A DNA stretch of 52,811 nucleotides from NCBI GenBank assembly GCA_003135135.1, contig PLDK01000002.1, positions 1,376 to 54,186 on the forward strand. Direction: 5' to 3'. The position numbers were made by a program, and so were the translations under genes. This document shows positions 1-52,811 of the stretch, in pieces. Position 1 is the first letter of the stretch, and every line of letters starts with the position of its first letter. Source of the DNA: Deltaproteobacteria bacterium. Lineage in GTDB: Bacteria > Desulfobacterota > Binatia > Binatales > Binataceae. The notes under the pieces were generated by a model, which saw nothing but the letters and a program-made list of their open reading frames with translations, did no database searches and had not been told where the DNA came from.

Positions 1-5
1 ATACC

Positions 6-75
6 GGGTGCAGGGGGTCACCCCTGCCCAAGGAAGTGTGAAACCCACGGCGGGTTTCACATTAAATAAAGTGAT
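6..75. repeat. Dispersed palindromic repeat, copy 1 (type I)
   Basis: A short palindromic module around GGGGGTCACCCCTG (13-26) is followed by a 10-base-pair hairpin at 37-61: TGTGAAACCC, a five-base loop, then GGGTTTCACA. A closely similar copy lies at 34869-34937, and the stem differences between them are compensatory. Both copies sit just beyond the stop codon of a minus-strand gene and in the same orientation. No T-run follows the stem on the minus strand, so a standard terminator is unlikely. Confidence 0.8.
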
Positions 76-93
76 TTCCCCCGCCCCCCCTGC

Positions 94-324
94 TTACGCG
101 AGCCGCTCGATCGTGAACTGCGCGGCCAGCGACGCCATCATCGCCTCGACTTCGTCGCGCGAATCCGCCGAGAAGTAAATCCGCAGATGATGCCGCGTGG
201 GATCCTCAGTCCGCAGCGTCGCGATATTGTCGTAGGACTCGACGATCGACTTGAACAGCGCGATCTGCTTAGGCGGTATCGCAATCAGCATCGAATCGAT
301 CGCCGGCGGTTTATTTTCGTTCAA
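94..324 (-). CDS. DUF4911 domain-containing small protein
   Basis: A 76-residue protein whose core (IPPKQIALFKSIVESYD, then ATLRTEDP) matches the DUF4911 family as I know it: short proteins, mostly from deltaproteobacteria, with a conserved IPP, an ESYD motif and a beta-rich second half. The function of the family is unknown. The start chosen is a TTG at 322-324 because GGAAGAGAG lies at suitable spacing upstream. An internal ATG at 291 would give 65 residues and has no clear ribosome binding site. The same frame stays open much further upstream (to 1125), but that stretch is antisense to the ArsA-like gene and has no recognisable protein character. Repeat copy 1 lies 18 bases past the stop. 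The gene is divergent from the ATPase pair starting at 385. Confidence 0.75.
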   Translation of the reverse strand: MNENKPPAIDSMLIAIPPKQIALFKSIVESYDNIATLRTEDPTRHHLRIYFSADSRDEVEAMMASLAAQFTIERLA

Positions 325-384
325 AACCAACTCTCTTCCCGCGCAAGGTTTACTGTTCGCTGCGCGACCCTTACATTCTAGCCG

Positions 385-1269
385 ATGACGCTGCCACGGG
401 TCTTGTTCGTAACCGGCAAAGGCGGCACCGGCAAGAGCACGGTCGCCGCCGCGCTTGCGATTGCGCTGTCGCGCCGGCGTCCGACCACGCTCGCCGATCT
501 CGACCGTCGCCTGTCCGCCGCCGCCGCGCTCGGCGCGGTGCTGGAGGATTCGACCACCGTCAAAGTCACCGGCTCGCTCGACGCCGTCGCGCTCACGCCG
601 CGCGCCGAGCTCGAAGCCTTCATCGAGCGCATCGTCCCCATTCGCGCCATCTCGCGCCGGATGCTGCGCAGCCGGACCTTCGGTTACGTAACCGCCGCGC
701 TGCCGGGTCTCGAGGCTTTTCTGCTGCTGGAACGTCTCCGAATCATGGCGGGAGACGCGGCGCTCGAGGATCGTTATCTCGTGATCGACGCGCCCGCCTC
801 GGGCAGCACCGTCGAGCTGCTCTCGGTTTCGTCGGGCGTCAAGGGAATCGCGCCCGGCGGCACGCTGAACCGGCTTGCCGATTCGGTCGACAGCTTCCTC
901 ACCGACGCGACACGCTTCGGCGCGATCGTCACGATGACGCCGGAGGATCTCGCGGTTCGCGAGGCGCTTGAAATCACCGCCACGATGCGCGAGCGGCTCG
1001 GCATCGTAACTGTCGCCGCGATAATGAACTGCGTTCCCGATTTGCTCTTCGATACTTCCGAACTCGCCGCACTGAATTCGCTCGGCGGCCACGCCCGCTT
1101 GGCCGTGCGCCGAAACGCCGCGCACGAACAGGCGGCTCTGGCTGCCCCGCGGTTCGCCGCCGCGGGCATCCCGACCTTCAGCCTCCCGATGATGTTCACG
1201 CCGGCCATGGGACCCGCTGAAGTCGAGAAACTTGGCCGCGTGCTGGATGCGGAGCTGCTCGACCGATGA
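385..1269 (+). CDS. ArsA/GET3-type ATPase, first of tandem pair (divergent)
   Basis: A 294-residue P-loop protein of the ArsA/Get3 subclass of the SIMIBI ATPases. The deviant Walker A GKGGTGKST lies at about residues 11-19, right after a hydrophobic strand (PRVLFVT). A Walker B-like strand (YLVIDAPASG) lies near 135-145, and TPEDLAVREA near 195 resembles the switch and late helices of the family. The usual DPAHS switch I motif is replaced by LADLDRRLSAAAALG, so the site looks degenerate compared with its partner. It overlaps the next gene by four bases (ATGA), so the two are probably co-translated and may form a heterodimer. ArsA homologues use ATP to drive membrane-protein targeting or efflux. 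No arsB or other ars gene is nearby, so an arsenic role is not supported. Confidence 0.8.
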   Translation: MTLPRVLFVTGKGGTGKSTVAAALAIALSRRRPTTLADLDRRLSAAAALGAVLEDSTTVKVTGSLDAVALTPRAELEAFIERIVPIRAISRRMLRSRTFGYVTAALPGLEAFLLLERLRIMAGDAALEDRYLVIDAPASGSTVELLSVSSGVKGIAPGGTLNRLADSVDSFLTDATRFGAIVTMTPEDLAVREALEITATMRERLGIVTVAAIMNCVPDLLFDTSELAALNSLGGHARLAVRRNAAHEQAALAAPRFAAAGIPTFSLPMMFTPAMGPAEVEKLGRVLDAELLDR

Positions 1270-2429
1270 AGCCCAAGGCCGTACAGCTCAAGCCGTCTGC
1301 CCGTCCCAGGCATCCCGCCCATCCCGAGTCGCTCGACTTGCGCTCACAAAGCCTCGTGATCTGCCTGGGGCCCGGTGGCGTCGGCAAGACCACCATCAGC
1401 GCCGCACTCGCCGTGCACGCCGCCGTGATCGGATGCGCCGTGGATGTGATGACCGTCGATCCCGCGCCGCGACTGCTTGACGCGCTCGGCCTTGGCGCGG
1501 ATTCATCCGAGCCGGTCGAGGTCCAGCTCGAGGGCATTGCTCATGCGCGCCGTGGCCGCGGCGCCGGCCACGCCAGGCTGCGCGCGTTGCGCCTGGATCC
1601 AAAACGCACCTTCGATTCGATCGTCGCGCGTTACGCGCTGTCGGACGCGGCGCGCGACACGATTCTTGAAAATCGAATCTATCGCAATCTCTCCGGCGCG
1701 CTTGCGGGAGTGGCGGACTACATGGCGATGGAAAAGCTGCTCGAACTGGCGGCCAATCCCTTGACCGACCTGCTGGTGCTCGACACTCCTCCGGCCGCCG
1801 AGGCGCTCGACTTTCTCGACGCGCCACGGCGCCTGCTCGAACTGCTCAACTCGCGCGCCGTCAGTCTGCTCGGTGCGCCCGCCGGGCTGTTCAGGAGCCG
1901 GTTGCGGATCGTGGATATCGCGGCACGCGCCGTGCTCGCGGCGTTCGATCGCGTGACCGGCCTGAATCTGCTTAGCGACATCCAGTCCTTCGTTCGCAGT
2001 TTCGACGGCATGTACGAAGGTTTTTCCGCTCGTGCCGCGCGCGCCCAGGACAAGCTGCGCGCGCCGGACACCGCAATCGTGATCGTCACGACCGCGGAGT
2101 CGAGCCGCATCGCGCAGGCGCGCGAATTTATCGGCGCGCTCGAGCGTGCCGGCTTGCGCGTCGCCGCGATGGTCGTAAATCGTGTGATTGCGGAGCTGCC
2201 TGACGCCGCGGAACTATCGTCGGCCCGGATCGCGCCGTCGCTCAAAAGAAAATTGAAGCGCAATCTCGCCGACTACGCCGCGCTCAAGACCCGCGAGGAG
2301 GTTTCGCTGAGCGCCCTGCGCAATTCGCTTCCCGGCGGCGCAGTCCTGATGGTTGCGCCTGACCTCGGCCGTGAGCCGCGCACCATCGCCGACCTCGCCG
2401 AAATAGGCCGCAGCTTGCGCCCCGGCTGA
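1266..2429 (+). CDS. ArsA/GET3-type ATPase, second of tandem pair
   Basis: A 387-residue ArsA-like ATPase. After an N-terminal extension of about 30 residues comes the P-loop GPGGVGKTT (about 37-45), then the switch motif VDPAPRLLDALG (about 66-77), which is closer to the family consensus than in the first gene. A Walker B-type strand with LVLDTPPAAEALDF follows near 168-183. The C-terminal half has a VIVTTAESSRIAQA strand-helix and VAAMVVNRV, typical of the adenine-side region of ArsA proteins. The start ATG overlaps the stop of the first ATPase, so translation is coupled. The stop abuts the stop of the convergent phasin-like gene with no spare bases. Pairs of unequal ArsA paralogues are known in several bacterial groups; the substrate cannot be read from the sequence. 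Confidence 0.85.
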   Translation: MKPKAVQLKPSARPRHPAHPESLDLRSQSLVICLGPGGVGKTTISAALAVHAAVIGCAVDVMTVDPAPRLLDALGLGADSSEPVEVQLEGIAHARRGRGAGHARLRALRLDPKRTFDSIVARYALSDAARDTILENRIYRNLSGALAGVADYMAMEKLLELAANPLTDLLVLDTPPAAEALDFLDAPRRLLELLNSRAVSLLGAPAGLFRSRLRIVDIAARAVLAAFDRVTGLNLLSDIQSFVRSFDGMYEGFSARAARAQDKLRAPDTAIVIVTTAESSRIAQAREFIGALERAGLRVAAMVVNRVIAELPDAAELSSARIAPSLKRKLKRNLADYAALKTREEVSLSALRNSLPGGAVLMVAPDLGREPRTIADLAEIGRSLRPG

Positions 2430-2777
2430 TCAGCCGGGCTTCTTTGCGCGTCGAACCGCGGGCTTCGCTTTCGCGGGTTCGTCATGATCGAGAATGCGAT
2501 CGAGCTTGATGCTGAGGTTCAGCAGTTGCGAGCTCAGATGATCGAGCCGCGCTTTCAGCTCGCGAACGTCCCGCTTGGAAGGGATATTGACGAAGTCGAG
2601 CACCTGTTCGACGTTGCGGTCGAAAGACTGCTTGTTCGCCATGAAACGTTCACCCGCCCGCCCGAAACTCGAGCGCATCCTCTCGTTTGACAGAATCTCG
2701 TTGAACAAGCCGGTGATGCCTTCCTCGCTCATCTGTCGTAGCCTGTTCATCAGGTTGTCGTCGTCGCGGCGTGCCAT
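2430..2777 (-). CDS. Phasin-like coiled-coil protein
   Basis: A 115-residue charged helical protein. Residues 1-60 carry RLRQMSEEGITGLFNEIL and a region rich in Arg and Lys. Residues 60-100 (DVRELKARLDHLSSQLLNLSIKLDRIL) form a heptad-type coiled coil. The tail is Lys/Ala/Pro-rich (AKAKPAVRRAKK). This resembles PhaF/PhaI or PhaE-like polyester-granule-associated proteins, but no polyester synthase is visible here, so the name describes architecture only. The start is the ATG at 2775-2777; a TTG three codons upstream is possible. No strong ribosome binding site is seen. An AT-rich ACTATATATAG precedes the gene and may be a -10 region shared with the divergent gene at 2818. Confidence 0.6.
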   Translation of the reverse strand: MARRDDDNLMNRLRQMSEEGITGLFNEILSNERMRSSFGRAGERFMANKQSFDRNVEQVLDFVNIPSKRDVRELKARLDHLSSQLLNLSIKLDRILDHDEPAKAKPAVRRAKKPG

Positions 2778-2817
2778 GATTTTCAACTATATATAGAGTG
2801 TCGAGCGGCGCAAACCG

Positions 2818-3105
2818 ATGACCATTATCGCCAGCCTGCTAAGCATCGCATCCGGATTCGCCCTGATGGGCTACCGCGAGCCCCCCGCGAATCTGATCGC
2901 GACCTCGATCATCATCGATCTCGCACTCGCTCCCTTAACCGCAATTATCGCATCGCGCCACGGCCGCTCTGCCCTTCGATGGACCGTCGCCGGACTCGCG
3001 CTCGGCGCGTGGGCTCTCGCCGCGATTCTGATCATTCCGCCGAGGCGCCCCGCTCCACCGCGCCCCGACGCCCCTCAGTATCCGCCCACTTCTCGTGCTG
3101 CTTGA
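2818..3105 (+). CDS. Small two- or three-helix membrane protein, unknown
   Basis: A 95-residue hydrophobic protein with candidate membrane segments at about 2-18, 27-45 (IATSIIIDLALAPLTAIIA) and 54-73 (WTVAGLALGAWALAAILII), followed by a Pro/Arg-rich tail. No family recognised. It is divergent from the phasin-like gene and its last 74 bases overlap, tail to tail, the end of the minus-strand hydrolase at 3032. The hydrophobic pattern argues for a real gene; the overlap and the low-complexity end argue for caution. Confidence 0.45.
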   Translation: MTIIASLLSIASGFALMGYREPPANLIATSIIIDLALAPLTAIIASRHGRSALRWTVAGLALGAWALAAILIIPPRRPAPPRPDAPQYPPTSRAA

Positions 3106-4246
3106 TCCACGCCGCGGTCGGCGCGAAAACTTCACTCTCCGACTTCGTTCCCGCCAACACGTCCAGATGGCCCCAGTTGTCGAACTTTGTAAACGAGGGG
3201 TCCGGCGCGCCGGTCGATTTCGCCGCCGCTTCGACTTGACCGGGCCATTGGCTGCCGAAGTTGGTGCTGGCGAATGCGATCACCGGAATTTTCGACGCCT
3301 TGAGCGCCGCGAGCAGTTCCGCGGAGAATGGATTCTCGCCGTCCTGAACCGCCGGCCAGTAGCGATCGTAGCCGATTAGCAGTCTTGCCAGCACGACGGC
3401 GTCGGAAAAGCCGCCCTGCGGATTCGCGAGTCCGCCGCTGCCGCCGAAAAATCCGCCCGCGCCGTACACGACGTGTTCCAGGTTTTCGCGCGCGGTTTTG
3501 TACTTGGGAATCGGCGCAGGCTGATCGGGATTGTCGATCACCATCTGCATCAGCTTGTAGCGCTTGTCGTAAGTCAGGTGCTCGCCGCCGATGTCGTCGG
3601 CATAGTGGCCGGCCGGCGCCGGCGTCGCGCGCATCGGATGCGTGGGAATGAATCCGTCGAGCGCGATGATTCCCGCGACGTGCCCGGGATGCATGCCGGC
3701 GTAGAGATACGCGAACTCGACACCGCGGCTGAAGCCGGCGATGAAAAGTTTGGAGCGTCCGCTTCTTGCTCTGACGAATTTCGCGGCTGCGTCGATGTCG
3801 ATGGCGAAGAGATCGTTAGTCCATCCCGCCAGCTCGGAGAGATCGCTCTGCGGCGTCTGCGGCGGAATAAAATGCGTGCGATAGTCCATCGACCACACGT
3901 TCACGCCTTGTTCGGCGAGATAAACCTGAAACGAGTAGCGCGGATCCTCGAGCGCCACTTCTCCGTTCATGTTGGTGCCGGGGAGATAGAGCACAACCGC
4001 CTCGGGATGCGCCGGCGGAGTCGGCCCCTTTGCAACGCGATGCAGCGCGATTTTATCGAACGGCGAGTCGCCCACCGTCGATCCGAACGTCCATTCGTAA
4101 ATTCCCGGCGCGCCTTTGAGTTCGCGCGCCGCGCCGACGGCGCTGAAATCGGTTTCACCGGCTGACGCGACCGCGCTCAGCGCGATAAAAAAAAGCAGGA
4201 CCACCAACCCGTCAAGCGCAATGCGCCGTCGAATCTTCATGGGCAT
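3032..4246 (-). CDS. Exported alpha/beta hydrolase
   Basis: A 404-residue protein with an N-terminal export signal: Lys/Arg residues, then a hydrophobic stretch (LDGLVVLLFFIALSAVASA) with a likely cleavage after ASA. The mature part has alpha/beta-hydrolase features: an early strand VVLYLPGTNMNG that can build the oxyanion hole, a nucleophile elbow GFSRG (Ser in G-x-S-x-G) near residue 170, and a candidate acid/His pair near the end, where DNWGHLD supplies the His. It could be an esterase, lipase or acyl-transfer enzyme. The start ATG at 4244-4246 is chosen because GGAGAGG lies just upstream; a second ATG two codons on is also possible. The gene stands alone on its strand. Confidence 0.8.
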   Translation of the reverse strand: MPMKIRRRIALDGLVVLLFFIALSAVASAGETDFSAVGAARELKGAPGIYEWTFGSTVGDSPFDKIALHRVAKGPTPPAHPEAVVLYLPGTNMNGEVALEDPRYSFQVYLAEQGVNVWSMDYRTHFIPPQTPQSDLSELAGWTNDLFAIDIDAAAKFVRARSGRSKLFIAGFSRGVEFAYLYAGMHPGHVAGIIALDGFIPTHPMRATPAPAGHYADDIGGEHLTYDKRYKLMQMVIDNPDQPAPIPKYKTARENLEHVVYGAGGFFGGSGGLANPQGGFSDAVVLARLLIGYDRYWPAVQDGENPFSAELLAALKASKIPVIAFASTNFGSQWPGQVEAAAKSTGAPDPSFTKFDNWGHLDVLAGTKSESEVFAPTAAWIKQHEKWADTEGRRGAVERGASAE

Positions 4247-4632
4247 AATCCTCTCCACAATTTCGTGTCGTCGCACAAGTGCGCGACGTAGGGATGATCT
4301 GTTCAGCCTTACGCCGGCGCGCCTGCCGTGCTACTCGTCTCGCATGGACAACACTCAGGATTCTCCAAACTTGCCGGATTCGCCCGCAAGCGGCGGCCCG
4401 TGCTTTCGCCAAGCCAGCGTGCCGCGCGTCTCAAGCCGCTCAGGCACGGTTTCTTCGCGGGCGAAGTCGCAAACTCGAAAAATATTTTTGACGGAACAAA
4501 GCTAGCGGTGGTGGTATGGCCGCCGCTGCACCACAAGGCAAGCCAGCGGAGACAGAAGGTAGTTGACCCCTCGCGGTCCGCCGTGCGAAACAAAGTCGGT
4601 AGGTTCTCGATTATGCACGGGAGTAAATTTCA
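4247..4632. other. Intergenic region, no gene recognised
   Basis: 386 bases between the divergent hydrolase and F420-type oxidoreductase genes. Several short frames are open but none has a ribosome binding site or a recognisable domain. A fragment near 4390-4470 in one plus frame reads SPSQRAARLKPLRHGFFAGE, which faintly recalls the ...ALKHG... start of a common uncharacterised family, perhaps a decayed gene. The stretch just before 4633 should hold the promoter of the oxidoreductase, but I see no convincing -35/-10 pair. Confidence 0.4.
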
Positions 4633-5553
4633 ATGAGCAAGAAAGCGCAATTCGCCCTGTTCTCTCCGCAAGCCGGACAATCGTGGCATCAGCTCGAAGA
4701 GCGGGCGCATCGATGCGAGAAGCTCGGCTACCATTCGATCTGGCTGGTCGATCACATGTGGACCCGCGGGATGCCCGACCTCGACCATCATGAATGCCTG
4801 GCGCTGATGGCGGCCCTGTCGGCGAAGACCGAGAAAATTCGCATCGGCACGCTCGTGATATGCAACTCGTACCGCAATCCTGCGCTGCTGGCGAAGTCGC
4901 TTGCGACCATCGATCACATCAGCAACGGCCGTCTCGAAATCGGCTACGGCGCGGGCTGGATGGACGAGGAGTACAAGGCCTACGGCTACGAGTTCCCCTC
5001 GATGGGCATGCGGCTCAAGATGTTCGAGGAAGGCCTGCACATCATGAAGGCGATGTTCACCGAGAAGCGCGCGACGTTTAAGGGTCGCCATTACTCAATC
5101 GAAGGGGCGAGCTGCAATCCCAAGCCGGTGCAGCAACCGCATCCTCCGATTACCATCGGCGGCAGCGGTGAAAAGGTCATGTTGAAGCTGGTCGCCAGGT
5201 TCGCCGACCGATGGAATTGTCCGGCCGGCTACGAAAGCTTCGAGCACAAGTTCAACGCGCTCAAGCAGCACTGCAAAGACGTCGGGCGCGACGTAAACAC
5301 CATCGACGTGTCCGAGCAGTTGCTGGTGTGCATCGGCAAGACCGAAGAGGAAGTCGAGCAGAAGTGGAAGATGGCGCAGATGCTCAAGCCGTTCGTCAGC
5401 ACCGGAATCAAAGGCACGCCCAAGCAATTGATCGAGGAGCTCCGAAAACGCATGGCGATGGGAATTACGACGTTTACGATTTTCTTCAGCGACTTCGCGC
5501 CGCCGGCGACGCTCGAGTTGTTCGCCAGCGAAGTGATGCCGGCATTTGCGTAA
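4633..5553 (+). CDS. LLM-class (luciferase-like) flavin/F420-dependent oxidoreductase
   Basis: A 306-residue TIM-barrel enzyme of the bacterial luciferase-like family. Diagnostic stretches are GYHSIWLVDHM (about 33-43), the ALSAKTEKIRIGTLV segment near 64-78, NPALLAKSLATIDHISNGRLEIGYGAGW (about 85-112, the cofactor-phosphate-binding part), and PPITIGGSGEKVMLKLVARFADRWN in the second half. Length is normal. Members reduce or oxidise small substrates with F420 or FMN; the paralogue group cannot be assigned. An F420 preference is inferred because the window also holds a PPOX-type F420 enzyme at 50774. No F420 biosynthesis gene is present. It is followed by the lipoprotein gene with a possible 8-base overlap, so co-transcription is likely. 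Confidence 0.9.
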   Translation: MSKKAQFALFSPQAGQSWHQLEERAHRCEKLGYHSIWLVDHMWTRGMPDLDHHECLALMAALSAKTEKIRIGTLVICNSYRNPALLAKSLATIDHISNGRLEIGYGAGWMDEEYKAYGYEFPSMGMRLKMFEEGLHIMKAMFTEKRATFKGRHYSIEGASCNPKPVQQPHPPITIGGSGEKVMLKLVARFADRWNCPAGYESFEHKFNALKQHCKDVGRDVNTIDVSEQLLVCIGKTEEEVEQKWKMAQMLKPFVSTGIKGTPKQLIEELRKRMAMGITTFTIFFSDFAPPATLELFASEVMPAFA

Positions 5554-6286
5554 GACGATCGGAATTTGCACGCAGGCATTGCGGCGAATATCGACGCGCG
5601 GCGCGCTCGTTCTTGGCCTGCTGGCCGCGGGATGCGCCAGTCAGCCGTCGTATTATTCGACGCAGCTTGATACCACCGGCGGGGTCGGTCCGGGCGACCC
5701 GATAACTCACGCGTCGGCGACCATCGGCCACGTGACTGGCGTCTCGCCGATAAGCGGCGGCGACTGCGAGATCGCGTTTGAAGTCGATGGCTCTCACGCC
5801 GCCGAAATTCACTATGATTCGATAATGACGCTGAACAACCTCGCCGCCACGCCTTCGCTCGATGTGATGAACGTGGATGCGATGAGCCATAGCGCACCGT
5901 CGGGCACGCGGCTGGACGGCGCATCGAGCATGAACGAGACGCAATTGTTTATGCTGGCGCGCGGGCCCGGGAGTTTCGCTCAGGCGCTGGGACAGGCCGC
6001 AGGCGCGACGACGGCGCCGCCGCCTTCGCCTGCGACCGTGCAGACGGCGCAACTGCTGGCGCAAATTTCGCAGCAGACACTGGCCAGCGCGATTGCAATC
6101 TCGCCGCCCACTCGCGATCAGCTCGAACAGGCCAAACGCGAGGCGCTCGGCGTCGAAAGACAATTGATGCGCAACGGCAAAGTCGAGCAGGCGGAGCGGC
6201 TGCGCGCACAGATGGGCAGCATGATGGGCGGAATCACGGCGCCGGTAAATCCGACCGCGCTTCCGCCGACCTCGCCGAATCCGTAG
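5546..6286 (+). CDS. MCE/MlaD-like lipoprotein
   Basis: A protein of up to 246 residues with a clear lipobox LAAGC (Cys 30 from the first possible start). The region after it (VGPGDPITHASATIGHVTGVSP) resembles the start of MCE/MlaD domains, which bind lipids in transport across the cell envelope. The rest contains a Thr/Pro/Ala-rich linker and a C-terminal helical segment (RDQLEQAKREALGVERQL) with a Met/Gly-rich end. The first possible start is a TTG at 5546 inside the previous gene. A second TTG at 5579 would put the lipid Cys at position 19, a more typical signal length. Neither has a good ribosome binding site. No permease or ATPase of an Mla system is adjacent, so the MCE assignment is tentative. 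Confidence 0.65.
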   Translation: MRKTIGICTQALRRISTRGALVLGLLAAGCASQPSYYSTQLDTTGGVGPGDPITHASATIGHVTGVSPISGGDCEIAFEVDGSHAAEIHYDSIMTLNNLAATPSLDVMNVDAMSHSAPSGTRLDGASSMNETQLFMLARGPGSFAQALGQAAGATTAPPPSPATVQTAQLLAQISQQTLASAIAISPPTRDQLEQAKREALGVERQLMRNGKVEQAERLRAQMGSMMGGITAPVNPTALPPTSPNP

Positions 6287-6308
6287 CGCGAGAGGAATCG
6301 TCACTAAA

Positions 6309-7313
6309 ATGGATCAGCATCGACTGACTGAATATTTCAAACTCAAGATGCCGCATGCGCGCGACCATCGCGTGGTCGGCCTCAAACGAATATCCGGCGG
6401 TTCGTCGCGCGAGACGTATGCCTTCGATCTGGAATGGAGCGAAGGCGGCCAGACGCGCACGCGCGCAATGATCGGGCGGCGCGATCCGACTGGCGGTCTG
6501 CTCAAAACCAGTCGCGAGCGCGAGTTCAAAGTGATCTCCGCGGTGCATCGCGCGGGCCTCAAGGTTCCCGAGCCCCTGTTTCTGGAGCTCGACGCCGGTG
6601 TGATGGATCGCCCGTTTTTCATCATGGATCGCGCGCCGGGTCGCACCGGCATGGCGGCGTTTGCGGCCACGGAGCCCGAATCTACGCGCGCCAAGGTCGC
6701 CGATGACTTCCTCAGCGAGCTGGCGCGATTGCAGTCGCTCGATTACCGCGAGTACGGACTCGAGATTCTCGGGGCCCCGAAAAATCCCGAGGATCCCGCC
6801 CGCATCCAGACAGCGCATTGGAACGAAGTGTATGAGCGCGACCGCATGGGCGAAAATTATCCGATTCTCAGCGCGGCCTTCGCCTGGCTCAAAGCCAACC
6901 CCGTCGTGACCGACCGCGTGGTGATCGTTCATGGCGACTATCGTTCGGGAAACTATCTCTACGACGACAATGGAATCATCGCGATGCTCGATTGGGAGAT
7001 GGCCCACCTCGGCGACCCGATGGAGGATCTCGGGTGGGCGTCGATGACCTTCTGGGGACGCAACGAGCTAGCCGGCGGCCTGATGGAACGCGAAGCGTTC
7101 TACCGCCTGTACGAACAGAAGACCGGCCATCGCGTCGATCGGGAACGGCTGTTCTTCTACCGGGTGCTCGGCAACGCGAAGATGGTCGTGATTTGTCTGA
7201 CCGGAATCCGCGACTTCGTCGAGGGACGCACGTCCGACTCCATGATGCCTTTTCTTGAACTGCTGATCCCGCAGTTGTTCGAGGACTTGGCCAACCAACT
7301 TCGATTGGTCTGA
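6309..7313 (+). CDS. APH-fold phosphotransferase family protein
   Basis: A 334-residue protein of the aminoglycoside-phosphotransferase (kinase-like) fold. The N lobe has a glycine-rich turn and a YAFDLEW strand. The catalytic loop HGDYRSGN lies near 208-215 and the metal-binding LDWEMAHLGDP near 227-237, both intact, so kinase activity is plausible. It resembles the ACAD10-like phosphotransferases that are often found near acyl-CoA metabolism genes, not antibiotic-resistance enzymes. GAGAGGAA lies 11-12 bases before the ATG. The next gene starts nine bases after the stop, so the two probably form a unit. Confidence 0.88.
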   Translation: MDQHRLTEYFKLKMPHARDHRVVGLKRISGGSSRETYAFDLEWSEGGQTRTRAMIGRRDPTGGLLKTSREREFKVISAVHRAGLKVPEPLFLELDAGVMDRPFFIMDRAPGRTGMAAFAATEPESTRAKVADDFLSELARLQSLDYREYGLEILGAPKNPEDPARIQTAHWNEVYERDRMGENYPILSAAFAWLKANPVVTDRVVIVHGDYRSGNYLYDDNGIIAMLDWEMAHLGDPMEDLGWASMTFWGRNELAGGLMEREAFYRLYEQKTGHRVDRERLFFYRVLGNAKMVVICLTGIRDFVEGRTSDSMMPFLELLIPQLFEDLANQLRLV

Positions 7314-7322
7314 GGTGCTCAA

Positions 7323-7775
7323 ATGCTACGGCCATCGTTGAATGAAATAATCAGCGGAATGCAGCGCACGATCATGGAAGCGCTGCTGCCCGAGCTGACA
7401 TCGCCTTACGCGCAAGGCCAGGCGATGTCGGCAATCATAATGCTGGGCCATGCAGCGTCAGTGCTCGAGTCGGCGCCCGCTTACGACGCGGCCGAGATAA
7501 AAGATTTGCGCGCGACATTTGCGGCGCTCAAGCGGCTGGGCGACAAACACATCTCGAAAAAAAGCGGGCTTCGCGGCGCGCTTGCGCGCGCGATTCGTGC
7601 TGGCGCGAAAAATCCGCCCGATCGACGTGCGATCGAAGCGGAGATGGCCACATTTGCCGCTACCGTCGCGCTTGGCCATGCAGACGACGGCGTCGCTCGC
7701 CAGGTCCGCGGCTACATCCGGCGCAACCTCGAGCGCTCGCGCAAGCTGTTTGGCAATTCGCTGCCAACCGCTTGA
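7323..7775 (+). CDS. Uncharacterised helical protein following the phosphotransferase
   Basis: A 150-residue, mainly alpha-helical protein with no signal peptide. I do not recognise the family. Notable are the amphipathic N terminus (IISGMQRTIMEALLPEL), a central Lys-rich stretch (KRLGDKHISKKSGLRGAL) and an Arg-rich end (VRGYIRRNLERSRKLF). A good ribosome binding site (GAGGTG, five bases before ATG) and the nine-base gap to the phosphotransferase gene argue strongly that it is real and co-expressed. It may be a partner or substrate adaptor of the kinase; that is inference from position only. Confidence 0.7.
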   Translation: MLRPSLNEIISGMQRTIMEALLPELTSPYAQGQAMSAIIMLGHAASVLESAPAYDAAEIKDLRATFAALKRLGDKHISKKSGLRGALARAIRAGAKNPPDRRAIEAEMATFAATVALGHADDGVARQVRGYIRRNLERSRKLFGNSLPTA

Positions 7776-7910
7776 TTCATCAGCCGTCTTTGCAATATTC
7801 CGGCCGATGATGGAATCCTGTCGCTATCTTATGCGACGAGACGTGGCCTCTAGCTATCGTTAGCCACTCCCAAAACGACTTACCTAATTTCAAGTCTTCT
7901 TGTGGCAATC

Positions 7911-7940
7911 TTGCAATACACGTCGCAAGCTTGCTACATT
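7911..7940 (+). promoter_or_regulatory. Candidate sigma-70 promoter for the Cys-rich gene
   Basis: TTGCAA at 7911-7916 and TACATT at 7935-7940, 18 bases apart, lie in an AT-richer gap about 80 bases before the start at 8022. Each box differs from consensus at one or two positions. No operator is evident. Confidence 0.4.
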
Positions 7941-8021
7941 TTTTCAAGCATCGCAGTATGAACTTCGATGCAAGACTTGAATGCGTCCAATTGCGCTGGA
8001 ACCGACTGCGAGGATGAAACC

Positions 8022-8300
8022 ATGAGCGTCATCACTATTTTTACCCCTGGAATGCCCGGTGGCCCATGTCGTGGATCCTGCAATCATACCAAGTGCCACA
8101 CGTTGCGCGCGATGTCGGAGGAGCAATGCTTTTACTGCGGCCTCCGTTTCGGTTTCGGCGCCAAAATAACCGGCGAGCCTTCGATGCATCTAAGATGCGC
8201 GCAGACGATTGCCGCGCGAAGTGGCGCACCGGCTACGCATCCAATCAATGATCCTGCCGCGGGCCATCAGGTCGGCGATCGTCGCGGCGACAAGCACTAG
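8022..8300 (+). CDS. Small Cys/His-rich protein, probable zinc-binding
   Basis: A 92-residue protein with closely spaced ligands in its first half: C-x3-C-x-H-x2-C (residues about 16-25), then CFYCG (about 35-39) and H-x2-C (about 54-57). This is a plausible binuclear zinc or zinc-ribbon arrangement. The C-terminal third is polar, with several His. The start ATG at 8022 is preferred over one at 7968 because GAGG lies eight bases upstream. No named family recognised. It stands alone, with its own candidate promoter, between the phosphotransferase unit and the ThDP enzyme. Confidence 0.6.
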   Translation: MSVITIFTPGMPGGPCRGSCNHTKCHTLRAMSEEQCFYCGLRFGFGAKITGEPSMHLRCAQTIAARSGAPATHPINDPAAGHQVGDRRGDKH

Positions 8301-8392
8301 CGCCGTCTCGTTTGCACTTTTGATTTGACGCCGGCACGCCGATTCGGCGTGATCATCGAGTGTCGCCCCGCCGCGCAGCCGAGGATTGGATC

Positions 8393-9937
8393 ATGAATGG
8401 GGCTGAGAGCCTGATTCGCACCGCGATCGCAGCAGGGGTCGAGGTGTGCTTTGCAAATCCGGGGACAACCGAACTGCCGTTGGTCGCGGCGCTCGACTCC
8501 GCCGACGGGCTGCGACCGATTCTTGGATTGTTCGAGGGTGTTTGCACCGGTGCCGCCGACGGCTACGGACGGATGGCGGAGAAGCCTGCTCTGACACTGC
8601 TTCATCTTGGCCCCGGCTTCGCCAACGGCATCGCGAATCTCCACAATGCGCGACGCGCGCGCTCGCCGATCGTGAATCTGATCGGCGACCATGCGACCTG
8701 GCACGTCGGTGCCGACGCACCGCTCACTTCCGACATCGTTTCGCTCGCGACTCCCGTTTCGGGATGGATACGAAGCATCCGCAATTCGGCATCGCTCGCG
8801 GACGCGACCGCGGATGCGATTGCCGCGGCCGGCCGCGCGCCGGGGCAAATCGCGACGTTGATCATTCCGTCGGATTGCCAGTGGGATCCTGCCCAGAGGC
8901 ACGCTGCGCCAATCGAGCCGGCAGCGCCGCCGGCGGTGTCCTCTGATGCGGTCAAGCGGGCGGCCGAATCGATGCGTAAAGGCGATCGGGTCGCGCTTTT
9001 TCTCGGCGGTATCGCGCTTCGAGCACGTGGCCTGAAGGCTGCTGCGCGCATCGCCGCGAAATCGCGATGTCATCTGATCTGCGAAACTTTCCCCGCCCGG
9101 CTCGAACGCGGCGCCGGTACGCCAACCGTAGATCGCCTGCCCTACTTTCCTGAACAAGCGATCGAGATGCTGAAGCCGTTCGACTCGATTGTCATCGCCG
9201 GCGCGAAAAAGCCGGTAGCATTTTTTGGCTACCCCGGTTTTCCCAGCCTGCTGATTCCTGAAGGCATCGACACCCCGATTCTGGCCGAGCCGACTGATGA
9301 CGTCCCGGCCGCCCTGGAAGCGCTCGCAGATGAAATCGGGGCGCCGGCTTCGGCCGCGACGCCGGCGAGAATATCGCGCCCCGAACGTCCCGTCGGAAGG
9401 CTCGACGCGATGACCGCGGGCGCCGCGATTGCGGCGGTGATGCCCGAGGGGGCGATCGTGATGGACGAAGCCACCACCACCGGTCTGCCATTCATGGCCG
9501 CGTCGATGGCTGCGCCGCCGCATACATATCTTTCGCTCACGGGCGGCGCGATCGGGCAAGGCTTGCCGTGCGCAACCGGCGCGGCCGTCGCCTGTCCCGC
9601 AAGGCGCGTGATCGCTTTTCAGGCCGATGGCAGCGCGATGTACACGCTGCAGGCGCTGTGGACGCAGGCCCGGGAATCGCTCAACGTCACGACGGTGCTG
9701 TGCAACAACCGCAACTACCGGATTTTGCAGTTTGAACTTGCGCGCGCGGGCGTGACCGAACCCGGCCGCAAAGCGCGCTCGCTGACCAGCCTTTCCAATC
9801 CCGATATCGATTGGACCAGTCTCGCGCGGGGAATGGGTGTGGCGGGCGTGCGCGTCGAGACGGCGGAGGCGCTCACGCTTGAGTTGGAACGCTCGCTCGC
9901 GACGCCGGGTCCGAGTCTGATCGAGATGATTCTCTAG
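8393..9937 (+). CDS. Thiamine-diphosphate enzyme, acetolactate synthase/benzoylformate decarboxylase-like
   Basis: A 514-residue three-domain ThDP enzyme. The N-terminal PYR domain has [10 protein letters not shown] and the catalytic Glu in LGLFEG (Glu48), which activates the cofactor. A central domain follows. The C-terminal PP domain has the metal-diphosphate motif starting [13 protein letters not shown] near 411 and ending in CNNRNY about 27 residues later, with the Asn ligands present. The length and the GPGFANG stretch fit the decarboxylase-like IlvB/MdlC paralogues better than anabolic acetolactate synthase, and no small regulatory subunit is adjacent. The substrate is probably a 2-keto acid. 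The start at 8393 has GAGG eight bases upstream; an earlier ATG at 8360 lacks one. Confidence 0.88.
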
Positions 9938-9946
9938 ACCAGCGCC

Positions 9947-10576
9947 CTACGCCTGGCTCGCGTCCAATAGCTCGAGAGCCGTTTGCAGGCCGGCAATCGT
10001 CGCAATCAGGCGATGATGCTCGATGCGACTGCCGACGCCGATAAAATGCATGCCCGCGCTCTCGGCCGCCTCGCGATCTATCCTGCTGTCGCCCACGTAC
10101 ACGGCCCGCGCCGCCGCCACACCCGCGCGTTGAAGGCACAGGCGCAGGATGTCGGGCGCAGGCTTGGGGCGAACCTTGTCGAGTGCGCTGGCAACCGCGT
10201 CGAATACACCGCCAAGACCAAGATGTTCGACCAACGCGGGCACCGTCGCCGATCGATTGGTCGCCAGCCCCAGCTTGTAGCGCCGCTTGAGCTCGAGCAT
10301 GAACGGGCGCAACTCAATCGGTGGCCGCAGCATCTTGAAAAACGGGGTCTGATCCATGTTGCGGGTCAAATCGTGCATCCTGCCAAGCTTGGCCGCGTCG
10401 CCACGCGCGCGCGCCGCAAACACCTCGCTCGCGGCGAACGAAATCGTCGCGATTTCCTCGTCACGGTCCAGCGGCGGTTCGCCGATCCTCGCGAAAATCC
10501 AGTTGTAGTAGGCAACGTTCGATTCCTCGGAATCGAACAGCACGCCGTCCGCGTCGAACATCACCAATTCAATCAT
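9947..10576 (-). CDS. HAD-superfamily phosphatase
   Basis: A 209-residue HAD hydrolase of subfamily IA. Motif I is FDADGVLFDSEE (nucleophile Asp8 and acid Asp10). Motif II is the Thr or Ser after the ATNRSATVPAL strand near 110. The Lys of motif III is in KVRPKPAPD, and motif IV is VYVGDSRID. A helical cap lies between about 20 and 85. It resembles phosphoglycolate phosphatases and related enzymes; the substrate is unknown. The stop is nine bases from the stop of the ThDP gene (convergent). It follows the HxlR regulator on the same strand with a 64-base gap, so the two may be co-transcribed. Confidence 0.88.
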   Translation of the reverse strand: MIELVMFDADGVLFDSEESNVAYYNWIFARIGEPPLDRDEEIATISFAASEVFAARARGDAAKLGRMHDLTRNMDQTPFFKMLRPPIELRPFMLELKRRYKLGLATNRSATVPALVEHLGLGGVFDAVASALDKVRPKPAPDILRLCLQRAGVAAARAVYVGDSRIDREAAESAGMHFIGVGSRIEHHRLIATIAGLQTALELLDASQA

Positions 10577-10640
10577 GTTGAGCGAATATTGTGCGCGGAT
10601 GACGCCCGCGGCGCCAGACGGCCAAGCGCGCGAGTCACAG

Positions 10641-11141
10641 TCAGCGCGCGGCGCCCTTGCGATCGGACCGCTCGCCCCGCCGCGCGTGCGCAGGCGCCGG
10701 CCGTCGCGGAATCGCGACGACTTCGCGCGCCGTGAGATGCTCCCCGCAATGAGAACAGACCATATCCGGCGCCATCTTCGCGCCGCAGGCGCGATGTATC
10801 AGCGTCATCGGCGGCCCTGATTCGTCACTGAGCCATGTGTCGCCCCATCGCATCATTGCGATCAACACGGGGTAGAGTTCGAGTCCCTTCCTGGTCAGCC
10901 GATACTCGACGCGGCCGTTGTCGCCCTCACTGCGCGCGCGATCGAGTATTCCGTCTCGCACCAGGTCACGCAGCCTCGAGCTCAAGATGTTACGCGCGAT
11001 TCCGGTTCCCTGCTGAAACTCGTCAAACCGGTGGCGTCCCAGAAACGCCTCGCGCAGTATCAGCATCGTCCACCGCTCGCCGATCACCCCAAGCGTTCGC
11101 GCGACCGAGCAGTTCATCTCCTTGACCGAATCCCATCGCAT
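10641..11141 (-). CDS. HxlR-family transcriptional regulator
   Basis: A 166-residue winged-helix protein. The HxlR signature is clear: CSVARTLGVIGERWTMLILREAFLG (about 11-35), then RFDEFQQGTGIARNILSSRL with the recognition helix, then LVRDGILDR and YRLTRKG leading to the wing. The extended C-terminal part (residues 110-166) has C-x2-C-type pairs (HRACGAK and CSHCGEHL) that may bind zinc, and an Arg-rich tail. Cys near the N terminus can act as a redox or electrophile sensor in this family. The target is unknown; the HAD gene downstream is one candidate. Confidence 0.9.
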   Translation of the reverse strand: MRWDSVKEMNCSVARTLGVIGERWTMLILREAFLGRHRFDEFQQGTGIARNILSSRLRDLVRDGILDRARSEGDNGRVEYRLTRKGLELYPVLIAMMRWGDTWLSDESGPPMTLIHRACGAKMAPDMVCSHCGEHLTAREVVAIPRRPAPAHARRGERSDRKGAAR

Positions 11142-11583
11142 TGGCGTCTGTCGCTAGCCTCCCTCGGGTTGAATTTCGCATGCCGCAGCGTTCCCCAACT
11201 GCGCGGCTCGACCAAAACATCGTTGCACTTTGAAACCCGCTTTGCTAACCAGCGCTGTAGAACCCGATCCACAACGCGACTACGGCGTGATGATTTTACA
11301 GCTTCTTTGAAAAACCATTCGTCAGGCGGGCGAACCCGCGCATCTGCATCCGCGTCGAAAGATTGAATCGCTTGACTTATGAAGTGCTGATTTTATCGGG
11401 ATCGGGATCGCCACGGAGAATGTCTCCTTCGACTTCCTAACACGTGCGGGCGAGTAGCGATGCTCCGCATCCTGCCCCCCTTCTATCAATACGCTCTGCG
11501 ATCGTCTATATCTGTTAGTTAGCAGACGCTGACGCACAGTGAACATTCAGGTTCCGAATTTATAGGGGAGGAATCTGTCGTTT
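11142..11583. other. AT-richer intergenic gap
   Basis: 442 bases between the HxlR gene and the excisionase-like gene. Base composition is clearly more AT-rich than in neighbouring genes, especially 11360-11580. No convincing gene, tRNA or repeat of the window's main family was seen. A small inverted repeat GGAGAATGTCTCC lies near 11416. The ribosome binding site GGGGAGG for the gene at 11584 lies about ten bases before its start. Confidence 0.5.
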
Positions 11584-11826
11584 ATGAAGGCCCACCACGA
11601 TGCCATAGCCAGCCCGATCATGACGACTCCTGAACTAGCCCGGTATTTACAGGTTCATCAAAGCACGCTCTACAAACTGATTCGCCGGGGTCAAATTCCG
11701 GTTTTCAAGATTGGCAGCGACTACCGTTTTGACAGGGACACAATCAAGACTTGGATGGCCGACCGGACAAGTAACTTTCAGACACTCCGCCCCAAATTAA
11801 GACCAACACCAAATTTAGAACATTGA
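11584..11826 (+). CDS. Excisionase-family (HTH_17/MerR-like) DNA-binding protein
   Basis: An 80-residue protein with the helix-turn-helix typical of Xis-like proteins: MTTPELARYLQVHQSTLYKLI (about 13-33), then RRGQIPVFKIGSDYRFDRDTIKTWM (about 34-58), the wing and last helix. It probably binds DNA as a small regulator or recombination accessory factor. No integrase, transposase or attachment site is nearby, so it is an orphan. Its AT-richer surroundings differ from the rest of the window and may mark acquired DNA. Start chosen at the ATG with upstream GGGGAGG. Confidence 0.8.
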   Translation: MKAHHDAIASPIMTTPELARYLQVHQSTLYKLIRRGQIPVFKIGSDYRFDRDTIKTWMADRTSNFQTLRPKLRPTPNLEH

Positions 11827-11989
11827 CGCCCGCACCTGGCACACTCATTGCCATTAAGGAGAGCGCCTGCTAACTCTATCAGTTGCAAAATGAAACTGAG
11901 TTGCGGACTGGCGACAGCGGCATTCCCCGTGGAAGTGCTGGCTGCATGCTGCAAATCGCCAACGCCGGCCGCACGCCCAGGAGGCAGAC

Positions 11990-12712
11990 ATGGCAGCATC
12001 AAATCGTCGTCCAATTTGTGCAGTTGTCGGGGTCGGACCCGGTTTGGGCGCCGCTCTCGCGCGCAGATTTGCCGAGCAGTACGCGGTCGCATTGGTTGCG
12101 CGCGGTGAAGACAACCTGACCGCGCTCGCGAAGGAAATTGAGAGCGCTGGCGGCAAGGCGATCCCGGTCTGTGCGGATGTCGCCAAGGCCGCGGACATAA
12201 CAACGGCATTCGACAAGATTCGCCGCGAACTCGGCGAGGTGGACGCGCTGCTTTACAACGCCGCGATGCGCCCGTTCGGCAAATTGATGGACACCAAGCC
12301 GAGCACCTTCGAGAACACCTGGCGTGTCAACGCCTTTGGCGCGTTTTTGGCCGCGCAGGAGGTTGTTCCGGCGATGCTGAAACGGGGCAGCGGCGTCATT
12401 ATTTTCACCGGCGCGACCGCCGGGGTGAAACCGTATGCGACTTCAGCGGCGTTTGGGCCGGCGAAATTTGCGATGCGCGGGCTGGCGCAGGTGATGGCGC
12501 GCGACCTGCAACCCCAGGGGATTCACGTGGCGTACGTCAACGTGGACGGAGCCATCGACATGCCTTTCATCCGCGAGCGATTTCCGCAGCTCGGTGCGGA
12601 CGACATGCTCAAGCCGTCCGCGATCGCCGAAACCTACTGGCACCTCGCGCATCAGGATCGCAGCGCATGGTCTCACGAAGTGGACGTTCGGCCGTTCAAG
12701 GAGAAGTGGTAA
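11990..12712 (+). CDS. SDR-family protein with Phe in place of catalytic Tyr
   Basis: A 240-residue Rossmann-fold protein of the short-chain dehydrogenase/reductase family. The nucleotide-binding motif is GVGPGLG (about 14-20), the NAG motif is present as YNAA (about 89-92), and the active-site Lys is Lys159. The usual Tyr of Y-x3-K is Phe155 (in SAAFGPAK), and the usual Ser region reads FTGATAG. This matches a known divergent SDR subgroup with Phe at the Tyr position, so the change is probably not a sequencing error. Classical oxidoreductase activity is doubtful; it may bind ligand or use other chemistry. A perfect AGGAGG lies five bases before the ATG. It is followed by a 216-base gap and the TetR gene. 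Confidence 0.88.
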   Translation: MAASNRRPICAVVGVGPGLGAALARRFAEQYAVALVARGEDNLTALAKEIESAGGKAIPVCADVAKAADITTAFDKIRRELGEVDALLYNAAMRPFGKLMDTKPSTFENTWRVNAFGAFLAAQEVVPAMLKRGSGVIIFTGATAGVKPYATSAAFGPAKFAMRGLAQVMARDLQPQGIHVAYVNVDGAIDMPFIRERFPQLGADDMLKPSAIAETYWHLAHQDRSAWSHEVDVRPFKEKW

Positions 12713-12850
12713 GGAAACCGGCGCCCGCCGCGGCCGTTGCGACGGCAGTGCAGTATTTAAGGCCGCGCGCCGTCCGGCCAAGGCGCGGCGGCGGCTGCGC
12801 GGCACTCGCCCTTTCACGCCTTCTAATCGGTGAGGTAGATATCGTTTCCC

Positions 12851-12907
12851 TTGACTCGCGAAATGCGGCGGCTTAATTAACTGATCAGTTAATAGCGCGA
12901 TTAACTG
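12851..12907 (+). promoter_or_regulatory. Promoter and overlapping palindromic operator of the TetR-efflux operon
   Basis: TTGACT at 12851-12856 and TAATTA at 12874-12879 are spaced by 17 bases, a good sigma-70 pair. A perfect 18-base palindrome ATTAACTGATCAGTTAAT lies at 12876-12893, covering the -10 box and the start site, and a further half-site GATTAACTG follows at 12899-12907. This layout suits repression of the operon by its own TetR-family product; that link is inferred. Confidence 0.72.
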
Positions 12908-12928
12908 TGCGGTTGACGAGCGCGAAGT

Positions 12929-13636
12929 ATGACCGGCCGACGCACACTTGTCCGCAACCTCAACCGCACGCGCGAGAAGATTCTCGCCGCCGCACTCGCC
13001 GAATTCTCGGCCCGGGGTTTCGCCGGCGCGCGTGTCGACGCGATCGCCGGGCGCGCCCGCGTAAACAAGCGAATGCTCTATTACTGCTTCGGCGCCAAGC
13101 AGGATCTCTATCGCGAAATTCTGCGCCGCAAAATCGCCGAGCGTGCCGGATTGATCGAATCTGCGCCCGACGACTTCGCCGGTGCGCTCGCGCATATCTA
13201 CCTGGGCGGTGGCACGGATATCGACTTCGTCCGCCTGATGGAATGGGAGGCGATCGACAGCGGCGGTAAAAAGTGCATCGCCGAAGCCGAGCGCCGCGCG
13301 CTGTTCGAGAAGGCGGTCGCCCGGCTTCGCGTGCTGCAGCGCAGAGGATCGATACCCCACGGCGTCAATCTAACTCAACTTTTCATTTCGATGTTGTCGC
13401 TGGCCATGTTCCCGCTCGTCATGCCCCAGTTGATCCGTCTGATCCACGGCATGGAACCTACCGACCCGCGTTTCATGCGTCAGCGCGCGAAGTTTCTGCG
13501 TTGGCTTGGAGATCGTTTGGAGAAGACCACAGAGACTGTTCGGATTAAGTCTCGGCGCCGGCGCAATCCAGTGGCGCCGTCGCAAACCGCTGTACATCGG
13601 GGCCGGCCCTTCAAAAAGCCTGGTCAACTCGCATGA
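12929..13636 (+). CDS. TetR-family transcriptional regulator (probable operon repressor)
   Basis: A 235-residue regulator. The N-terminal HTH is typical: TREKILAAALAEFSARGFAGARVDAIAGRARVNKRMLYYCFGAKQDLY (about residues 12-58). The rest is a helical ligand-binding domain. The tail is Arg-rich and longer than usual. It is the first gene of the efflux operon and overlaps the membrane fusion gene by four bases (ATGA). In Escherichia coli a TetR-type regulator (CecR) precedes ybhGFSR in the same way, so an equivalent role is likely. The palindrome at 12876-12893 is the candidate operator. The ATG has no strong ribosome binding site. Confidence 0.9.
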   Translation: MTGRRTLVRNLNRTREKILAAALAEFSARGFAGARVDAIAGRARVNKRMLYYCFGAKQDLYREILRRKIAERAGLIESAPDDFAGALAHIYLGGGTDIDFVRLMEWEAIDSGGKKCIAEAERRALFEKAVARLRVLQRRGSIPHGVNLTQLFISMLSLAMFPLVMPQLIRLIHGMEPTDPRFMRQRAKFLRWLGDRLEKTTETVRIKSRRRRNPVAPSQTAVHRGRPFKKPGQLA

Positions 13637-14610
13637 AGAAACGAATTATTTTTCTGGCTGTGGTCATGATACTTGGCGCGGGGGCATGGGCGGCATATTC
13701 GCTGCTCTTCGAGCATGGCGGCCCGACCAACAGTCTGCTCGTCTCCGGCGACATCGAGGCGCACGAAAGCGTGCTCAGCTTCAAGACCGTGCAGTCACGG
13801 ATCGTCGAGCTTCCGTTTGACGAGGGCCAGTGGGTGAACGCCGGCACTCTGCTGGCACGCCTCGAGGACCACGACTACCGGCAGCAGGTTGTGGTGGACG
13901 AGGCAGCTCTGCTGGTCCAGCAACGGCAACTCGCGCTTGCTTTGCGCAATCTCGAAGCCGCCAAGCGCACGGTGGCCAGCGATCAGGCCGATCTTTGGGA
14001 GAAGACCATAGACGATCAGCGCGACCAGCAGCTTTGGCAAAGTAACGTTGTTTCGTCTCAGACCCGTGACCTTGCTGATACCGCACTGAAGCAATCGCGC
14101 GCGGTGCTCGAGCGCGACCAGGCTCTGCAAGCGGCGGCGGAGGAAAGCATCACCGTCGCGCAGGCCAACATCAAGAACGCGCAAGAGAGCCTGAAGCTCG
14201 CCCGGATCATCCTTGGGTACACGACCTTATACGCCCCCTTCTCGGGCGTCATTTTGGTGCGAAATGCGGAACTGGGCGAAGACATGCAGCCCGGCACGCC
14301 GGTATTCACCCTGGCCGACCTCGACCACGTGTGGCTGCGCGCCTATGTCAACGAAACCGATATCGGCCGCGTTCGCTTCGGGCAGGCGGCGCTGATCACG
14401 ACCGACAGCTATCCGGGGCACAAGTACGTCGGCCGGATCTCGATGATCTCGGAAAATGCCGAGTTCACCCCAAAGAGCGTCGAGACCCACGCCGAGCGTG
14501 TGACCCTGGTGTACAGAATCAGGATCGACATCGAGAACCAGAGCCACGAGCTCAAGCCGGGAATGCCGGCGGACGCCACCATTGAACTGAGTCCGTCGGG
14601 ATCGCCATGA
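13633..14610 (+). CDS. HlyD/YbhG-type membrane fusion protein
   Basis: A 325-residue periplasmic adaptor. It begins with a signal-anchor (KKRIIFLAVVMILGAGAWAAY). A split biotinyl-lipoyl-like domain has VSGDIEAHE and IVELPFDEGQWVNAGTLLARL on the N side and LYAPFSGVILVRNAELGEDMQPG on the C side. Between them is a long helical hairpin (about 80-190) rich in Gln, Asp and Ala. A beta-barrel domain follows (VWLRAYVNETDIGRVRFGQAA). It would link the inner-membrane ABC exporter to an outer-membrane channel; no TolC homologue is encoded here. Translationally coupled to the TetR gene before and the ATPase after (both ATGA overlaps). Confidence 0.92.
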   Translation: MKKRIIFLAVVMILGAGAWAAYSLLFEHGGPTNSLLVSGDIEAHESVLSFKTVQSRIVELPFDEGQWVNAGTLLARLEDHDYRQQVVVDEAALLVQQRQLALALRNLEAAKRTVASDQADLWEKTIDDQRDQQLWQSNVVSSQTRDLADTALKQSRAVLERDQALQAAAEESITVAQANIKNAQESLKLARIILGYTTLYAPFSGVILVRNAELGEDMQPGTPVFTLADLDHVWLRAYVNETDIGRVRFGQAALITTDSYPGHKYVGRISMISENAEFTPKSVETHAERVTLVYRIRIDIENQSHELKPGMPADATIELSPSGSP

Positions 14611-15548
14611 GCGACGAAATCGTACAGGTCGATGGATTGACGAAACGTTTCGGTGAGGTCGTCGCCGTCAACAGCCTGAGCTTCAATGCGCGCAAAGGGG
14701 AGATCCTTGGATTGGTGGGTCCCGACGGCGCGGGAAAAACGACGGCGCTGCGGATTCTCGCGGGAGTTCTGCCTGCCGATGCCGGCGTTGTCCTTATCAC
14801 CGGGCAGGACGTTCTGCGCCAGCCGGAAGTGATCAAGAGCCGGATTAGCTATATGCCCCAGCAGTTCGGCCTCTACGAGGATCTGACGGTCGCTGAGAAC
14901 ATCCGCTTTTATGCCGACATCTTCGAAGTCAGCCGGACCGTGAGGCAACAACGAGAAGATCAGCTGCTTGAAGCTTCTGGGATGAGCCGGTTCCGAGACC
15001 GTCTGGCCGGCCAGCTCTCCGGAGGTATGAAACGCAAGCTTGGCATTGCCTGTGCCCTGATCCACACGCCGCAACTGCTGCTGCTCGATGAGCCCACTAC
15101 CGGGGTCGATCCCGTCTCGCGCCGTGAGCTTTGGAGCATCCTTTACTCGCTGGTCTTCGAGGGGGTAACGGTGCTGGTCTCGACCGCTTATCTCGATGAG
15201 GCCGAGCGCTGCCACCGGCTGCTGCTGATGCATCAAGGTCGCCGTCTCTTCTTTGGCACTCCCGACGAGCTTAAGAACATGTTGCCCGGTGCGGTCTTGT
15301 CGATCAGCTCGCCCGATCCCCAGGCGCTCCAAACGGCCGTCACTGGTGAGCAGGGTGTTTTGAGCGCAACCGCTATGGGCGACGTGCTCCATGTGGTGGT
15401 CGATGATCCTGATCGCCGCCTTGCGCAATTGCGCGCCAAGTTTGAACACGCGGAAGTCCCGTTCGGCGAGCTACGCCGCATACCGGCGAGCGTCGAGGAC
15501 GTTTTTGTTTACGTCATCTCACAGCAGGAAACGGAACAAGGCTCGTGA
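14607..15548 (+). CDS. ABC transporter ATPase, first subunit (YbhF N-half type)
   Basis: A 313-residue ABC ATPase. Walker A is GPDGAGKTT (about 38-46), the Q-loop is in YMPQQFGLYEDLT, the signature is LSGGMKRKL, and Walker B is LLLLDEPTTGVDP with the catalytic Glu. The H-loop His is missing: the stretch reads STAYLDEAERC, with Ala194 where the next gene has His. This subunit therefore probably forms the weaker site of an asymmetric pair. In Escherichia coli both ATPase domains are fused in one YbhF polypeptide; here they are separate genes three bases apart. The C-terminal 80 residues form the accessory domain common to this exporter class. Confidence 0.92.
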   Translation: MSDEIVQVDGLTKRFGEVVAVNSLSFNARKGEILGLVGPDGAGKTTALRILAGVLPADAGVVLITGQDVLRQPEVIKSRISYMPQQFGLYEDLTVAENIRFYADIFEVSRTVRQQREDQLLEASGMSRFRDRLAGQLSGGMKRKLGIACALIHTPQLLLLDEPTTGVDPVSRRELWSILYSLVFEGVTVLVSTAYLDEAERCHRLLLMHQGRRLFFGTPDELKNMLPGAVLSISSPDPQALQTAVTGEQGVLSATAMGDVLHVVVDDPDRRLAQLRAKFEHAEVPFGELRRIPASVEDVFVYVISQQETEQGS

Positions 15549-15551
15549 GCA

Positions 15552-16505
15552 ATGAACGACGTGCCGTCAATCGTAGTCGACAAGCTGGTGAAGCGGTTCG
15601 GAGACTTTACCGCAGTCAACCAGGTGAGCTTTCAAATCCGCTCCGGCGAGATTTTCGGATTGCTTGGGCCCAACGGGTCGGGGAAATCCACCACCATACG
15701 CATGCTGTGCGGCCTGCTGACTCCCAGCTCAGGGTCCGCCACGGTGGTCGGACTTGACGTCGCGCGCCAGGCCGAAGAGGTACGCCAGCACATCGGGTAC
15801 ATGTCGCAAAAATTTTCTCTCTACAACGATCTGACTGCGATCGAGAACCTTCAATTCTTCGGCGGCCTTTACGGGGTCAAGGGGCGCGCGCTCGACGAGC
15901 GCATCGCCTGGGCAATCAAAATGTCCGGGCTCGCCGGCAGCGAGCAATTGCTCACGGGCGAGTTGTCAGGCGGCTGGAAACAGCGACTCGCTTTGGGCTG
16001 CGCCGTACTGCACCGCCCGCAGGTGCTCTTTCTCGACGAAGCCACCGCCGGAGTCGATCCGCTTTCGCGCCGTCAGTTCTGGGAGCTGATTCACGAGATG
16101 TCGCGCGAAGGAGTCACGATCCTGGTCACCACCCACTACATGGACGAGGCGGAATACTGCAACCGGCTGGCCCTGATCGACCAGGGCCTAATCGTTGAGA
16201 TGGGAACTCCAACCAAGATCAAGCAGACCGCCATAAAAGGCGATTTGTTATTGGTCGAATGCAGCCCGCTCGGTGGCGGACTCGCGGCCGTCAAGCAGGC
16301 GCCGGGAGTGCTCGAGGCTTCGGTCTTCGGCGCCGCCCTGCATGTAGTAGTCAGCACCGGGCGGCAGCCTCTGACCGAACTCCCCGCCTTCCTGGCAGCT
16401 CACGACGTCCGTGTCGGCCGAATCGAGCTTATCAGCCCATCGCTTGAGGATGCCTTTGTCTCGCTTACTGGAAGCCGGGCTCTCGGCAGTGAATCCTATC
16501 AATGA
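15552..16505 (+). CDS. ABC transporter ATPase, second subunit (YbhF C-half type)
   Basis: A 317-residue ABC ATPase with all motifs canonical: Walker A GPNGSGKST (about 37-45), Q-loop in YMSQKFSLYNDLT, signature LSGGWKQRL, Walker B LFLDEATAGVDP and H-loop TTHYMDEAEYC with His. It should provide the competent hydrolysis site of the heterodimer. The C-terminal domain resembles that of the first ATPase, suggesting an old duplication. The start ATG is three bases after the previous stop, with no strong ribosome binding site, so re-initiation is likely. Its stop overlaps the first permease gene (ATGA). Confidence 0.92.
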   Translation: MNDVPSIVVDKLVKRFGDFTAVNQVSFQIRSGEIFGLLGPNGSGKSTTIRMLCGLLTPSSGSATVVGLDVARQAEEVRQHIGYMSQKFSLYNDLTAIENLQFFGGLYGVKGRALDERIAWAIKMSGLAGSEQLLTGELSGGWKQRLALGCAVLHRPQVLFLDEATAGVDPLSRRQFWELIHEMSREGVTILVTTHYMDEAEYCNRLALIDQGLIVEMGTPTKIKQTAIKGDLLLVECSPLGGGLAAVKQAPGVLEASVFGAALHVVVSTGRQPLTELPAFLAAHDVRVGRIELISPSLEDAFVSLTGSRALGSESYQ

Positions 16506-17638
16506 ATCTCCGGCGCACAGCGGCCATGAGCCGTAAGGAATTCACCCAGGTTCGGCGGGATCCATATAGCCTCATCGTTGTGCTCTTCCTGCCCCTGGTT
16601 CAGATCCTGCTGCTCGGCTACGGGGCGCGGCTCGATGCCAACCATATACCGGTGTACGTCCTGGACCAGGAAGGTAGCCAGGACAGCCAGGCTCTCCTCA
16701 AGGCATTTCAAGCCTCGCCCTACTTCGACGTGATAAAGGCCGTTGATAACTATCACGCGCTGGTGCGAGCTATCGATGCCGACCAATGCAAGCTGGGGAT
16801 TGTGATCCCCTGGGACTTCTCCGAGCGTCTTGCTGATGCTGGCCGAACCAGTGTCCAAGCTATAGTTGACGGGACCGACGACAACAGCGCCCAGCTCGCC
16901 GAGGGTTATGCCCAGGCCGTGGTGGCAACCTATGCCAGCAACGTACAGCTTGACTGGTTCGCACGTTATGGTCTTTCCCAGCAGGCAACCACCCCTCTCA
17001 GCGTCGATTACCGCACCTGGTTCAACGAAGACCTGGAAAGCAAGAATTTCATCATTCCCGGAACTGTCGCGCTGGTGATGGCGCTGATGGGCGCTTTGCT
17101 GTCATCGCTTACCATCGCGCGCGAGTGGGAACGTGGCACCATGGAGCAGCTGATCGCCACTCCGGTAACCGCGCTGGAGATAATGGTGGGAAAGCTGGTT
17201 CCCTACCTGGCTATCGGATTGGCCGACGCCACACTCTGCGCGGTCTTTGCGGTCGGCTGGTTTGGGGTGCCTTTTCGCGGCGGATCGGGGGCGTTCTTTC
17301 TCGCTACAACCTTGTTCCTGATTGTGATTCTGGGCATCGGCTACATGATCTCGGTTGCGACCAAGAGCCAGCTCGGCGCAAGCCAGTACGCGCTGCTGGT
17401 GACGCTGCTGCCTACCTCGATGCTATCGGGCTTCGCCTTTCCGATCGATCAGATGCCAGCGCCCATACGAGCTATCACTTACCTGGTTTATAGTCGCTAC
17501 TACGTGAGCGCCCTCAAACGTATTTTTCTCAGCAGCGCAGGCATTAGCGACCTTGTTCCGGAGGTCGTGGCAATGACCATCTACGCGCTGGTCATCGGCT
17601 TTTTTGCCACGCGCGCGTTTCACAAGAGCCTGCAGTAG
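16502..17638 (+). CDS. ABC-2 type permease (YbhS-like)
   Basis: A 378-residue exporter permease of the ABC-2 class. One membrane segment lies near 22-42, followed by a large periplasmic domain (about 45-175), then a cluster of five segments from about 178 to 373, including FIIPGTVALVMALMGALLSSLTIAREWERGT, a typical connection between the first core helix and the coupling helix. YLVYSRYYVSALKRIFL near the end is also typical of YbhS/YbhR and YhhJ-like permeases. It overlaps the ATPase gene before it and is followed, after nine bases, by its paralogue. Confidence 0.92.
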   Translation: MNLRRTAAMSRKEFTQVRRDPYSLIVVLFLPLVQILLLGYGARLDANHIPVYVLDQEGSQDSQALLKAFQASPYFDVIKAVDNYHALVRAIDADQCKLGIVIPWDFSERLADAGRTSVQAIVDGTDDNSAQLAEGYAQAVVATYASNVQLDWFARYGLSQQATTPLSVDYRTWFNEDLESKNFIIPGTVALVMALMGALLSSLTIAREWERGTMEQLIATPVTALEIMVGKLVPYLAIGLADATLCAVFAVGWFGVPFRGGSGAFFLATTLFLIVILGIGYMISVATKSQLGASQYALLVTLLPTSMLSGFAFPIDQMPAPIRAITYLVYSRYYVSALKRIFLSSAGISDLVPEVVAMTIYALVIGFFATRAFHKSLQ

Positions 17639-17647
17639 AGGAAAGCC

Positions 17648-18781
17648 ATGTTCGACCGCATCTGGTGCATGATCGTCAAGGAGTTCCTCCAGCTAAGGCG
17701 CGACAAGTACGCGCGGTTTCGATTGTTGGTTCCGCCGATCATCCAGATGCTCGTCTATGGCTATGCCGCCACATTTGACGTGAACCGGGTTCCGATCGCG
17801 GTGATGGACTTTGACCATAGCCAGGAAAGCCGCGACCTATTGAGCCGCTTCACGTTTACAGGCCGGTTTGAAGTCGCGAAGATCCTTTCCAATGAGCAGG
17901 AGTTGAAATCGCTCATCGGCCGTAGCGACATCCCGATGGCGCTCAAGATCGAACCCGGCTTCGCCGAGCTGCTACGCAAGGGACAGACCGCGCATTTGCA
18001 GGTCATCGTCGACGGGACCAATTCCAACACGGCCCTCATCGCCGTCGGATACGTCAACCAGATCGCAGGTCAGTTTTCCCAGGACTATGCGCGCGATCGA
18101 CTCAATCAGATGACGCCCGCACTCGCTGCAGTCGTTCCGCAGATAAGCCTCGAGCAACGGCCGTGGTACAACCCTGACCTCAACAGTCAATGGTTTTTCG
18201 TCCCGGGAGTTATCGGCAGCATCACGCTTATGATGGTAGTGACCCTGACCGCGTTCGCGATCGTCCGCGAGCGCGAGATCGGCACGCTCGAACAGGTCAT
18301 GGTCACTCCGATCAGGCCCTTCGAGTTCATCCTCGGTAAGACGATTCCTTTTTTCGTGGTGGGCCTGGCGGACGTGATTCTGGTCGCGGTCGTAGGAACC
18401 CTCTGGTTCCAGGTGCCCTTTCGCGGCAATGTGCTGGTCTTGCTGCTCGGAGTCGTTCTGTTTCTTCTCAGCACCCTGAACGTTGGCCTGCTCATCTCCA
18501 CACTCTCATCGACCCAGCAGCAAGCCTTCGTCTTGGGGTTCTTCTTCCTCAACCCGGCTTTCACGCTCTCGGGCTTCGCCTTCCCGATCACGAGCATGCC
18601 CAAGGCCATGCAAATGATCACCTATGTCGATCCGCTAAGATATTTTCTGGTTATCTTACGTGGCACTTTCCTCAAAGGCGTGGGCCTCGACATCCTGTGG
18701 CCGCAGATGCTGGCGCTCGCCCTGCTGACCTCGGTTCTGATGCTGATCAGCGTGGCGCGCTTCCACAAGTCCATCGATTGA
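17648..18781 (+). CDS. ABC-2 type permease (YbhR-like)
   Basis: A 377-residue paralogue of the preceding permease with the same topology: MIVKEFLQLRRDKYARFRLLVPPI at the N terminus, a periplasmic domain with NSNTALIAVGYVNQI, then the membrane cluster beginning WFFVPGVIGSITLMMVVTLTAFAIVREREIGT. The end reads YVDPLRYFLVILRGTFLKG, the usual YbhR-type stretch. The two permeases probably form a heterodimer with the two ATPases. A good GAGGAAAG ribosome binding site precedes the ATG. It is the last gene of the operon, with 14 bases to the convergent DUF255 gene. Confidence 0.92.
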   Translation: MFDRIWCMIVKEFLQLRRDKYARFRLLVPPIIQMLVYGYAATFDVNRVPIAVMDFDHSQESRDLLSRFTFTGRFEVAKILSNEQELKSLIGRSDIPMALKIEPGFAELLRKGQTAHLQVIVDGTNSNTALIAVGYVNQIAGQFSQDYARDRLNQMTPALAAVVPQISLEQRPWYNPDLNSQWFFVPGVIGSITLMMVVTLTAFAIVREREIGTLEQVMVTPIRPFEFILGKTIPFFVVGLADVILVAVVGTLWFQVPFRGNVLVLLLGVVLFLLSTLNVGLLISTLSSTQQQAFVLGFFFLNPAFTLSGFAFPITSMPKAMQMITYVDPLRYFLVILRGTFLKGVGLDILWPQMLALALLTSVLMLISVARFHKSID

Positions 18782-18795
18782 TCTTTCAAACCGGA

Positions 18796-21072
18796 TCACA
18801 TCGGCGGTCGTGCGAGAACCGGTCTGTCGTTGGCAAGGGAAGTCTTGTCGTTCCCCGGGACGCCGAATCTCCTGATGACCTCCGCGAGTTTCGCCGGGGT
18901 CCCGACCGGGGTGGCGCACGCCGTTCCTGCACATACAAACGCGAGTGGAACTCCCTTCTCAGCGCTGGATGCGAACATCGCCTGCACCGCGGACGGCATC
19001 GCCTTGGTGGCGCTGAGATCCGACCCGATCCGCATCACGATTTTTCCGGGACGATAACTCGCCAACGCCGTCTTCCATAAGGCTGCCGCGCGTGCGTCGC
19101 TATGCGGCCCGGCTACTGCGACCATCGCGTCGCCGTTGGCACGATACTCCAGCTCAAGCCCGACCGTCGCGACTGAGTTGCTCAGCATCGATCCCGCCAT
19201 CGCCGGCGCGCTCGCCATTAGTTCGTTCGCGGCCTTCGCATAACTGCCATCGCCGGTGACGAGCCCGAGCTTCGCCGTCGCGATCGCCATCATCGCTTGC
19301 ACCGACGGAGCCGGCATGTCGTAAAACACCTGCGCGCTTGCCTGAGACTGCGCAATCACCGTGCCCGCGTCTTCGGTTTCGCGATTCACCAACAAGCACG
19401 AACCATCAGCGTGGAAGTTCTTCAGAATAATCGCGGCGAGCATCCGTGCTTCGACCAGATATTTCTCATCGGCCGAGAACTGATACGCGTCAACGATCGC
19501 GCCCAGCAGGTAAACCTGGTCGGCGGCCAGACCTGCCACCTGCCCGCGTCCATCCGACCAGACGTGAAAAAAACTCCCATCGGGCGCGCGCAGATGCCCG
19601 AGGATGAAGTCCAAATCCTTGAGCGCCGTGCGTTGAAGACCCGGATCGTCAAGCGCTGCCGACGCCGTCAGATACGCATCCGCCATCAATGCGTTCCGAT
19701 CGGTCATCACGGCGCGATCGACCTGCGGCGCTTTGCGGCGAGACCGCACCGCGAGCATCGCCTCCGATGCGCTGGCGATCGCCCTGCGCGCTTCTTTCAC
19801 GGGGATCTTCAGCTTCGCCGCTGCTTGCTCGGGGCTCATCGCGCGCCTCAGCACGATTCGTCCGTCGGGGGCTCGCGCGGGCGCGTCCTCCATGCCGTAA
19901 AATAAAATCGCGACGTGCGCCTCATCCGGCCGCAGCGCGCGCTTTACTTCCTCGACCGTCCACGTGTAGTAGCTGCCGTCGTCACCCTTGAAGGAATCGG
20001 CGTCCTGATGCGAGTAGAACGCGTGCGTCTTCGGATCGAGCAACTCGCGATTCACGTAGCCGGCGATCGACTTCGCGACCCGCGCGAATTCCGGGTCGCC
20101 GCTGGCTTCGTACGCGTCGCTATACGCTTGCAAGGCCATCGCGTTGTCGTACCCGAGCTTCTCGAAATGCGGCACGCGCCAACGAGCATCGGTCGAGTAG
20201 CGATGAAATCCGCCGCCCAGCTGATCGAGCACTCCCCCTGCCGCGATTTTTTTGAGCGTGTCGAGCGCCATCGCCGTGAACTCCGGATGCCCGTAAAAGC
20301 CGTGCGCGAGTGCAAGCTCGATCGCCGTGAAATCGCAAAATCGCGGCCCCGGACCTGATGTGAATCCTCCCCACTCACGATCGTACGACGCCGCCATCCC
20401 CGCGAGTATTTGCGCGCGCAGGCCGTCGAGTCCTCCATGCGCCGTCGCGGCCCCGCTGCTGGGCATGGATTTGAGCTTCTCCGCAGTTGCCTCCGCCTCA
20501 CGCTCGAGTCCCACACGATCCGTCGCGTACACCTGCGAAATTCGCTTCAGCAGCTGCCCCATCGATGAGTCTTCTCCGCCGCTCCCGTTCGGTCCGCTGC
20601 CCGGCCGCGGTGGCAGATATCCTGCCGCGAAGAACAACGCGCCATCGGGCATCGTGAAACACGTCAGCGGCCAGCCCCCCGCGCCGGTCAGTTGCGCGGC
20701 GGCATTCTGATAGTACTCGTCGATGTCCGGACGCTCGTCGCTATCGACCTTTACCGGCACGAAGTTGCTGTTCAGCGCCGCTGCAACTTGCCTGTCGGCG
20801 TACGTCGTCTCGTCCATCACGTGACACCAGTGACACCAGACCGCGCCGATGTCGATCAGGATCGGACGGTTCAGCGTCCGCGCCAGCGCGAGCGTCTGTG
20901 GACTCCACGCCTGCCATCGAATCGCGCTCGACGACGCCTCGCGGAGATACATACTCGGCGACGACTTGAGCGCACCGGCCGGCAGCGCATCTGCCGGTTC
21001 CGATCCGGCGCTCGCCCCCGTATTCAGGAAGCAAAGGATCGCGACTGACGCAAGAATTGTTCGCGTTGACAT
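18796..21072 (-). CDS. Exported DUF255/YyaL-type thioredoxin-like protein
   Basis: A 758-residue protein. Residues 1-23 form a signal peptide (ASVAILCFLNTGASA) with cleavage expected after ASA. The DUF255 thioredoxin-like domain follows, with the redox-type motif WCHWCH at 79-84 and PVKVDSDERPDID, then GGWPLTCF. The remainder is an alpha/alpha toroid (six-hairpin glycosidase-like), with GGGFHRYSTDARWRVPHFEKL as a landmark and YSHQDADSF further on. The family (human SPATA20, bacterial YyaL) has no firmly established enzyme activity. Most members I know lack an export signal, so the leader peptide is notable and would place this protein in the periplasm. It is divergent from the gene at 21196. 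Confidence 0.9.
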   Translation of the reverse strand: MSTRTILASVAILCFLNTGASAGSEPADALPAGALKSSPSMYLREASSSAIRWQAWSPQTLALARTLNRPILIDIGAVWCHWCHVMDETTYADRQVAAALNSNFVPVKVDSDERPDIDEYYQNAAAQLTGAGGWPLTCFTMPDGALFFAAGYLPPRPGSGPNGSGGEDSSMGQLLKRISQVYATDRVGLEREAEATAEKLKSMPSSGAATAHGGLDGLRAQILAGMAASYDREWGGFTSGPGPRFCDFTAIELALAHGFYGHPEFTAMALDTLKKIAAGGVLDQLGGGFHRYSTDARWRVPHFEKLGYDNAMALQAYSDAYEASGDPEFARVAKSIAGYVNRELLDPKTHAFYSHQDADSFKGDDGSYYTWTVEEVKRALRPDEAHVAILFYGMEDAPARAPDGRIVLRRAMSPEQAAAKLKIPVKEARRAIASASEAMLAVRSRRKAPQVDRAVMTDRNALMADAYLTASAALDDPGLQRTALKDLDFILGHLRAPDGSFFHVWSDGRGQVAGLAADQVYLLGAIVDAYQFSADEKYLVEARMLAAIILKNFHADGSCLLVNRETEDAGTVIAQSQASAQVFYDMPAPSVQAMMAIATAKLGLVTGDGSYAKAANELMASAPAMAGSMLSNSVATVGLELEYRANGDAMVAVAGPHSDARAAALWKTALASYRPGKIVMRIGSDLSATKAMPSAVQAMFASSAEKGVPLAFVCAGTACATPVGTPAKLAEVIRRFGVPGNDKTSLANDRPVLARPPM

Positions 21073-21195
21073 CCGCTAGATGGCGCGATAGCTGAAAATT
21101 AAAGGGCGACGCAGCCCGGCGACCGTCGCGTCGCGGTCGGTGAAAGCAATGGCGCCTGCGAACGCCACTGGTTCAAGTTCTGAGTTCAACTATGA

Positions 21196-21609
21196 ATGCC
21201 ACGCGTAACAACCCGCACCGCCGCCGAGTTCCATCGTGAGCGAAATATGAGCCCAAGATCAGCAACGCGACGCCGCCCGTCCGGAATCCGCAATGGCCCG
21301 GCCAAAGTCATCAGGATGCCAACTCCCACAGTGGTCCGCCGGCGCCGGGCGATCAAGGCGGGACTCGGCCTGCTCGCGCTCTCGATCCTCGCTGCGATAA
21401 TCGCCCGGTTATACTTGAGGCACATCGCGGCTCCTTCACCCGAAAAGCTATCCGGTTTGACCGGGAATAAAACCGAACTCCGGGGCCTGGCAAACCAGGA
21501 ACGCCCGCGCGCCGCCAACATCATCTCCGCCAGGTTCGTCGAGACCGGCGTCGGAATCGCTCAATCCGCCGACGGCAACATCTGCGTTGCGCAAGACTTC
21601 GTGCGCTGA
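21196..21609 (+). CDS. Membrane-anchored remnant of a CAP/SCP-domain protein
   Basis: A 137-residue frame with an Arg-rich N terminus, one membrane segment (AGLGLLALSILAAIIARLYL, about 54-73) and a short outer part. Its last 33 residues (ANIISARFVETGVGIAQSADG then VAQDF) look like the end of a CAP/SCP (YkwD-type) domain. The preceding LANQERPRA looks like the first helix of the same domain. The roughly 90 residues expected between them, including the His/Glu site, are missing, as if removed by an in-frame deletion. It may be a decaying gene; the frame itself is intact. Starts at 21196, 21247 or 21316 are all possible. The methyltransferase gene begins 17 bases after the stop. Confidence 0.5.
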   Translation: MPRVTTRTAAEFHRERNMSPRSATRRRPSGIRNGPAKVIRMPTPTVVRRRRAIKAGLGLLALSILAAIIARLYLRHIAAPSPEKLSGLTGNKTELRGLANQERPRAANIISARFVETGVGIAQSADGNICVAQDFVR

Positions 21610-21626
21610 AAGGCGGGCGTGCAGCG

Positions 21627-22625
21627 ATGGATTTCGCCGAACTCGCTGCGCTGGCCTCAGGTCACGCCGAGGCGCGCGCCATCCAGACCGCGCTCAAGCT
21701 GGGAATTTTCGACACTCTCGAGTCCTCGCCGCTCGACGACGCCGCGCTCGCCGCCGCCATCTCCGCCAATCGCCGCGCGACCGCTCTGATTGCCAACGCG
21801 ATGGTGGCGCTCGGCTTGCTCGCCAAACGCGCCAATCGCTACGCGCTCACCGATGCGGCGCGGCGCTACCTGCTCCGCTCGTCCGCCGAATACCTTGGCG
21901 GCTTGATCCTGTTCGACGAAGCGATCTTTGAAACCTGGACGCATCTCGAACAAACCATTCGCACCGGCGTTCCCGCGCGCCCGACCGACATGTTTCAAAG
22001 CCGTCCCGAGGAGACCGAACGATTCATCCGCGCCATGGATAGCCTCACTCGTGCCCGCGGCGATCCGACTTACGTCGCCGATCGGCTCGATCTCAGCCGT
22101 GTCTCGATGATCGCCGACATCGGCGGCGGGCCGGGAACCTACGCCGCGGCGATGCTCCGCCGATGGCCCCGTCTGCGCGCTGCGATTTACGATCTGCCTG
22201 CCACGCTCGAAGTTGCGCGCAGAATCCTCGCCGAGCGCGAGCCCGCGGCGCTGGCGCGAATCGATTTGGTTCGCGTCGATTACCTGTATGATGAGATCCC
22301 GGGTCCATGCGGAGCCCTGTTCATGTCGAATATAATTCACAATGAAAATGAAACGGCCAACGCTGAACTTTTCCGCAAGTGCTTTCGCGCGCTCGAACCG
22401 GGCGGCATGATGATCATCAAGGATCACATCATGAATGCCGATCTTACCGAGCCCAGGCCGGGCGCGATTTTCGCCCTCTACCTGCTGCTGGCCACGCGCG
22501 GGCGCGATTATTCTTTTGACGAAGTCTCCCGATGGCTCGATGACGCCGGCTTCGTCGATATCAGCCACGAGGCGCTGCCAAGCCCTCCGTTCACCTCCTC
22601 GATGGTGATCGCGCGCAAGCCGTGA
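21627..22625 (+). CDS. SAM-dependent O-methyltransferase (methyltransf_2 type)
   Basis: A 332-residue enzyme. An N-terminal helical dimerisation and winged-helix region (RAIQTALKLGIFDTLE, then MVALGLLAKRANRYALTD) precedes a Rossmann methyltransferase domain. The SAM-binding motif is IADIGGGPGTYAAAML (about 162-177), followed by IYDLPATLEVA. The segment NIIHNENE carries the His that acts as base in plant and bacterial O-methyltransferases of this family, then ALEPGGMMIIKDHIM. The acceptor is probably a hydroxylated aromatic or quinone-like compound; context gives no substrate. The gene lies between the CAP remnant and a lipoprotein gene. Confidence 0.88.
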   Translation: MDFAELAALASGHAEARAIQTALKLGIFDTLESSPLDDAALAAAISANRRATALIANAMVALGLLAKRANRYALTDAARRYLLRSSAEYLGGLILFDEAIFETWTHLEQTIRTGVPARPTDMFQSRPEETERFIRAMDSLTRARGDPTYVADRLDLSRVSMIADIGGGPGTYAAAMLRRWPRLRAAIYDLPATLEVARRILAEREPAALARIDLVRVDYLYDEIPGPCGALFMSNIIHNENETANAELFRKCFRALEPGGMMIIKDHIMNADLTEPRPGAIFALYLLLATRGRDYSFDEVSRWLDDAGFVDISHEALPSPPFTSSMVIARKP

Positions 22626-22628
22626 GCC

Positions 22629-22679
22629 AGTGAAAAAGTGAAAACGTGAAGAGTGAACAGTGAAAAGTGACAAAGTGAG
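22629..22679 (+). repeat. Degenerate AGTGAAA tandem tract
   Basis: Seven imperfect units of seven to eight bases (AGTGAAAA, AGTGAAAACG, TGAAGAG, TGAACAG, TGAAAAG, TGACAAAG, TGAG) run from just after the methyltransferase stop into the next coding sequence. The first 18 bases, 22629-22646, recur exactly at 33487-33504. The start codon assigned to the next gene lies inside the tract. Confidence 0.75.
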
Positions 22680-23283
22680 CAATCTCATCGCGCGCAGGAT
22701 CGCGTCCATGGCAATCGTAATCGCGCTCGCGGCCGCATGCTCTGGATGCATGGCGAGCGCTGTTAGCATGGTAGCCACCGCTGCCCCGATGGTCGCCGCC
22801 GGCAGTGCCGAGCTCATCGGCATCGGGGTTTCGATGAAAGAGGCCAAAGGCACCGGAGCTTCCAACAAAGAAAACGCCGACCAATGCGATCAACTGCTGC
22901 GCGTTACGCCCGGCGTCGAGGAAGTCCGGAAGAACAAAGACGGGCTGATCGAGTCGCGCCAGTGGAAGACTTCTCAAAACTCCACCGGTCCGGCCTGGGT
23001 AATCGTACCCGGCAAAGACGGGCCCGCGGACGGCTGGCAGCCGAGGCCCGACATCGTCGAGCTGCTCTTCAATCCGCCGCTCTATCAAGTGCTCGAGCCC
23101 GACAAGCCGCAATATCTCGCCTACGCTCCCGCCAGCGTGATTAACATTTCCGACAGCGACCAGTTTGACTCGATGACCGGGGCGTTCGGCGCCGGCATCG
23201 GCACCTTCCAGTGGCATGGGCGTACCTACAGTTACGTGGTGGTCAAGGATCTGCCCTGCTTCAAGCCACCGCCGGAGAAGTGA
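22660..23283 (+). CDS. Probable lipoprotein, unknown function
   Basis: A protein of up to 207 residues. The leader ASMAIVIALAAACSGC has two possible lipid-acceptor Cys, in LAAAC and CSGC. A Gly/Ala/Met-rich stretch follows (SMVATAAPMVAAGSAELIGIG), then a mixed domain with QWKTSQNSTGPAWVIVPGKDG and GRTYSYVVVKDLPCF. No family recognised. The assigned GTG at 22660 lies in the AGTGAAA tract and lacks a ribosome binding site; ATG at 22708 would give a shorter but still functional leader. Its stop overlaps the MBL-fold gene by four bases (GTGA). Confidence 0.6.
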   Translation: MKSDKVSNLIARRIASMAIVIALAAACSGCMASAVSMVATAAPMVAAGSAELIGIGVSMKEAKGTGASNKENADQCDQLLRVTPGVEEVRKNKDGLIESRQWKTSQNSTGPAWVIVPGKDGPADGWQPRPDIVELLFNPPLYQVLEPDKPQYLAYAPASVINISDSDQFDSMTGAFGAGIGTFQWHGRTYSYVVVKDLPCFKPPPEK

Positions 23284-24248
23284 ATTCGATTTCGTTCCCT
23301 CCGTTGCGCCTGATGCGATCCCGGCCACGAGTGATCGCCGCCGTTGCCCTGATTTCGGTGGCGCTGTTTGCCGCGAGGTCGTACCCTCTGGACATGAACG
23401 CTGCGCCCGGCAATCCGCATCCGCGTCTCGAGCCCGCGTCGTGGCCTGACGACTCGCTCACGATCGCAAATCTTGGCCACGCCACCCTGCTCATGAATTT
23501 TTTCGGCACGCGCGTGCTCTCCGACCCAACCCTGTTCTCGCGCGTCGGCATGTCGATCTACTCGATCCTCACGATCGGACCAAAACGAATCGTCGATCCG
23601 CCGCTGACTCCCGCGCAATTGCAGCACATCGACATCATTCTGATCACGCACGCGCACATGGACCATCTCGATCTGCCGTCGCTCGAAGCCCTGCCCAGGA
23701 GCGCGGTCGTGGTCGCGTGCGAGAAGTGCGCGAAGCTCATCGCGCCGCTCGGCTTCAACGACATCCGCGAACTCAAGTGGGGCGAGACGACCGTTGTCAA
23801 AGGACTCACCATCCGCGCGATGGGCGCGCGGCACTGGGGTCGGCGATGGCCTCCGTTCGGTGCAGGCTACGGCTTCAACAGTTACGTGCTGGAAAAAAAC
23901 GGCCGCCGGATGCTGCTCGCATGCGACAGCGCCCAGACCGATCTCTTCGCCGGCCTCGCATCGACGCCGCCCGACGTGGCGGCCTTCTCGATCGGCGCCT
24001 ACGACCCGTGGATTTACAATCATGCCAATCCCGAACAGGTCTGGGCGATGTTCCAGCAGACGCGCGCCCGCTACCTGATTCCCATTCACTGGGGCACGTT
24101 CAGGCTGTCGAAGGAGCCGATGCAGGAACCGCTGCAACGACTAATCGCGGCAGCCGGGATTCAGCAGGATCGAATTGTGATACGTCAAATCGGCGCAACC
24201 TGGACAATGCCCGCCTCGATCGCGGCGCGTCAGGCCGCCGGCCGCTAG
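23280..24248 (+). CDS. MBL-fold metallo-hydrolase (UlaG/NAPE-PLD-like), exported or anchored
   Basis: A 322-residue metallo-beta-lactamase-fold hydrolase. A hydrophobic N-terminal segment (VIAAVALISVALFAARS) suggests export or anchoring. The zinc motif ITHAHMDHLD is intact (H-x-H-x-D-H). Further ligands are the His in GARHWGRRWP, the Asp in LLACDSAQTD and the final His in IPIHWGTF. The order and the GFNSYVLE strand fit the UlaG/NAPE-PLD-type group, which cleave phosphodiesters or lactones, often on lipids. The start GTG at 23280 overlaps the previous stop. A frame extension to 23211 lies wholly inside the previous gene and was not used. Co-translation with the lipoprotein suggests a shared envelope role. 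Confidence 0.87.
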   Translation: MNSISFPPLRLMRSRPRVIAAVALISVALFAARSYPLDMNAAPGNPHPRLEPASWPDDSLTIANLGHATLLMNFFGTRVLSDPTLFSRVGMSIYSILTIGPKRIVDPPLTPAQLQHIDIILITHAHMDHLDLPSLEALPRSAVVVACEKCAKLIAPLGFNDIRELKWGETTVVKGLTIRAMGARHWGRRWPPFGAGYGFNSYVLEKNGRRMLLACDSAQTDLFAGLASTPPDVAAFSIGAYDPWIYNHANPEQVWAMFQQTRARYLIPIHWGTFRLSKEPMQEPLQRLIAAAGIQQDRIVIRQIGATWTMPASIAARQAAGR

Positions 24249-24263
24249 CAGGACTTCGACCCT

Positions 24264-25085
24264 CTACGCGCTGGCGCCGAGCCGCTTCTTGGCGATCTCG
24301 ATATATCCCGCATCGCGCTCGATTCCCACCCAGCGCCTGCCCAGTTGAGCCGCGGCCGCCGCCGTCGTACCGGTGCCGAGAAAGCAATCGAGAATCACGT
24401 CCTGCGGCTTCGTCCACAACGTCACGATCCGTTCGAGCAGTTGCACCGGTTTCTGCGAGGGATGACTCCCAAGCCGGCGCTCCGAGCGCGGCGTGCATGG
24501 AATCTGCCACAGGTTGCGCAATTGTTTGCCGCCCCCGATTTCTTTCGACCTCGCATAGTCGAAGGTCCACTTGGCCGCGCGCTCCGGCGTATTGTTGCAC
24601 GCCCAGATAATGTACTCGGTGCTCTCGGTCGTTAGCCGCCCCGTGATATTGGGTTGCGCGTTGGGTTTGAACCAGGTGATTTGCTGCATGATGCGCCGGC
24701 CCAGCACATGCTCCAGCACGAATCCGATCACGTAGATATTGTGGAAGCTGCCGAACACCAGGATGTTGCCGTTGGCGCGCACCAGCCGGCACACTTCCAG
24801 AAGCCACCGCCGCGTGAATTCGAAGTAGTCATCGTTGCTGAACCGATCCCACTGTTCATCCATCGTGACGTGCGAGCTGAATACCCACTTGAGCCCTTTG
24901 CGCCGGCTCATGTTGTACGGCGGATCCGTGATGCACGCGTCGAAGGACGCGTCGGGCCACGTGCGCATCACCTCGACGCAATCGCCCGGGTAAATCGTGC
25001 CCGGCCGCGCCGCCTCCGCCGCGCCGGCGTCTGCCCGCTCTTCGGCTGACGGACGCAACCGCTGGCGCACGCGGCGTTCAGACAC
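24264..25085 (-). CDS. Beta-class DNA methyltransferase (N6-adenine or N4-cytosine)
   Basis: A 273-residue DNA methyltransferase. Motif IV TDPPYN (about 53-58) comes before the SAM-binding motif I LDCFLGTGTT (about 232-241), an order typical of the beta class. SHPSQKPVQLLERIV before motif I is also characteristic. The central part, about 110-200, should hold the target recognition domain. The start is a GTG whose first eight bases overlap the end of the VWA gene, so expression is coupled to the MoxR-VWA pair. No restriction endonuclease or specificity gene is visible within several kilobases, so it is a solitary methyltransferase that may serve epigenetic or regulatory marking. Recognition sequence unknown. 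Confidence 0.9.
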   Translation of the reverse strand: MSERRVRQRLRPSAEERADAGAAEAARPGTIYPGDCVEVMRTWPDASFDACITDPPYNMSRRKGLKWVFSSHVTMDEQWDRFSNDDYFEFTRRWLLEVCRLVRANGNILVFGSFHNIYVIGFVLEHVLGRRIMQQITWFKPNAQPNITGRLTTESTEYIIWACNNTPERAAKWTFDYARSKEIGGGKQLRNLWQIPCTPRSERRLGSHPSQKPVQLLERIVTLWTKPQDVILDCFLGTGTTAAAAAQLGRRWVGIERDAGYIEIAKKRLGASA

Positions 25086-26691
25086 GCTTGCGCTTCTTGG
25101 CGAGATAATCGACCAGCATGTATTCGCCGAGCCGGTCGGGACGGGTGAACAGCGCGCGGCCTCGATTGATCAGCGTCATCTTGTCCACGAACGCGCGCAG
25201 GCTGGGCGAATCGTCGAGCATGAACGTGTTGATCGTGATTCCCTTGCGCGTGATCCGCTCGACTTCCTTCAGCGTCTCCTGCGCCGCGCGCATGCTGATG
25301 CCGCCGAACGACAGCGGCCATTCGCAGTACAGCCGCTTGTTCAGGAAGTACGCGGTCGGCTGTCCGTCCGTGATCACGATGATGTGCTGATTGCGCGACG
25401 GATGGCGCCCGAGCAAATCCGAAGCGAGCCGCAACCCGTCCTGCAGATTGGTGAACGGATCGCCCATGTTCCACGACGCTTCGGCCAGATCCTTGAGCTT
25501 CAACTCGACCGCGCGCGTATAAAAACCGACGATCGCAAAAAAGTCGCGCGGGAACTTCGAGCGAATCAGCGTCTCCATCGCCATCGCGACTTTCTTCGCC
25601 GCCGCAAATCGCCCTTCCCAGCTCATCGACCACGACATGTCCAGGCACAGCACCGTCGACGAGGAACTGGCGTAATCGTTTTCGTAAATCTCGAAATCTT
25701 CCGGCCGCAGCTCCAGCGGAACGCCCGCCTTGCGCGCCAGCGCATGCTTCAGCGTCGCGACCAGGTTCAGATTCAGCGGATCGCCGAACGCGTACGGCTT
25801 GGTCTCCTCCGGACGCATCTCGGTGATGCCGCGATGGTCGGTCAGGTGTCCGCCCGAACGATCCTTCAACAGGTTCTGGTAAATGTCGCGCAGCGCCAGT
25901 TGCCCGATTCGCTGCACGCCCCTGGGCGAGAGCTGGAAATGATCGCCCTTCGGCATCATGTAGCCCGACTGCGTCAGCAGCACCATCACCTGCTTGAGAT
26001 TTTGAAAATCTTTGCCCGCCTGCTGGCCTAAAATCTGCTGCAGGTCTTCCATCGAGATCGTGTCGAAGTTGCCCGACATCAGGTCCTGTTCGAGCTGGCG
26101 CATCCGCTCCATTTCCCGCATCAACTCGAGCGCCTCGTTGTAGCCGAGGCTCTTGGGACCGTGGAACATGTGCTGATTGCGATCGCGAAAATTCTCGAGG
26201 TCGCGAATATTTTCGTATTCCTTGAGCAGCTCGTCGAAGTCCGCCTTGGCCCGCGCGTCCTCGAATTCGTGGCTCTCCAGCTTGCGCATCGCCTCCGACA
26301 GGCGGCGCGGCATGCGCGACAACTCGCGCTGCTTTTCCTCGACGCCGGGCTTTTGCCCCTTGAGCGATTCCAGCTTGGCCCGCTCGCGATTCAAAATGTC
26401 CTCGAGCTTCTGCTCCATCTCGGAGAGCGCGTTCTTCAGGTTGAAGTCGCGATAGCGCTGGCGCATCTCCTGGCGCAGTTGCTCGACAAACTCCTCCAGC
26501 CCCATCACCCGCACGCCGTCAAAGTCCATCCCCTGCCGCATCATCCAGTCCATCGCCTGGCGAACGTCGTCGGTGTACGACAGATACTCCGCCAGCTTCT
26601 CGAACACCTTGTCGGCGTCGAGCTTGAGCCGCTGGCTCCCATCCCACTGCGTGTAGCGGGCGGCGACCGTGCTCAAATCCCTGCGCGTCAT
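25078..26691 (-). CDS. VWA-domain protein (MoxR partner)
   Basis: A 537-residue protein. The N-terminal two-thirds is helical and rich in charged coiled-coil stretches (KLEDILNRERAKLESLKGQ, then ELMREMERMRQLEQDLM). The C-terminal von Willebrand A domain has an intact metal site: DMSWS (D-x-S-x-S, near 345-352), the Thr in PFTNLQDGL, and the Asp in ITDGQPT. Such proteins work with MoxR-type AAA+ ATPases to fit metals or remodel client proteins. The start at 26691 overlaps the MoxR stop by four bases. A longer frame runs back to 27720 but is antisense-quality, Arg/Gly-rich translation over the MoxR gene, and was rejected. It ends with a basic tail, AKKRKRV. Confidence 0.9.
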   Translation of the reverse strand: MTRRDLSTVAARYTQWDGSQRLKLDADKVFEKLAEYLSYTDDVRQAMDWMMRQGMDFDGVRVMGLEEFVEQLRQEMRQRYRDFNLKNALSEMEQKLEDILNRERAKLESLKGQKPGVEEKQRELSRMPRRLSEAMRKLESHEFEDARAKADFDELLKEYENIRDLENFRDRNQHMFHGPKSLGYNEALELMREMERMRQLEQDLMSGNFDTISMEDLQQILGQQAGKDFQNLKQVMVLLTQSGYMMPKGDHFQLSPRGVQRIGQLALRDIYQNLLKDRSGGHLTDHRGITEMRPEETKPYAFGDPLNLNLVATLKHALARKAGVPLELRPEDFEIYENDYASSSSTVLCLDMSWSMSWEGRFAAAKKVAMAMETLIRSKFPRDFFAIVGFYTRAVELKLKDLAEASWNMGDPFTNLQDGLRLASDLLGRHPSRNQHIIVITDGQPTAYFLNKRLYCEWPLSFGGISMRAAQETLKEVERITRKGITINTFMLDDSPSLRAFVDKMTLINRGRALFTRPDRLGEYMLVDYLAKKRKRV

Positions 26692-28097
26692 GCGTGGTAG
26701 GCGAAGCGCCCGCCCTGGCGATCCTTGTTGAGCTTCTGATGCAGATGCAGGCCCTCGAAAATAAACTCGCTCGCCGCCGCCATCAGCCCCGGCGTCTCGA
26801 ACGGTCCCAGCAGCGCGATCACTTCGCGCAGTCCCGTCACCTCGCGCAGCGGTTCCATGTATTCCGACGACGGCGCGCTGTCCGAAACCTCGACTCCCCA
26901 GCCCTGCTCGAAGTAGCTCGAGACCTTCTTCAAATCGTCGAGCTTCAAATAGCGATCGAAAACCTTCAGCACCGCGCGGTTGATCAACCGCTCGATCAAA
27001 TCGTCTTCTTTCTTGTCTTCGCCGACGTACTCGAGTTCGATCTTCCCGGCCGTCGACGCGTACAGCGAATGCAAATCCGAAATCCGCGGCACGATCTCGT
27101 TCTCCGCGTTTCGCACCGCACGCTTCTCCGCGTTGGAAATCGCCGATTCGAAATTGTTGATCGTTACGCGCACCGACACCCCCGACGATTGGTTGATCTC
27201 GTTCGACGCCCTCGCCTCGAACGTAATCTGCGCCAGGATGTCCTTCATGAACTGCGCAGTCCGCACCTCCGTGCCCGCGCGCAACGGATGCACCGCTTCC
27301 TGCTCCATGATCGCGATCTCGTGCTCGATCGTCTTGGGGTAATGAGTGCGAATCTGGATGTCGAAACGATCCTTGAGCGGCGTGATAATTCGCCCGCGCG
27401 ACGTGTAGTCCTCCGGATTCGCGCTCGCCACGAACACCACATCGATCGCGAGCCGGATCTTGTAGCCCTTGATCTGGACGTCCTTTTCTTCCATGAGGTT
27501 GAACAGTCCGACTTGCACTTTCTCGGTCAGGTCGGGCAGCTCGTTGATTGCGAAGATGCCGCGATTGGTGCGCGGGATCAGTCCGTAATGAATCGTTTCC
27601 TCGTCGGCCAGGTAGCGCCCCTCGGCCACTTTGATCGGATCTATCTCTCCGATTAAGTCCGCCACCGAAACGTCGGGCGTGGCGAGCTTTTCCGAGTATC
27701 GGCTGTCGCGCCCGATCCATCCAATCTCAAGCGCGTCGCCTTTCTCTTCTTTCAGCTTCACGCATCGGCGGCATATCGGCGCAAACGGATCGTCGCTGAT
27801 TTCGCATCCCGCGACCACCGGCACATATTCGTCCAGCAATCCGACCAGCGATCTTATTATTCGCGACTTCGCCTGCCCGCGCTCGCCGAGAAAAATCATA
27901 TGATGTCCCGCGAGCACGCCGTTCTCGATCTCCGGAATTACCGTCTCTTCATAGCCCACGATCCCCGGCAGGAGTTGCTCCTTGCTGCGCAGCCGCTCGA
28001 GCAAATTCTTGCGCATCTCCATCCGCACCGGCATGGTCTGGTAGCCCGCGCTCTTGAGCTCGCCCAGCGTCCGGATTTTCAGCAGTCCTTCATTCAT
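26688..28097 (-). CDS. MoxR/magnesium-chelatase-type AAA+ ATPase
   Basis: A 469-residue AAA+ ATPase. The P-loop is GERGQAKSR (about 71-79), a variant of the MoxR/magnesium chelatase class. Walker B-like and sensor regions include NRGIFAINELPDL and VVFVASANPEDYTSRGRIITPLKDRFD. A Cys cluster, C-x9-C-x2-C (CEISDDPFAPICRRC, about 97-111), may bind zinc. The remaining C-terminal part is helical. It likely drives remodelling together with the VWA protein encoded next. It lies only 29 bases after the HIT gene on the same strand, so it probably belongs to the long operon that starts at pheA. Confidence 0.9.
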   Translation of the reverse strand: MNEGLLKIRTLGELKSAGYQTMPVRMEMRKNLLERLRSKEQLLPGIVGYEETVIPEIENGVLAGHHMIFLGERGQAKSRIIRSLVGLLDEYVPVVAGCEISDDPFAPICRRCVKLKEEKGDALEIGWIGRDSRYSEKLATPDVSVADLIGEIDPIKVAEGRYLADEETIHYGLIPRTNRGIFAINELPDLTEKVQVGLFNLMEEKDVQIKGYKIRLAIDVVFVASANPEDYTSRGRIITPLKDRFDIQIRTHYPKTIEHEIAIMEQEAVHPLRAGTEVRTAQFMKDILAQITFEARASNEINQSSGVSVRVTINNFESAISNAEKRAVRNAENEIVPRISDLHSLYASTAGKIELEYVGEDKKEDDLIERLINRAVLKVFDRYLKLDDLKKVSSYFEQGWGVEVSDSAPSSEYMEPLREVTGLREVIALLGPFETPGLMAAASEFIFEGLHLHQKLNKDRQGGRFAYHA

Positions 28098-28126
28098 AGC
28101 GAATCCCGCAGGTTGGTTACCGGATC

Positions 28127-28690
28127 TTAAGATAATTCAGCGCCGAGGTTTTTGAAAATCGGGCGCAATTGCTCGTAACTGTCTTCCAAACTCTGTGATA
28201 GCACACGCGTTGAGGCAAGCACCGGCATAAAATTGTTGTCGCCGACCCAGCGCGGCACGATATGCCAATGCATGTGCTCGGCGAATCCGGCCCCCGCGCC
28301 GACGCCCAGGTTGGCGCCGAGGTTAAATGCGGCCGGATGCAGACTGGCGCGCATCGCCTTTATCGACGCCGCAACCGCGTCGCCGAGCACCGCTCGATCC
28401 GCTCGCGCCAGCAACTCCGGCGACGCGACATGGCGTCGCGGCGCCACCATGATATGTCCGTTGTTGTAGGGATATTTGTTGAGCATCACGAGCACGTCGC
28501 GATTCTCGAACAGCACCAGGCGCTCTCGCCGCCGAGCCTCGGACAGCTTGCCGAAACAGAAGATGCACGCTTGGTGGCCGGAGCGGGCGGCGCGCAGATA
28601 CTCGTACCGCCACGGCGCCCACAGCCGCAGACCTGCCGCGGAGAGCTCCGCCGCGTTGCGCCGCTTAGCGACCCGCTTCTTCGGCGCCAT
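28127..28690 (-). CDS. HIT-family nucleotide hydrolase or transferase
   Basis: A 187-residue HIT protein. The active-site motif is HMHWHIVPRW (H-x-H-x-H, about 141-150), with the nucleotide-binding WAPWRYEYL at about 25-33 and NKYPYNNGHIMVAPRRH. This type resembles Ap4A phosphorylases and related dinucleotide hydrolases. C-x2-C in ACIFCFGK may be half of a zinc site. Its Lys/Arg-rich first 20 residues overlap the end of ihfB by 26 bases, suggesting coupled translation. In related genomes a HIT gene often accompanies the rpsA-ihfB string. Confidence 0.88.
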   Translation of the reverse strand: MAPKKRVAKRRNAAELSAAGLRLWAPWRYEYLRAARSGHQACIFCFGKLSEARRRERLVLFENRDVLVMLNKYPYNNGHIMVAPRRHVASPELLARADRAVLGDAVAASIKAMRASLHPAAFNLGANLGVGAGAGFAEHMHWHIVPRWVGDNNFMPVLASTRVLSQSLEDSYEQLRPIFKNLGAELS

Positions 28691-28961
28691 TAACTTCGAT
28701 TCGGAGTTCCTTGCCCGCCCGGAAAAACGGAATCTGCTTGGCGTCGACTCTGACCAGCTGCCCGGTTTTGGGATTGCGGCCTTGCCGCGCGCGACGCTGC
28801 TTCACCGCGAAACTGCCGAAGCCGCGGATTTCGATCCGCTCGCCGCTCGCCAGCGAGTTGGCCATCGCGTCGAACATCGCATTGACGATCGTTTCCGACT
28901 CGCGATGGCTGAACTTCTGCCGGCGCGCCAGTAGTTCTTCGATGATTTCCCGCTTGGTCAT
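28665..28961 (-). CDS. ihfB: IHF beta/HU-family DNA-bending protein
   Basis: A 98-residue HU/IHF protein. The N-terminal helices (MTKREIIEELLARR, then ETIVNAMFDAMANSL) and the saddle GERIEIRGFGSFAVKQRRARQGRNPKTG are canonical; the conserved Pro at the tip of the arm is in GRNPKTG. The position directly after rpsA matches himD/ihfB of proteobacteria, which is why the beta-type name is used rather than HU. It bends DNA in replication, recombination and transcription. A short acidic tail (NGAEEAGR) extends beyond the usual end. Confidence 0.88.
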   Translation of the reverse strand: MTKREIIEELLARRQKFSHRESETIVNAMFDAMANSLASGERIEIRGFGSFAVKQRRARQGRNPKTGQLVRVDAKQIPFFRAGKELRIEVNGAEEAGR

Positions 28962-29008
28962 CGATCTCGCCGCCGTCCGCGTCCCGCCTTGATCGAAGCG
29001 CTTCGGGC

Positions 29009-30751
29009 CTAGCTGGTTTTGCCGGGGCGCGCCGCGCGCCGTTCGCCGTCGTCGCGATCGAGCTTGAGCTCTTCCTTCAGGATATCTTCCATCGAGAACC
29101 GCGCCGCCTCATGCTCGCGCTTGAGGTAGGCCTGCATTTCCTCGCGCTCTTCGTGCTGTTTGATTGCCTTGATCGACAGCCCGATGCGCCGCTCCTTGGG
29201 ATCGAGTTGCACAACCAGCGCATCCAGCTCGTCATCGACCTTGTACAGCGACGACGGCTTGTCCACGCGCTCGTTGCTGAGCTGCGAGATATGGATCAGC
29301 CCTTCGATTCCTTCCTCGATCTCGACGAACACGCCGAAGTCGGCCACCGAACTGACCTTGCCATGAATTCGCGTGTTCAGCGGGTAACGCTCCGCCACCG
29401 TATCCCACGGGTCGGCCGAGAGCTGCTTGACGCCCAGGCTCACGCGCTCGTTCTCGACGTCGATTCCGAGCACGGTGGCCTCCAGCTCGTCGCCCTTCTT
29501 GCACACTTCGCTCGGATGCCGAATCTTCTTGGTCCACGACAAGTCCGAAATGTGCACCAGCCCGTCGATCCCCGGCTCGATCTCGACGAACACGCCAAAG
29601 TCCGTGATCGACTTGACCTTGCCCTTGACCCGGCTGCCGATCGGATGCTTGTGGCCGAGTTCTTCCCACGGATTCGCTTCGGTCTGCTTGAGTCCGAGCG
29701 AAATTCTTCGATTCGCCTCGTCAACCCCGAGCACCTGCACTTCCACCATGTCGCCGGGATTGACGACCTTCGACGGATGAACCGCGCGCTTGCTCCAGCT
29801 CATCTCGGAGACGTGGATCAAACCCTCGACACCCTTTTCGATCTCCACGAACGCGCCGTAGTCAGTCACGCTGACGACCTTGCCCTTGATTCGCGTGCCC
29901 GGCGGATACGCTTCGGCCACCTTGGTCCACGGGTCGGGCATGATCTGCTTCATTCCCAGCGACACGCGCTCGCGCTCGGCGTCGTATTTCAGTACGACGA
30001 CCTTGACCTTGTCCCCGACCTTCAGGACTTCCGACGGATGCTGCAATCGGCCCCATGCCATGTCCGTGATATGCAGCAGGCCGTCGATTCCGCCGAGATC
30101 GATGAACGCGCCGTAGTCGGTAATATTCTTGACGGTGCCTTCGAGGATCACGCCCTCTTCGAGCACCTTGAGCGTCTGTTCCTTGAGCGATGCGCGCTCG
30201 CGTTCGAGCACGCTGCGCCGCGAGACCACCACGTTGCCGCGCGCGCGATTGAACTTCAGGATTCGGAAGCGGCCGCGCTGTCCGACGTATCTGTCCAGAT
30301 TGCGGGCGGGGCGAATATCGACATGCGATCCGGGCAGGAACGCCGGCACCCCGATATCGACCTTCAGTCCGCCTTTGACTTTGCCGAGCACGACGCCCTC
30401 GACCGGGGTCTCCGCCTGAAACGCCTTGTCGAGTTCGCGCCAGACTTTGAACTTCTCGGCCTTCGCGTGCGAAAGCACCACCGTGCCGTTATCGGTCTCG
30501 GTGCCTTCGAAATACACGTCAACCTCGTCGCCCTCCTTGACCGTCGAATGCCCTTCATGGTCAAGAAATTCGGCGAGAGGGACCTGCCCTTCGCACTTGT
30601 AGTTGATGTCGATGATGACGCTGTCGCGCGTGATCAGAAGCACTCTTCCAACCAGCACATCGCCGGGACGGGGAGCCTTCAAACTCTCTTCCATCAACGA
30701 CTCAAAGTCATTTTCTCCTCCGCTCACTTGTTCAGGCAACGCTTTCTCCAT
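29009..30751 (-). CDS. rpsA: 30S ribosomal protein S1
   Basis: A 580-residue protein with six S1 (OB-fold) repeats: about 33-100 (GDVLVGRVLLITRD), 118-180 (VEGVVLGKVKGG), then four nearly identical ones from about 205 (ILEGTVKNITDYGAFIDLGG), 290, 377 and 462, each with the DYGAF or DFGVF and GLIHVS-type signature. A helical C-terminal region (KAIKQHEEREEMQAYLKRE) follows. The first two are divergent, as usual in S1, where they bind the ribosome and S2. It helps mRNAs bind the 30S subunit. The gene lies between cmk and ihfB, the standard proteobacterial order. Confidence 0.97.
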   Translation of the reverse strand: MEKALPEQVSGGENDFESLMEESLKAPRPGDVLVGRVLLITRDSVIIDINYKCEGQVPLAEFLDHEGHSTVKEGDEVDVYFEGTETDNGTVVLSHAKAEKFKVWRELDKAFQAETPVEGVVLGKVKGGLKVDIGVPAFLPGSHVDIRPARNLDRYVGQRGRFRILKFNRARGNVVVSRRSVLERERASLKEQTLKVLEEGVILEGTVKNITDYGAFIDLGGIDGLLHITDMAWGRLQHPSEVLKVGDKVKVVVLKYDAERERVSLGMKQIMPDPWTKVAEAYPPGTRIKGKVVSVTDYGAFVEIEKGVEGLIHVSEMSWSKRAVHPSKVVNPGDMVEVQVLGVDEANRRISLGLKQTEANPWEELGHKHPIGSRVKGKVKSITDFGVFVEIEPGIDGLVHISDLSWTKKIRHPSEVCKKGDELEATVLGIDVENERVSLGVKQLSADPWDTVAERYPLNTRIHGKVSSVADFGVFVEIEEGIEGLIHISQLSNERVDKPSSLYKVDDELDALVVQLDPKERRIGLSIKAIKQHEEREEMQAYLKREHEAARFSMEDILKEELKLDRDDGERRAARPGKTS

Positions 30752-30800
30752 TTAGTGGGACCTTCCGGGACTTCGGGGCTGTGCAATGCTTACAACCGGG

Positions 30801-31499
30801 CTAGGCTCGTTTCAAGCCCTTGGCGGCGTTGATTCGAGCGTTAATCTGCGCTTTCATCGCCGCGACCACCGCGTCGATTGAAAGGTTCGTTGAATCGATC
30901 TTTATCGCATCGTCCGCGCGCTTGAGCGGCGCAAGCTCGCGCCCGCTGTCACGGCGGTCGCGTTCGATGAGCTGCTCGAGGACTTCATGCTCCGCGATCG
31001 GCGCGCCCTTGTGCTTGAGTTCCTCAAATCTGCGCCGCGCTCGCGTCTTCACATCCGCATCGAGAAAGAACTTGAACTCGGCGTCGGGAAAAATCGCCGT
31101 GCCGATATCGCGTCCTTCCATCACCACTGCGCCGTCGGCACCCGCCGCGCGCTGCAACTCGCGCATCCGCGCGCGCACCGCGCCCAGCGCCGAGAAGCGC
31201 GACGCCAGGTCGCCGATTTCCGGCGCGGCGACCGACGCGCTCACGTCGGAATCGTTGAGCATTATCTTCTCGCCATCGAACTTGATCTTTATCGCCGCCA
31301 GCACCGGCGCCAATCGCGCTTCGACGTTTGCGTCATCCGGGCCGACGGCCGCCGCGCGCGCCGCGATTGCGACCGCACGATACATCGCGCCCGTGTTCAG
31401 GTACGAGAACCCAAGCTCGCGCGCCAGCCGGCGCGCCACCACGGATTTCCCCGCTCCGACCGGCCCATCGATCGCGACTATTGGCCGCTTCGGATTCAC
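30801..31499 (-). CDS. cmk: Cytidylate kinase
   Basis: A 232-residue CMP/dCMP kinase. The P-loop is GPVGAGKS (about 14-21), followed by LGFSYLNTGAMYRA, and MEGRDIGTAIFPDAEFKFFLDADVKTRARRR (about 126-156) with the CMP-binding residues. It recycles CMP and dCMP for nucleic acid synthesis. The start is a GTG overlapping the tyrA stop by four bases. Length is normal. Confidence 0.96.
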   Translation of the reverse strand: MNPKRPIVAIDGPVGAGKSVVARRLARELGFSYLNTGAMYRAVAIAARAAAVGPDDANVEARLAPVLAAIKIKFDGEKIMLNDSDVSASVAAPEIGDLASRFSALGAVRARMRELQRAAGADGAVVMEGRDIGTAIFPDAEFKFFLDADVKTRARRRFEELKHKGAPIAEHEVLEQLIERDRRDSGRELAPLKRADDAIKIDSTNLSIDAVVAAMKAQINARINAAKGLKRA

Positions 31500-32359
31500 C
31501 TGATCTCTTCCCGCATCGCTTTGCCGCGATTGAAAATTTTCTCGACCCCTTCCATGTCGCCGGCCTCGACCAGCCGCTCAAACTCCGCGAACGTCCGGCG
31601 GTACAGGTTCAGCGCCGCTGCGATCGCCTCGCGATTCGTCACAAAAATGTCGCGCCACATCTCCCACGACGACGCCGCCAGCCGCGTCGTATCGCGCAGG
31701 CCCCCCGCGCCGTAATCCGCCGCCAGCTTGTCCCCGACCTTCTCGCCCTTAAGCGCAGCGGCCAGCACGCTCGATACTATCTGCGGCAGATGACTGGAGC
31801 GCGCGAGAATTTCGTCGTGCGTCCGGGCGTCCATCATCTCGACGCACGCGCCGGTCTCGTCCCATAGCTGCTCGATTTTGGCGATCGCCGCGGGCGTGCT
31901 CTTCGCCGACGGCGTGATAATCACGCGCCGGTCGCGAAACATCCCGGGGTCGGCAGCCGCCGCGCCGGTGGTTTCCTTGCCGGCGACAGGATGCGCCGCG
32001 ACAATCGATCTCATTCCCGTGATCAGCGGCTCCAGCTCGCGGATCACGTATCCCTTTACGCTGCCGACGTCGGTCACCACCGCATCCGGCGCCGTGTGTT
32101 CGATCATTTTTTCCAGCGTCGATCGCATCGTCAGTATCGGCACCGCCAGCACGATCAGGTCCGCACCGCGCGCCGCCTCGACCGGGTCCCTGGTGGCGAC
32201 GTCGATCATGGCGCGCTCGAGCGCAACGTCCAGGTTCGCCTGCGACCGTCCCAGCCCGACCACTTTGCCCACCACGCCCGCGCGGCGCGCGATATGCGCC
32301 AGCGAGCCGCCGATCAGGCCCACTCCGCATACGGTCATTTGCTTAAATAGTTGCGCCAT
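31496..32359 (-). CDS. tyrA: Prephenate/arogenate dehydrogenase
   Basis: A 287-residue NAD(P)-dependent dehydrogenase. The Rossmann motif GVGLIGGSLA lies at about 12-21. The conserved AHPVAGKETTGAAAADPGMF (about 120-139) carries the active-site His and other prephenate-binding residues. The helical dimerisation domain follows. It oxidatively decarboxylates prephenate (or arogenate) towards tyrosine. It is a stand-alone enzyme with no fused chorismate mutase or EPSP synthase domain. Four bases separate it from hisC and it overlaps cmk; aroA, often between tyrA and cmk, is not there. Confidence 0.94.
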   Translation of the reverse strand: MAQLFKQMTVCGVGLIGGSLAHIARRAGVVGKVVGLGRSQANLDVALERAMIDVATRDPVEAARGADLIVLAVPILTMRSTLEKMIEHTAPDAVVTDVGSVKGYVIRELEPLITGMRSIVAAHPVAGKETTGAAAADPGMFRDRRVIITPSAKSTPAAIAKIEQLWDETGACVEMMDARTHDEILARSSHLPQIVSSVLAAALKGEKVGDKLAADYGAGGLRDTTRLAASSWEMWRDIFVTNREAIAAALNLYRRTFAEFERLVEAGDMEGVEKIFNRGKAMREEIR

Positions 32360-32363
32360 CTGC

Positions 32364-33464
32364 CTACCCGCCGATCACTTCGCCGAGCGCCGCGACCAGG
32401 CGCCGATTCTCCTCGGGCAGCCCGACGCTGATTCGCACGTGGCGCGGATACCCGTAGCCATTCATCGCGCGCACGATCACGCCCTTGCGCAGCAGCTTCT
32501 CGTAAACCGCGCGTCCGTCCCCGACCTCGACGAGGAAAAAATTCGCGTGACTCGGCACCAACGGCAGCTTGAGGCGCCGGAACTCGCCTTCGAGGTATTC
32601 CATCCCTTCGGCGTTGACTTGCAGCGTTCTGGCGATATGCGCCCGGTCGTCCATCCCCGCGATCGCCGCGACCTGCGCAAGCGAGGTTACGTTGAACGGC
32701 TGGCGTACCTTATGCAACATCTGGATCATGTCCGGCCGCGCCACCGCGTATCCGACGCGCATTCCCGCCAGCCCGAAAATTTTCGAGAACGTCCGGAGCG
32801 TGATTAGCAGCCGGCGATCATCGTGGTCCTGCATCGAGTCGGGATAATACGGGTCGCGCACGAATTCGAAGTACGCCTCGTCGGCGACGATCACCACGTT
32901 CTCCGGGACTGAATCCAAAAACCGCTTCCATTCGGCGCGCCGGTAAATCGTGCCGGTCGGATTGTTCGGATTGCCGAGAAAAACTATTCGCGTGTTGGCG
33001 TCGATCGCCGCCGCTATCGCTTCGAGATCGTGCGAGAAACCGTCGCTGGTTTTGGCCACGCGATGCTCCCCGCCGGCGGCGGCGGTCGCCAGCGGATAAA
33101 TGGCGAATGAATGCTCCGAGTAAACCGAGTTCAATCCCGGCCGCAGATAAAGAAAGGCGAGCAGGTGGAGCACCTCGACCGATCCGGACGCCGCGAACAC
33201 GCGCTCGACTCCAATCTTGTGATACTCGCCGATTTTGCGCCGCAACTCGTAGCTGGCGCCGTCGGGATAGCGATTGAGCTCCGGCAGGGCAGCCTTGATT
33301 GCCTCTATCGCCCGCGGCGACGGCCCCAGCGGATTCTCGTTCGACGCCAGCTTCACCGGATCGCTGATCCCGAGCTCGCGTTGCAGCTCCTCGATCGGCT
33401 TGCCCGGCTCGTAAGGAGCAAGCGCGGCGACCGATGGGAGTACGAGATCTTGAGCTTTGATCAA
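32364..33464 (-). CDS. hisC: Histidinol-phosphate/aromatic aminotransferase
   Basis: A 366-residue class II PLP aminotransferase. ASNENPLGPSP (about 40-50) and YPDGASYELR are characteristic of HisC, the Asn/Asp/Tyr around GNPNNPTG and VADEAYFEF hold the cofactor, and the PLP Lys is in RTFSKIFGLAGMRVGYA (about 234-250). Lying between pheA and tyrA, it probably serves phenylalanine and tyrosine synthesis as well as, or instead of, histidine. The start is taken as TTG at 33462-33464, since no ATG with a ribosome binding site is available. Confidence 0.92.
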   Translation of the reverse strand: MIKAQDLVLPSVAALAPYEPGKPIEELQRELGISDPVKLASNENPLGPSPRAIEAIKAALPELNRYPDGASYELRRKIGEYHKIGVERVFAASGSVEVLHLLAFLYLRPGLNSVYSEHSFAIYPLATAAAGGEHRVAKTSDGFSHDLEAIAAAIDANTRIVFLGNPNNPTGTIYRRAEWKRFLDSVPENVVIVADEAYFEFVRDPYYPDSMQDHDDRRLLITLRTFSKIFGLAGMRVGYAVARPDMIQMLHKVRQPFNVTSLAQVAAIAGMDDRAHIARTLQVNAEGMEYLEGEFRRLKLPLVPSHANFFLVEVGDGRAVYEKLLRKGVIVRAMNGYGYPRHVRISVGLPEENRRLVAALGEVIGG

Positions 33465-33486
33465 AGTGGATGAACGGCGGTTGGAA

Positions 33487-33504
33487 AGTGAAAAAGTGAA
33501 AACG
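33487..33504 (+). repeat. Second copy of the 18-base AGTGAAA-type sequence
   Basis: Identical to 22629-22646 (two units, ending in AAAACG). It lies in the 58-base gap between pheA and hisC. Followed by CTTTTCC, it can pair with the GGAAA just before it to form a short hairpin. Confidence 0.65.
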
Positions 33505-33522
33505 CTTTTCCGGCTGCCCGGC

Positions 33523-34644
33523 TCAGGCAGCGACCGACCTTCCTTCAGGATACGATCCTAAGACCTTCAAGAATAGGGCCTTGCGCTCGAGCGCCTTGAG
33601 CGCGCGCGCCAGCTTGGGGTCGTCACGATGCCCCATAACGTCAACAAAGAACAGGTACTCCCACGGCCGCGCCCGCAGCGGACGCGATTCGATCTTCGAT
33701 ATATTGATCGCGTTGTGCGCAAATAGGTTCAGCGCCTGGTTGAGCGTGCCCACCCGGTCCGCAACCGCGAACAGCAGCGTGGTCTTATCTTTCCCTGATT
33801 TTTCGACGGGCCGCGTGCCCATCACGAGGAATCGCGTCGTGTTGGTTGCGACGTCCTGCACGTTGGTCGCGATCGCCTCGAGCCCGTACGCCTCGCCAGC
33901 CGCCGCCGACGCGATCGCCGCGATTGACGGATTGTCCGCCGCGAGCTTTGCCGCCAGCGCATTGGAGGCCACCGCTTCGGTCTCGCAATGGGGGAAATTC
34001 GCGCTCAGGTAGCCGCGGCATTGCGCCAGGCTTTGCTGATGAGACACGATCCGGCTGACCTCGTCCGGCTCGCCGCTCAGCGACATTATCGAATGCCGAA
34101 TCGGCAGCAGGATTTCGCCGATTATCACCAGCGTCGTGTCGATCAGCAGATCGAGCGTCAGCGTCACCGATCCTTCGGTCGAGTTCTCCACCGGCACCAC
34201 GCCGAAATCGGCGCGTCCGTTCTCGATCGCCTGGAAGACCGCGGCGAACGACTCCATCGGCATCAGCTCGACGCTCGATCCAAACCGCATCCGCGTCGCC
34301 TCATGCGAGTAGGTATGCTCGGGGCCGAGGAACGCGACTCGCGGCTCGTGCTCGAGCGCGCGGCAGGCGGAAATTATCTCGACATAAATTCGCTTGAGCT
34401 GCTCGTCGGTGAGCGGCCCCTGGTTTTCGGCAATCATCTTTTCGATAATCGCACGCTCGCGCACCGGCTGATAAACCTCGCCATGATGATGCTTGAGCCG
34501 CCCGATCTCCATCGCGAGGCCTGCGCGCAACGACACCAGCCGCAGGATCTTGAGGTTTATCTCGTCCATCCGCGCGCGCAGAGTGTCTATGGACGGCGGC
34601 TGGGCGGCGGCGCCGGCTGGCTTCCTGGCTATCCGTGACGACAT
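33523..34644 (-). CDS. pheA: Bifunctional chorismate mutase/prephenate dehydratase
   Basis: A 373-residue P-protein. Residues about 18-100 form the AroQ chorismate mutase helices (LRARMDEINLKILRLVSLRAGLAMEIGRLK). The dehydratase domain starts at RVAFLGPEHTYSHEA (about 109-123) and includes GVVPVENSTEGSVT and the TTRFLVMG motif with the catalytic Thr. The ACT regulatory domain follows, with KIESRPLR, the usual phenylalanine-binding element. Together these turn chorismate into phenylpyruvate. It is the first gene of the minus-strand run that extends to the DNA methyltransferase. Its leader region contains the repeat cluster but no Phe-rich leader peptide was found. Confidence 0.95.
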   Translation of the reverse strand: MSSRIARKPAGAAAQPPSIDTLRARMDEINLKILRLVSLRAGLAMEIGRLKHHHGEVYQPVRERAIIEKMIAENQGPLTDEQLKRIYVEIISACRALEHEPRVAFLGPEHTYSHEATRMRFGSSVELMPMESFAAVFQAIENGRADFGVVPVENSTEGSVTLTLDLLIDTTLVIIGEILLPIRHSIMSLSGEPDEVSRIVSHQQSLAQCRGYLSANFPHCETEAVASNALAAKLAADNPSIAAIASAAAGEAYGLEAIATNVQDVATNTTRFLVMGTRPVEKSGKDKTTLLFAVADRVGTLNQALNLFAHNAINISKIESRPLRARPWEYLFFVDVMGHRDDPKLARALKALERKALFLKVLGSYPEGRSVAA

Positions 34645-34692
34645 CGAATGAGAATGGCTACCCTACTGCCCGCCCCTTTTCAACGAGCAGGG

Positions 34693-34762
34693 GCAGGGGT
34701 GACCCCTGCACCCGGTATTAATGCCGCGCTCCGTTGTCGCGCGCGGCAGGGCTGAGCCCTGG
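34693..34762. repeat. Dispersed palindromic repeat (type II), copy 1
   Basis: Three modules: a 17-base palindrome GCAGGGGTGACCCCTGC (34693-34709), the spacer ACCCGGTATTAAT leading to the hairpin GCCGCGC...GCGCGCGGC (34723-34747), and a second palindrome GCAGGGCTGAGCCCTGG (34746-34762). The same modules occur at 48824-48890 (reverse orientation), 51249-51326 and, in part, 52752-52795. Confidence 0.85.
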
Positions 34763-34821
34763 CCGTTGGCACGGGAGGCCATCATTAAGAGACCGTGCGC
34801 CCGCGGGCTCTTCCATCGTGT

Positions 34822-34858
34822 AGTCGCGAAAAGATGCGCTGCGCAGATTTTCGCGTCT
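34822..34858. other. Long imperfect hairpin
   Basis: CGCGAAAA (34825-34832) pairs with TTTTCGCG (34848-34855). Inside, GA faces GA, then TGCGC faces GCGCA around a single T. It lies between the type II and type I repeats in the gap between pheA and accA. Function unknown. Confidence 0.6.
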
Positions 34859-34868
34859 TCTCACTACT

Positions 34869-34937
34869 GGGTGCAGGGGTCACCCCTGCCCAAGGAGGTG
34901 CGGAACCCACGGTGGGTTCCGCATTCAATTAAGTGAA
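34869..34937. repeat. Dispersed palindromic repeat, copy 2 (type I)
   Basis: Closely similar to 6-75. The hairpin here reads TGCGGAACCC, a five-base loop, then GGGTTCCGCA. Two stem positions differ from copy 1 and both partners have changed, so pairing is kept. It lies just past the accA stop, as copy 1 lies just past the DUF4911 stop. Confidence 0.85.
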
Positions 34938-34940
34938 TTG

Positions 34941-35867
34941 CTAATCGATCGAACGATCGCTCTGCGCCCTGCCGCGCGTCAGATACCGCGATCCCATCGC
35001 GGCGAACTTCCGCTCGCGCGCCCGGCGCAATTCCGCCGGCTTCAGCTTGACCAGCTGCTCCAGATGCCGTGCGAGCGCCGCGCCGATCAGATGCGCCGCT
35101 TCGGCGGGCGCGGTATGCGCTCCGCCGGCCGGCTCGGGCACGATCTCGTCGATCAATCCCAGCTCCAGCAAATCGGGCGCCGACAACTTCAACGCCGCGG
35201 CCGCCGCCGCAACATTCTCCTCGCCGCCCGCACGCCACAAAATCGCCGCGCATCCTTCCGGCGTGATCACCGAGTAGCACGCGTTCTCCTGCATCAGGAC
35301 CGCGTTGGCCACTCCCAGCGCCAGCGCGCCTCCCGAACCGCCCTCGCCTATCACGCACGCGACGGTGGGGACGGTCAGCCGCGCCATCAGCTCCAGGTTG
35401 CGCGCGATCGCCTCGATCTGCCCGCGCTCCTCCGCGCCAACCCCGGACTCACCGCCCTGCGTGTCTATCAACGTGATTATCGGTAGCCCAAATCGCTCCG
35501 CCAGCTCATAAACGCGCGCCGCCTTGCGATAGCCCTCGGGCAGCGGCTTGCCGAAATTGCGCTTGATTCGCTCGGGGGTCGAGCGGCCCCGCTGATGGCC
35601 CACGACGGCGACCGCCCGACGTCCGAAATAGGCGAGCCCCGCCACGATCGCGGCGTCGTCAGCGAAGCGCCGGTCGCCATGTATCTCGATAAAGTCGCGC
35701 ATCAGCAAGTCGATGTAATCGAGCGTCTGCGGCCGATTGGGATGGCGCGCCAGGCGCACGCGCTCGATCGCGCTCGGCGGCTCCGGCCCCGGCGGCGGAG
35801 CTGTTGCGATCTCAATCGCGCGACTTTTCGCGCCGCGCGCCTTATTTCCGTTCGAATTGCCTTTCAA
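34941..35867 (-). CDS. accA: Acetyl-CoA carboxylase carboxyltransferase subunit alpha (divergent)
   Basis: A 308-residue crotonase-fold protein matching AccA: ERVRLARHPNRPQTLDYIDLL, FIEIHGDRRFADD, HQRGR, RRNFG-type KRNFGKPLPEGYRKA, and IGEGGSGGALALGVAN. It should transfer a carboxyl group from biotin carrier to acetyl-CoA with AccD. The usual DTPGAYPG stretch reads DTQGGESG here (about 135-142), an unusual change in a conserved loop near the active site. Neither accD nor accB/accC is nearby. The start overlaps the miaA stop by four bases (ATGA), so mutL, miaA and accA are translationally coupled. Confidence 0.9.
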   Translation of the reverse strand: MKGNSNGNKARGAKSRAIEIATAPPPGPEPPSAIERVRLARHPNRPQTLDYIDLLMRDFIEIHGDRRFADDAAIVAGLAYFGRRAVAVVGHQRGRSTPERIKRNFGKPLPEGYRKAARVYELAERFGLPIITLIDTQGGESGVGAEERGQIEAIARNLELMARLTVPTVACVIGEGGSGGALALGVANAVLMQENACYSVITPEGCAAILWRAGGEENVAAAAAALKLSAPDLLELGLIDEIVPEPAGGAHTAPAEAAHLIGAALARHLEQLVKLKPAELRRARERKFAAMGSRYLTRGRAQSDRSID

Positions 35868-36856
35868 TCTGCTTCACGCCTGCTCATCGCGAAAAATTTC
35901 TCGAACAATGCAAAAGCATCCTGAGCGCCGCGCTCCGCGTCAAGCCACACGATTTCCGGCTCGCGGCGAAACCAGGTGATTTGGCGCTTGGCCAGGCGGC
36001 GCGATTCCTGCTTGGCCTGCGCGATTGCATCGGCCAGCGCGATCTCGCCGCGCAGATGCGCCGCGATCTGCTTATACCCAATCGTACTCAGCGGCGGCCT
36101 TTCCGGCGAGTATCCCGCCTCGATCAGCGCGCGCACTTCGCTGACCAGCCCGGCCGCCACCATCGCATCGAAGCGCCGGTCGATTGCCTCGTAGAGCTTT
36201 TTCCGCTCGACTTCGACACCCACCGTCAAAGTGTCGTAGCCATTGTCGGCGAAGCGATGGCGCCGCTGATGCGCCGAAATGTTTTCGCCGGTTAATTCAA
36301 AGACTTCGATCGCGCGTACGATTCTGTACAGGTCGTTGACCCCGATTCGATTCGCCGCCTCGGGATCGATCTCGCGCAACTGCTGATGCAGGTGCGCGGC
36401 GCCGCGCTCGGCCGCGATTTTCGCCAATCGGTCTCGAATTTCCGCCGACGCGGCCGGCCCGCGAAAGATCCCGCAGCGGATCACGCGCAAGTAAAGCCCG
36501 CTGCCGCCGACCACCAGCGGATTTCGCCCCCGCGCCGCGATTTCCTCGATAGCCGCGCGCGCAATTTGCGCGAACTCCGCCACGTCGAGCGACTCGTCGG
36601 GACTGCGCACGTCTATAAGATGATGCGGCACGCGGCGGCGGTCCTCGGCCGACGGTTTCGCCGTGCCGAGATCCATCCCGCGATAAAACTGCCGCGAGTC
36701 GGCGTTGATTATCTCGCAGTTCGAGCGCTGGGCCACTTCCATCGCCAGCGCGGACTTGCCCGCTGCGGTCGGCCCGACAATAAAGCCGACCGATATCCGC
36801 CCCGGATGCGTCCGCGCCGCAATTCCCGCCGCCGTTATTTCCGGCAAACCATTCAT
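35864..36856 (-). CDS. miaA: tRNA dimethylallyltransferase
   Basis: A 330-residue enzyme that adds a dimethylallyl group to A37 of tRNAs reading UNN codons. The P-loop GPTAAGKSALAMEVA (about 27-41), INADSRQFYRGMDLGTAKP and VGGSGLYLRVIRCG are diagnostic. The later ISAHQRRHRFADNGY and STIGYKQI stretches also match. The start at 36856 is chosen because it overlaps the mutL stop (ATGA). A longer frame to 37033 would lie inside mutL. The order mutL-miaA is common; hfq, often next, is absent. Confidence 0.95.
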   Translation of the reverse strand: MNGLPEITAAGIAARTHPGRISVGFIVGPTAAGKSALAMEVAQRSNCEIINADSRQFYRGMDLGTAKPSAEDRRRVPHHLIDVRSPDESLDVAEFAQIARAAIEEIAARGRNPLVVGGSGLYLRVIRCGIFRGPAASAEIRDRLAKIAAERGAAHLHQQLREIDPEAANRIGVNDLYRIVRAIEVFELTGENISAHQRRHRFADNGYDTLTVGVEVERKKLYEAIDRRFDAMVAAGLVSEVRALIEAGYSPERPPLSTIGYKQIAAHLRGEIALADAIAQAKQESRRLAKRQITWFRREPEIVWLDAERGAQDAFALFEKFFAMSRREAD

Positions 36857-38733
36857 CGGCGAAACATTCGTTCGATCTGCCCGCGTCCGAACTGAATATG
36901 CACCGGGCGCCCGTGCGGGCAGTTGGTCTTGAACTCGGTGCGATCGAGTTCGGCGAGCAGCGAATGGATTTCCGCCAGTTCGAGCACTCGCCCGACTCGA
37001 ACCGAGCCGTGACACGCGAGTTGCTTGAGCCAATTCTCGAACGCGGCCTCGCCGCCGCCGCGAAAGCCGCTGTCGCCCATGCTCTCGATCATGTCGGTGA
37101 GCAGTTTCGCGCCGCCTTCCGGCCCGAACACCGCCGGCGCACCCTTGAGCAGCAGCGTGGTGGGCCCGAACGGCTCGACATCGAAGCCCATCGCGCGAAG
37201 CTCGCTTAACGCGCTATGAACCTGCGACGCGCGCGTGGGATTGAGCTCGACCGACACCGGCGCGAGCATCGCCTGCGTGCGAATCCCGCCGTCGCGGAGT
37301 TCGCGGCGCAGCTTTTCGAAGGTAACGCGCTCGTGCGCCGCGTGCTGATCGATCAGGAGCAACCCCTCCTCGGTCTCGAGCGCGATGTACCCCGCGAAGA
37401 TTTGTCCGATCACCCTGAGTCTCGAATACATTGGGATTGGCGCCGGGGGATGCGCCGCGACCGCTGCACCGCCGCCGCGCGCGTCGCGATCGTAGGCGAG
37501 GCTGAGCGGGCGCTGAAACGCTTTCTCAGCGGGCGCATCGGGCACGAGCCGCAATGGCCCGTCGCCGCGCCGATCCGGAACCGAATCGCCCGACGCATTG
37601 CCCGAATCGCCGGCGCGAGCATCCTCGCCCGTCGACGCCGTCGCGATGAGTCCCGTCGCGGCGTCATCGCTGGATGACGCCGGCGCTTCAGAGGTCGCAG
37701 TCAGCGGGTCAACTAAAGTTGCGGCGGGCGCATTTTCCGTCTGATCCACCAACCGGTCGCGGATCGCGTGATAAACGACGTCGAAAACCGCGCCGCCATT
37801 ACGAAACCGCACCTCGGTCTTCATCGGATGCACGTTCACGTCAACATCTTCGTGCCGCATATCGACGAACAGCAACGCCGCCGGATGGCGACCGCGCGGG
37901 ATCAGCGTCTGGTAGGCTTGCTCGATTGCGCGAATCAACATTCGATCGCGCACCGAGCGGCCGTTGACGAACGTGAAGATCATCCTGCCGGTGGCGAACG
38001 ACTCCTGGCTGGTTGCCGCAAGTCCTTGCGCGCGAATCCCGGGGCGATCGAGGTCGAACGCAAGCATCCGGGACGCGATCCTGGGACCGAACACCTGCCG
38101 AAATCGCTCGAGCGCCGAGTTGGCGCGAGGCAAATCGAAGATCGTGCGGCCGTCGGCGGTCAGGCGAAACGCGATGTGATGGTTGGCGAGCGCGATGCGC
38201 TGAAAGGCCTCGGCGATGGCGCCCTGCTCGGTCGCCAGCGTCTTCAAGAACTTGAGCCGCGCCGGAGTGTTGAAGAATAGCCGGCGGACTTCGATTCGGG
38301 TTCCCGCCGCCATCGCGCACGTCCGCGTATCCTCGATGTTGCCGGCCTCGGCTGCGACCTCGACGCCGTGTTCGTCGGCGGCGCGACGCGTTTGCATCCG
38401 AAGATGCGACACGCTGGCGATCGCGGCGAGCGCCTCGCCGCGAAACCCGAGTGTGCGAATCGCGCTCAAGTCGGCGGCGCTTCGAATCTTTGAAGTTGCA
38501 TGACGCCGGAGCGAAAGGATCGCGTCGGCGCGCGTCATGCCGGAGCCGTCGTCGGCGACCGCGATCAGCGCCGAGCCGCCGCCCAGAATTTCGACGCTTA
38601 CCAAGCGAGCGCCCGCGTCGAGCGAGTTCTCGATCAGTTCCTTGACCGCGGAGGCCGGCCGTTCGACAACTTCGCCCGCCGCAATCTGGCTGGCGACTTG
38701 CTCGGGCAATATGTGGACTATGTGCTCGGGCAT
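36853..38733 (-). CDS. mutL: DNA mismatch repair protein MutL
   Basis: A 626-residue protein. The N-terminal GHKL ATPase domain has IAAGEVVERPASAVKELIENSLDAGA, then DDGSGM and TLGFRGEALAAIASV. A Pro/Ala/Asp-rich linker (about 330-440) follows. The C-terminal domain contains DQHAAHERVTFE, which fits the metal-binding D-Q-H-A-x2-E-x4-E endonuclease motif of MutL, plus an ACHGSVR stretch and the final CPHGRP. It is therefore predicted to be a nicking MutL, as in bacteria that lack MutH. MutS is not in the window. Confidence 0.96.
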   Translation of the reverse strand: MPEHIVHILPEQVASQIAAGEVVERPASAVKELIENSLDAGARLVSVEILGGGSALIAVADDGSGMTRADAILSLRRHATSKIRSAADLSAIRTLGFRGEALAAIASVSHLRMQTRRAADEHGVEVAAEAGNIEDTRTCAMAAGTRIEVRRLFFNTPARLKFLKTLATEQGAIAEAFQRIALANHHIAFRLTADGRTIFDLPRANSALERFRQVFGPRIASRMLAFDLDRPGIRAQGLAATSQESFATGRMIFTFVNGRSVRDRMLIRAIEQAYQTLIPRGRHPAALLFVDMRHEDVDVNVHPMKTEVRFRNGGAVFDVVYHAIRDRLVDQTENAPAATLVDPLTATSEAPASSSDDAATGLIATASTGEDARAGDSGNASGDSVPDRRGDGPLRLVPDAPAEKAFQRPLSLAYDRDARGGGAAVAAHPPAPIPMYSRLRVIGQIFAGYIALETEEGLLLIDQHAAHERVTFEKLRRELRDGGIRTQAMLAPVSVELNPTRASQVHSALSELRAMGFDVEPFGPTTLLLKGAPAVFGPEGGAKLLTDMIESMGDSGFRGGGEAAFENWLKQLACHGSVRVGRVLELAEIHSLLAELDRTEFKTNCPHGRPVHIQFGRGQIERMFRR

Positions 38734-38784
38734 CGGGGTCCGCGGCGCCGGAGCCGGTTCAAAGAAATCTCCGGCGCAACCTAA

Positions 38785-38804
38785 CTAGACATTACTAGAC
38801 ATTG
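38785..38804. repeat. Tandem 10-base repeat upstream of mutL
   Basis: ACTAGACATT occurs twice without spacing. It lies 52-71 bases before the mutL start (minus strand), so it could be a protein-binding site in its promoter region or a chance duplication. Confidence 0.5.
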
Positions 38805-38867
38805 TAGCTTTCGGACCGGATACTCAAGCAACTCGCCGATCCGGCGTCAAAACCTGGGGGATGGCTG

Positions 38868-38929
38868 GCAGGCTGTTGAAGCACTTGAAGTCGAAAACGA
38901 CCATTGACCCGAATTTTTCAACATCCTGC
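38868..38929. repeat. Short element with near-perfect terminal inverted repeats
   Basis: GCAGGCTGTTGAA (38868-38880) and TTCAACATCCTGC (38917-38929) are inverted copies matching at 12 of 13 positions around a 36-base AT-richer centre. It could be a small non-autonomous element remnant or a bidirectional terminator-like hairpin. The rest of the 38734-39003 gap holds nothing else recognised. Confidence 0.5.
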
Positions 38930-39003
38930 TACTGCACGGGTTGAAGATCGCGGCGGGTTTTGAAAGGCTCTCGGCCCGGTGAACTTGCTGGAGCGCTCAA
39001 GCG

Positions 39004-40239
39004 ATGGGAAAAATTACGGCGATAATGCTCGGTGCGGCAATCATTGTGGCCGCAGCCGCGCCACGCGCGATTGCGGCGCCAATCAAGATCGGGGTCGGCG
39101 TGATTGGACCGATCTCGCCCCAGACCGAAGCCGATATCGACAGCATCGTCGGCGCGCTGCCGAACGTGAAGGTGGTGCCGATTCAGCCGCCGGGCGGGAT
39201 CGATGCCTGCGTCAAGCGATTCGTCGCAGGCGCGGCTGACGATCGGCTCGACGCGGTGATGGTAGTGAGCCTGCCGCCCGAGTCCTTTCAATCGCAGCGC
39301 GACTCGAACGAAGCGCGATTCACCGGCGCTTACGAAATCTGGACGCTCAATCTTTCCACACTGGCCGAGGACCGCCATCGCTTCACCTTCACCGACAGCG
39401 AGCCGGTGATCGGCGGCGCCGCCGCTATTTTGTCGATGCCGGCGCAATTGTTCGTCGAGCGCGCCACCGGCAAGAAACTCATTTCGAGCGATCAATGGCA
39501 GGCGTACGAGGCGGTGCAGACGCGCGTCGAGTCGAAGCTGGTCGCGGCGACCAAGCTCTATCTGCAGACCGCGTCGATCCGCGACACCGGTCCGCTGAGT
39601 CCCCTCGAAACGGCGAAAAATCTGCTCGATCGCGGCGACGGCGAGGACGCGATGACGGTCTTCAAATCGGCGGGAATCAACAACCCCGAAGTTCAGCGGA
39701 TGATCGCGAATGCGCAGGGTCAGTTGCGGCGCAGCGCGGCCAATGCGCTGCTGGGACGCACGCTCGGAGCGATGGCGGGCGGGAACGCAGGCGCGGCGCG
39801 CATCATGCTGGCCGACTACGAGAAGGCGCCGTCGGCCGAGAGCTCGCGCGCGGATTCGATTCGGCAGGTGCTTGCGGGCGTGCCCGATCGTCACGCCGAA
39901 TCGATTTACGACGGCGTCATCAGGAGCGACGTGCCCGCGCTCGATCATGCGGCGTTCGTCGCAATGATCAAGCAGCTCTTCAGCGAGCAGACCGGCTCGA
40001 TCCCCAACGAAGTGGTCGTCGCTGCCAAGGATCTGACCGTCGAGGACAAGGATGCGCCGCATGGACTCAAGGTTCAGCTCGACAGCTATGCGGGCGCGCT
40101 CGGGCGCAGCGCGTGGCTGATGAGCCTCAAGTGCGGATGCGACGCGGGCGCGGTGCTGACGGGAGAAGCGGTCGGCGGGGCGATCCTCAAGGCGAGCTAT
40201 TCACCCTCTTTCACGCGGCCGCACGTCGGGCTACCCTAG
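39004..40239 (+). CDS. Exported protein of unknown family
   Basis: A 411-residue protein with a signal peptide (ITAIMLGAAIIVAAAAPRAIA, likely cleavage after IAA or AIA). The mature N-terminal half is alpha/beta with IKIGVGVIGPISPQTEADIDSIV and LDAVMVVSLPPESF. The second half is helical (TAKNLLDRGDGEDAMTVF, NAQGQLRRSAANALLG). The end has a C-G-C pair (LKCGCDAGAV). I recognise no family. GGAG lies ten bases before the ATG. It is upstream of rpmB with a 30-base gap, so the two may share a transcript. Confidence 0.75.
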   Translation: MGKITAIMLGAAIIVAAAAPRAIAAPIKIGVGVIGPISPQTEADIDSIVGALPNVKVVPIQPPGGIDACVKRFVAGAADDRLDAVMVVSLPPESFQSQRDSNEARFTGAYEIWTLNLSTLAEDRHRFTFTDSEPVIGGAAAILSMPAQLFVERATGKKLISSDQWQAYEAVQTRVESKLVAATKLYLQTASIRDTGPLSPLETAKNLLDRGDGEDAMTVFKSAGINNPEVQRMIANAQGQLRRSAANALLGRTLGAMAGGNAGAARIMLADYEKAPSAESSRADSIRQVLAGVPDRHAESIYDGVIRSDVPALDHAAFVAMIKQLFSEQTGSIPNEVVVAAKDLTVEDKDAPHGLKVQLDSYAGALGRSAWLMSLKCGCDAGAVLTGEAVGGAILKASYSPSFTRPHVGLP

Positions 40240-40269
40240 CAGGATTATCCAGGTTCGAACGGAAGACTC

Positions 40270-40458
40270 ATGAGACATTGCGCATACTGCAAGAAGCACC
40301 CGTCAGTCGGCAACAACGTCAGCCACGCCAACAACAAGACCAAGCGCCGCTGGAATCCCAACCTGCAGGAAGTACGCGCCGAGATTAACGGCAACGTGCG
40401 CCGAATCCTGGTCTGCACGCGATGTATCCGCGGCGGCAAGGTCAAGAAAAGCGCCTAG
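40270..40458 (+). CDS. rpmB: 50S ribosomal protein L28
   Basis: A 62-residue protein with the L28 pattern CAYC[21 protein letters not shown] and [14 protein letters not shown]. Two C-x2-C pairs (residues 4-7 and about 49-52) indicate the zinc-binding form. A ribosome binding site GGAAG lies five bases before the ATG. It is not next to rpmG, its partner in many genomes. Confidence 0.93.
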
Positions 40459-40512
40459 CAGCAGCGGTGACAATTCATCCGGCGCAAGACATATTGCCAT
40501 GGAGTCGTTGTG

Positions 40513-41103
40513 ATGAACATTTCCAATCGCAAGCCGGGCCGCAAGCTTCGTTTCGCGCCGCTGGCTCTATCGGTCGCAGTCGCCGCGGGTCTGGCCGCCG
40601 GGGTGCGGATTGCGGGCGCGGCGAACGTTAGCGGTTTGATGTCGTACCGCAACGGCAAGCCGGCAGAGCAACGCTGGCTGCATTACGAGAACCGCGTCAC
40701 CAGCGATATCTACATCGCACCGACCACGCCCGACGGCTCGTTCACGGCGGATCTGCCGCCGGGACTTTACGATCTTCGCGCCGAGCGCGGAGTCATTCTG
40801 GCCAGCAAGATTCGCGTCGATTCCCAGGACGTCTACATCGGTCACGTCGTCGAGCCGGCGCGGCTGGACGTGTGCCGCCCGTTCGAAAGTGAAGGCGTGG
40901 CGGAGGCACTCGTCGAAAGTCCGGCGCCAGCGACTGCGAACCTGAAAGGACGTCCGCTCGAGGCGATGGAATACGGGCTCGCAGTGACGGCTCCGGTCGG
41001 AGCGCCCGGGACACCCGCGCCCCGATCCACCCCGCTTGGCGAGGCTACGCCCGTAGCGGCCGCGTCGCCTTCGACGATGCAGGCGCCGTCAGGCAAATAC
41101 TGA
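40513..41103 (+). CDS. Exported protein with carboxypeptidase-regulatory-like fold
   Basis: A 196-residue protein. The N terminus carries basic residues and a hydrophobic segment (PLALSVAVAAGLAAGVRIAGA), a signal peptide or anchor. The middle (TTPDGSFTADLPPGLYDLRAERG, then VILASKIRVDSQDVYIGHV) reads like a carboxypeptidase regulatory-like or other beta-sandwich domain. The C-terminal third is Pro/Ala/Thr-rich and probably disordered. No specific family. The start at 40513 has GGAG eight bases upstream; a GTG three bases earlier is less likely. Confidence 0.65.
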   Translation: MNISNRKPGRKLRFAPLALSVAVAAGLAAGVRIAGAANVSGLMSYRNGKPAEQRWLHYENRVTSDIYIAPTTPDGSFTADLPPGLYDLRAERGVILASKIRVDSQDVYIGHVVEPARLDVCRPFESEGVAEALVESPAPATANLKGRPLEAMEYGLAVTAPVGAPGTPAPRSTPLGEATPVAAASPSTMQAPSGKY

Positions 41104-41198
41104 GGCCCGTTCGCATCCGCGCGGTCGATTCGTTTTTTTTCAAGCCGCTAATCCGGATCAATCGCCTTAAGCGCGCGCGGCGCACGTGATATACCGTT

Positions 41199-43133
41199 GT
41201 GCATCCGACCCTCGTGAATTTTCGGTTGCTTCAAAAGCTCGCGGCCGCGGCGTGTGCAATTGCCGGGATTTACCTGCTCTCGATCCTCGTGACGGGCGGC
41301 TACGCGGTAAATTTCGCCGGGCTCCGGTTCGACGCCAACAAGCTATGGCCCGCGATCGTCGCGACGCTCGGATTCGCGCTCCTGCGAACGATCTTTCGCC
41401 GCGGCTCGATCCAGGGCGCGCTGAGATCAAGTCCGGGATTCATAATTTTCTCGCTTGCGCTGATCGTATTTCTCGCCAATGGCCGCACGATTTCCGGCGG
41501 CGATTCGGTGCCCGCGAAAAATCTGCCGCTGAGCATCCTCGAGCACGGCAACTTCTACCTCGATCAGCTGAAGACTCCCGGCGCGAAAAAGATTCCCTAC
41601 TATCTGCGTGAGAGCGGCGGTCATTACGTGTCCGACTATCCGGTCGGCGCCGCGCTGATCGCATTGCCATTCTATGTGCCGTCGGTCCTGTGCGGCGTCA
41701 GCCCGAGCAGCCGGATTTTCTCCGAGCTTGAAAAAGTTTCGGCGGCTACGATCGTGGCGCTCTCCGCCCTGCTGCTCTACATGGCCGCCGCGCGCGTGAC
41801 CGCCAACTGGATGGCGATGCTGCTGACGCTCATCTACTCATTCGGCACCATCAGTCTCAGCGTAAGCAGCCAGGCGCTGTGGCAGCACGGTCCCGCCCAG
41901 CTCGCACTCGCGGCCGCGATCTATTGCCTGGTACGGGCCCGCGACGATCCACGCTTTGCCGGATACGCGGGACTGCCGCTCGCATTCGAGGTGCTTACCC
42001 GCCCCGTCGATGCGCTCATCGCGGCGCCGCTGGGCCTGTATGTACTCGTCAGCTATCGCCGCGAGGTTTGGACATTCATCGCCGCCGCGATCGCCCCGCT
42101 GCTTTTTCAACTGTGGTACAACGCCGCCTATTTCGGCACGCCGTTTCGAGTCCAATTTTTCACGGAGCCACAAACGGTGGGCGGGCAAACCGTTGCGCCG
42201 AGCGGGTTGTGGGCCACTCCGTTTGCGAGTGGATTGGCGCTGGAGGTGCTGAGTCCCGGCCGCGGACTGCTCTTCTACTCGCCGATTTTTATTTTATCAC
42301 TCGCCGGATTGGCGCTTGCGTGGCGGCGAAACGGCGAGGTGCTTCTGCGCTACCTGGGCGTCGGCGCGATCTTGAGCATCTTGATCGTCGCGAAATGGCA
42401 TAAGACATCCGGCGGCGAGTCTTTCGGTCCGCGGCTGCTTGCGGATCTCACGCCGATAATGGCGTTCGCCCTGTTTCCGCTTGCGGATTCCATCCGCAAT
42501 CGCCGCGCGCTTGCCGCAGCGTTCGCGGTGCTCGCCGCATGGTCCATAACCGCCAATGCGTCCGGCGCGTTCATCAGCTATCGCGGATGGAACACTTGGG
42601 CGCTCAACGATGCTGACACGCGACTGTGGTTATGGAGTGACAATCCGGTTGTCGATCCGATGCGCTCGGCTTTCGACTCGATCAGGATCGCGCTGGGTCA
42701 CCGCGCGACGAGCCGCAACTCTCCCGACCTGCTCGACGCCCGCGTCATCGTGCTCAATTCGCCTCCGACTGATGCCGCGCCGGGCGCGCGCGTTCGCGTT
42801 TCTATCCGCGCAACCAACACCGGCAAGGCCGTATGGCTCACGGGACGTTCACTCGATGAACGCGGTGTAGTCGGCTTGGGATGGGAGTGGAAGCGCGATG
42901 GGACAGTGGTCGCAGACAGTGAAGCCCGCCGCGAACTTCACTTGAACGTCTTCCCGGGCGATTCGATGGATCTCGAGGCATCGACATTTGCCCCCGATGC
43001 GCCCGGCCGCTATGAGCTCGAAATTTCGCTCGCCGCCGAAATCAGCAACCATGCCTCACGCCCGATCGGCCCGCCCTTGACCGTCCCGGTAACGGTCGGC
43101 CCATCCGCAGCAGCGTCCGGCGGCGCGCCGTAA
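41199..43133 (+). CDS. Polytopic membrane protein, glycosyltransferase-like, with C-terminal beta domain
   Basis: A 644-residue protein with about ten to twelve membrane segments from residue 10 to 460 (AAAACAIAGIYLLSILVTG, FIIFSLALIVFLANG, and so on). The first large loop has NGRTISGGDSVPAKNLPLSILEHGNFYLDQL, with Asp and Glu residues in the position expected for GT-C enzymes such as ArnT/PMT relatives. After the membrane part, residues about 515-640 form a soluble beta-sandwich-like domain (TDAAPGARVRVSIRATNTG, APDAPGRYELEISLAAE). It may transfer sugar from a lipid carrier at the envelope. Start is GTG at 41199. No neighbour confirms a role. Confidence 0.75.
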   Translation: MHPTLVNFRLLQKLAAAACAIAGIYLLSILVTGGYAVNFAGLRFDANKLWPAIVATLGFALLRTIFRRGSIQGALRSSPGFIIFSLALIVFLANGRTISGGDSVPAKNLPLSILEHGNFYLDQLKTPGAKKIPYYLRESGGHYVSDYPVGAALIALPFYVPSVLCGVSPSSRIFSELEKVSAATIVALSALLLYMAAARVTANWMAMLLTLIYSFGTISLSVSSQALWQHGPAQLALAAAIYCLVRARDDPRFAGYAGLPLAFEVLTRPVDALIAAPLGLYVLVSYRREVWTFIAAAIAPLLFQLWYNAAYFGTPFRVQFFTEPQTVGGQTVAPSGLWATPFASGLALEVLSPGRGLLFYSPIFILSLAGLALAWRRNGEVLLRYLGVGAILSILIVAKWHKTSGGESFGPRLLADLTPIMAFALFPLADSIRNRRALAAAFAVLAAWSITANASGAFISYRGWNTWALNDADTRLWLWSDNPVVDPMRSAFDSIRIALGHRATSRNSPDLLDARVIVLNSPPTDAAPGARVRVSIRATNTGKAVWLTGRSLDERGVVGLGWEWKRDGTVVADSEARRELHLNVFPGDSMDLEASTFAPDAPGRYELEISLAAEISNHASRPIGPPLTVPVTVGPSAAASGGAP

Positions 43134-43425
43134 ATCCCAGGTCAGATCAAATTTCGCGTCCGAGGAACGATCGTTCAATCGGGGAGACCGGATTTCCATT
43201 TTCCAGGCGAACTGCCAATTTGATAAAGCGCGAGAAAAGCCCTGATGGATGCGGGTTTGGATGCGCGCGGGCTCAAGCCCTGGGTTTGCAAACCGCGTGA
43301 CCTTGATGCCAGTCTTAATCGGTTTTCGAAATGGAAATTTCGGTTTACACCACTCCGGCGGACGCAATCACGAAGCCGGCCCGTGCGGGCGCTGAGGCCG
43401 CGCGACCAATCAGGGGAGAGACGTC
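43134..43425. other. Intergenic gap with nested inverted repeats
   Basis: Outer inverted copies ATTTCCATTT (43192-43201) and AAATGGAAAT (43329-43338) flank two adjacent palindromes: GGGCTCAAGCCC (43269-43280) and GGTTTGCAAACC (43283-43294). The whole resembles a small non-autonomous element about 150 bases long. The ribosome binding site GGGGAGAG for the crotonase lies about six bases before 43426. Confidence 0.5.
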
Positions 43426-44253
43426 ATGGCTCGTGTGTTGAGCCCGCAGCAGAAGCGCAACGCCAAGCCAAAGGCGCCGAAGTCGGACAATGTGCTGCTC
43501 TATGAGGTGAGGGATGAAATCGCCTTCATCACGTTGAATCGAGCGGAAAAGATGAACGCGCTCAACGGCGCGCTCAGCGACGCCTTGTGCGCGACCTGGG
43601 CCCGGTTCGAGGCCGACCCTGCCGCCAAGGTCGCCATCCTCACAGGCGCTGGCAAGCACTTCTGCGCCGGCGCGGACGTCAGCCCCGGTGCGATCGATCG
43701 CGAAGTGCCATTCCAGGTCCATCAGGGCTATCCGCAAAACGGCATCACCGTGTTCAAGCCGATCGTCGGCGCGATCAAGGGCTACACGCTCGGCGCCGGC
43801 TATGCGCTCGCCGTTCGCGGCTGCGACATTACGATCGCCGGCGAGAGCATGCTGATGGGCTTTCCGGAAGCGCGGATTGGCACGCCGCTGCCACCGATGG
43901 AGTATCTACCGTACATGCCGTTCAAGATCAGCCTCGAATTCATGCTGCTGGCGTGGAACGGCGGGCAGATCATGGACGCGCAGCGCGCCTATGAGGTCGG
44001 GCTGGTCAACAAGGTCGTTGCGGATGAGCACCTGATGAACGAGGCAGTCCGCTGGGCTGAGTTGTTGAAGAAGATTCCGCCGCTCTACATCAAGTCGGTC
44101 AAGTACGGGCACTATAAGACGACGGACAACAAAGTCCGTGTCGATGAACGAGAATACATCCTGTTCACCCATCCACAGGAGATAAGCCGGGACCGTCAAG
44201 AAGGGCTGCAGTCGTTCTTGCAGCGACGGGAGCCGAAATTCACCGGCCGCTGA
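43426..44253 (+). CDS. Enoyl-CoA hydratase/isomerase-family protein
   Basis: A 275-residue crotonase-fold protein. The CoA-binding and oxyanion-hole stretches are present: ILTGAGKHFCAGADV (about 70-84) and GYTLGAGYALAVRGCDI (about 121-137). In classical hydratases the second stretch reads G-x-E-L and supplies Glu144; here it reads YALA, so that Glu is missing. The second catalytic Glu is kept in FPEARIG. The enzyme may therefore be an isomerase, a hydrolase or a one-Glu variant rather than a normal hydratase. An N-terminal extension of about 25 residues is basic. Strong ribosome binding site. It is convergent with the gene at 44277. Confidence 0.88.
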   Translation: MARVLSPQQKRNAKPKAPKSDNVLLYEVRDEIAFITLNRAEKMNALNGALSDALCATWARFEADPAAKVAILTGAGKHFCAGADVSPGAIDREVPFQVHQGYPQNGITVFKPIVGAIKGYTLGAGYALAVRGCDITIAGESMLMGFPEARIGTPLPPMEYLPYMPFKISLEFMLLAWNGGQIMDAQRAYEVGLVNKVVADEHLMNEAVRWAELLKKIPPLYIKSVKYGHYKTTDNKVRVDEREYILFTHPQEISRDRQEGLQSFLQRREPKFTGR

Positions 44254-44276
44254 GGCCTTGGCCGGGTTCGCCGGAT

Positions 44277-46118
44277 TCAGGCGGCCGTGAGCCGGCGATC
44301 CGAAACCGCGGACGCGCTCATGTCGGTTACGCCGAGCCAGAAGCGCCGAAGCGTTATCCGATGACTCAGCGTGAACGACTCGAGCGCCGCCAGTTGCGCG
44401 GCGGAGAGCGTCTCCTGCGCAATAACGATTTCGTCGAACGGGGTTCGCGCCATGATTGCGCCCAGGTTATCGAGCGACCCCAGCACCGGATAGCCGTGGA
44501 ATAGCTTGCCGTGCTTGAAACTGTCGTCGTCCAATAGTCCCAGCAGTTCCGCACGCGCTCCGATCGTCGAATGCAGGTGTTGAACCGCCGCCGCGCCACG
44601 CGCATCTGCCCCTACGATCACCAGGCGCGTTGCCGAATACGCAAGGAGCCGCCCGATCCGCTGGAAAACATGGAATGACCAGCGCGTTGCGCCCAGGAAA
44701 TTGAACAGCAAAATTACGAAGACCACCACCGTCGCGCGCGAAATCGTAATCGGCAGTATCGCCGACGCCAGCTTCACCGCGAGCCCCGCTATCATCGCCG
44801 CCACCGCAAAGCGCACACCTTCCGCCAGTCCCGTGTAGCGCCATATCCCGCGATAAACGCCCGCCACCAGGAACGCACTGCAACCCAGCATCACAACCCA
44901 CGGCAGCCCGATCAGCATTTGGCCCACCTGCGCGGCGCTGAGATCGAAGTCGAATCGCAGCAGCATCGCGCCAAAATACGCCGCCGCCACCAGCGCCATA
45001 TCCAGAATCAACTCCACGAATCGACGCTTGTACCCGAAGCTCAGGATAACGCGCGCGATCCAGGGCAGGTCTTCGATTTGCCCCGGAGCCTCCACGGCGA
45101 ACGATCGATCCATCAGAAACAATGCCACCAACGCAAAGAACAGCGCCATGAACGGCAGCAGCAGCACCGCGTCGTAACCCGGAACTACGGTCAGCGCGAT
45201 CGCGCAACCGCCCGCTATCGCCTGCAGGCCGATCAACGTCGATGCCGCGCTCCGGCTCGACATGCCAAGCCGCGTCAGCCGATGATGCGAATGGTCGAGG
45301 CCGCGTTTCGATATCGGATTTCCCGTCGCCAGCCTCGTCACCGTCACCGTCACGGTGTCGAGCAGCGGAACCATCAGCGCCAGCAATGGCATCGCCAGGC
45401 GCGCCGGCAGAGAACCCTCGCCATAGCGACTGGCTTGAATCGACAACACTCCCAGCACGAGCCCGACTGCCAGCGCGCCTTCGTCACCCATAAAAATCGA
45501 CGCGGGCGGAAAGTTGAAAACCATGAATCCACCCAGCGCACCGGCCAGCGCCAGCGCCACGACCATCGTTCCCGCGTGCTGATGCAATCCCGCGACGGTC
45601 GCGATACTCAACGCCGCGACAATTCCGACTCCCGCCGCAAGGCCGTCGATCCCGTCGATTAAGTTGAACGCGTTGGTCGCCGTGATCAGCCAGAAAATCG
45701 TGAGCGCGATGTTGAGCGGCTGGTAGGGAAGGAAGTCGAGATGGGGCCCCCACCATCCGAGGATACAGATCGCAGCCAGTTCCAATATCAGCTTGTGCCG
45801 CGGCCGCAGATCAACGATGTCGTCGAGCAATCCAACCAGGCACATCGCGACCGCAAACCCCGCGAGCCAGGGAAGACTATGGTACGGCAATCCTGACAGG
45901 ACGCCGACCAATCCGATCGCGGCTATCAAGCCCGCTATCACGGCCATGCCTCCCAGCAACGCCGTCGGCTTGGCATGTGGGCGATCGCTCGAAGGTTGTG
46001 CAACGATCCCGAAGCGAACGCCAGCCGCTTTTGCCACCGGCATCAGCGCCGCCACGACGATAAACGCAGACAACGGCGTGAGCGCTATTTCAAACCCGGT
46101 GGTCAATCTTAGCTCCAC
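44277..46118 (-). CDS. Fusion of a WecA/MraY-type sugar-phosphate transferase and a FlaA1/CapD-type N-terminal region
   Basis: A 613-residue membrane protein. The first 330 residues resemble WecA/TagO/MraY transferases, which start polysaccharide or teichoic chains on undecaprenyl phosphate: VGLLDDIVDLRPRHKL, NAFNLIDGIDGLAAG, FMGDEGALAVG and GLDHSHHRLTRLG are the usual Asp and His motifs, though GDEGA replaces the common GD-x-GS. From about 355 (SFGYKRRFVELILDMALVAAAYFGAMLLRFDFD) it matches the membrane part of FlaA1/CapD-type nucleotide-sugar enzymes, then a Rossmann-like CoA/NAD-binding region (RLVIVGADARGAAAVQHL, FHGYPVLGSLDNL). The catalytic short-chain dehydrogenase domain expected next is absent. 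No other polysaccharide genes are near. Confidence 0.85.
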   Translation of the reverse strand: MELRLTTGFEIALTPLSAFIVVAALMPVAKAAGVRFGIVAQPSSDRPHAKPTALLGGMAVIAGLIAAIGLVGVLSGLPYHSLPWLAGFAVAMCLVGLLDDIVDLRPRHKLILELAAICILGWWGPHLDFLPYQPLNIALTIFWLITATNAFNLIDGIDGLAAGVGIVAALSIATVAGLHQHAGTMVVALALAGALGGFMVFNFPPASIFMGDEGALAVGLVLGVLSIQASRYGEGSLPARLAMPLLALMVPLLDTVTVTVTRLATGNPISKRGLDHSHHRLTRLGMSSRSAASTLIGLQAIAGGCAIALTVVPGYDAVLLLPFMALFFALVALFLMDRSFAVEAPGQIEDLPWIARVILSFGYKRRFVELILDMALVAAAYFGAMLLRFDFDLSAAQVGQMLIGLPWVVMLGCSAFLVAGVYRGIWRYTGLAEGVRFAVAAMIAGLAVKLASAILPITISRATVVVFVILLFNFLGATRWSFHVFQRIGRLLAYSATRLVIVGADARGAAAVQHLHSTIGARAELLGLLDDDSFKHGKLFHGYPVLGSLDNLGAIMARTPFDEIVIAQETLSAAQLAALESFTLSHRITLRRFWLGVTDMSASAVSDRRLTAA

Positions 46119-46554
46119 CTGCGCTTCTTTGCTGTCCGGCTGTCAACAAATCCGTCCACCAATGCTCAAAATTCACAAATTGAACAACCGCATCTCGCTC
46201 AAGCAAAGCGGTCAGTGCGAAGATGCGAATCGCTGACAATCATGGCGAGCCTGAGAAGGTCAAAAGCTCGGTCAGGCGAACATGGCAGAAGATCGACGCC
46301 TATGTCAAGATGCGCTACGTCGCCTTATTACCCGCATAGACCCGTCCAATAGCGAGTCTCGCGCATTTCATTCGGGGCGAAAGCTGCTGTGTTTGAGCCG
46401 AAGTCCTGAGCGAAGCCGAAGGGAGAGAATCTCGACGGACAACTACAGCCCGCCATCCGGCGCCAGTTGCGCACAGATGTCCCTTGGAGAACAGATTCTC
46501 GTCGCGGATTCCCTCTGATTGAGGACAATCAGGGCGCTGACCGAAGAGCGCCGG
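46119..46554. other. Intergenic region with short repeats and a hairpin
   Basis: 436 bases upstream of the WecA/FlaA1 fusion and downstream of the Cys protein. It contains GCCGAAG twice within GCCGAAGTCCTGAGCGAAGC (from 46397), a sequence type that occurs dispersed in several bacterial genomes. It also contains a hairpin at 46515-46532: CTGATTG, AGGA loop, CAATCAG, about 22 bases past the stop of the minus gene at 46555, a possible weak transcript end, though no T-run follows. Short open frames here have no domain. Confidence 0.5.
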
Positions 46555-46863
46555 TCATTTGTTTGCGACCTTATGCAGGTACTTCTCAGGCTTCGCGATG
46601 AACGAGTCGCGCTCCGAATTGTCGCAGAAGTAGTAATGCTTGCCCGCGTACTCGGCGGAGGGCGTGTCCTTCTTCACATAAAGCTTCATCCCGCAGTAGG
46701 CGCACTTGGTGCTCATGCCGAGGTCCGCCGCGGGCGGCGAAGCAAGCACCCTGGCTATCGCGGGCGAATCGCCACACCAGGCCGGCGTCGAGATCGGCGC
46801 GATCGAGAGAATCGAAAGCGCGAACAGGATCGCGAGCATTATCGGGAAATTTGAAAGTTTCAT
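46555..46863 (-). CDS. Exported Cys protein with YHS/NosL-like metal-binding segment
   Basis: A 102-residue protein. Signal peptide: KLSNFPIMLAILFALSILSIAPISTPAWC; the Cys near position 30 could be lipid-modified, but the lipobox is poor. The mature part has MSTKCAYCGMKLYVKKDTPSAEYAGKHYYFCDNSERDSF, where CAYCGM and YYFC resemble the TRASH/YHS or NosL class of copper- or heavy-metal-binding segments. The start at 46863 follows GAGGAGG. A longer frame reaches 47091 but overlaps the ThDP gene. The gene starts 26 bases after the stop of that enzyme on the same strand, so co-transcription is likely. Confidence 0.75.
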   Translation of the reverse strand: MKLSNFPIMLAILFALSILSIAPISTPAWCGDSPAIARVLASPPAADLGMSTKCAYCGMKLYVKKDTPSAEYAGKHYYFCDNSERDSFIAKPEKYLHKVANK

Positions 46864-46889
46864 TGGCCTCCTCATCCTGATTGACCTCC

Positions 46890-48596
46890 TCATCCCAATG
46901 GACCCTGGTACACCTCGGCGAAGCGAAGCCCGAGCTCCATAGGAATCGCCAGGTTGGCGTCCCGATTGGTCTTCAGGCAAATGACCGCAGGTCCATCCGA
47001 TCCCTTCGCGCCGTTGAGCGCCGCTTCGAGGTCTTCCATGCGTTCGACGTAAAACGCTTTGCAGCCCAGGCCCTCGGCGACCCGGTCCCATCGCACTGTC
47101 CCCATCTCGGTGCCGAATGTCTTTCCGAAGAGCATCCGTTCATTCGGCTCCTCCATCGTCCATGAACCTTCGGCGAACACCACGGTCCTGATCTTCAGGC
47201 CTTCGCGCGCCGCCGATTGCATCTCCATGAAGTTGAACCCCGCAGCTCCGTCACCGCTCACGCACACCACCTCGCGCGCCGGGTTGCCAAGTTTCGCTCC
47301 AATGGCAGAAGGGATTCCCGTGCCGAGCATGCCTAGTTCGAGAATGTTCAGATACGACCGCGGCTTGGTCGATGGCAGAAACCAGGCTGCCCACAACGAA
47401 GTGTTGCCGCCGTCGGCGACATAGATGGCGTCCGGGCCGAAGACCTTGCCGATTGTTTGCATCGCGAGCGCTGGATGAATCCCGGGTCCCTTCCAGGCCG
47501 CGACCGGTGCGAACCGCTCCTCGAACCATTTGCGGGCAATCTCCCGGTAGCGCTGCGTGTCCTCCCCGCCCCTGGGCCGGGCGCGCTCCGTCTTGAGCAT
47601 AGGCAACAAGCCCTCGAGCGCGCTTTTCGCGTCGGAAACGATCCCAAGCACCAGCGGCCGCGTAACACCCATGTTGCGCTGATCGATATCTATCTGGATG
47701 AGCTTCTTGTTGGCGGGATCGCCCCAGTACTTGTCGTAAGGAATGTCAAGGTTACCCATCCTCGAGCCCACGACCAGGATGACGTCTGACTCGCTGCGCG
47801 CGAGATCCGCGCCAGGGCCGTAGCCGTTCAGGAAATTCGGATGATCGACCGGCACCGACGACCGCCCGGCTATCGTACCGATGACGGGACACTTGAGCAG
47901 CTCGACGACCGCCAGGAGCGCTTCGTTCGCTCCGGCGCGATCTACTCCGCCGCCCGAGATCACCAGCGGCCGTTTGGCGCCGGCGAGCATTCGAGCCGCC
48001 TCCTCGAGCTGCGCCTGCGAGGCCCGCGGACCAGCTGCCCGGTACTGATCCGGCGTCAGCATCCGGACCTTTGCGTCGTCACCCGTCGCATACATCACGG
48101 GCGCCGGTACCTCGATTTGAACCGGCCCCGGCCTCCCGATCCACATCTCGCGAAAGGCAATCCTCATTACTTCGGGGATGCGCTCCCACGACAGAATCGG
48201 ACCGCTCCATTTGACCACGGGCTTGAAGACTTCGAGCTGATCCTGACCCTGGAAGGTCGCGGGTGACGACGGATAAACGATCCCCAGGCGATGCTGCGCG
48301 GTGATAACGACGACGGGCACGCCCTCGTGGCGCGCCGTGATTACGCCGGGGAGCAGATTGGCAGACCCGGGTCCGGGGTTGCCAAGCACCGCGGCTACCT
48401 GCCCAGTCGTCTTGTACAGCCCTTCGGCCATGTGGACGCCGGCAGCCTCGTGGCGAACGGGGACGAATCGCACTTTGTACTGCTCCAACTTGGAGAGCAG
48501 CGGATCGACCTCCGGACAGGGAAGTCCGAACACGAACTTGATACCCTCGCCGACCAGACATCGCAGAAGCAGCTCTGCTCCAGTAATTTCGCTCAT
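46890..48596 (-). CDS. Thiamine-diphosphate enzyme, acetolactate synthase-like, with altered metal site
   Basis: A 568-residue ThDP enzyme. The PYR domain has FGLPCPEVDP and the catalytic Glu in PVRHEAAG (Glu50), followed by GNPGPGSANLLPGV. The central domain carries RPLVISGGGVDRAGA. The PP domain has VSGDGAAGFNFMEMQSAAREG (about 446-466), then VVFAEGSWTMEEP. In typical members the motif ends in N-N-G or N-D-G; here it reads A-E-G, so the usual Asn metal ligand is replaced by Glu. The reaction is probably 2-keto acid decarboxylation or carboligation, but activity is uncertain. It is unrelated in neighbourhood to the other ThDP gene at 8393. Start has GGGGAG at good spacing. Confidence 0.87.
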   Translation of the reverse strand: MSEITGAELLLRCLVGEGIKFVFGLPCPEVDPLLSKLEQYKVRFVPVRHEAAGVHMAEGLYKTTGQVAAVLGNPGPGSANLLPGVITARHEGVPVVVITAQHRLGIVYPSSPATFQGQDQLEVFKPVVKWSGPILSWERIPEVMRIAFREMWIGRPGPVQIEVPAPVMYATGDDAKVRMLTPDQYRAAGPRASQAQLEEAARMLAGAKRPLVISGGGVDRAGANEALLAVVELLKCPVIGTIAGRSSVPVDHPNFLNGYGPGADLARSESDVILVVGSRMGNLDIPYDKYWGDPANKKLIQIDIDQRNMGVTRPLVLGIVSDAKSALEGLLPMLKTERARPRGGEDTQRYREIARKWFEERFAPVAAWKGPGIHPALAMQTIGKVFGPDAIYVADGGNTSLWAAWFLPSTKPRSYLNILELGMLGTGIPSAIGAKLGNPAREVVCVSGDGAAGFNFMEMQSAAREGLKIRTVVFAEGSWTMEEPNERMLFGKTFGTEMGTVRWDRVAEGLGCKAFYVERMEDLEAALNGAKGSDGPAVICLKTNRDANLAIPMELGLRFAEVYQGPLG

Positions 48597-48822
48597 AAGA
48601 TTCTCCCCTGGGGGCGCCGGTTAGTTGGTATTGAAGCAATGAAGCAATCGAAACGGAAAAAAAAGCCTGCGGCGGCAACCCCTGTCCTCTCGATGCGGAC
48701 ACTACGATGGAAGCCAAACCGAGGCAAGCCACGCCTCCGCATTTGAATCTATAATTCTGCTTACCTTCTTCTCTCCTCACTCATGTTTCTAACAGGCCGT
48801 CAGGCCGCATCTTTGTTTTAAC

Positions 48823-48890
48823 ATTGGGTGCAGTGGCCGCGCGCGACAACGGAGCGCGGCCTTAACGGTGGGTGCAGGGCTTAGCCCTGC
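48823..48890. repeat. Dispersed palindromic repeat (type II), copy 2, reverse orientation
   Basis: Read on the minus strand it gives the order GCAGGGCTAAGCCCTGC, ACCCAC...TTAA, GCCGCGCTCCGTTG...GCGCGCGGCC, as in copies 1 and 3. It ends one base before the TATAAT at 48891. Confidence 0.85.
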
Positions 48891-48896
48891 TATAAT
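48891..48896 (+). promoter_or_regulatory. Candidate -10 box for the LplA-like operon
   Basis: A perfect TATAAT directly follows repeat copy 2 in an otherwise GC-rich setting. The predicted start site (about 48903) almost coincides with the ATG at 48905, so the message would be leaderless; no ribosome binding site is present. The expected -35 position (48868-48873) reads GTGGGT and is poor. The rest of the 48597-48904 gap holds a Lys-rich short frame at 48639 that I do not accept as a gene. Confidence 0.5.
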
Positions 48897-48904
48897 CTCC
48901 TCAA

Positions 48905-49984
48905 ATGCCCGAGCTCGACGTAATCCTCGCGCCCGCGCTGGCTCCCGATGATCTCATCGGCCTCGAGCTCCACTTTCTCGACGCGATCGCCACGCGCCAG
49001 ACACCGCCGGTCCTGCTCATCTACGCGTCGCCAGGCCGCTGCATCTCGATCGGCCGCTATCATTCATTTGGCCCAGCGCCCGAGCGCGACGGAATCAACG
49101 TGATACGGCGTCTGACCGGTGGCCGCGTCGTCGGCGCGGGCCAAGGATGGCTCGGGCTTGCGCTCATTGCTCCGACGCGCACCGCACTGCTGATGGAAGA
49201 CGCTGCGCCGGTGGAAAAAGCGAGAAAACTGAAGCCCGAGCAGATCATGAATCGTTACGCTCGCGGCATCCTGGCCGGGATGCGCGCGCTCGGAATCGAT
49301 TGTTTCTACCCCGGCCGCGACGCGATAACCTTCGAGCAGCGCGAGATTGCCATGTGCACTTTCGAGACTGACGGCTCGGGCGCGATGCTTTTCGAGGCGG
49401 CGATCGCGCACAATCGCGGAATGGAAGAACTCGTGCACGATTTGGAACGCATCGACCCCGACGGCGCGCTTTCATGCCGCATGTATGACGCCGCATCCGC
49501 CACCAAGGTGGTACGCGAGCTTGCTCGCGACGTCTCTTTCGACGAGCTCGCCGGCGCGATCGCGTCGGGCTACCGGATCTCGCTCGGCCGGACTCGACGC
49601 CGCGAGTTGACTGCGATCGAATCCACCCAGGCCCAGCACCGCGCGCAGGCTCTCGCCGACTTGAACTGGTTACACCAGCCCGTCGGGGAACCATCGCTGA
49701 CGCTGCGGAATCGAATCGCGTCGCAACTCGGGGCCATCGAGGCTGCGGTCGCGCTCAAAGCCGACGGCGCCATCGAGGCCGCGCGGCTCAGCGGGGATTT
49801 CATCGCCAATTCGCCGGCTATCGCCGAACTCGAAAGCGAACTTCGCGGCCATCCGCTCGACCTGGCGTCGGTCTCACATGCGGTCGCGAAGACATTTGGC
49901 GACAACGATAACAACAAAAGCAATTTCTTTCTCGGCGCGGGCGAACTGTCCAATCTGGTGCGGCTGATCGCGGGCGTAAATTGA
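48905..49984 (+). CDS. Lipoate-protein ligase A-like protein (divergent)
   Basis: A 359-residue protein of the LplA/LipB/BirA fold. GRCISIGRYHSF and RRLTGGR (68-74) correspond to the conserved RR-x-x-GG stretch of lipoate ligases. In the segment YPGRDAITFEQREIAM (about 135-150), which aligns with the ligase region carrying the catalytic Lys, the Lys position is Glu147. The HDxGN part after RRLTGG also differs (VVGAGQG). It may therefore be a transferase, a binding protein or a degenerate ligase. The C-terminal 150 residues resemble the accessory domain of LplA (NFFLGAGELSNLV at the end). It leads the plus-strand group with the HEAT-repeat and F420 genes. Confidence 0.8.
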   Translation: MPELDVILAPALAPDDLIGLELHFLDAIATRQTPPVLLIYASPGRCISIGRYHSFGPAPERDGINVIRRLTGGRVVGAGQGWLGLALIAPTRTALLMEDAAPVEKARKLKPEQIMNRYARGILAGMRALGIDCFYPGRDAITFEQREIAMCTFETDGSGAMLFEAAIAHNRGMEELVHDLERIDPDGALSCRMYDAASATKVVRELARDVSFDELAGAIASGYRISLGRTRRRELTAIESTQAQHRAQALADLNWLHQPVGEPSLTLRNRIASQLGAIEAAVALKADGAIEAARLSGDFIANSPAIAELESELRGHPLDLASVSHAVAKTFGDNDNNKSNFFLGAGELSNLVRLIAGVN

Positions 49985-50009
49985 AAGGCAGCGGTGACCT
50001 CTGCATTCA

Positions 50010-50774
50010 ATGTTAAAACAAACCGGCACCGCCGTCGTCGAGAAACTGATAGGGGAACTTGGCGACGCGCGCAAAACCGTGCAACGCCGTGCGATCGACG
50101 AACTCGTGGCGATCGCCGCCGCAGGCAACCCAATCGTCACTGAAAAACTTCGCGACTCAATCGCCGGCGCCGATCGCCGCGTGCGATGGGCTGCTGCCTA
50201 CGCGCTGGGCCAAATCGGTGCGGGCGCGTTTGCGATGGACTGCGCGGACGCGCTGTGCGAGGCGATGTCCGACGACGACGGCGATATCAGATGGGCGGCG
50301 ACCGGCCTGATGGTCCAGCTCGGGCGCAAAAATCTTGCGCCGATTAGCGCGCGCCTGCTCAAACTCGCTGCCGATCCCGCCAGCCGCCACAACGCGCGCA
50401 AGATGGCGCTCTACTGCCTCCGCGACCTCGGTATCACCGGCCCTGACCTGCTCGCCGTCGTCGAGCGCGCCGTGCACGACTCGGATGTTCACGTGCGGCT
50501 GGCGGGGTTGGCAGTGCTGTCGCAGTTGCGCGACGCGCCGGAAGCGGCGGCGAGAATCATGCTCGGATGCCTCAAATCCGATCCCGACGCGGGCGTGCGC
50601 CGCGCGGCAGCCTCGGCGCTCGGCAATATTCAACGCGCAACCGCGGACGCGACAGCTGCGCTCGCGGCCGCGGCGGCCGACCGCTGCGACGAATCGCTGG
50701 CGCGAGCCGCGCGCGGCGCGCTCGATCGTCTGGGGAAAGACCGGCCGAAGAAAAACGGGATGGAGAAACCCTGA
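50010..50774 (+). CDS. HEAT-repeat protein
   Basis: A 254-residue alpha-solenoid made of about five to six HEAT or PBS-lyase-type repeats, such as RRVRWAAAYALGQIGAGA, GDIRWAATGLMVQLGR, VHVRLAGLAVLSQLRDA and AGVRRAAASALGNIQRA. No enzyme domain or signal peptide. Such proteins usually mediate protein binding; relatives can also be involved in cofactor attachment or phycobilin lyase reactions. It begins 25 bases after the LplA-like stop and its stop overlaps the next start by one base (TGATG). Function unknown. Confidence 0.85.
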   Translation: MLKQTGTAVVEKLIGELGDARKTVQRRAIDELVAIAAAGNPIVTEKLRDSIAGADRRVRWAAAYALGQIGAGAFAMDCADALCEAMSDDDGDIRWAATGLMVQLGRKNLAPISARLLKLAADPASRHNARKMALYCLRDLGITGPDLLAVVERAVHDSDVHVRLAGLAVLSQLRDAPEAAARIMLGCLKSDPDAGVRRAAASALGNIQRATADATAALAAAAADRCDESLARAARGALDRLGKDRPKKNGMEKP

Positions 50775-51259
50775 TGGCAACGAAAGCGAAACCCATCGCG
50801 GCGAACGATCCGGCCACTCGGCTTGGCGATCCGCACGTGCGGGAGTTTGTCGCCGGCGCCCGCGTCGCCCATCTGGCAACCGCCGACGGCGCCGGCGCTC
50901 CGCACAACGTCCCGCTCTGCTACTGGTTCGACGGCGAGCGCATCTACTTCGCGATCGACGAGAAACCCAAGCGTCAAACCGGTTTGGCGCTCAAGCGGAT
51001 GCGCAATATCGCGGAAAATCCACGCGTCGCAATCGTGATCGATCACTATGAAGAAGATTGGTCGCAACTCGCGTACGTGCTGATTCGTGGACACGCCCGC
51101 GTGGTCGAAGACCCCGAAGAATACATCGGCGCGATACGTCATCTGCGCGACAAATATCTGCAGTACCGCGCGATGAGTCTGACACCGGAGAAAAATCCAA
51201 TCGTGAAGGTCGAACCGGTCAGCGTGCACGCATGGGGCGCGCGTTTCGGCAGGGGCTGA
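50774..51259 (+). CDS. PPOX-class F420-dependent oxidoreductase
   Basis: A 161-residue split-barrel flavin/F420 protein. RVAHLATADGAGAPHNVPLCYWFDGERIYFAIDEKPKR (about 29-66) and NIAENPRVAIVIDHYEEDW are characteristic of the TIGR03668-like group of PPOX F420 enzymes. It would use reduced F420 to act on an unknown substrate. The start ATG overlaps the HEAT stop by one base. The last codons (Gly-Arg-Gly) and the stop lie inside repeat copy 3. A frame extension upstream to 50567 lies in the HEAT gene and was not used. Confidence 0.9.
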   Translation: MATKAKPIAANDPATRLGDPHVREFVAGARVAHLATADGAGAPHNVPLCYWFDGERIYFAIDEKPKRQTGLALKRMRNIAENPRVAIVIDHYEEDWSQLAYVLIRGHARVVEDPEEYIGAIRHLRDKYLQYRAMSLTPEKNPIVKVEPVSVHAWGARFGRG

Positions 51260-51326
51260 CCCCTGCACCGCAGGGCTGAGCCCTGCACCCAGTGTTAACG
51301 CCGCGCTCCGTTGTCGCGCGCGGCCA
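51249..51326. repeat. Dispersed palindromic repeat (type II), copy 3
   Basis: Modules in order: GCAGGGGCTGACCCCTGC (51249-51266), GCAGGGCTGAGCCCTGC (51270-51286), ACCCAGTGTTAAC, and the GCCGCGC...GCGCGCGGC hairpin (51300-51324). The first module overlaps the end of the F420 gene. Confidence 0.88.
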
Positions 51327-51366
51327 CTTCCAAGGCCAAGCCGGGCATGTCAACCATAGTTCGAGC

Positions 51367-52083
51367 ATGATTCGCGGCGTCATATTCGATCTCGACGGGA
51401 CCCTCGTCGACACCGAGCCGTTGCACTTCGCGGCCTTCAACGAGGTTTTACGGCCCGAAGGAATCGAAATCCCACTTGACGAATACTTCGCGCGGCTGAT
51501 TGGACTTAACGATCACGATTGTTTCGCCATGGTGCTGCGCGAGAATCGCAAGGACGCAGGCGAGGAACATATCGCGGGCCTGATGGCGCGCAAGACCACG
51601 GTCTATCAAGCGATGATTGCGGATCGCGAGGTTCTCTACCCGGGCGCCGAGAAGTTCGCGCGCGAATGCGCGCAACGATTTCCACTGATGATCGCGACCG
51701 GTACGCTGCGCGCCGAGGCCGAAGCGATTCTTCGCCGCGCCGGACTGCGCGAGTTGTTTCTCGACATTATCGCGGCGGAGGACGTCGCGCGCGGCAAGCC
51801 CGAGCCCGACGGTTTCATCGCGGCGCTTGGGCGGCTTGGATCTATCCTTCGGCCGCGCGATCCGATCCGGGCCGACGAATGCATCGCGGTCGAGGACACG
51901 CGGGCCGGAATCGAGGCGGCGCATCGCGCGGGCATGAAAGTGATAGCGCTATGCCATAGCGCGGCGGCGGCCGACCTCGCGGCGGCCGACGTCGTGCGCG
52001 ATTCGATTTCCGGGCTGGACCTCGACGAGATTTTGCGCGCCCTTTCGAGCAGCGGGTCGAAAAAAAGCATAGGAGCACGATGA
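51367..52083 (+). CDS. HAD-superfamily phosphatase/phosphomutase
   Basis: A 238-residue HAD protein close to beta-phosphoglucomutase and related phosphatases. Motif I is FDLDGTLVDTEPLH (Asp8 and Asp10), with a helical cap up to about 80, motif II in IATGTLRAEAEAIL, motif III GKPEPDGF and motif IV AVEDTRAGIEAA. The start ATG at 51367 lies after repeat copy 3; a frame extension to 51292 would pass through the repeat and is rejected. Its stop overlaps the GST start (ATGA). Substrate unknown. Confidence 0.9.
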   Translation: MIRGVIFDLDGTLVDTEPLHFAAFNEVLRPEGIEIPLDEYFARLIGLNDHDCFAMVLRENRKDAGEEHIAGLMARKTTVYQAMIADREVLYPGAEKFARECAQRFPLMIATGTLRAEAEAILRRAGLRELFLDIIAAEDVARGKPEPDGFIAALGRLGSILRPRDPIRADECIAVEDTRAGIEAAHRAGMKVIALCHSAAAADLAAADVVRDSISGLDLDEILRALSSSGSKKSIGAR

Positions 52084-52751
52084 TGGCGGCAAAGCTGTAC
52101 CAATTTCTCGGCAGCCCATTCTGCGCCAAGGCGCGCAAGCTGCTCGCGTTCAAGGGCGTCGATTTCGAAGTCGTCGAGGTTGACTACCTGGAGCGCAAGG
52201 AATTGCTGATCGCCTCGGGGCAGATAATGGTGCCGGCGGTCACGCTCGAGGGCGACAAGACGATCGTCGATTCCGCGGCAATCGCGCTGCGACTCGAGGA
52301 GCTTTATCCCGAGCCGACGATTTTCCCCTCTGGATGGCGCGGGATGCATCTCGTGCTCGCCGATTACATCGACAACCAACTCGAGGACGCGCTGTATCGC
52401 GTCGCGCTGGCCGACGAACTCGCGATTCACGTTCGGGAGGGTGCGGATCGCGCCGCGTTATGGCGTCTGATTCGCGAGCGCAAGTACGGCGCGGGTTTTG
52501 TCGATCAAACTATCTCGGAGCATCCAGCCAACTGGGAACGCGCGCGCGCCGCCCTGGCGCCGTTCGAGGAGCAACTGGCGAGCATGCCGTTTCTGACCGG
52601 CAGGATCGGGCTGGCGGATTTCGCGCTCTATGGCCAGTTGTTCTATCTGGCGTTCACGGGCGAATTGAAAATCCCCGCCGACATGAAAAATCTGCGCGCG
52701 TTTTTCGGACGAGTCGATCGGATCAGCTCAGTGCTCGAAGAGCAGGGGTGA
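52080..52751 (+). CDS. Glutathione S-transferase-family protein
   Basis: A 223-residue protein. The N-terminal thioredoxin-like domain has YQFLGSPFCAKARKLLAFKGVDFE (about 6-29) with a Cys in place of the usual Ser or Tyr, then MVPAVTLEGDKTIVDSAAIALRLEE (about 60-84), which includes the cis-Pro and the glutathione-contacting Asp-Ser. The helical C-terminal domain ends with MPFLTGRIGLADFALYGQL. It probably conjugates or reduces small molecules. The first ATG overlaps the HAD stop; AGGAG lies four bases upstream of it and seven of the second ATG, which may be the true start. Repeat copy 4 begins right after the stop. Confidence 0.88.
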   Translation: MMAAKLYQFLGSPFCAKARKLLAFKGVDFEVVEVDYLERKELLIASGQIMVPAVTLEGDKTIVDSAAIALRLEELYPEPTIFPSGWRGMHLVLADYIDNQLEDALYRVALADELAIHVREGADRAALWRLIRERKYGAGFVDQTISEHPANWERARAALAPFEEQLASMPFLTGRIGLADFALYGQLFYLAFTGELKIPADMKNLRAFFGRVDRISSVLEEQG

Positions 52752-52811
52752 GCAGGGCTGAGCCCTGCACCCACCCTTAAGGCCAGCCGCCGTTGGCGGC
52801 GGCATGAAGGA
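52752..52811. repeat. Dispersed palindromic repeat (type II), copy 4, partial
   Basis: GCAGGGCTGAGCCCTGC (52752-52768), then ACCCACCCTTAAGG and a different hairpin GCCGCCGTTGGCGGC (52786-52800). The second hairpin replaces the GCCGCGCTCC one of other copies but has the same position and the same loop base pattern. It runs to the window end and may be cut. Confidence 0.75.

Follow-up and report, generated by a model that had tools for sequence, protein, structure and literature searches.

Modular palindromic repeats of the genus Binatus and their hairpins behind stop codons

Two hairpins in the window and the arrays that contain them

The window, the whole stretch of 52,811 nucleotides that was analysed, comes from an uncultured soil bacterium, probably of the genus Binatus in the lineage Candidatus Binatota, Binatia, Binatales, Binataceae, and carries two copies of a long intergenic hairpin, at positions 6-75 and 34869-34937. 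Their stems differ at two positions, and at both the partner base has changed too. This raises the question of whether the pairing is under selection, and of what places such a hairpin behind a gene. Both copies are present in the own genome (G000; relatives and contigs carry G and L numbers) where the first-pass annotation had located them. They are 86% identical over 64 ungapped bases and, on each strand, none of 200 shuffles folds equally well. The stem of copy 1 is formed by TGTGAAACCC (37-46) and GGGTTTCACA (52-61), that of copy 2 by TGCGGAACCC (34899-34908) and GGGTTCCGCA (34914-34923).

These stems belong to a module that we call T, which occupies positions 32-76 in copy 1 (with the loop at 47-51 and an AT-rich tail) and positions 34892-34938 in copy 2, both on the plus strand. 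As had been noticed, the two hairpins lie in the same orientation behind the stops of minus-strand genes: the first T module faces the stop codon at 94-96 of a DUF4911 gene and the second faces the stop at 34941-34943 of an accA-like gene. The distance to the stop had also been given as equal, which is wrong, because the spacers measure 32 and 17 nt. Each T is accompanied by a C hairpin on the plus strand, at 7-29 (GGTGCAGGGGGTCACCCCTGCCC) and at 34870-34891. Both modules of copy 1 were delimited by reading, by folding and from an alignment of 31 copies (A1), the C hairpin of copy 2 by folding and from A1, and its T module from A1.

Palindromic modules are strung together into arrays, and the T hairpin stands at one end of them. 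The simplest full array, S-C-T, measures 105-114 nt (36 distinct examples). Read in the sense of the gene, the stop codon and a short spacer are usually followed by the T hairpin (9 bp), the linker CYTCC, the C hairpin, optional modules, the S hairpin and GTTAG. The optional inner modules are B, D, E and F, and S or T is absent from many arrays; an S directly upstream was seen in 24 of the 82 own copies and, among those of relatives and phage contigs, in 32 of 84. Some arrays start with an inverted C, as at window position 34693. Module B, which has diverged little, keeps two adjacent internal G.A mismatches in 36-37 of 37 copies. Its foot, in 71 readings, is GTAGTC (33), ATAGTC (4) or GCAGTC (1), the other 33 being mostly B modules read on the opposite strand; the GTAG tag was found for module B only and is missing from the S-C-T consensus. 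A further repeat type, TTCGCTGCGCTCAGGATGACA, stands just upstream of several S modules (L170, L174 and other S loci). Two-base N gaps of the G000 assembly fall inside several arrays (for example C5:1374-1375), so that arrays may be misjoined. When the S places of the own genome were set against its T places (at least 83), inspection by eye showed no case in which S and T enclose a gene, as an autonomous version would.

The window holds several of these modules. Near the start of the second array lies an inverted C module (34693-34709, minus strand) within 34691-34717, a segment that forms with 34865-34891 a 27-nt inverted repeat of 96% identity. It is followed by a D module, a GC-rich hairpin (34723-34747, minus strand) with a similar module at the orthologous site of G001, and by a B module with the two adjacent G.A mismatches and GTAG directly before it (34826-34854, plus strand). 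A third array, S-D-C, spans 48787-48890 on the plus strand and consists of an S module with a GGCC-GTCA-GGCC stem-loop (48787-48811), a D module (48835-48861) inside the arm of a C, and the C variant GCAGGGCTTAGCCCTGC (48874-48890), which closes the array. This D is flanked by direct repeats of GGGTGCAG at 48826-48833 and 48870-48877, which suggests that modules are inserted or exchanged where short repeats occur. On the minus strand, C-type and D modules at 51250-51324 cover the end of a plus-strand gene (50774-51259) whose TGA stop lies in the loop of the C-type hairpin (51250-51267), so that the repeat seems to supply the stop; at 52752-52806, also on the minus strand, C-type and D-type modules directly follow the stop of the plus-strand gene at 52080-52751.

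A BLAST search of the own genome listed 40 places at E ≤ 5.4e-16, and a covariance model built from A1 (R1), whose E-values are rough, found at least 83 at E ≤ 4.3e-6, some of them partial; since 150 of 1989 candidates were scored, the latter number is a minimum. At E ≤ 0.001, with 150 candidates scored per genome, R1 matched 7 of 29 genomes, namely the own and six congeneric ones, and none of the 22 from other genera. Among the candidates scored, the copy number ranged widely, with 6 R1 matches in G003, 11 in G004, 118 in G000 and 129 in G002. A pattern for the S module gave 1-45 matches per genome in the seven genomes of the genus (reversed control, 0-1), and in 33 genomes from other genera of the family three single matches against nine in the reversed control. 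Two pattern matches in Streptomyces (L149 and L169) were rejected as family members because the complete T hairpin pattern found no match in them. Among the genomes searched, the repeat family is limited to the genus. Rfam models gave no match at the gathering score in the window or in 11 loci, and no description of such repeats in Binatus or Binatota was found among the literature matches listed.

Position relative to genes, turnover and phage contigs

With moderate confidence, we read the family as a modular palindromic repeat that is specific to the genus, interspersed in the genome and most likely mobile but non-autonomous, in the manner of BOX and BIME elements; its hairpins would be delivered to mRNA 3' ends. 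Such an element would spread as DNA, its folded strand would be recognised at the hairpin ends by a putative enzyme, and modules would be exchanged at short shared stretches. A T hairpin, once in place, would form part of the 3' UTR of the gene upstream and might protect or trim the end of its mRNA. Copy number, modular composition, confinement to the genus among the genomes searched, compensated pair changes, the loops of S, oriented placement behind stops, occurrence on phage contigs and turnover between species speak for this reading. Against it count the searches that found no mover, the empty sites without exact boundaries, the tandem pairs with T in the opposite sense, and the exceptions described below (L183, several host loci of G004, a shortened left arm and site L111). 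The main rival, a host 3'-UTR element, may be true at the same time. According to this reading, T behind the stop stabilises, processes or terminates the mRNA and is retained by selection, spread being secondary; we regard it as possible rather than probable.

The orientation of T and its short spacing behind stops favour such a host element. With home-made gene calls, in which some short genes were missed, the T-side gene reads toward T in 55 of 79 own copies, at a distance of up to 60 nt in 51 of them, but away from it in the other 24, which counts against a host element. On the non-T side there is no preference (32 toward, 39 away). In the relatives the T-side gene reads toward T in 51 of 69 copies, and 46 of the 51 are within 60 nt. 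These counts cover 79 of 82 own copies and 72 of 75 copies from relatives, the rest being overlapped by a called gene. Between tandem genes, T faces the upstream stop in 26 pairs versus 7 in the own genome and in 31 versus 8 in the relatives. A recount with another motif and tighter merging gave 23:4 and 29:10, and 10:2 in G004, that is 62 of 78 pairs in sense and 16 in the opposite direction; it skipped 9, 11 and 0 matches, and looser merging had given 23:4, 30:10 and 10:2. The counts given first, for the own genome and for the relatives, cover largely the same sites and cannot be taken as independent. Of 106 hairpins whose upstream gene is in sense, 90 lie at most 60 nt behind its stop. The bias in tandem pairs is informative because mere tolerance of 3' regions cannot produce it. 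Several S elements at host loci of G004 adjoin a gene called on the other strand. The transcript end, which had been proposed as the likely site of action, is supported as a location; the constraint may act on RNA, on folded single-stranded DNA or on both.

A host element would also fit the covariation of the T stem described below and the strong folding of the window copies on the gene strand. Against it stand the match to no Rfam family, an example from G004 that folds little better than its shuffles (31 of 200 equally good), and the lack of a U-run after T in the gene direction, where ACTTCCTTGG or CCTCCTTGG follows as read from the sequence. On this last ground, T does not fit an intrinsic terminator.

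The phage sequences bear on both readings. Phage genes (terminase, portal, head or tail) are present on three IMG/VR contigs that contain the element, and we take these contigs to be Mu-like. On two of them the terminase stop is followed by T-C-S, and one of these (L182) also has a T after the portal stop; in L183 the T end faces a gene start. A prophage of G004 with terminase and portal genes (L228, G004:C38:65404-85403) contains eight S elements, all in one orientation. In its eight gaps of more than 150 nt, inspected by eye, an intact T-like hairpin stands shortly after the stop in six, a disrupted one in one and none in one. Several intergenic gaps of L228 are 300-900 nt long and filled with hairpin modules, which is unusual for compact phage operons. 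The T-like hairpins behind successive prophage genes, like those behind two neighbouring genes of L182, favour a host 3'-end element, but a strong terminator is unlikely to stand between phage genes read in the same direction, as these elements do.

Turnover between species also counts against a host element. The flanks of orthologous sites are mostly 84-95% alike, and from species to species the modules at one site are gained, lost or swapped. One orthologous site has E-D-C-T in one species and S-C-T in another; elsewhere a B-containing array (TGCGGAACCC) corresponds to S-C-T (CGCGAAACCC), or the T stem differs (TGTGAAACCC versus TGCGGAACCC). The whole array is absent from G005 at one orthologous site, G001 is without T at the second site of the window, and both are without the S-D-C array at 48787-48890. 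At orthologous site L111, the right arm of T has an extra base and a mismatch. Comparisons with empty sites (about 88-93% identical, some native bases replaced) revealed no target-site duplication or exact insertion boundary.

Loops of the S hairpin and pairing in the T hairpin

A bolder version of the mobile-element reading is that the repeat represents a new class, with the unlike ends T (GRAACC core) and S (d(cGNAg)/d(cGNNAg)), which would be read as folded single-stranded DNA by a non-Y1 enzyme, inserted in orientation behind stops and carried by phages between Binatus hosts. We put this forward tentatively. The stems of S are GGGC, GGCC, GGGAC or GGTGC with their partners, and the loops vary. 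In RNA, the tetraloop rule is GNRA, and GTCA and GCCA fall outside it. Of 179 matches to a pattern that fixes the outer GG/CC, 150 were listed, and 133 of these have a loop closed by C-G (GNA in 110, GNNA in 23); in ten others the stem is broken, and seven carry a different loop. DNA mini-hairpins in which a GNA or GNNA loop sits on G-C pairs are extraordinarily stable (PMC4686876). Taken together, the loops lean toward a constraint that acts on folded single-stranded DNA of the S-to-T strand, and this obedience to a DNA rule again speaks against a host RNA element. Folding energies were nearly equal on the two strands and did not separate them. Counts of G-U pairs by strand (3 in B and 11 in D for the S-to-T strand, versus 5 and 8) showed no clear asymmetry, and the signal from T was mixed.

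The stem of T had been described as 10 bp long but is effectively of 9 bp, since the outermost pair is not conserved among the 82 own copies (T-A in 52, C-A in 16, G-A in one, gap or N in 13). In these copies, which represent 82 of the 83 R1 places and were taken with no arm filter, 5 of the 713 cells of the inner nine pairs are unpaired and 6 are G-U. A further 25 cells are gap or N, chiefly owing to a deletion in nine own copies by which the left arm is shortened. In A1, 96.4% of cells pair and two pairs are doubly changed. The count of changed pairs in A1 does not exceed that of shuffles (214 of 500 reach the observed value), but the doubly changed cells (10 versus 2.1) and the covariation score do.

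A wider set comprised 90 distinct T hairpins in gene sense, for which the AACC/GGTT core and the linker were fixed by the search and the strands were merged; an earlier run had 92, with at least one place counted on both strands. In this set, the four pairs outward from the core were Watson-Crick in 88, 87, 82 and 84 hairpins and the inner pair in 86. The means of 1000 shuffles in the same order were 53.9, 87.0, 45.7, 58.4 and 68.7, and the maxima 66, 87, 60, 66 and 76. The four variable pairs reach 82-88, against shuffle means of 46-69 and maxima of 60-76, and covary far more than shuffles do. At the fifth outward pair the number is 32 versus a shuffle mean of 39.6, and pairing stops after nine pairs. 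An arm pattern that fixes several stem letters selected 146 of 166 copies. In this set the two variable pairs of the own-type T show each of the four possible combinations, every one of them Watson-Crick or G-U, and the loop has 26 types; because of the fixed letters, the count was repeated on the 82 own copies. For the relatives, the search mostly used a pattern in which the greater part of the left arm of T is fixed, and their figures are "at least" figures among the matches listed.

These data bear on the improbable view that structure is not selected: bases that changed in pairs would then reflect inherited differences between subfamilies or would have arisen together by template switching in a quasi-palindrome. 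The T arms are of few, common types (three arm pairs account for 37, 29 and 29 of the 146 copies), arrays recombine, and copies related by descent are not independent, so that counts of cells overstate the number of independent events. For the two window copies this objection holds: both carry common arm types of a copied repeat, and their difference could be inherited. The claim that covariation indicates selection on the pairing therefore does not follow from these two copies alone, but it is supported by the 90 T hairpins and the 82 own copies. Two subfamilies alone do not explain the covariation of T pairs. The four combinations at the two variable pairs, the end of pairing after the ninth pair, and the compensated differences at further pairs in distant species, among them G-C to C-G, all argue for selection on pairing; in G004 both outer and inner T pairs are different and again matched. 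These observations also argue for selection on pairing. Template switching is further opposed by module B, where the two mismatches that template-switch repair should remove are retained, although B is little diverged. The broad collection of copies that the first-pass annotation had called for thus gives the result on which it had staked its case: stem pairs are kept, and loops, in the set chosen by the arm pattern, vary much more.

Search for a mover and comparison with known systems

The transposase domain Y1_Tnp (PF01797) had no match in the own genome or in five other genomes of the genus, while 6 of 14 control genomes matched; of the seven genus genomes, only G004 has one. This gene, similar to REP-associated tyrosine transposases (L185, G004:C80, 1456-1836; NF047646, 77.5 bits and thus just under the cut-off of 80), is flanked by GTAG hairpins of another sequence and not by the repeats studied here. 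A RAYT was therefore rejected as the mover, Y1 having been found in one of seven genomes only and that gene having its own GTAG hairpins. In a search for Y2 transposases, no control genome gave a match, so that its outcome carries no weight. An integron-like attC site, whose end motifs RYYYAAC and GTTRRRY are complementary, is very improbable: the repeats resemble it in lying behind stops in one orientation, in keeping structure over sequence and in a 3' GTTAG partly like GTTRRRY, but no complementary RYYYAAC was seen by eye at the T end, the integron integrase model passed its cut-off in none of the seven genomes (partial matches below it occurred there and in all 14 controls), and the repeats of the window have ordinary metabolic genes as neighbours.

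The repeat offers a clear case, in an uncultured phylum, of a fold that is kept while its letters change, and both its loop rule and its position rule can be checked. Two questions become testable: which activity moves palindromic repeats in genomes without a RAYT match, and whether mRNAs obtain ready-made 3' ends from such repeats.

Several known systems resemble it in part. Of the traits of MITEs, which have defined ends with empty sites and a helper transposase, the analysis found empty sites without exact ends, and six of the seven genomes gave no Y1 match. Another comparison is with miniature elements derived from IS200/IS605 (PMC6006769). Such elements have two unlike hairpins near their ends and are recognised in a strand-specific way; the Binatus repeat is like them in its unlike end hairpins, in having no long terminal inverted repeat seen in S-C-T, and in the strand-specific recognition proposed here; it differs in the absence of a Y1 match in six of the seven genomes and in that no target sequence was shown. 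CGTC-tagged REPs, palindromic families that seemingly are without a dedicated transposase (PMC3733652), differ in their tag, since in Binatus CGTC is present only inside one S stem-loop variant and not at an end.

REPs and BIMEs are high-copy extragenic palindromes arranged in mosaics, some of which supply stop codons (PMC2817692, PMC3733652). The Binatus arrays are likewise intergenic palindromic mosaics, present in both orientations and near stop codons, and the foot of module B resembles that of GTAG REPs. They differ from the REP/RAYT system in that S and T have no GTAG, no Y1 was found in the own genome and the two ends are unlike hairpins. Since the tag is missing from S and T, and the genome gave no transposase match, we do not file the repeat as a GTAG REP.

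The BOX elements of Streptococcus pneumoniae are composites with boxA and boxC at the ends and a variable number of boxB inside; they are nearly limited to close species, have a strong predicted fold, are over-represented between convergent genes and are judged parasitic by the authors (PMC3049150). Modularity, narrow host range and preference for gene ends are common to both families. Arrays of the form S...C-T with B, D, E and F optional recall the fixed ends and optional inner modules of BOX, but many arrays are without S or T. The modules themselves differ by their description; moreover, in most tandem pairs the Binatus T points at the stop of the gene upstream, the S end is a GNA/GNNA mini-hairpin, and the element occurs on phage contigs. 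On balance, we judge the Binatus repeat to be most likely a variant of the BOX/BIME-like repeats.
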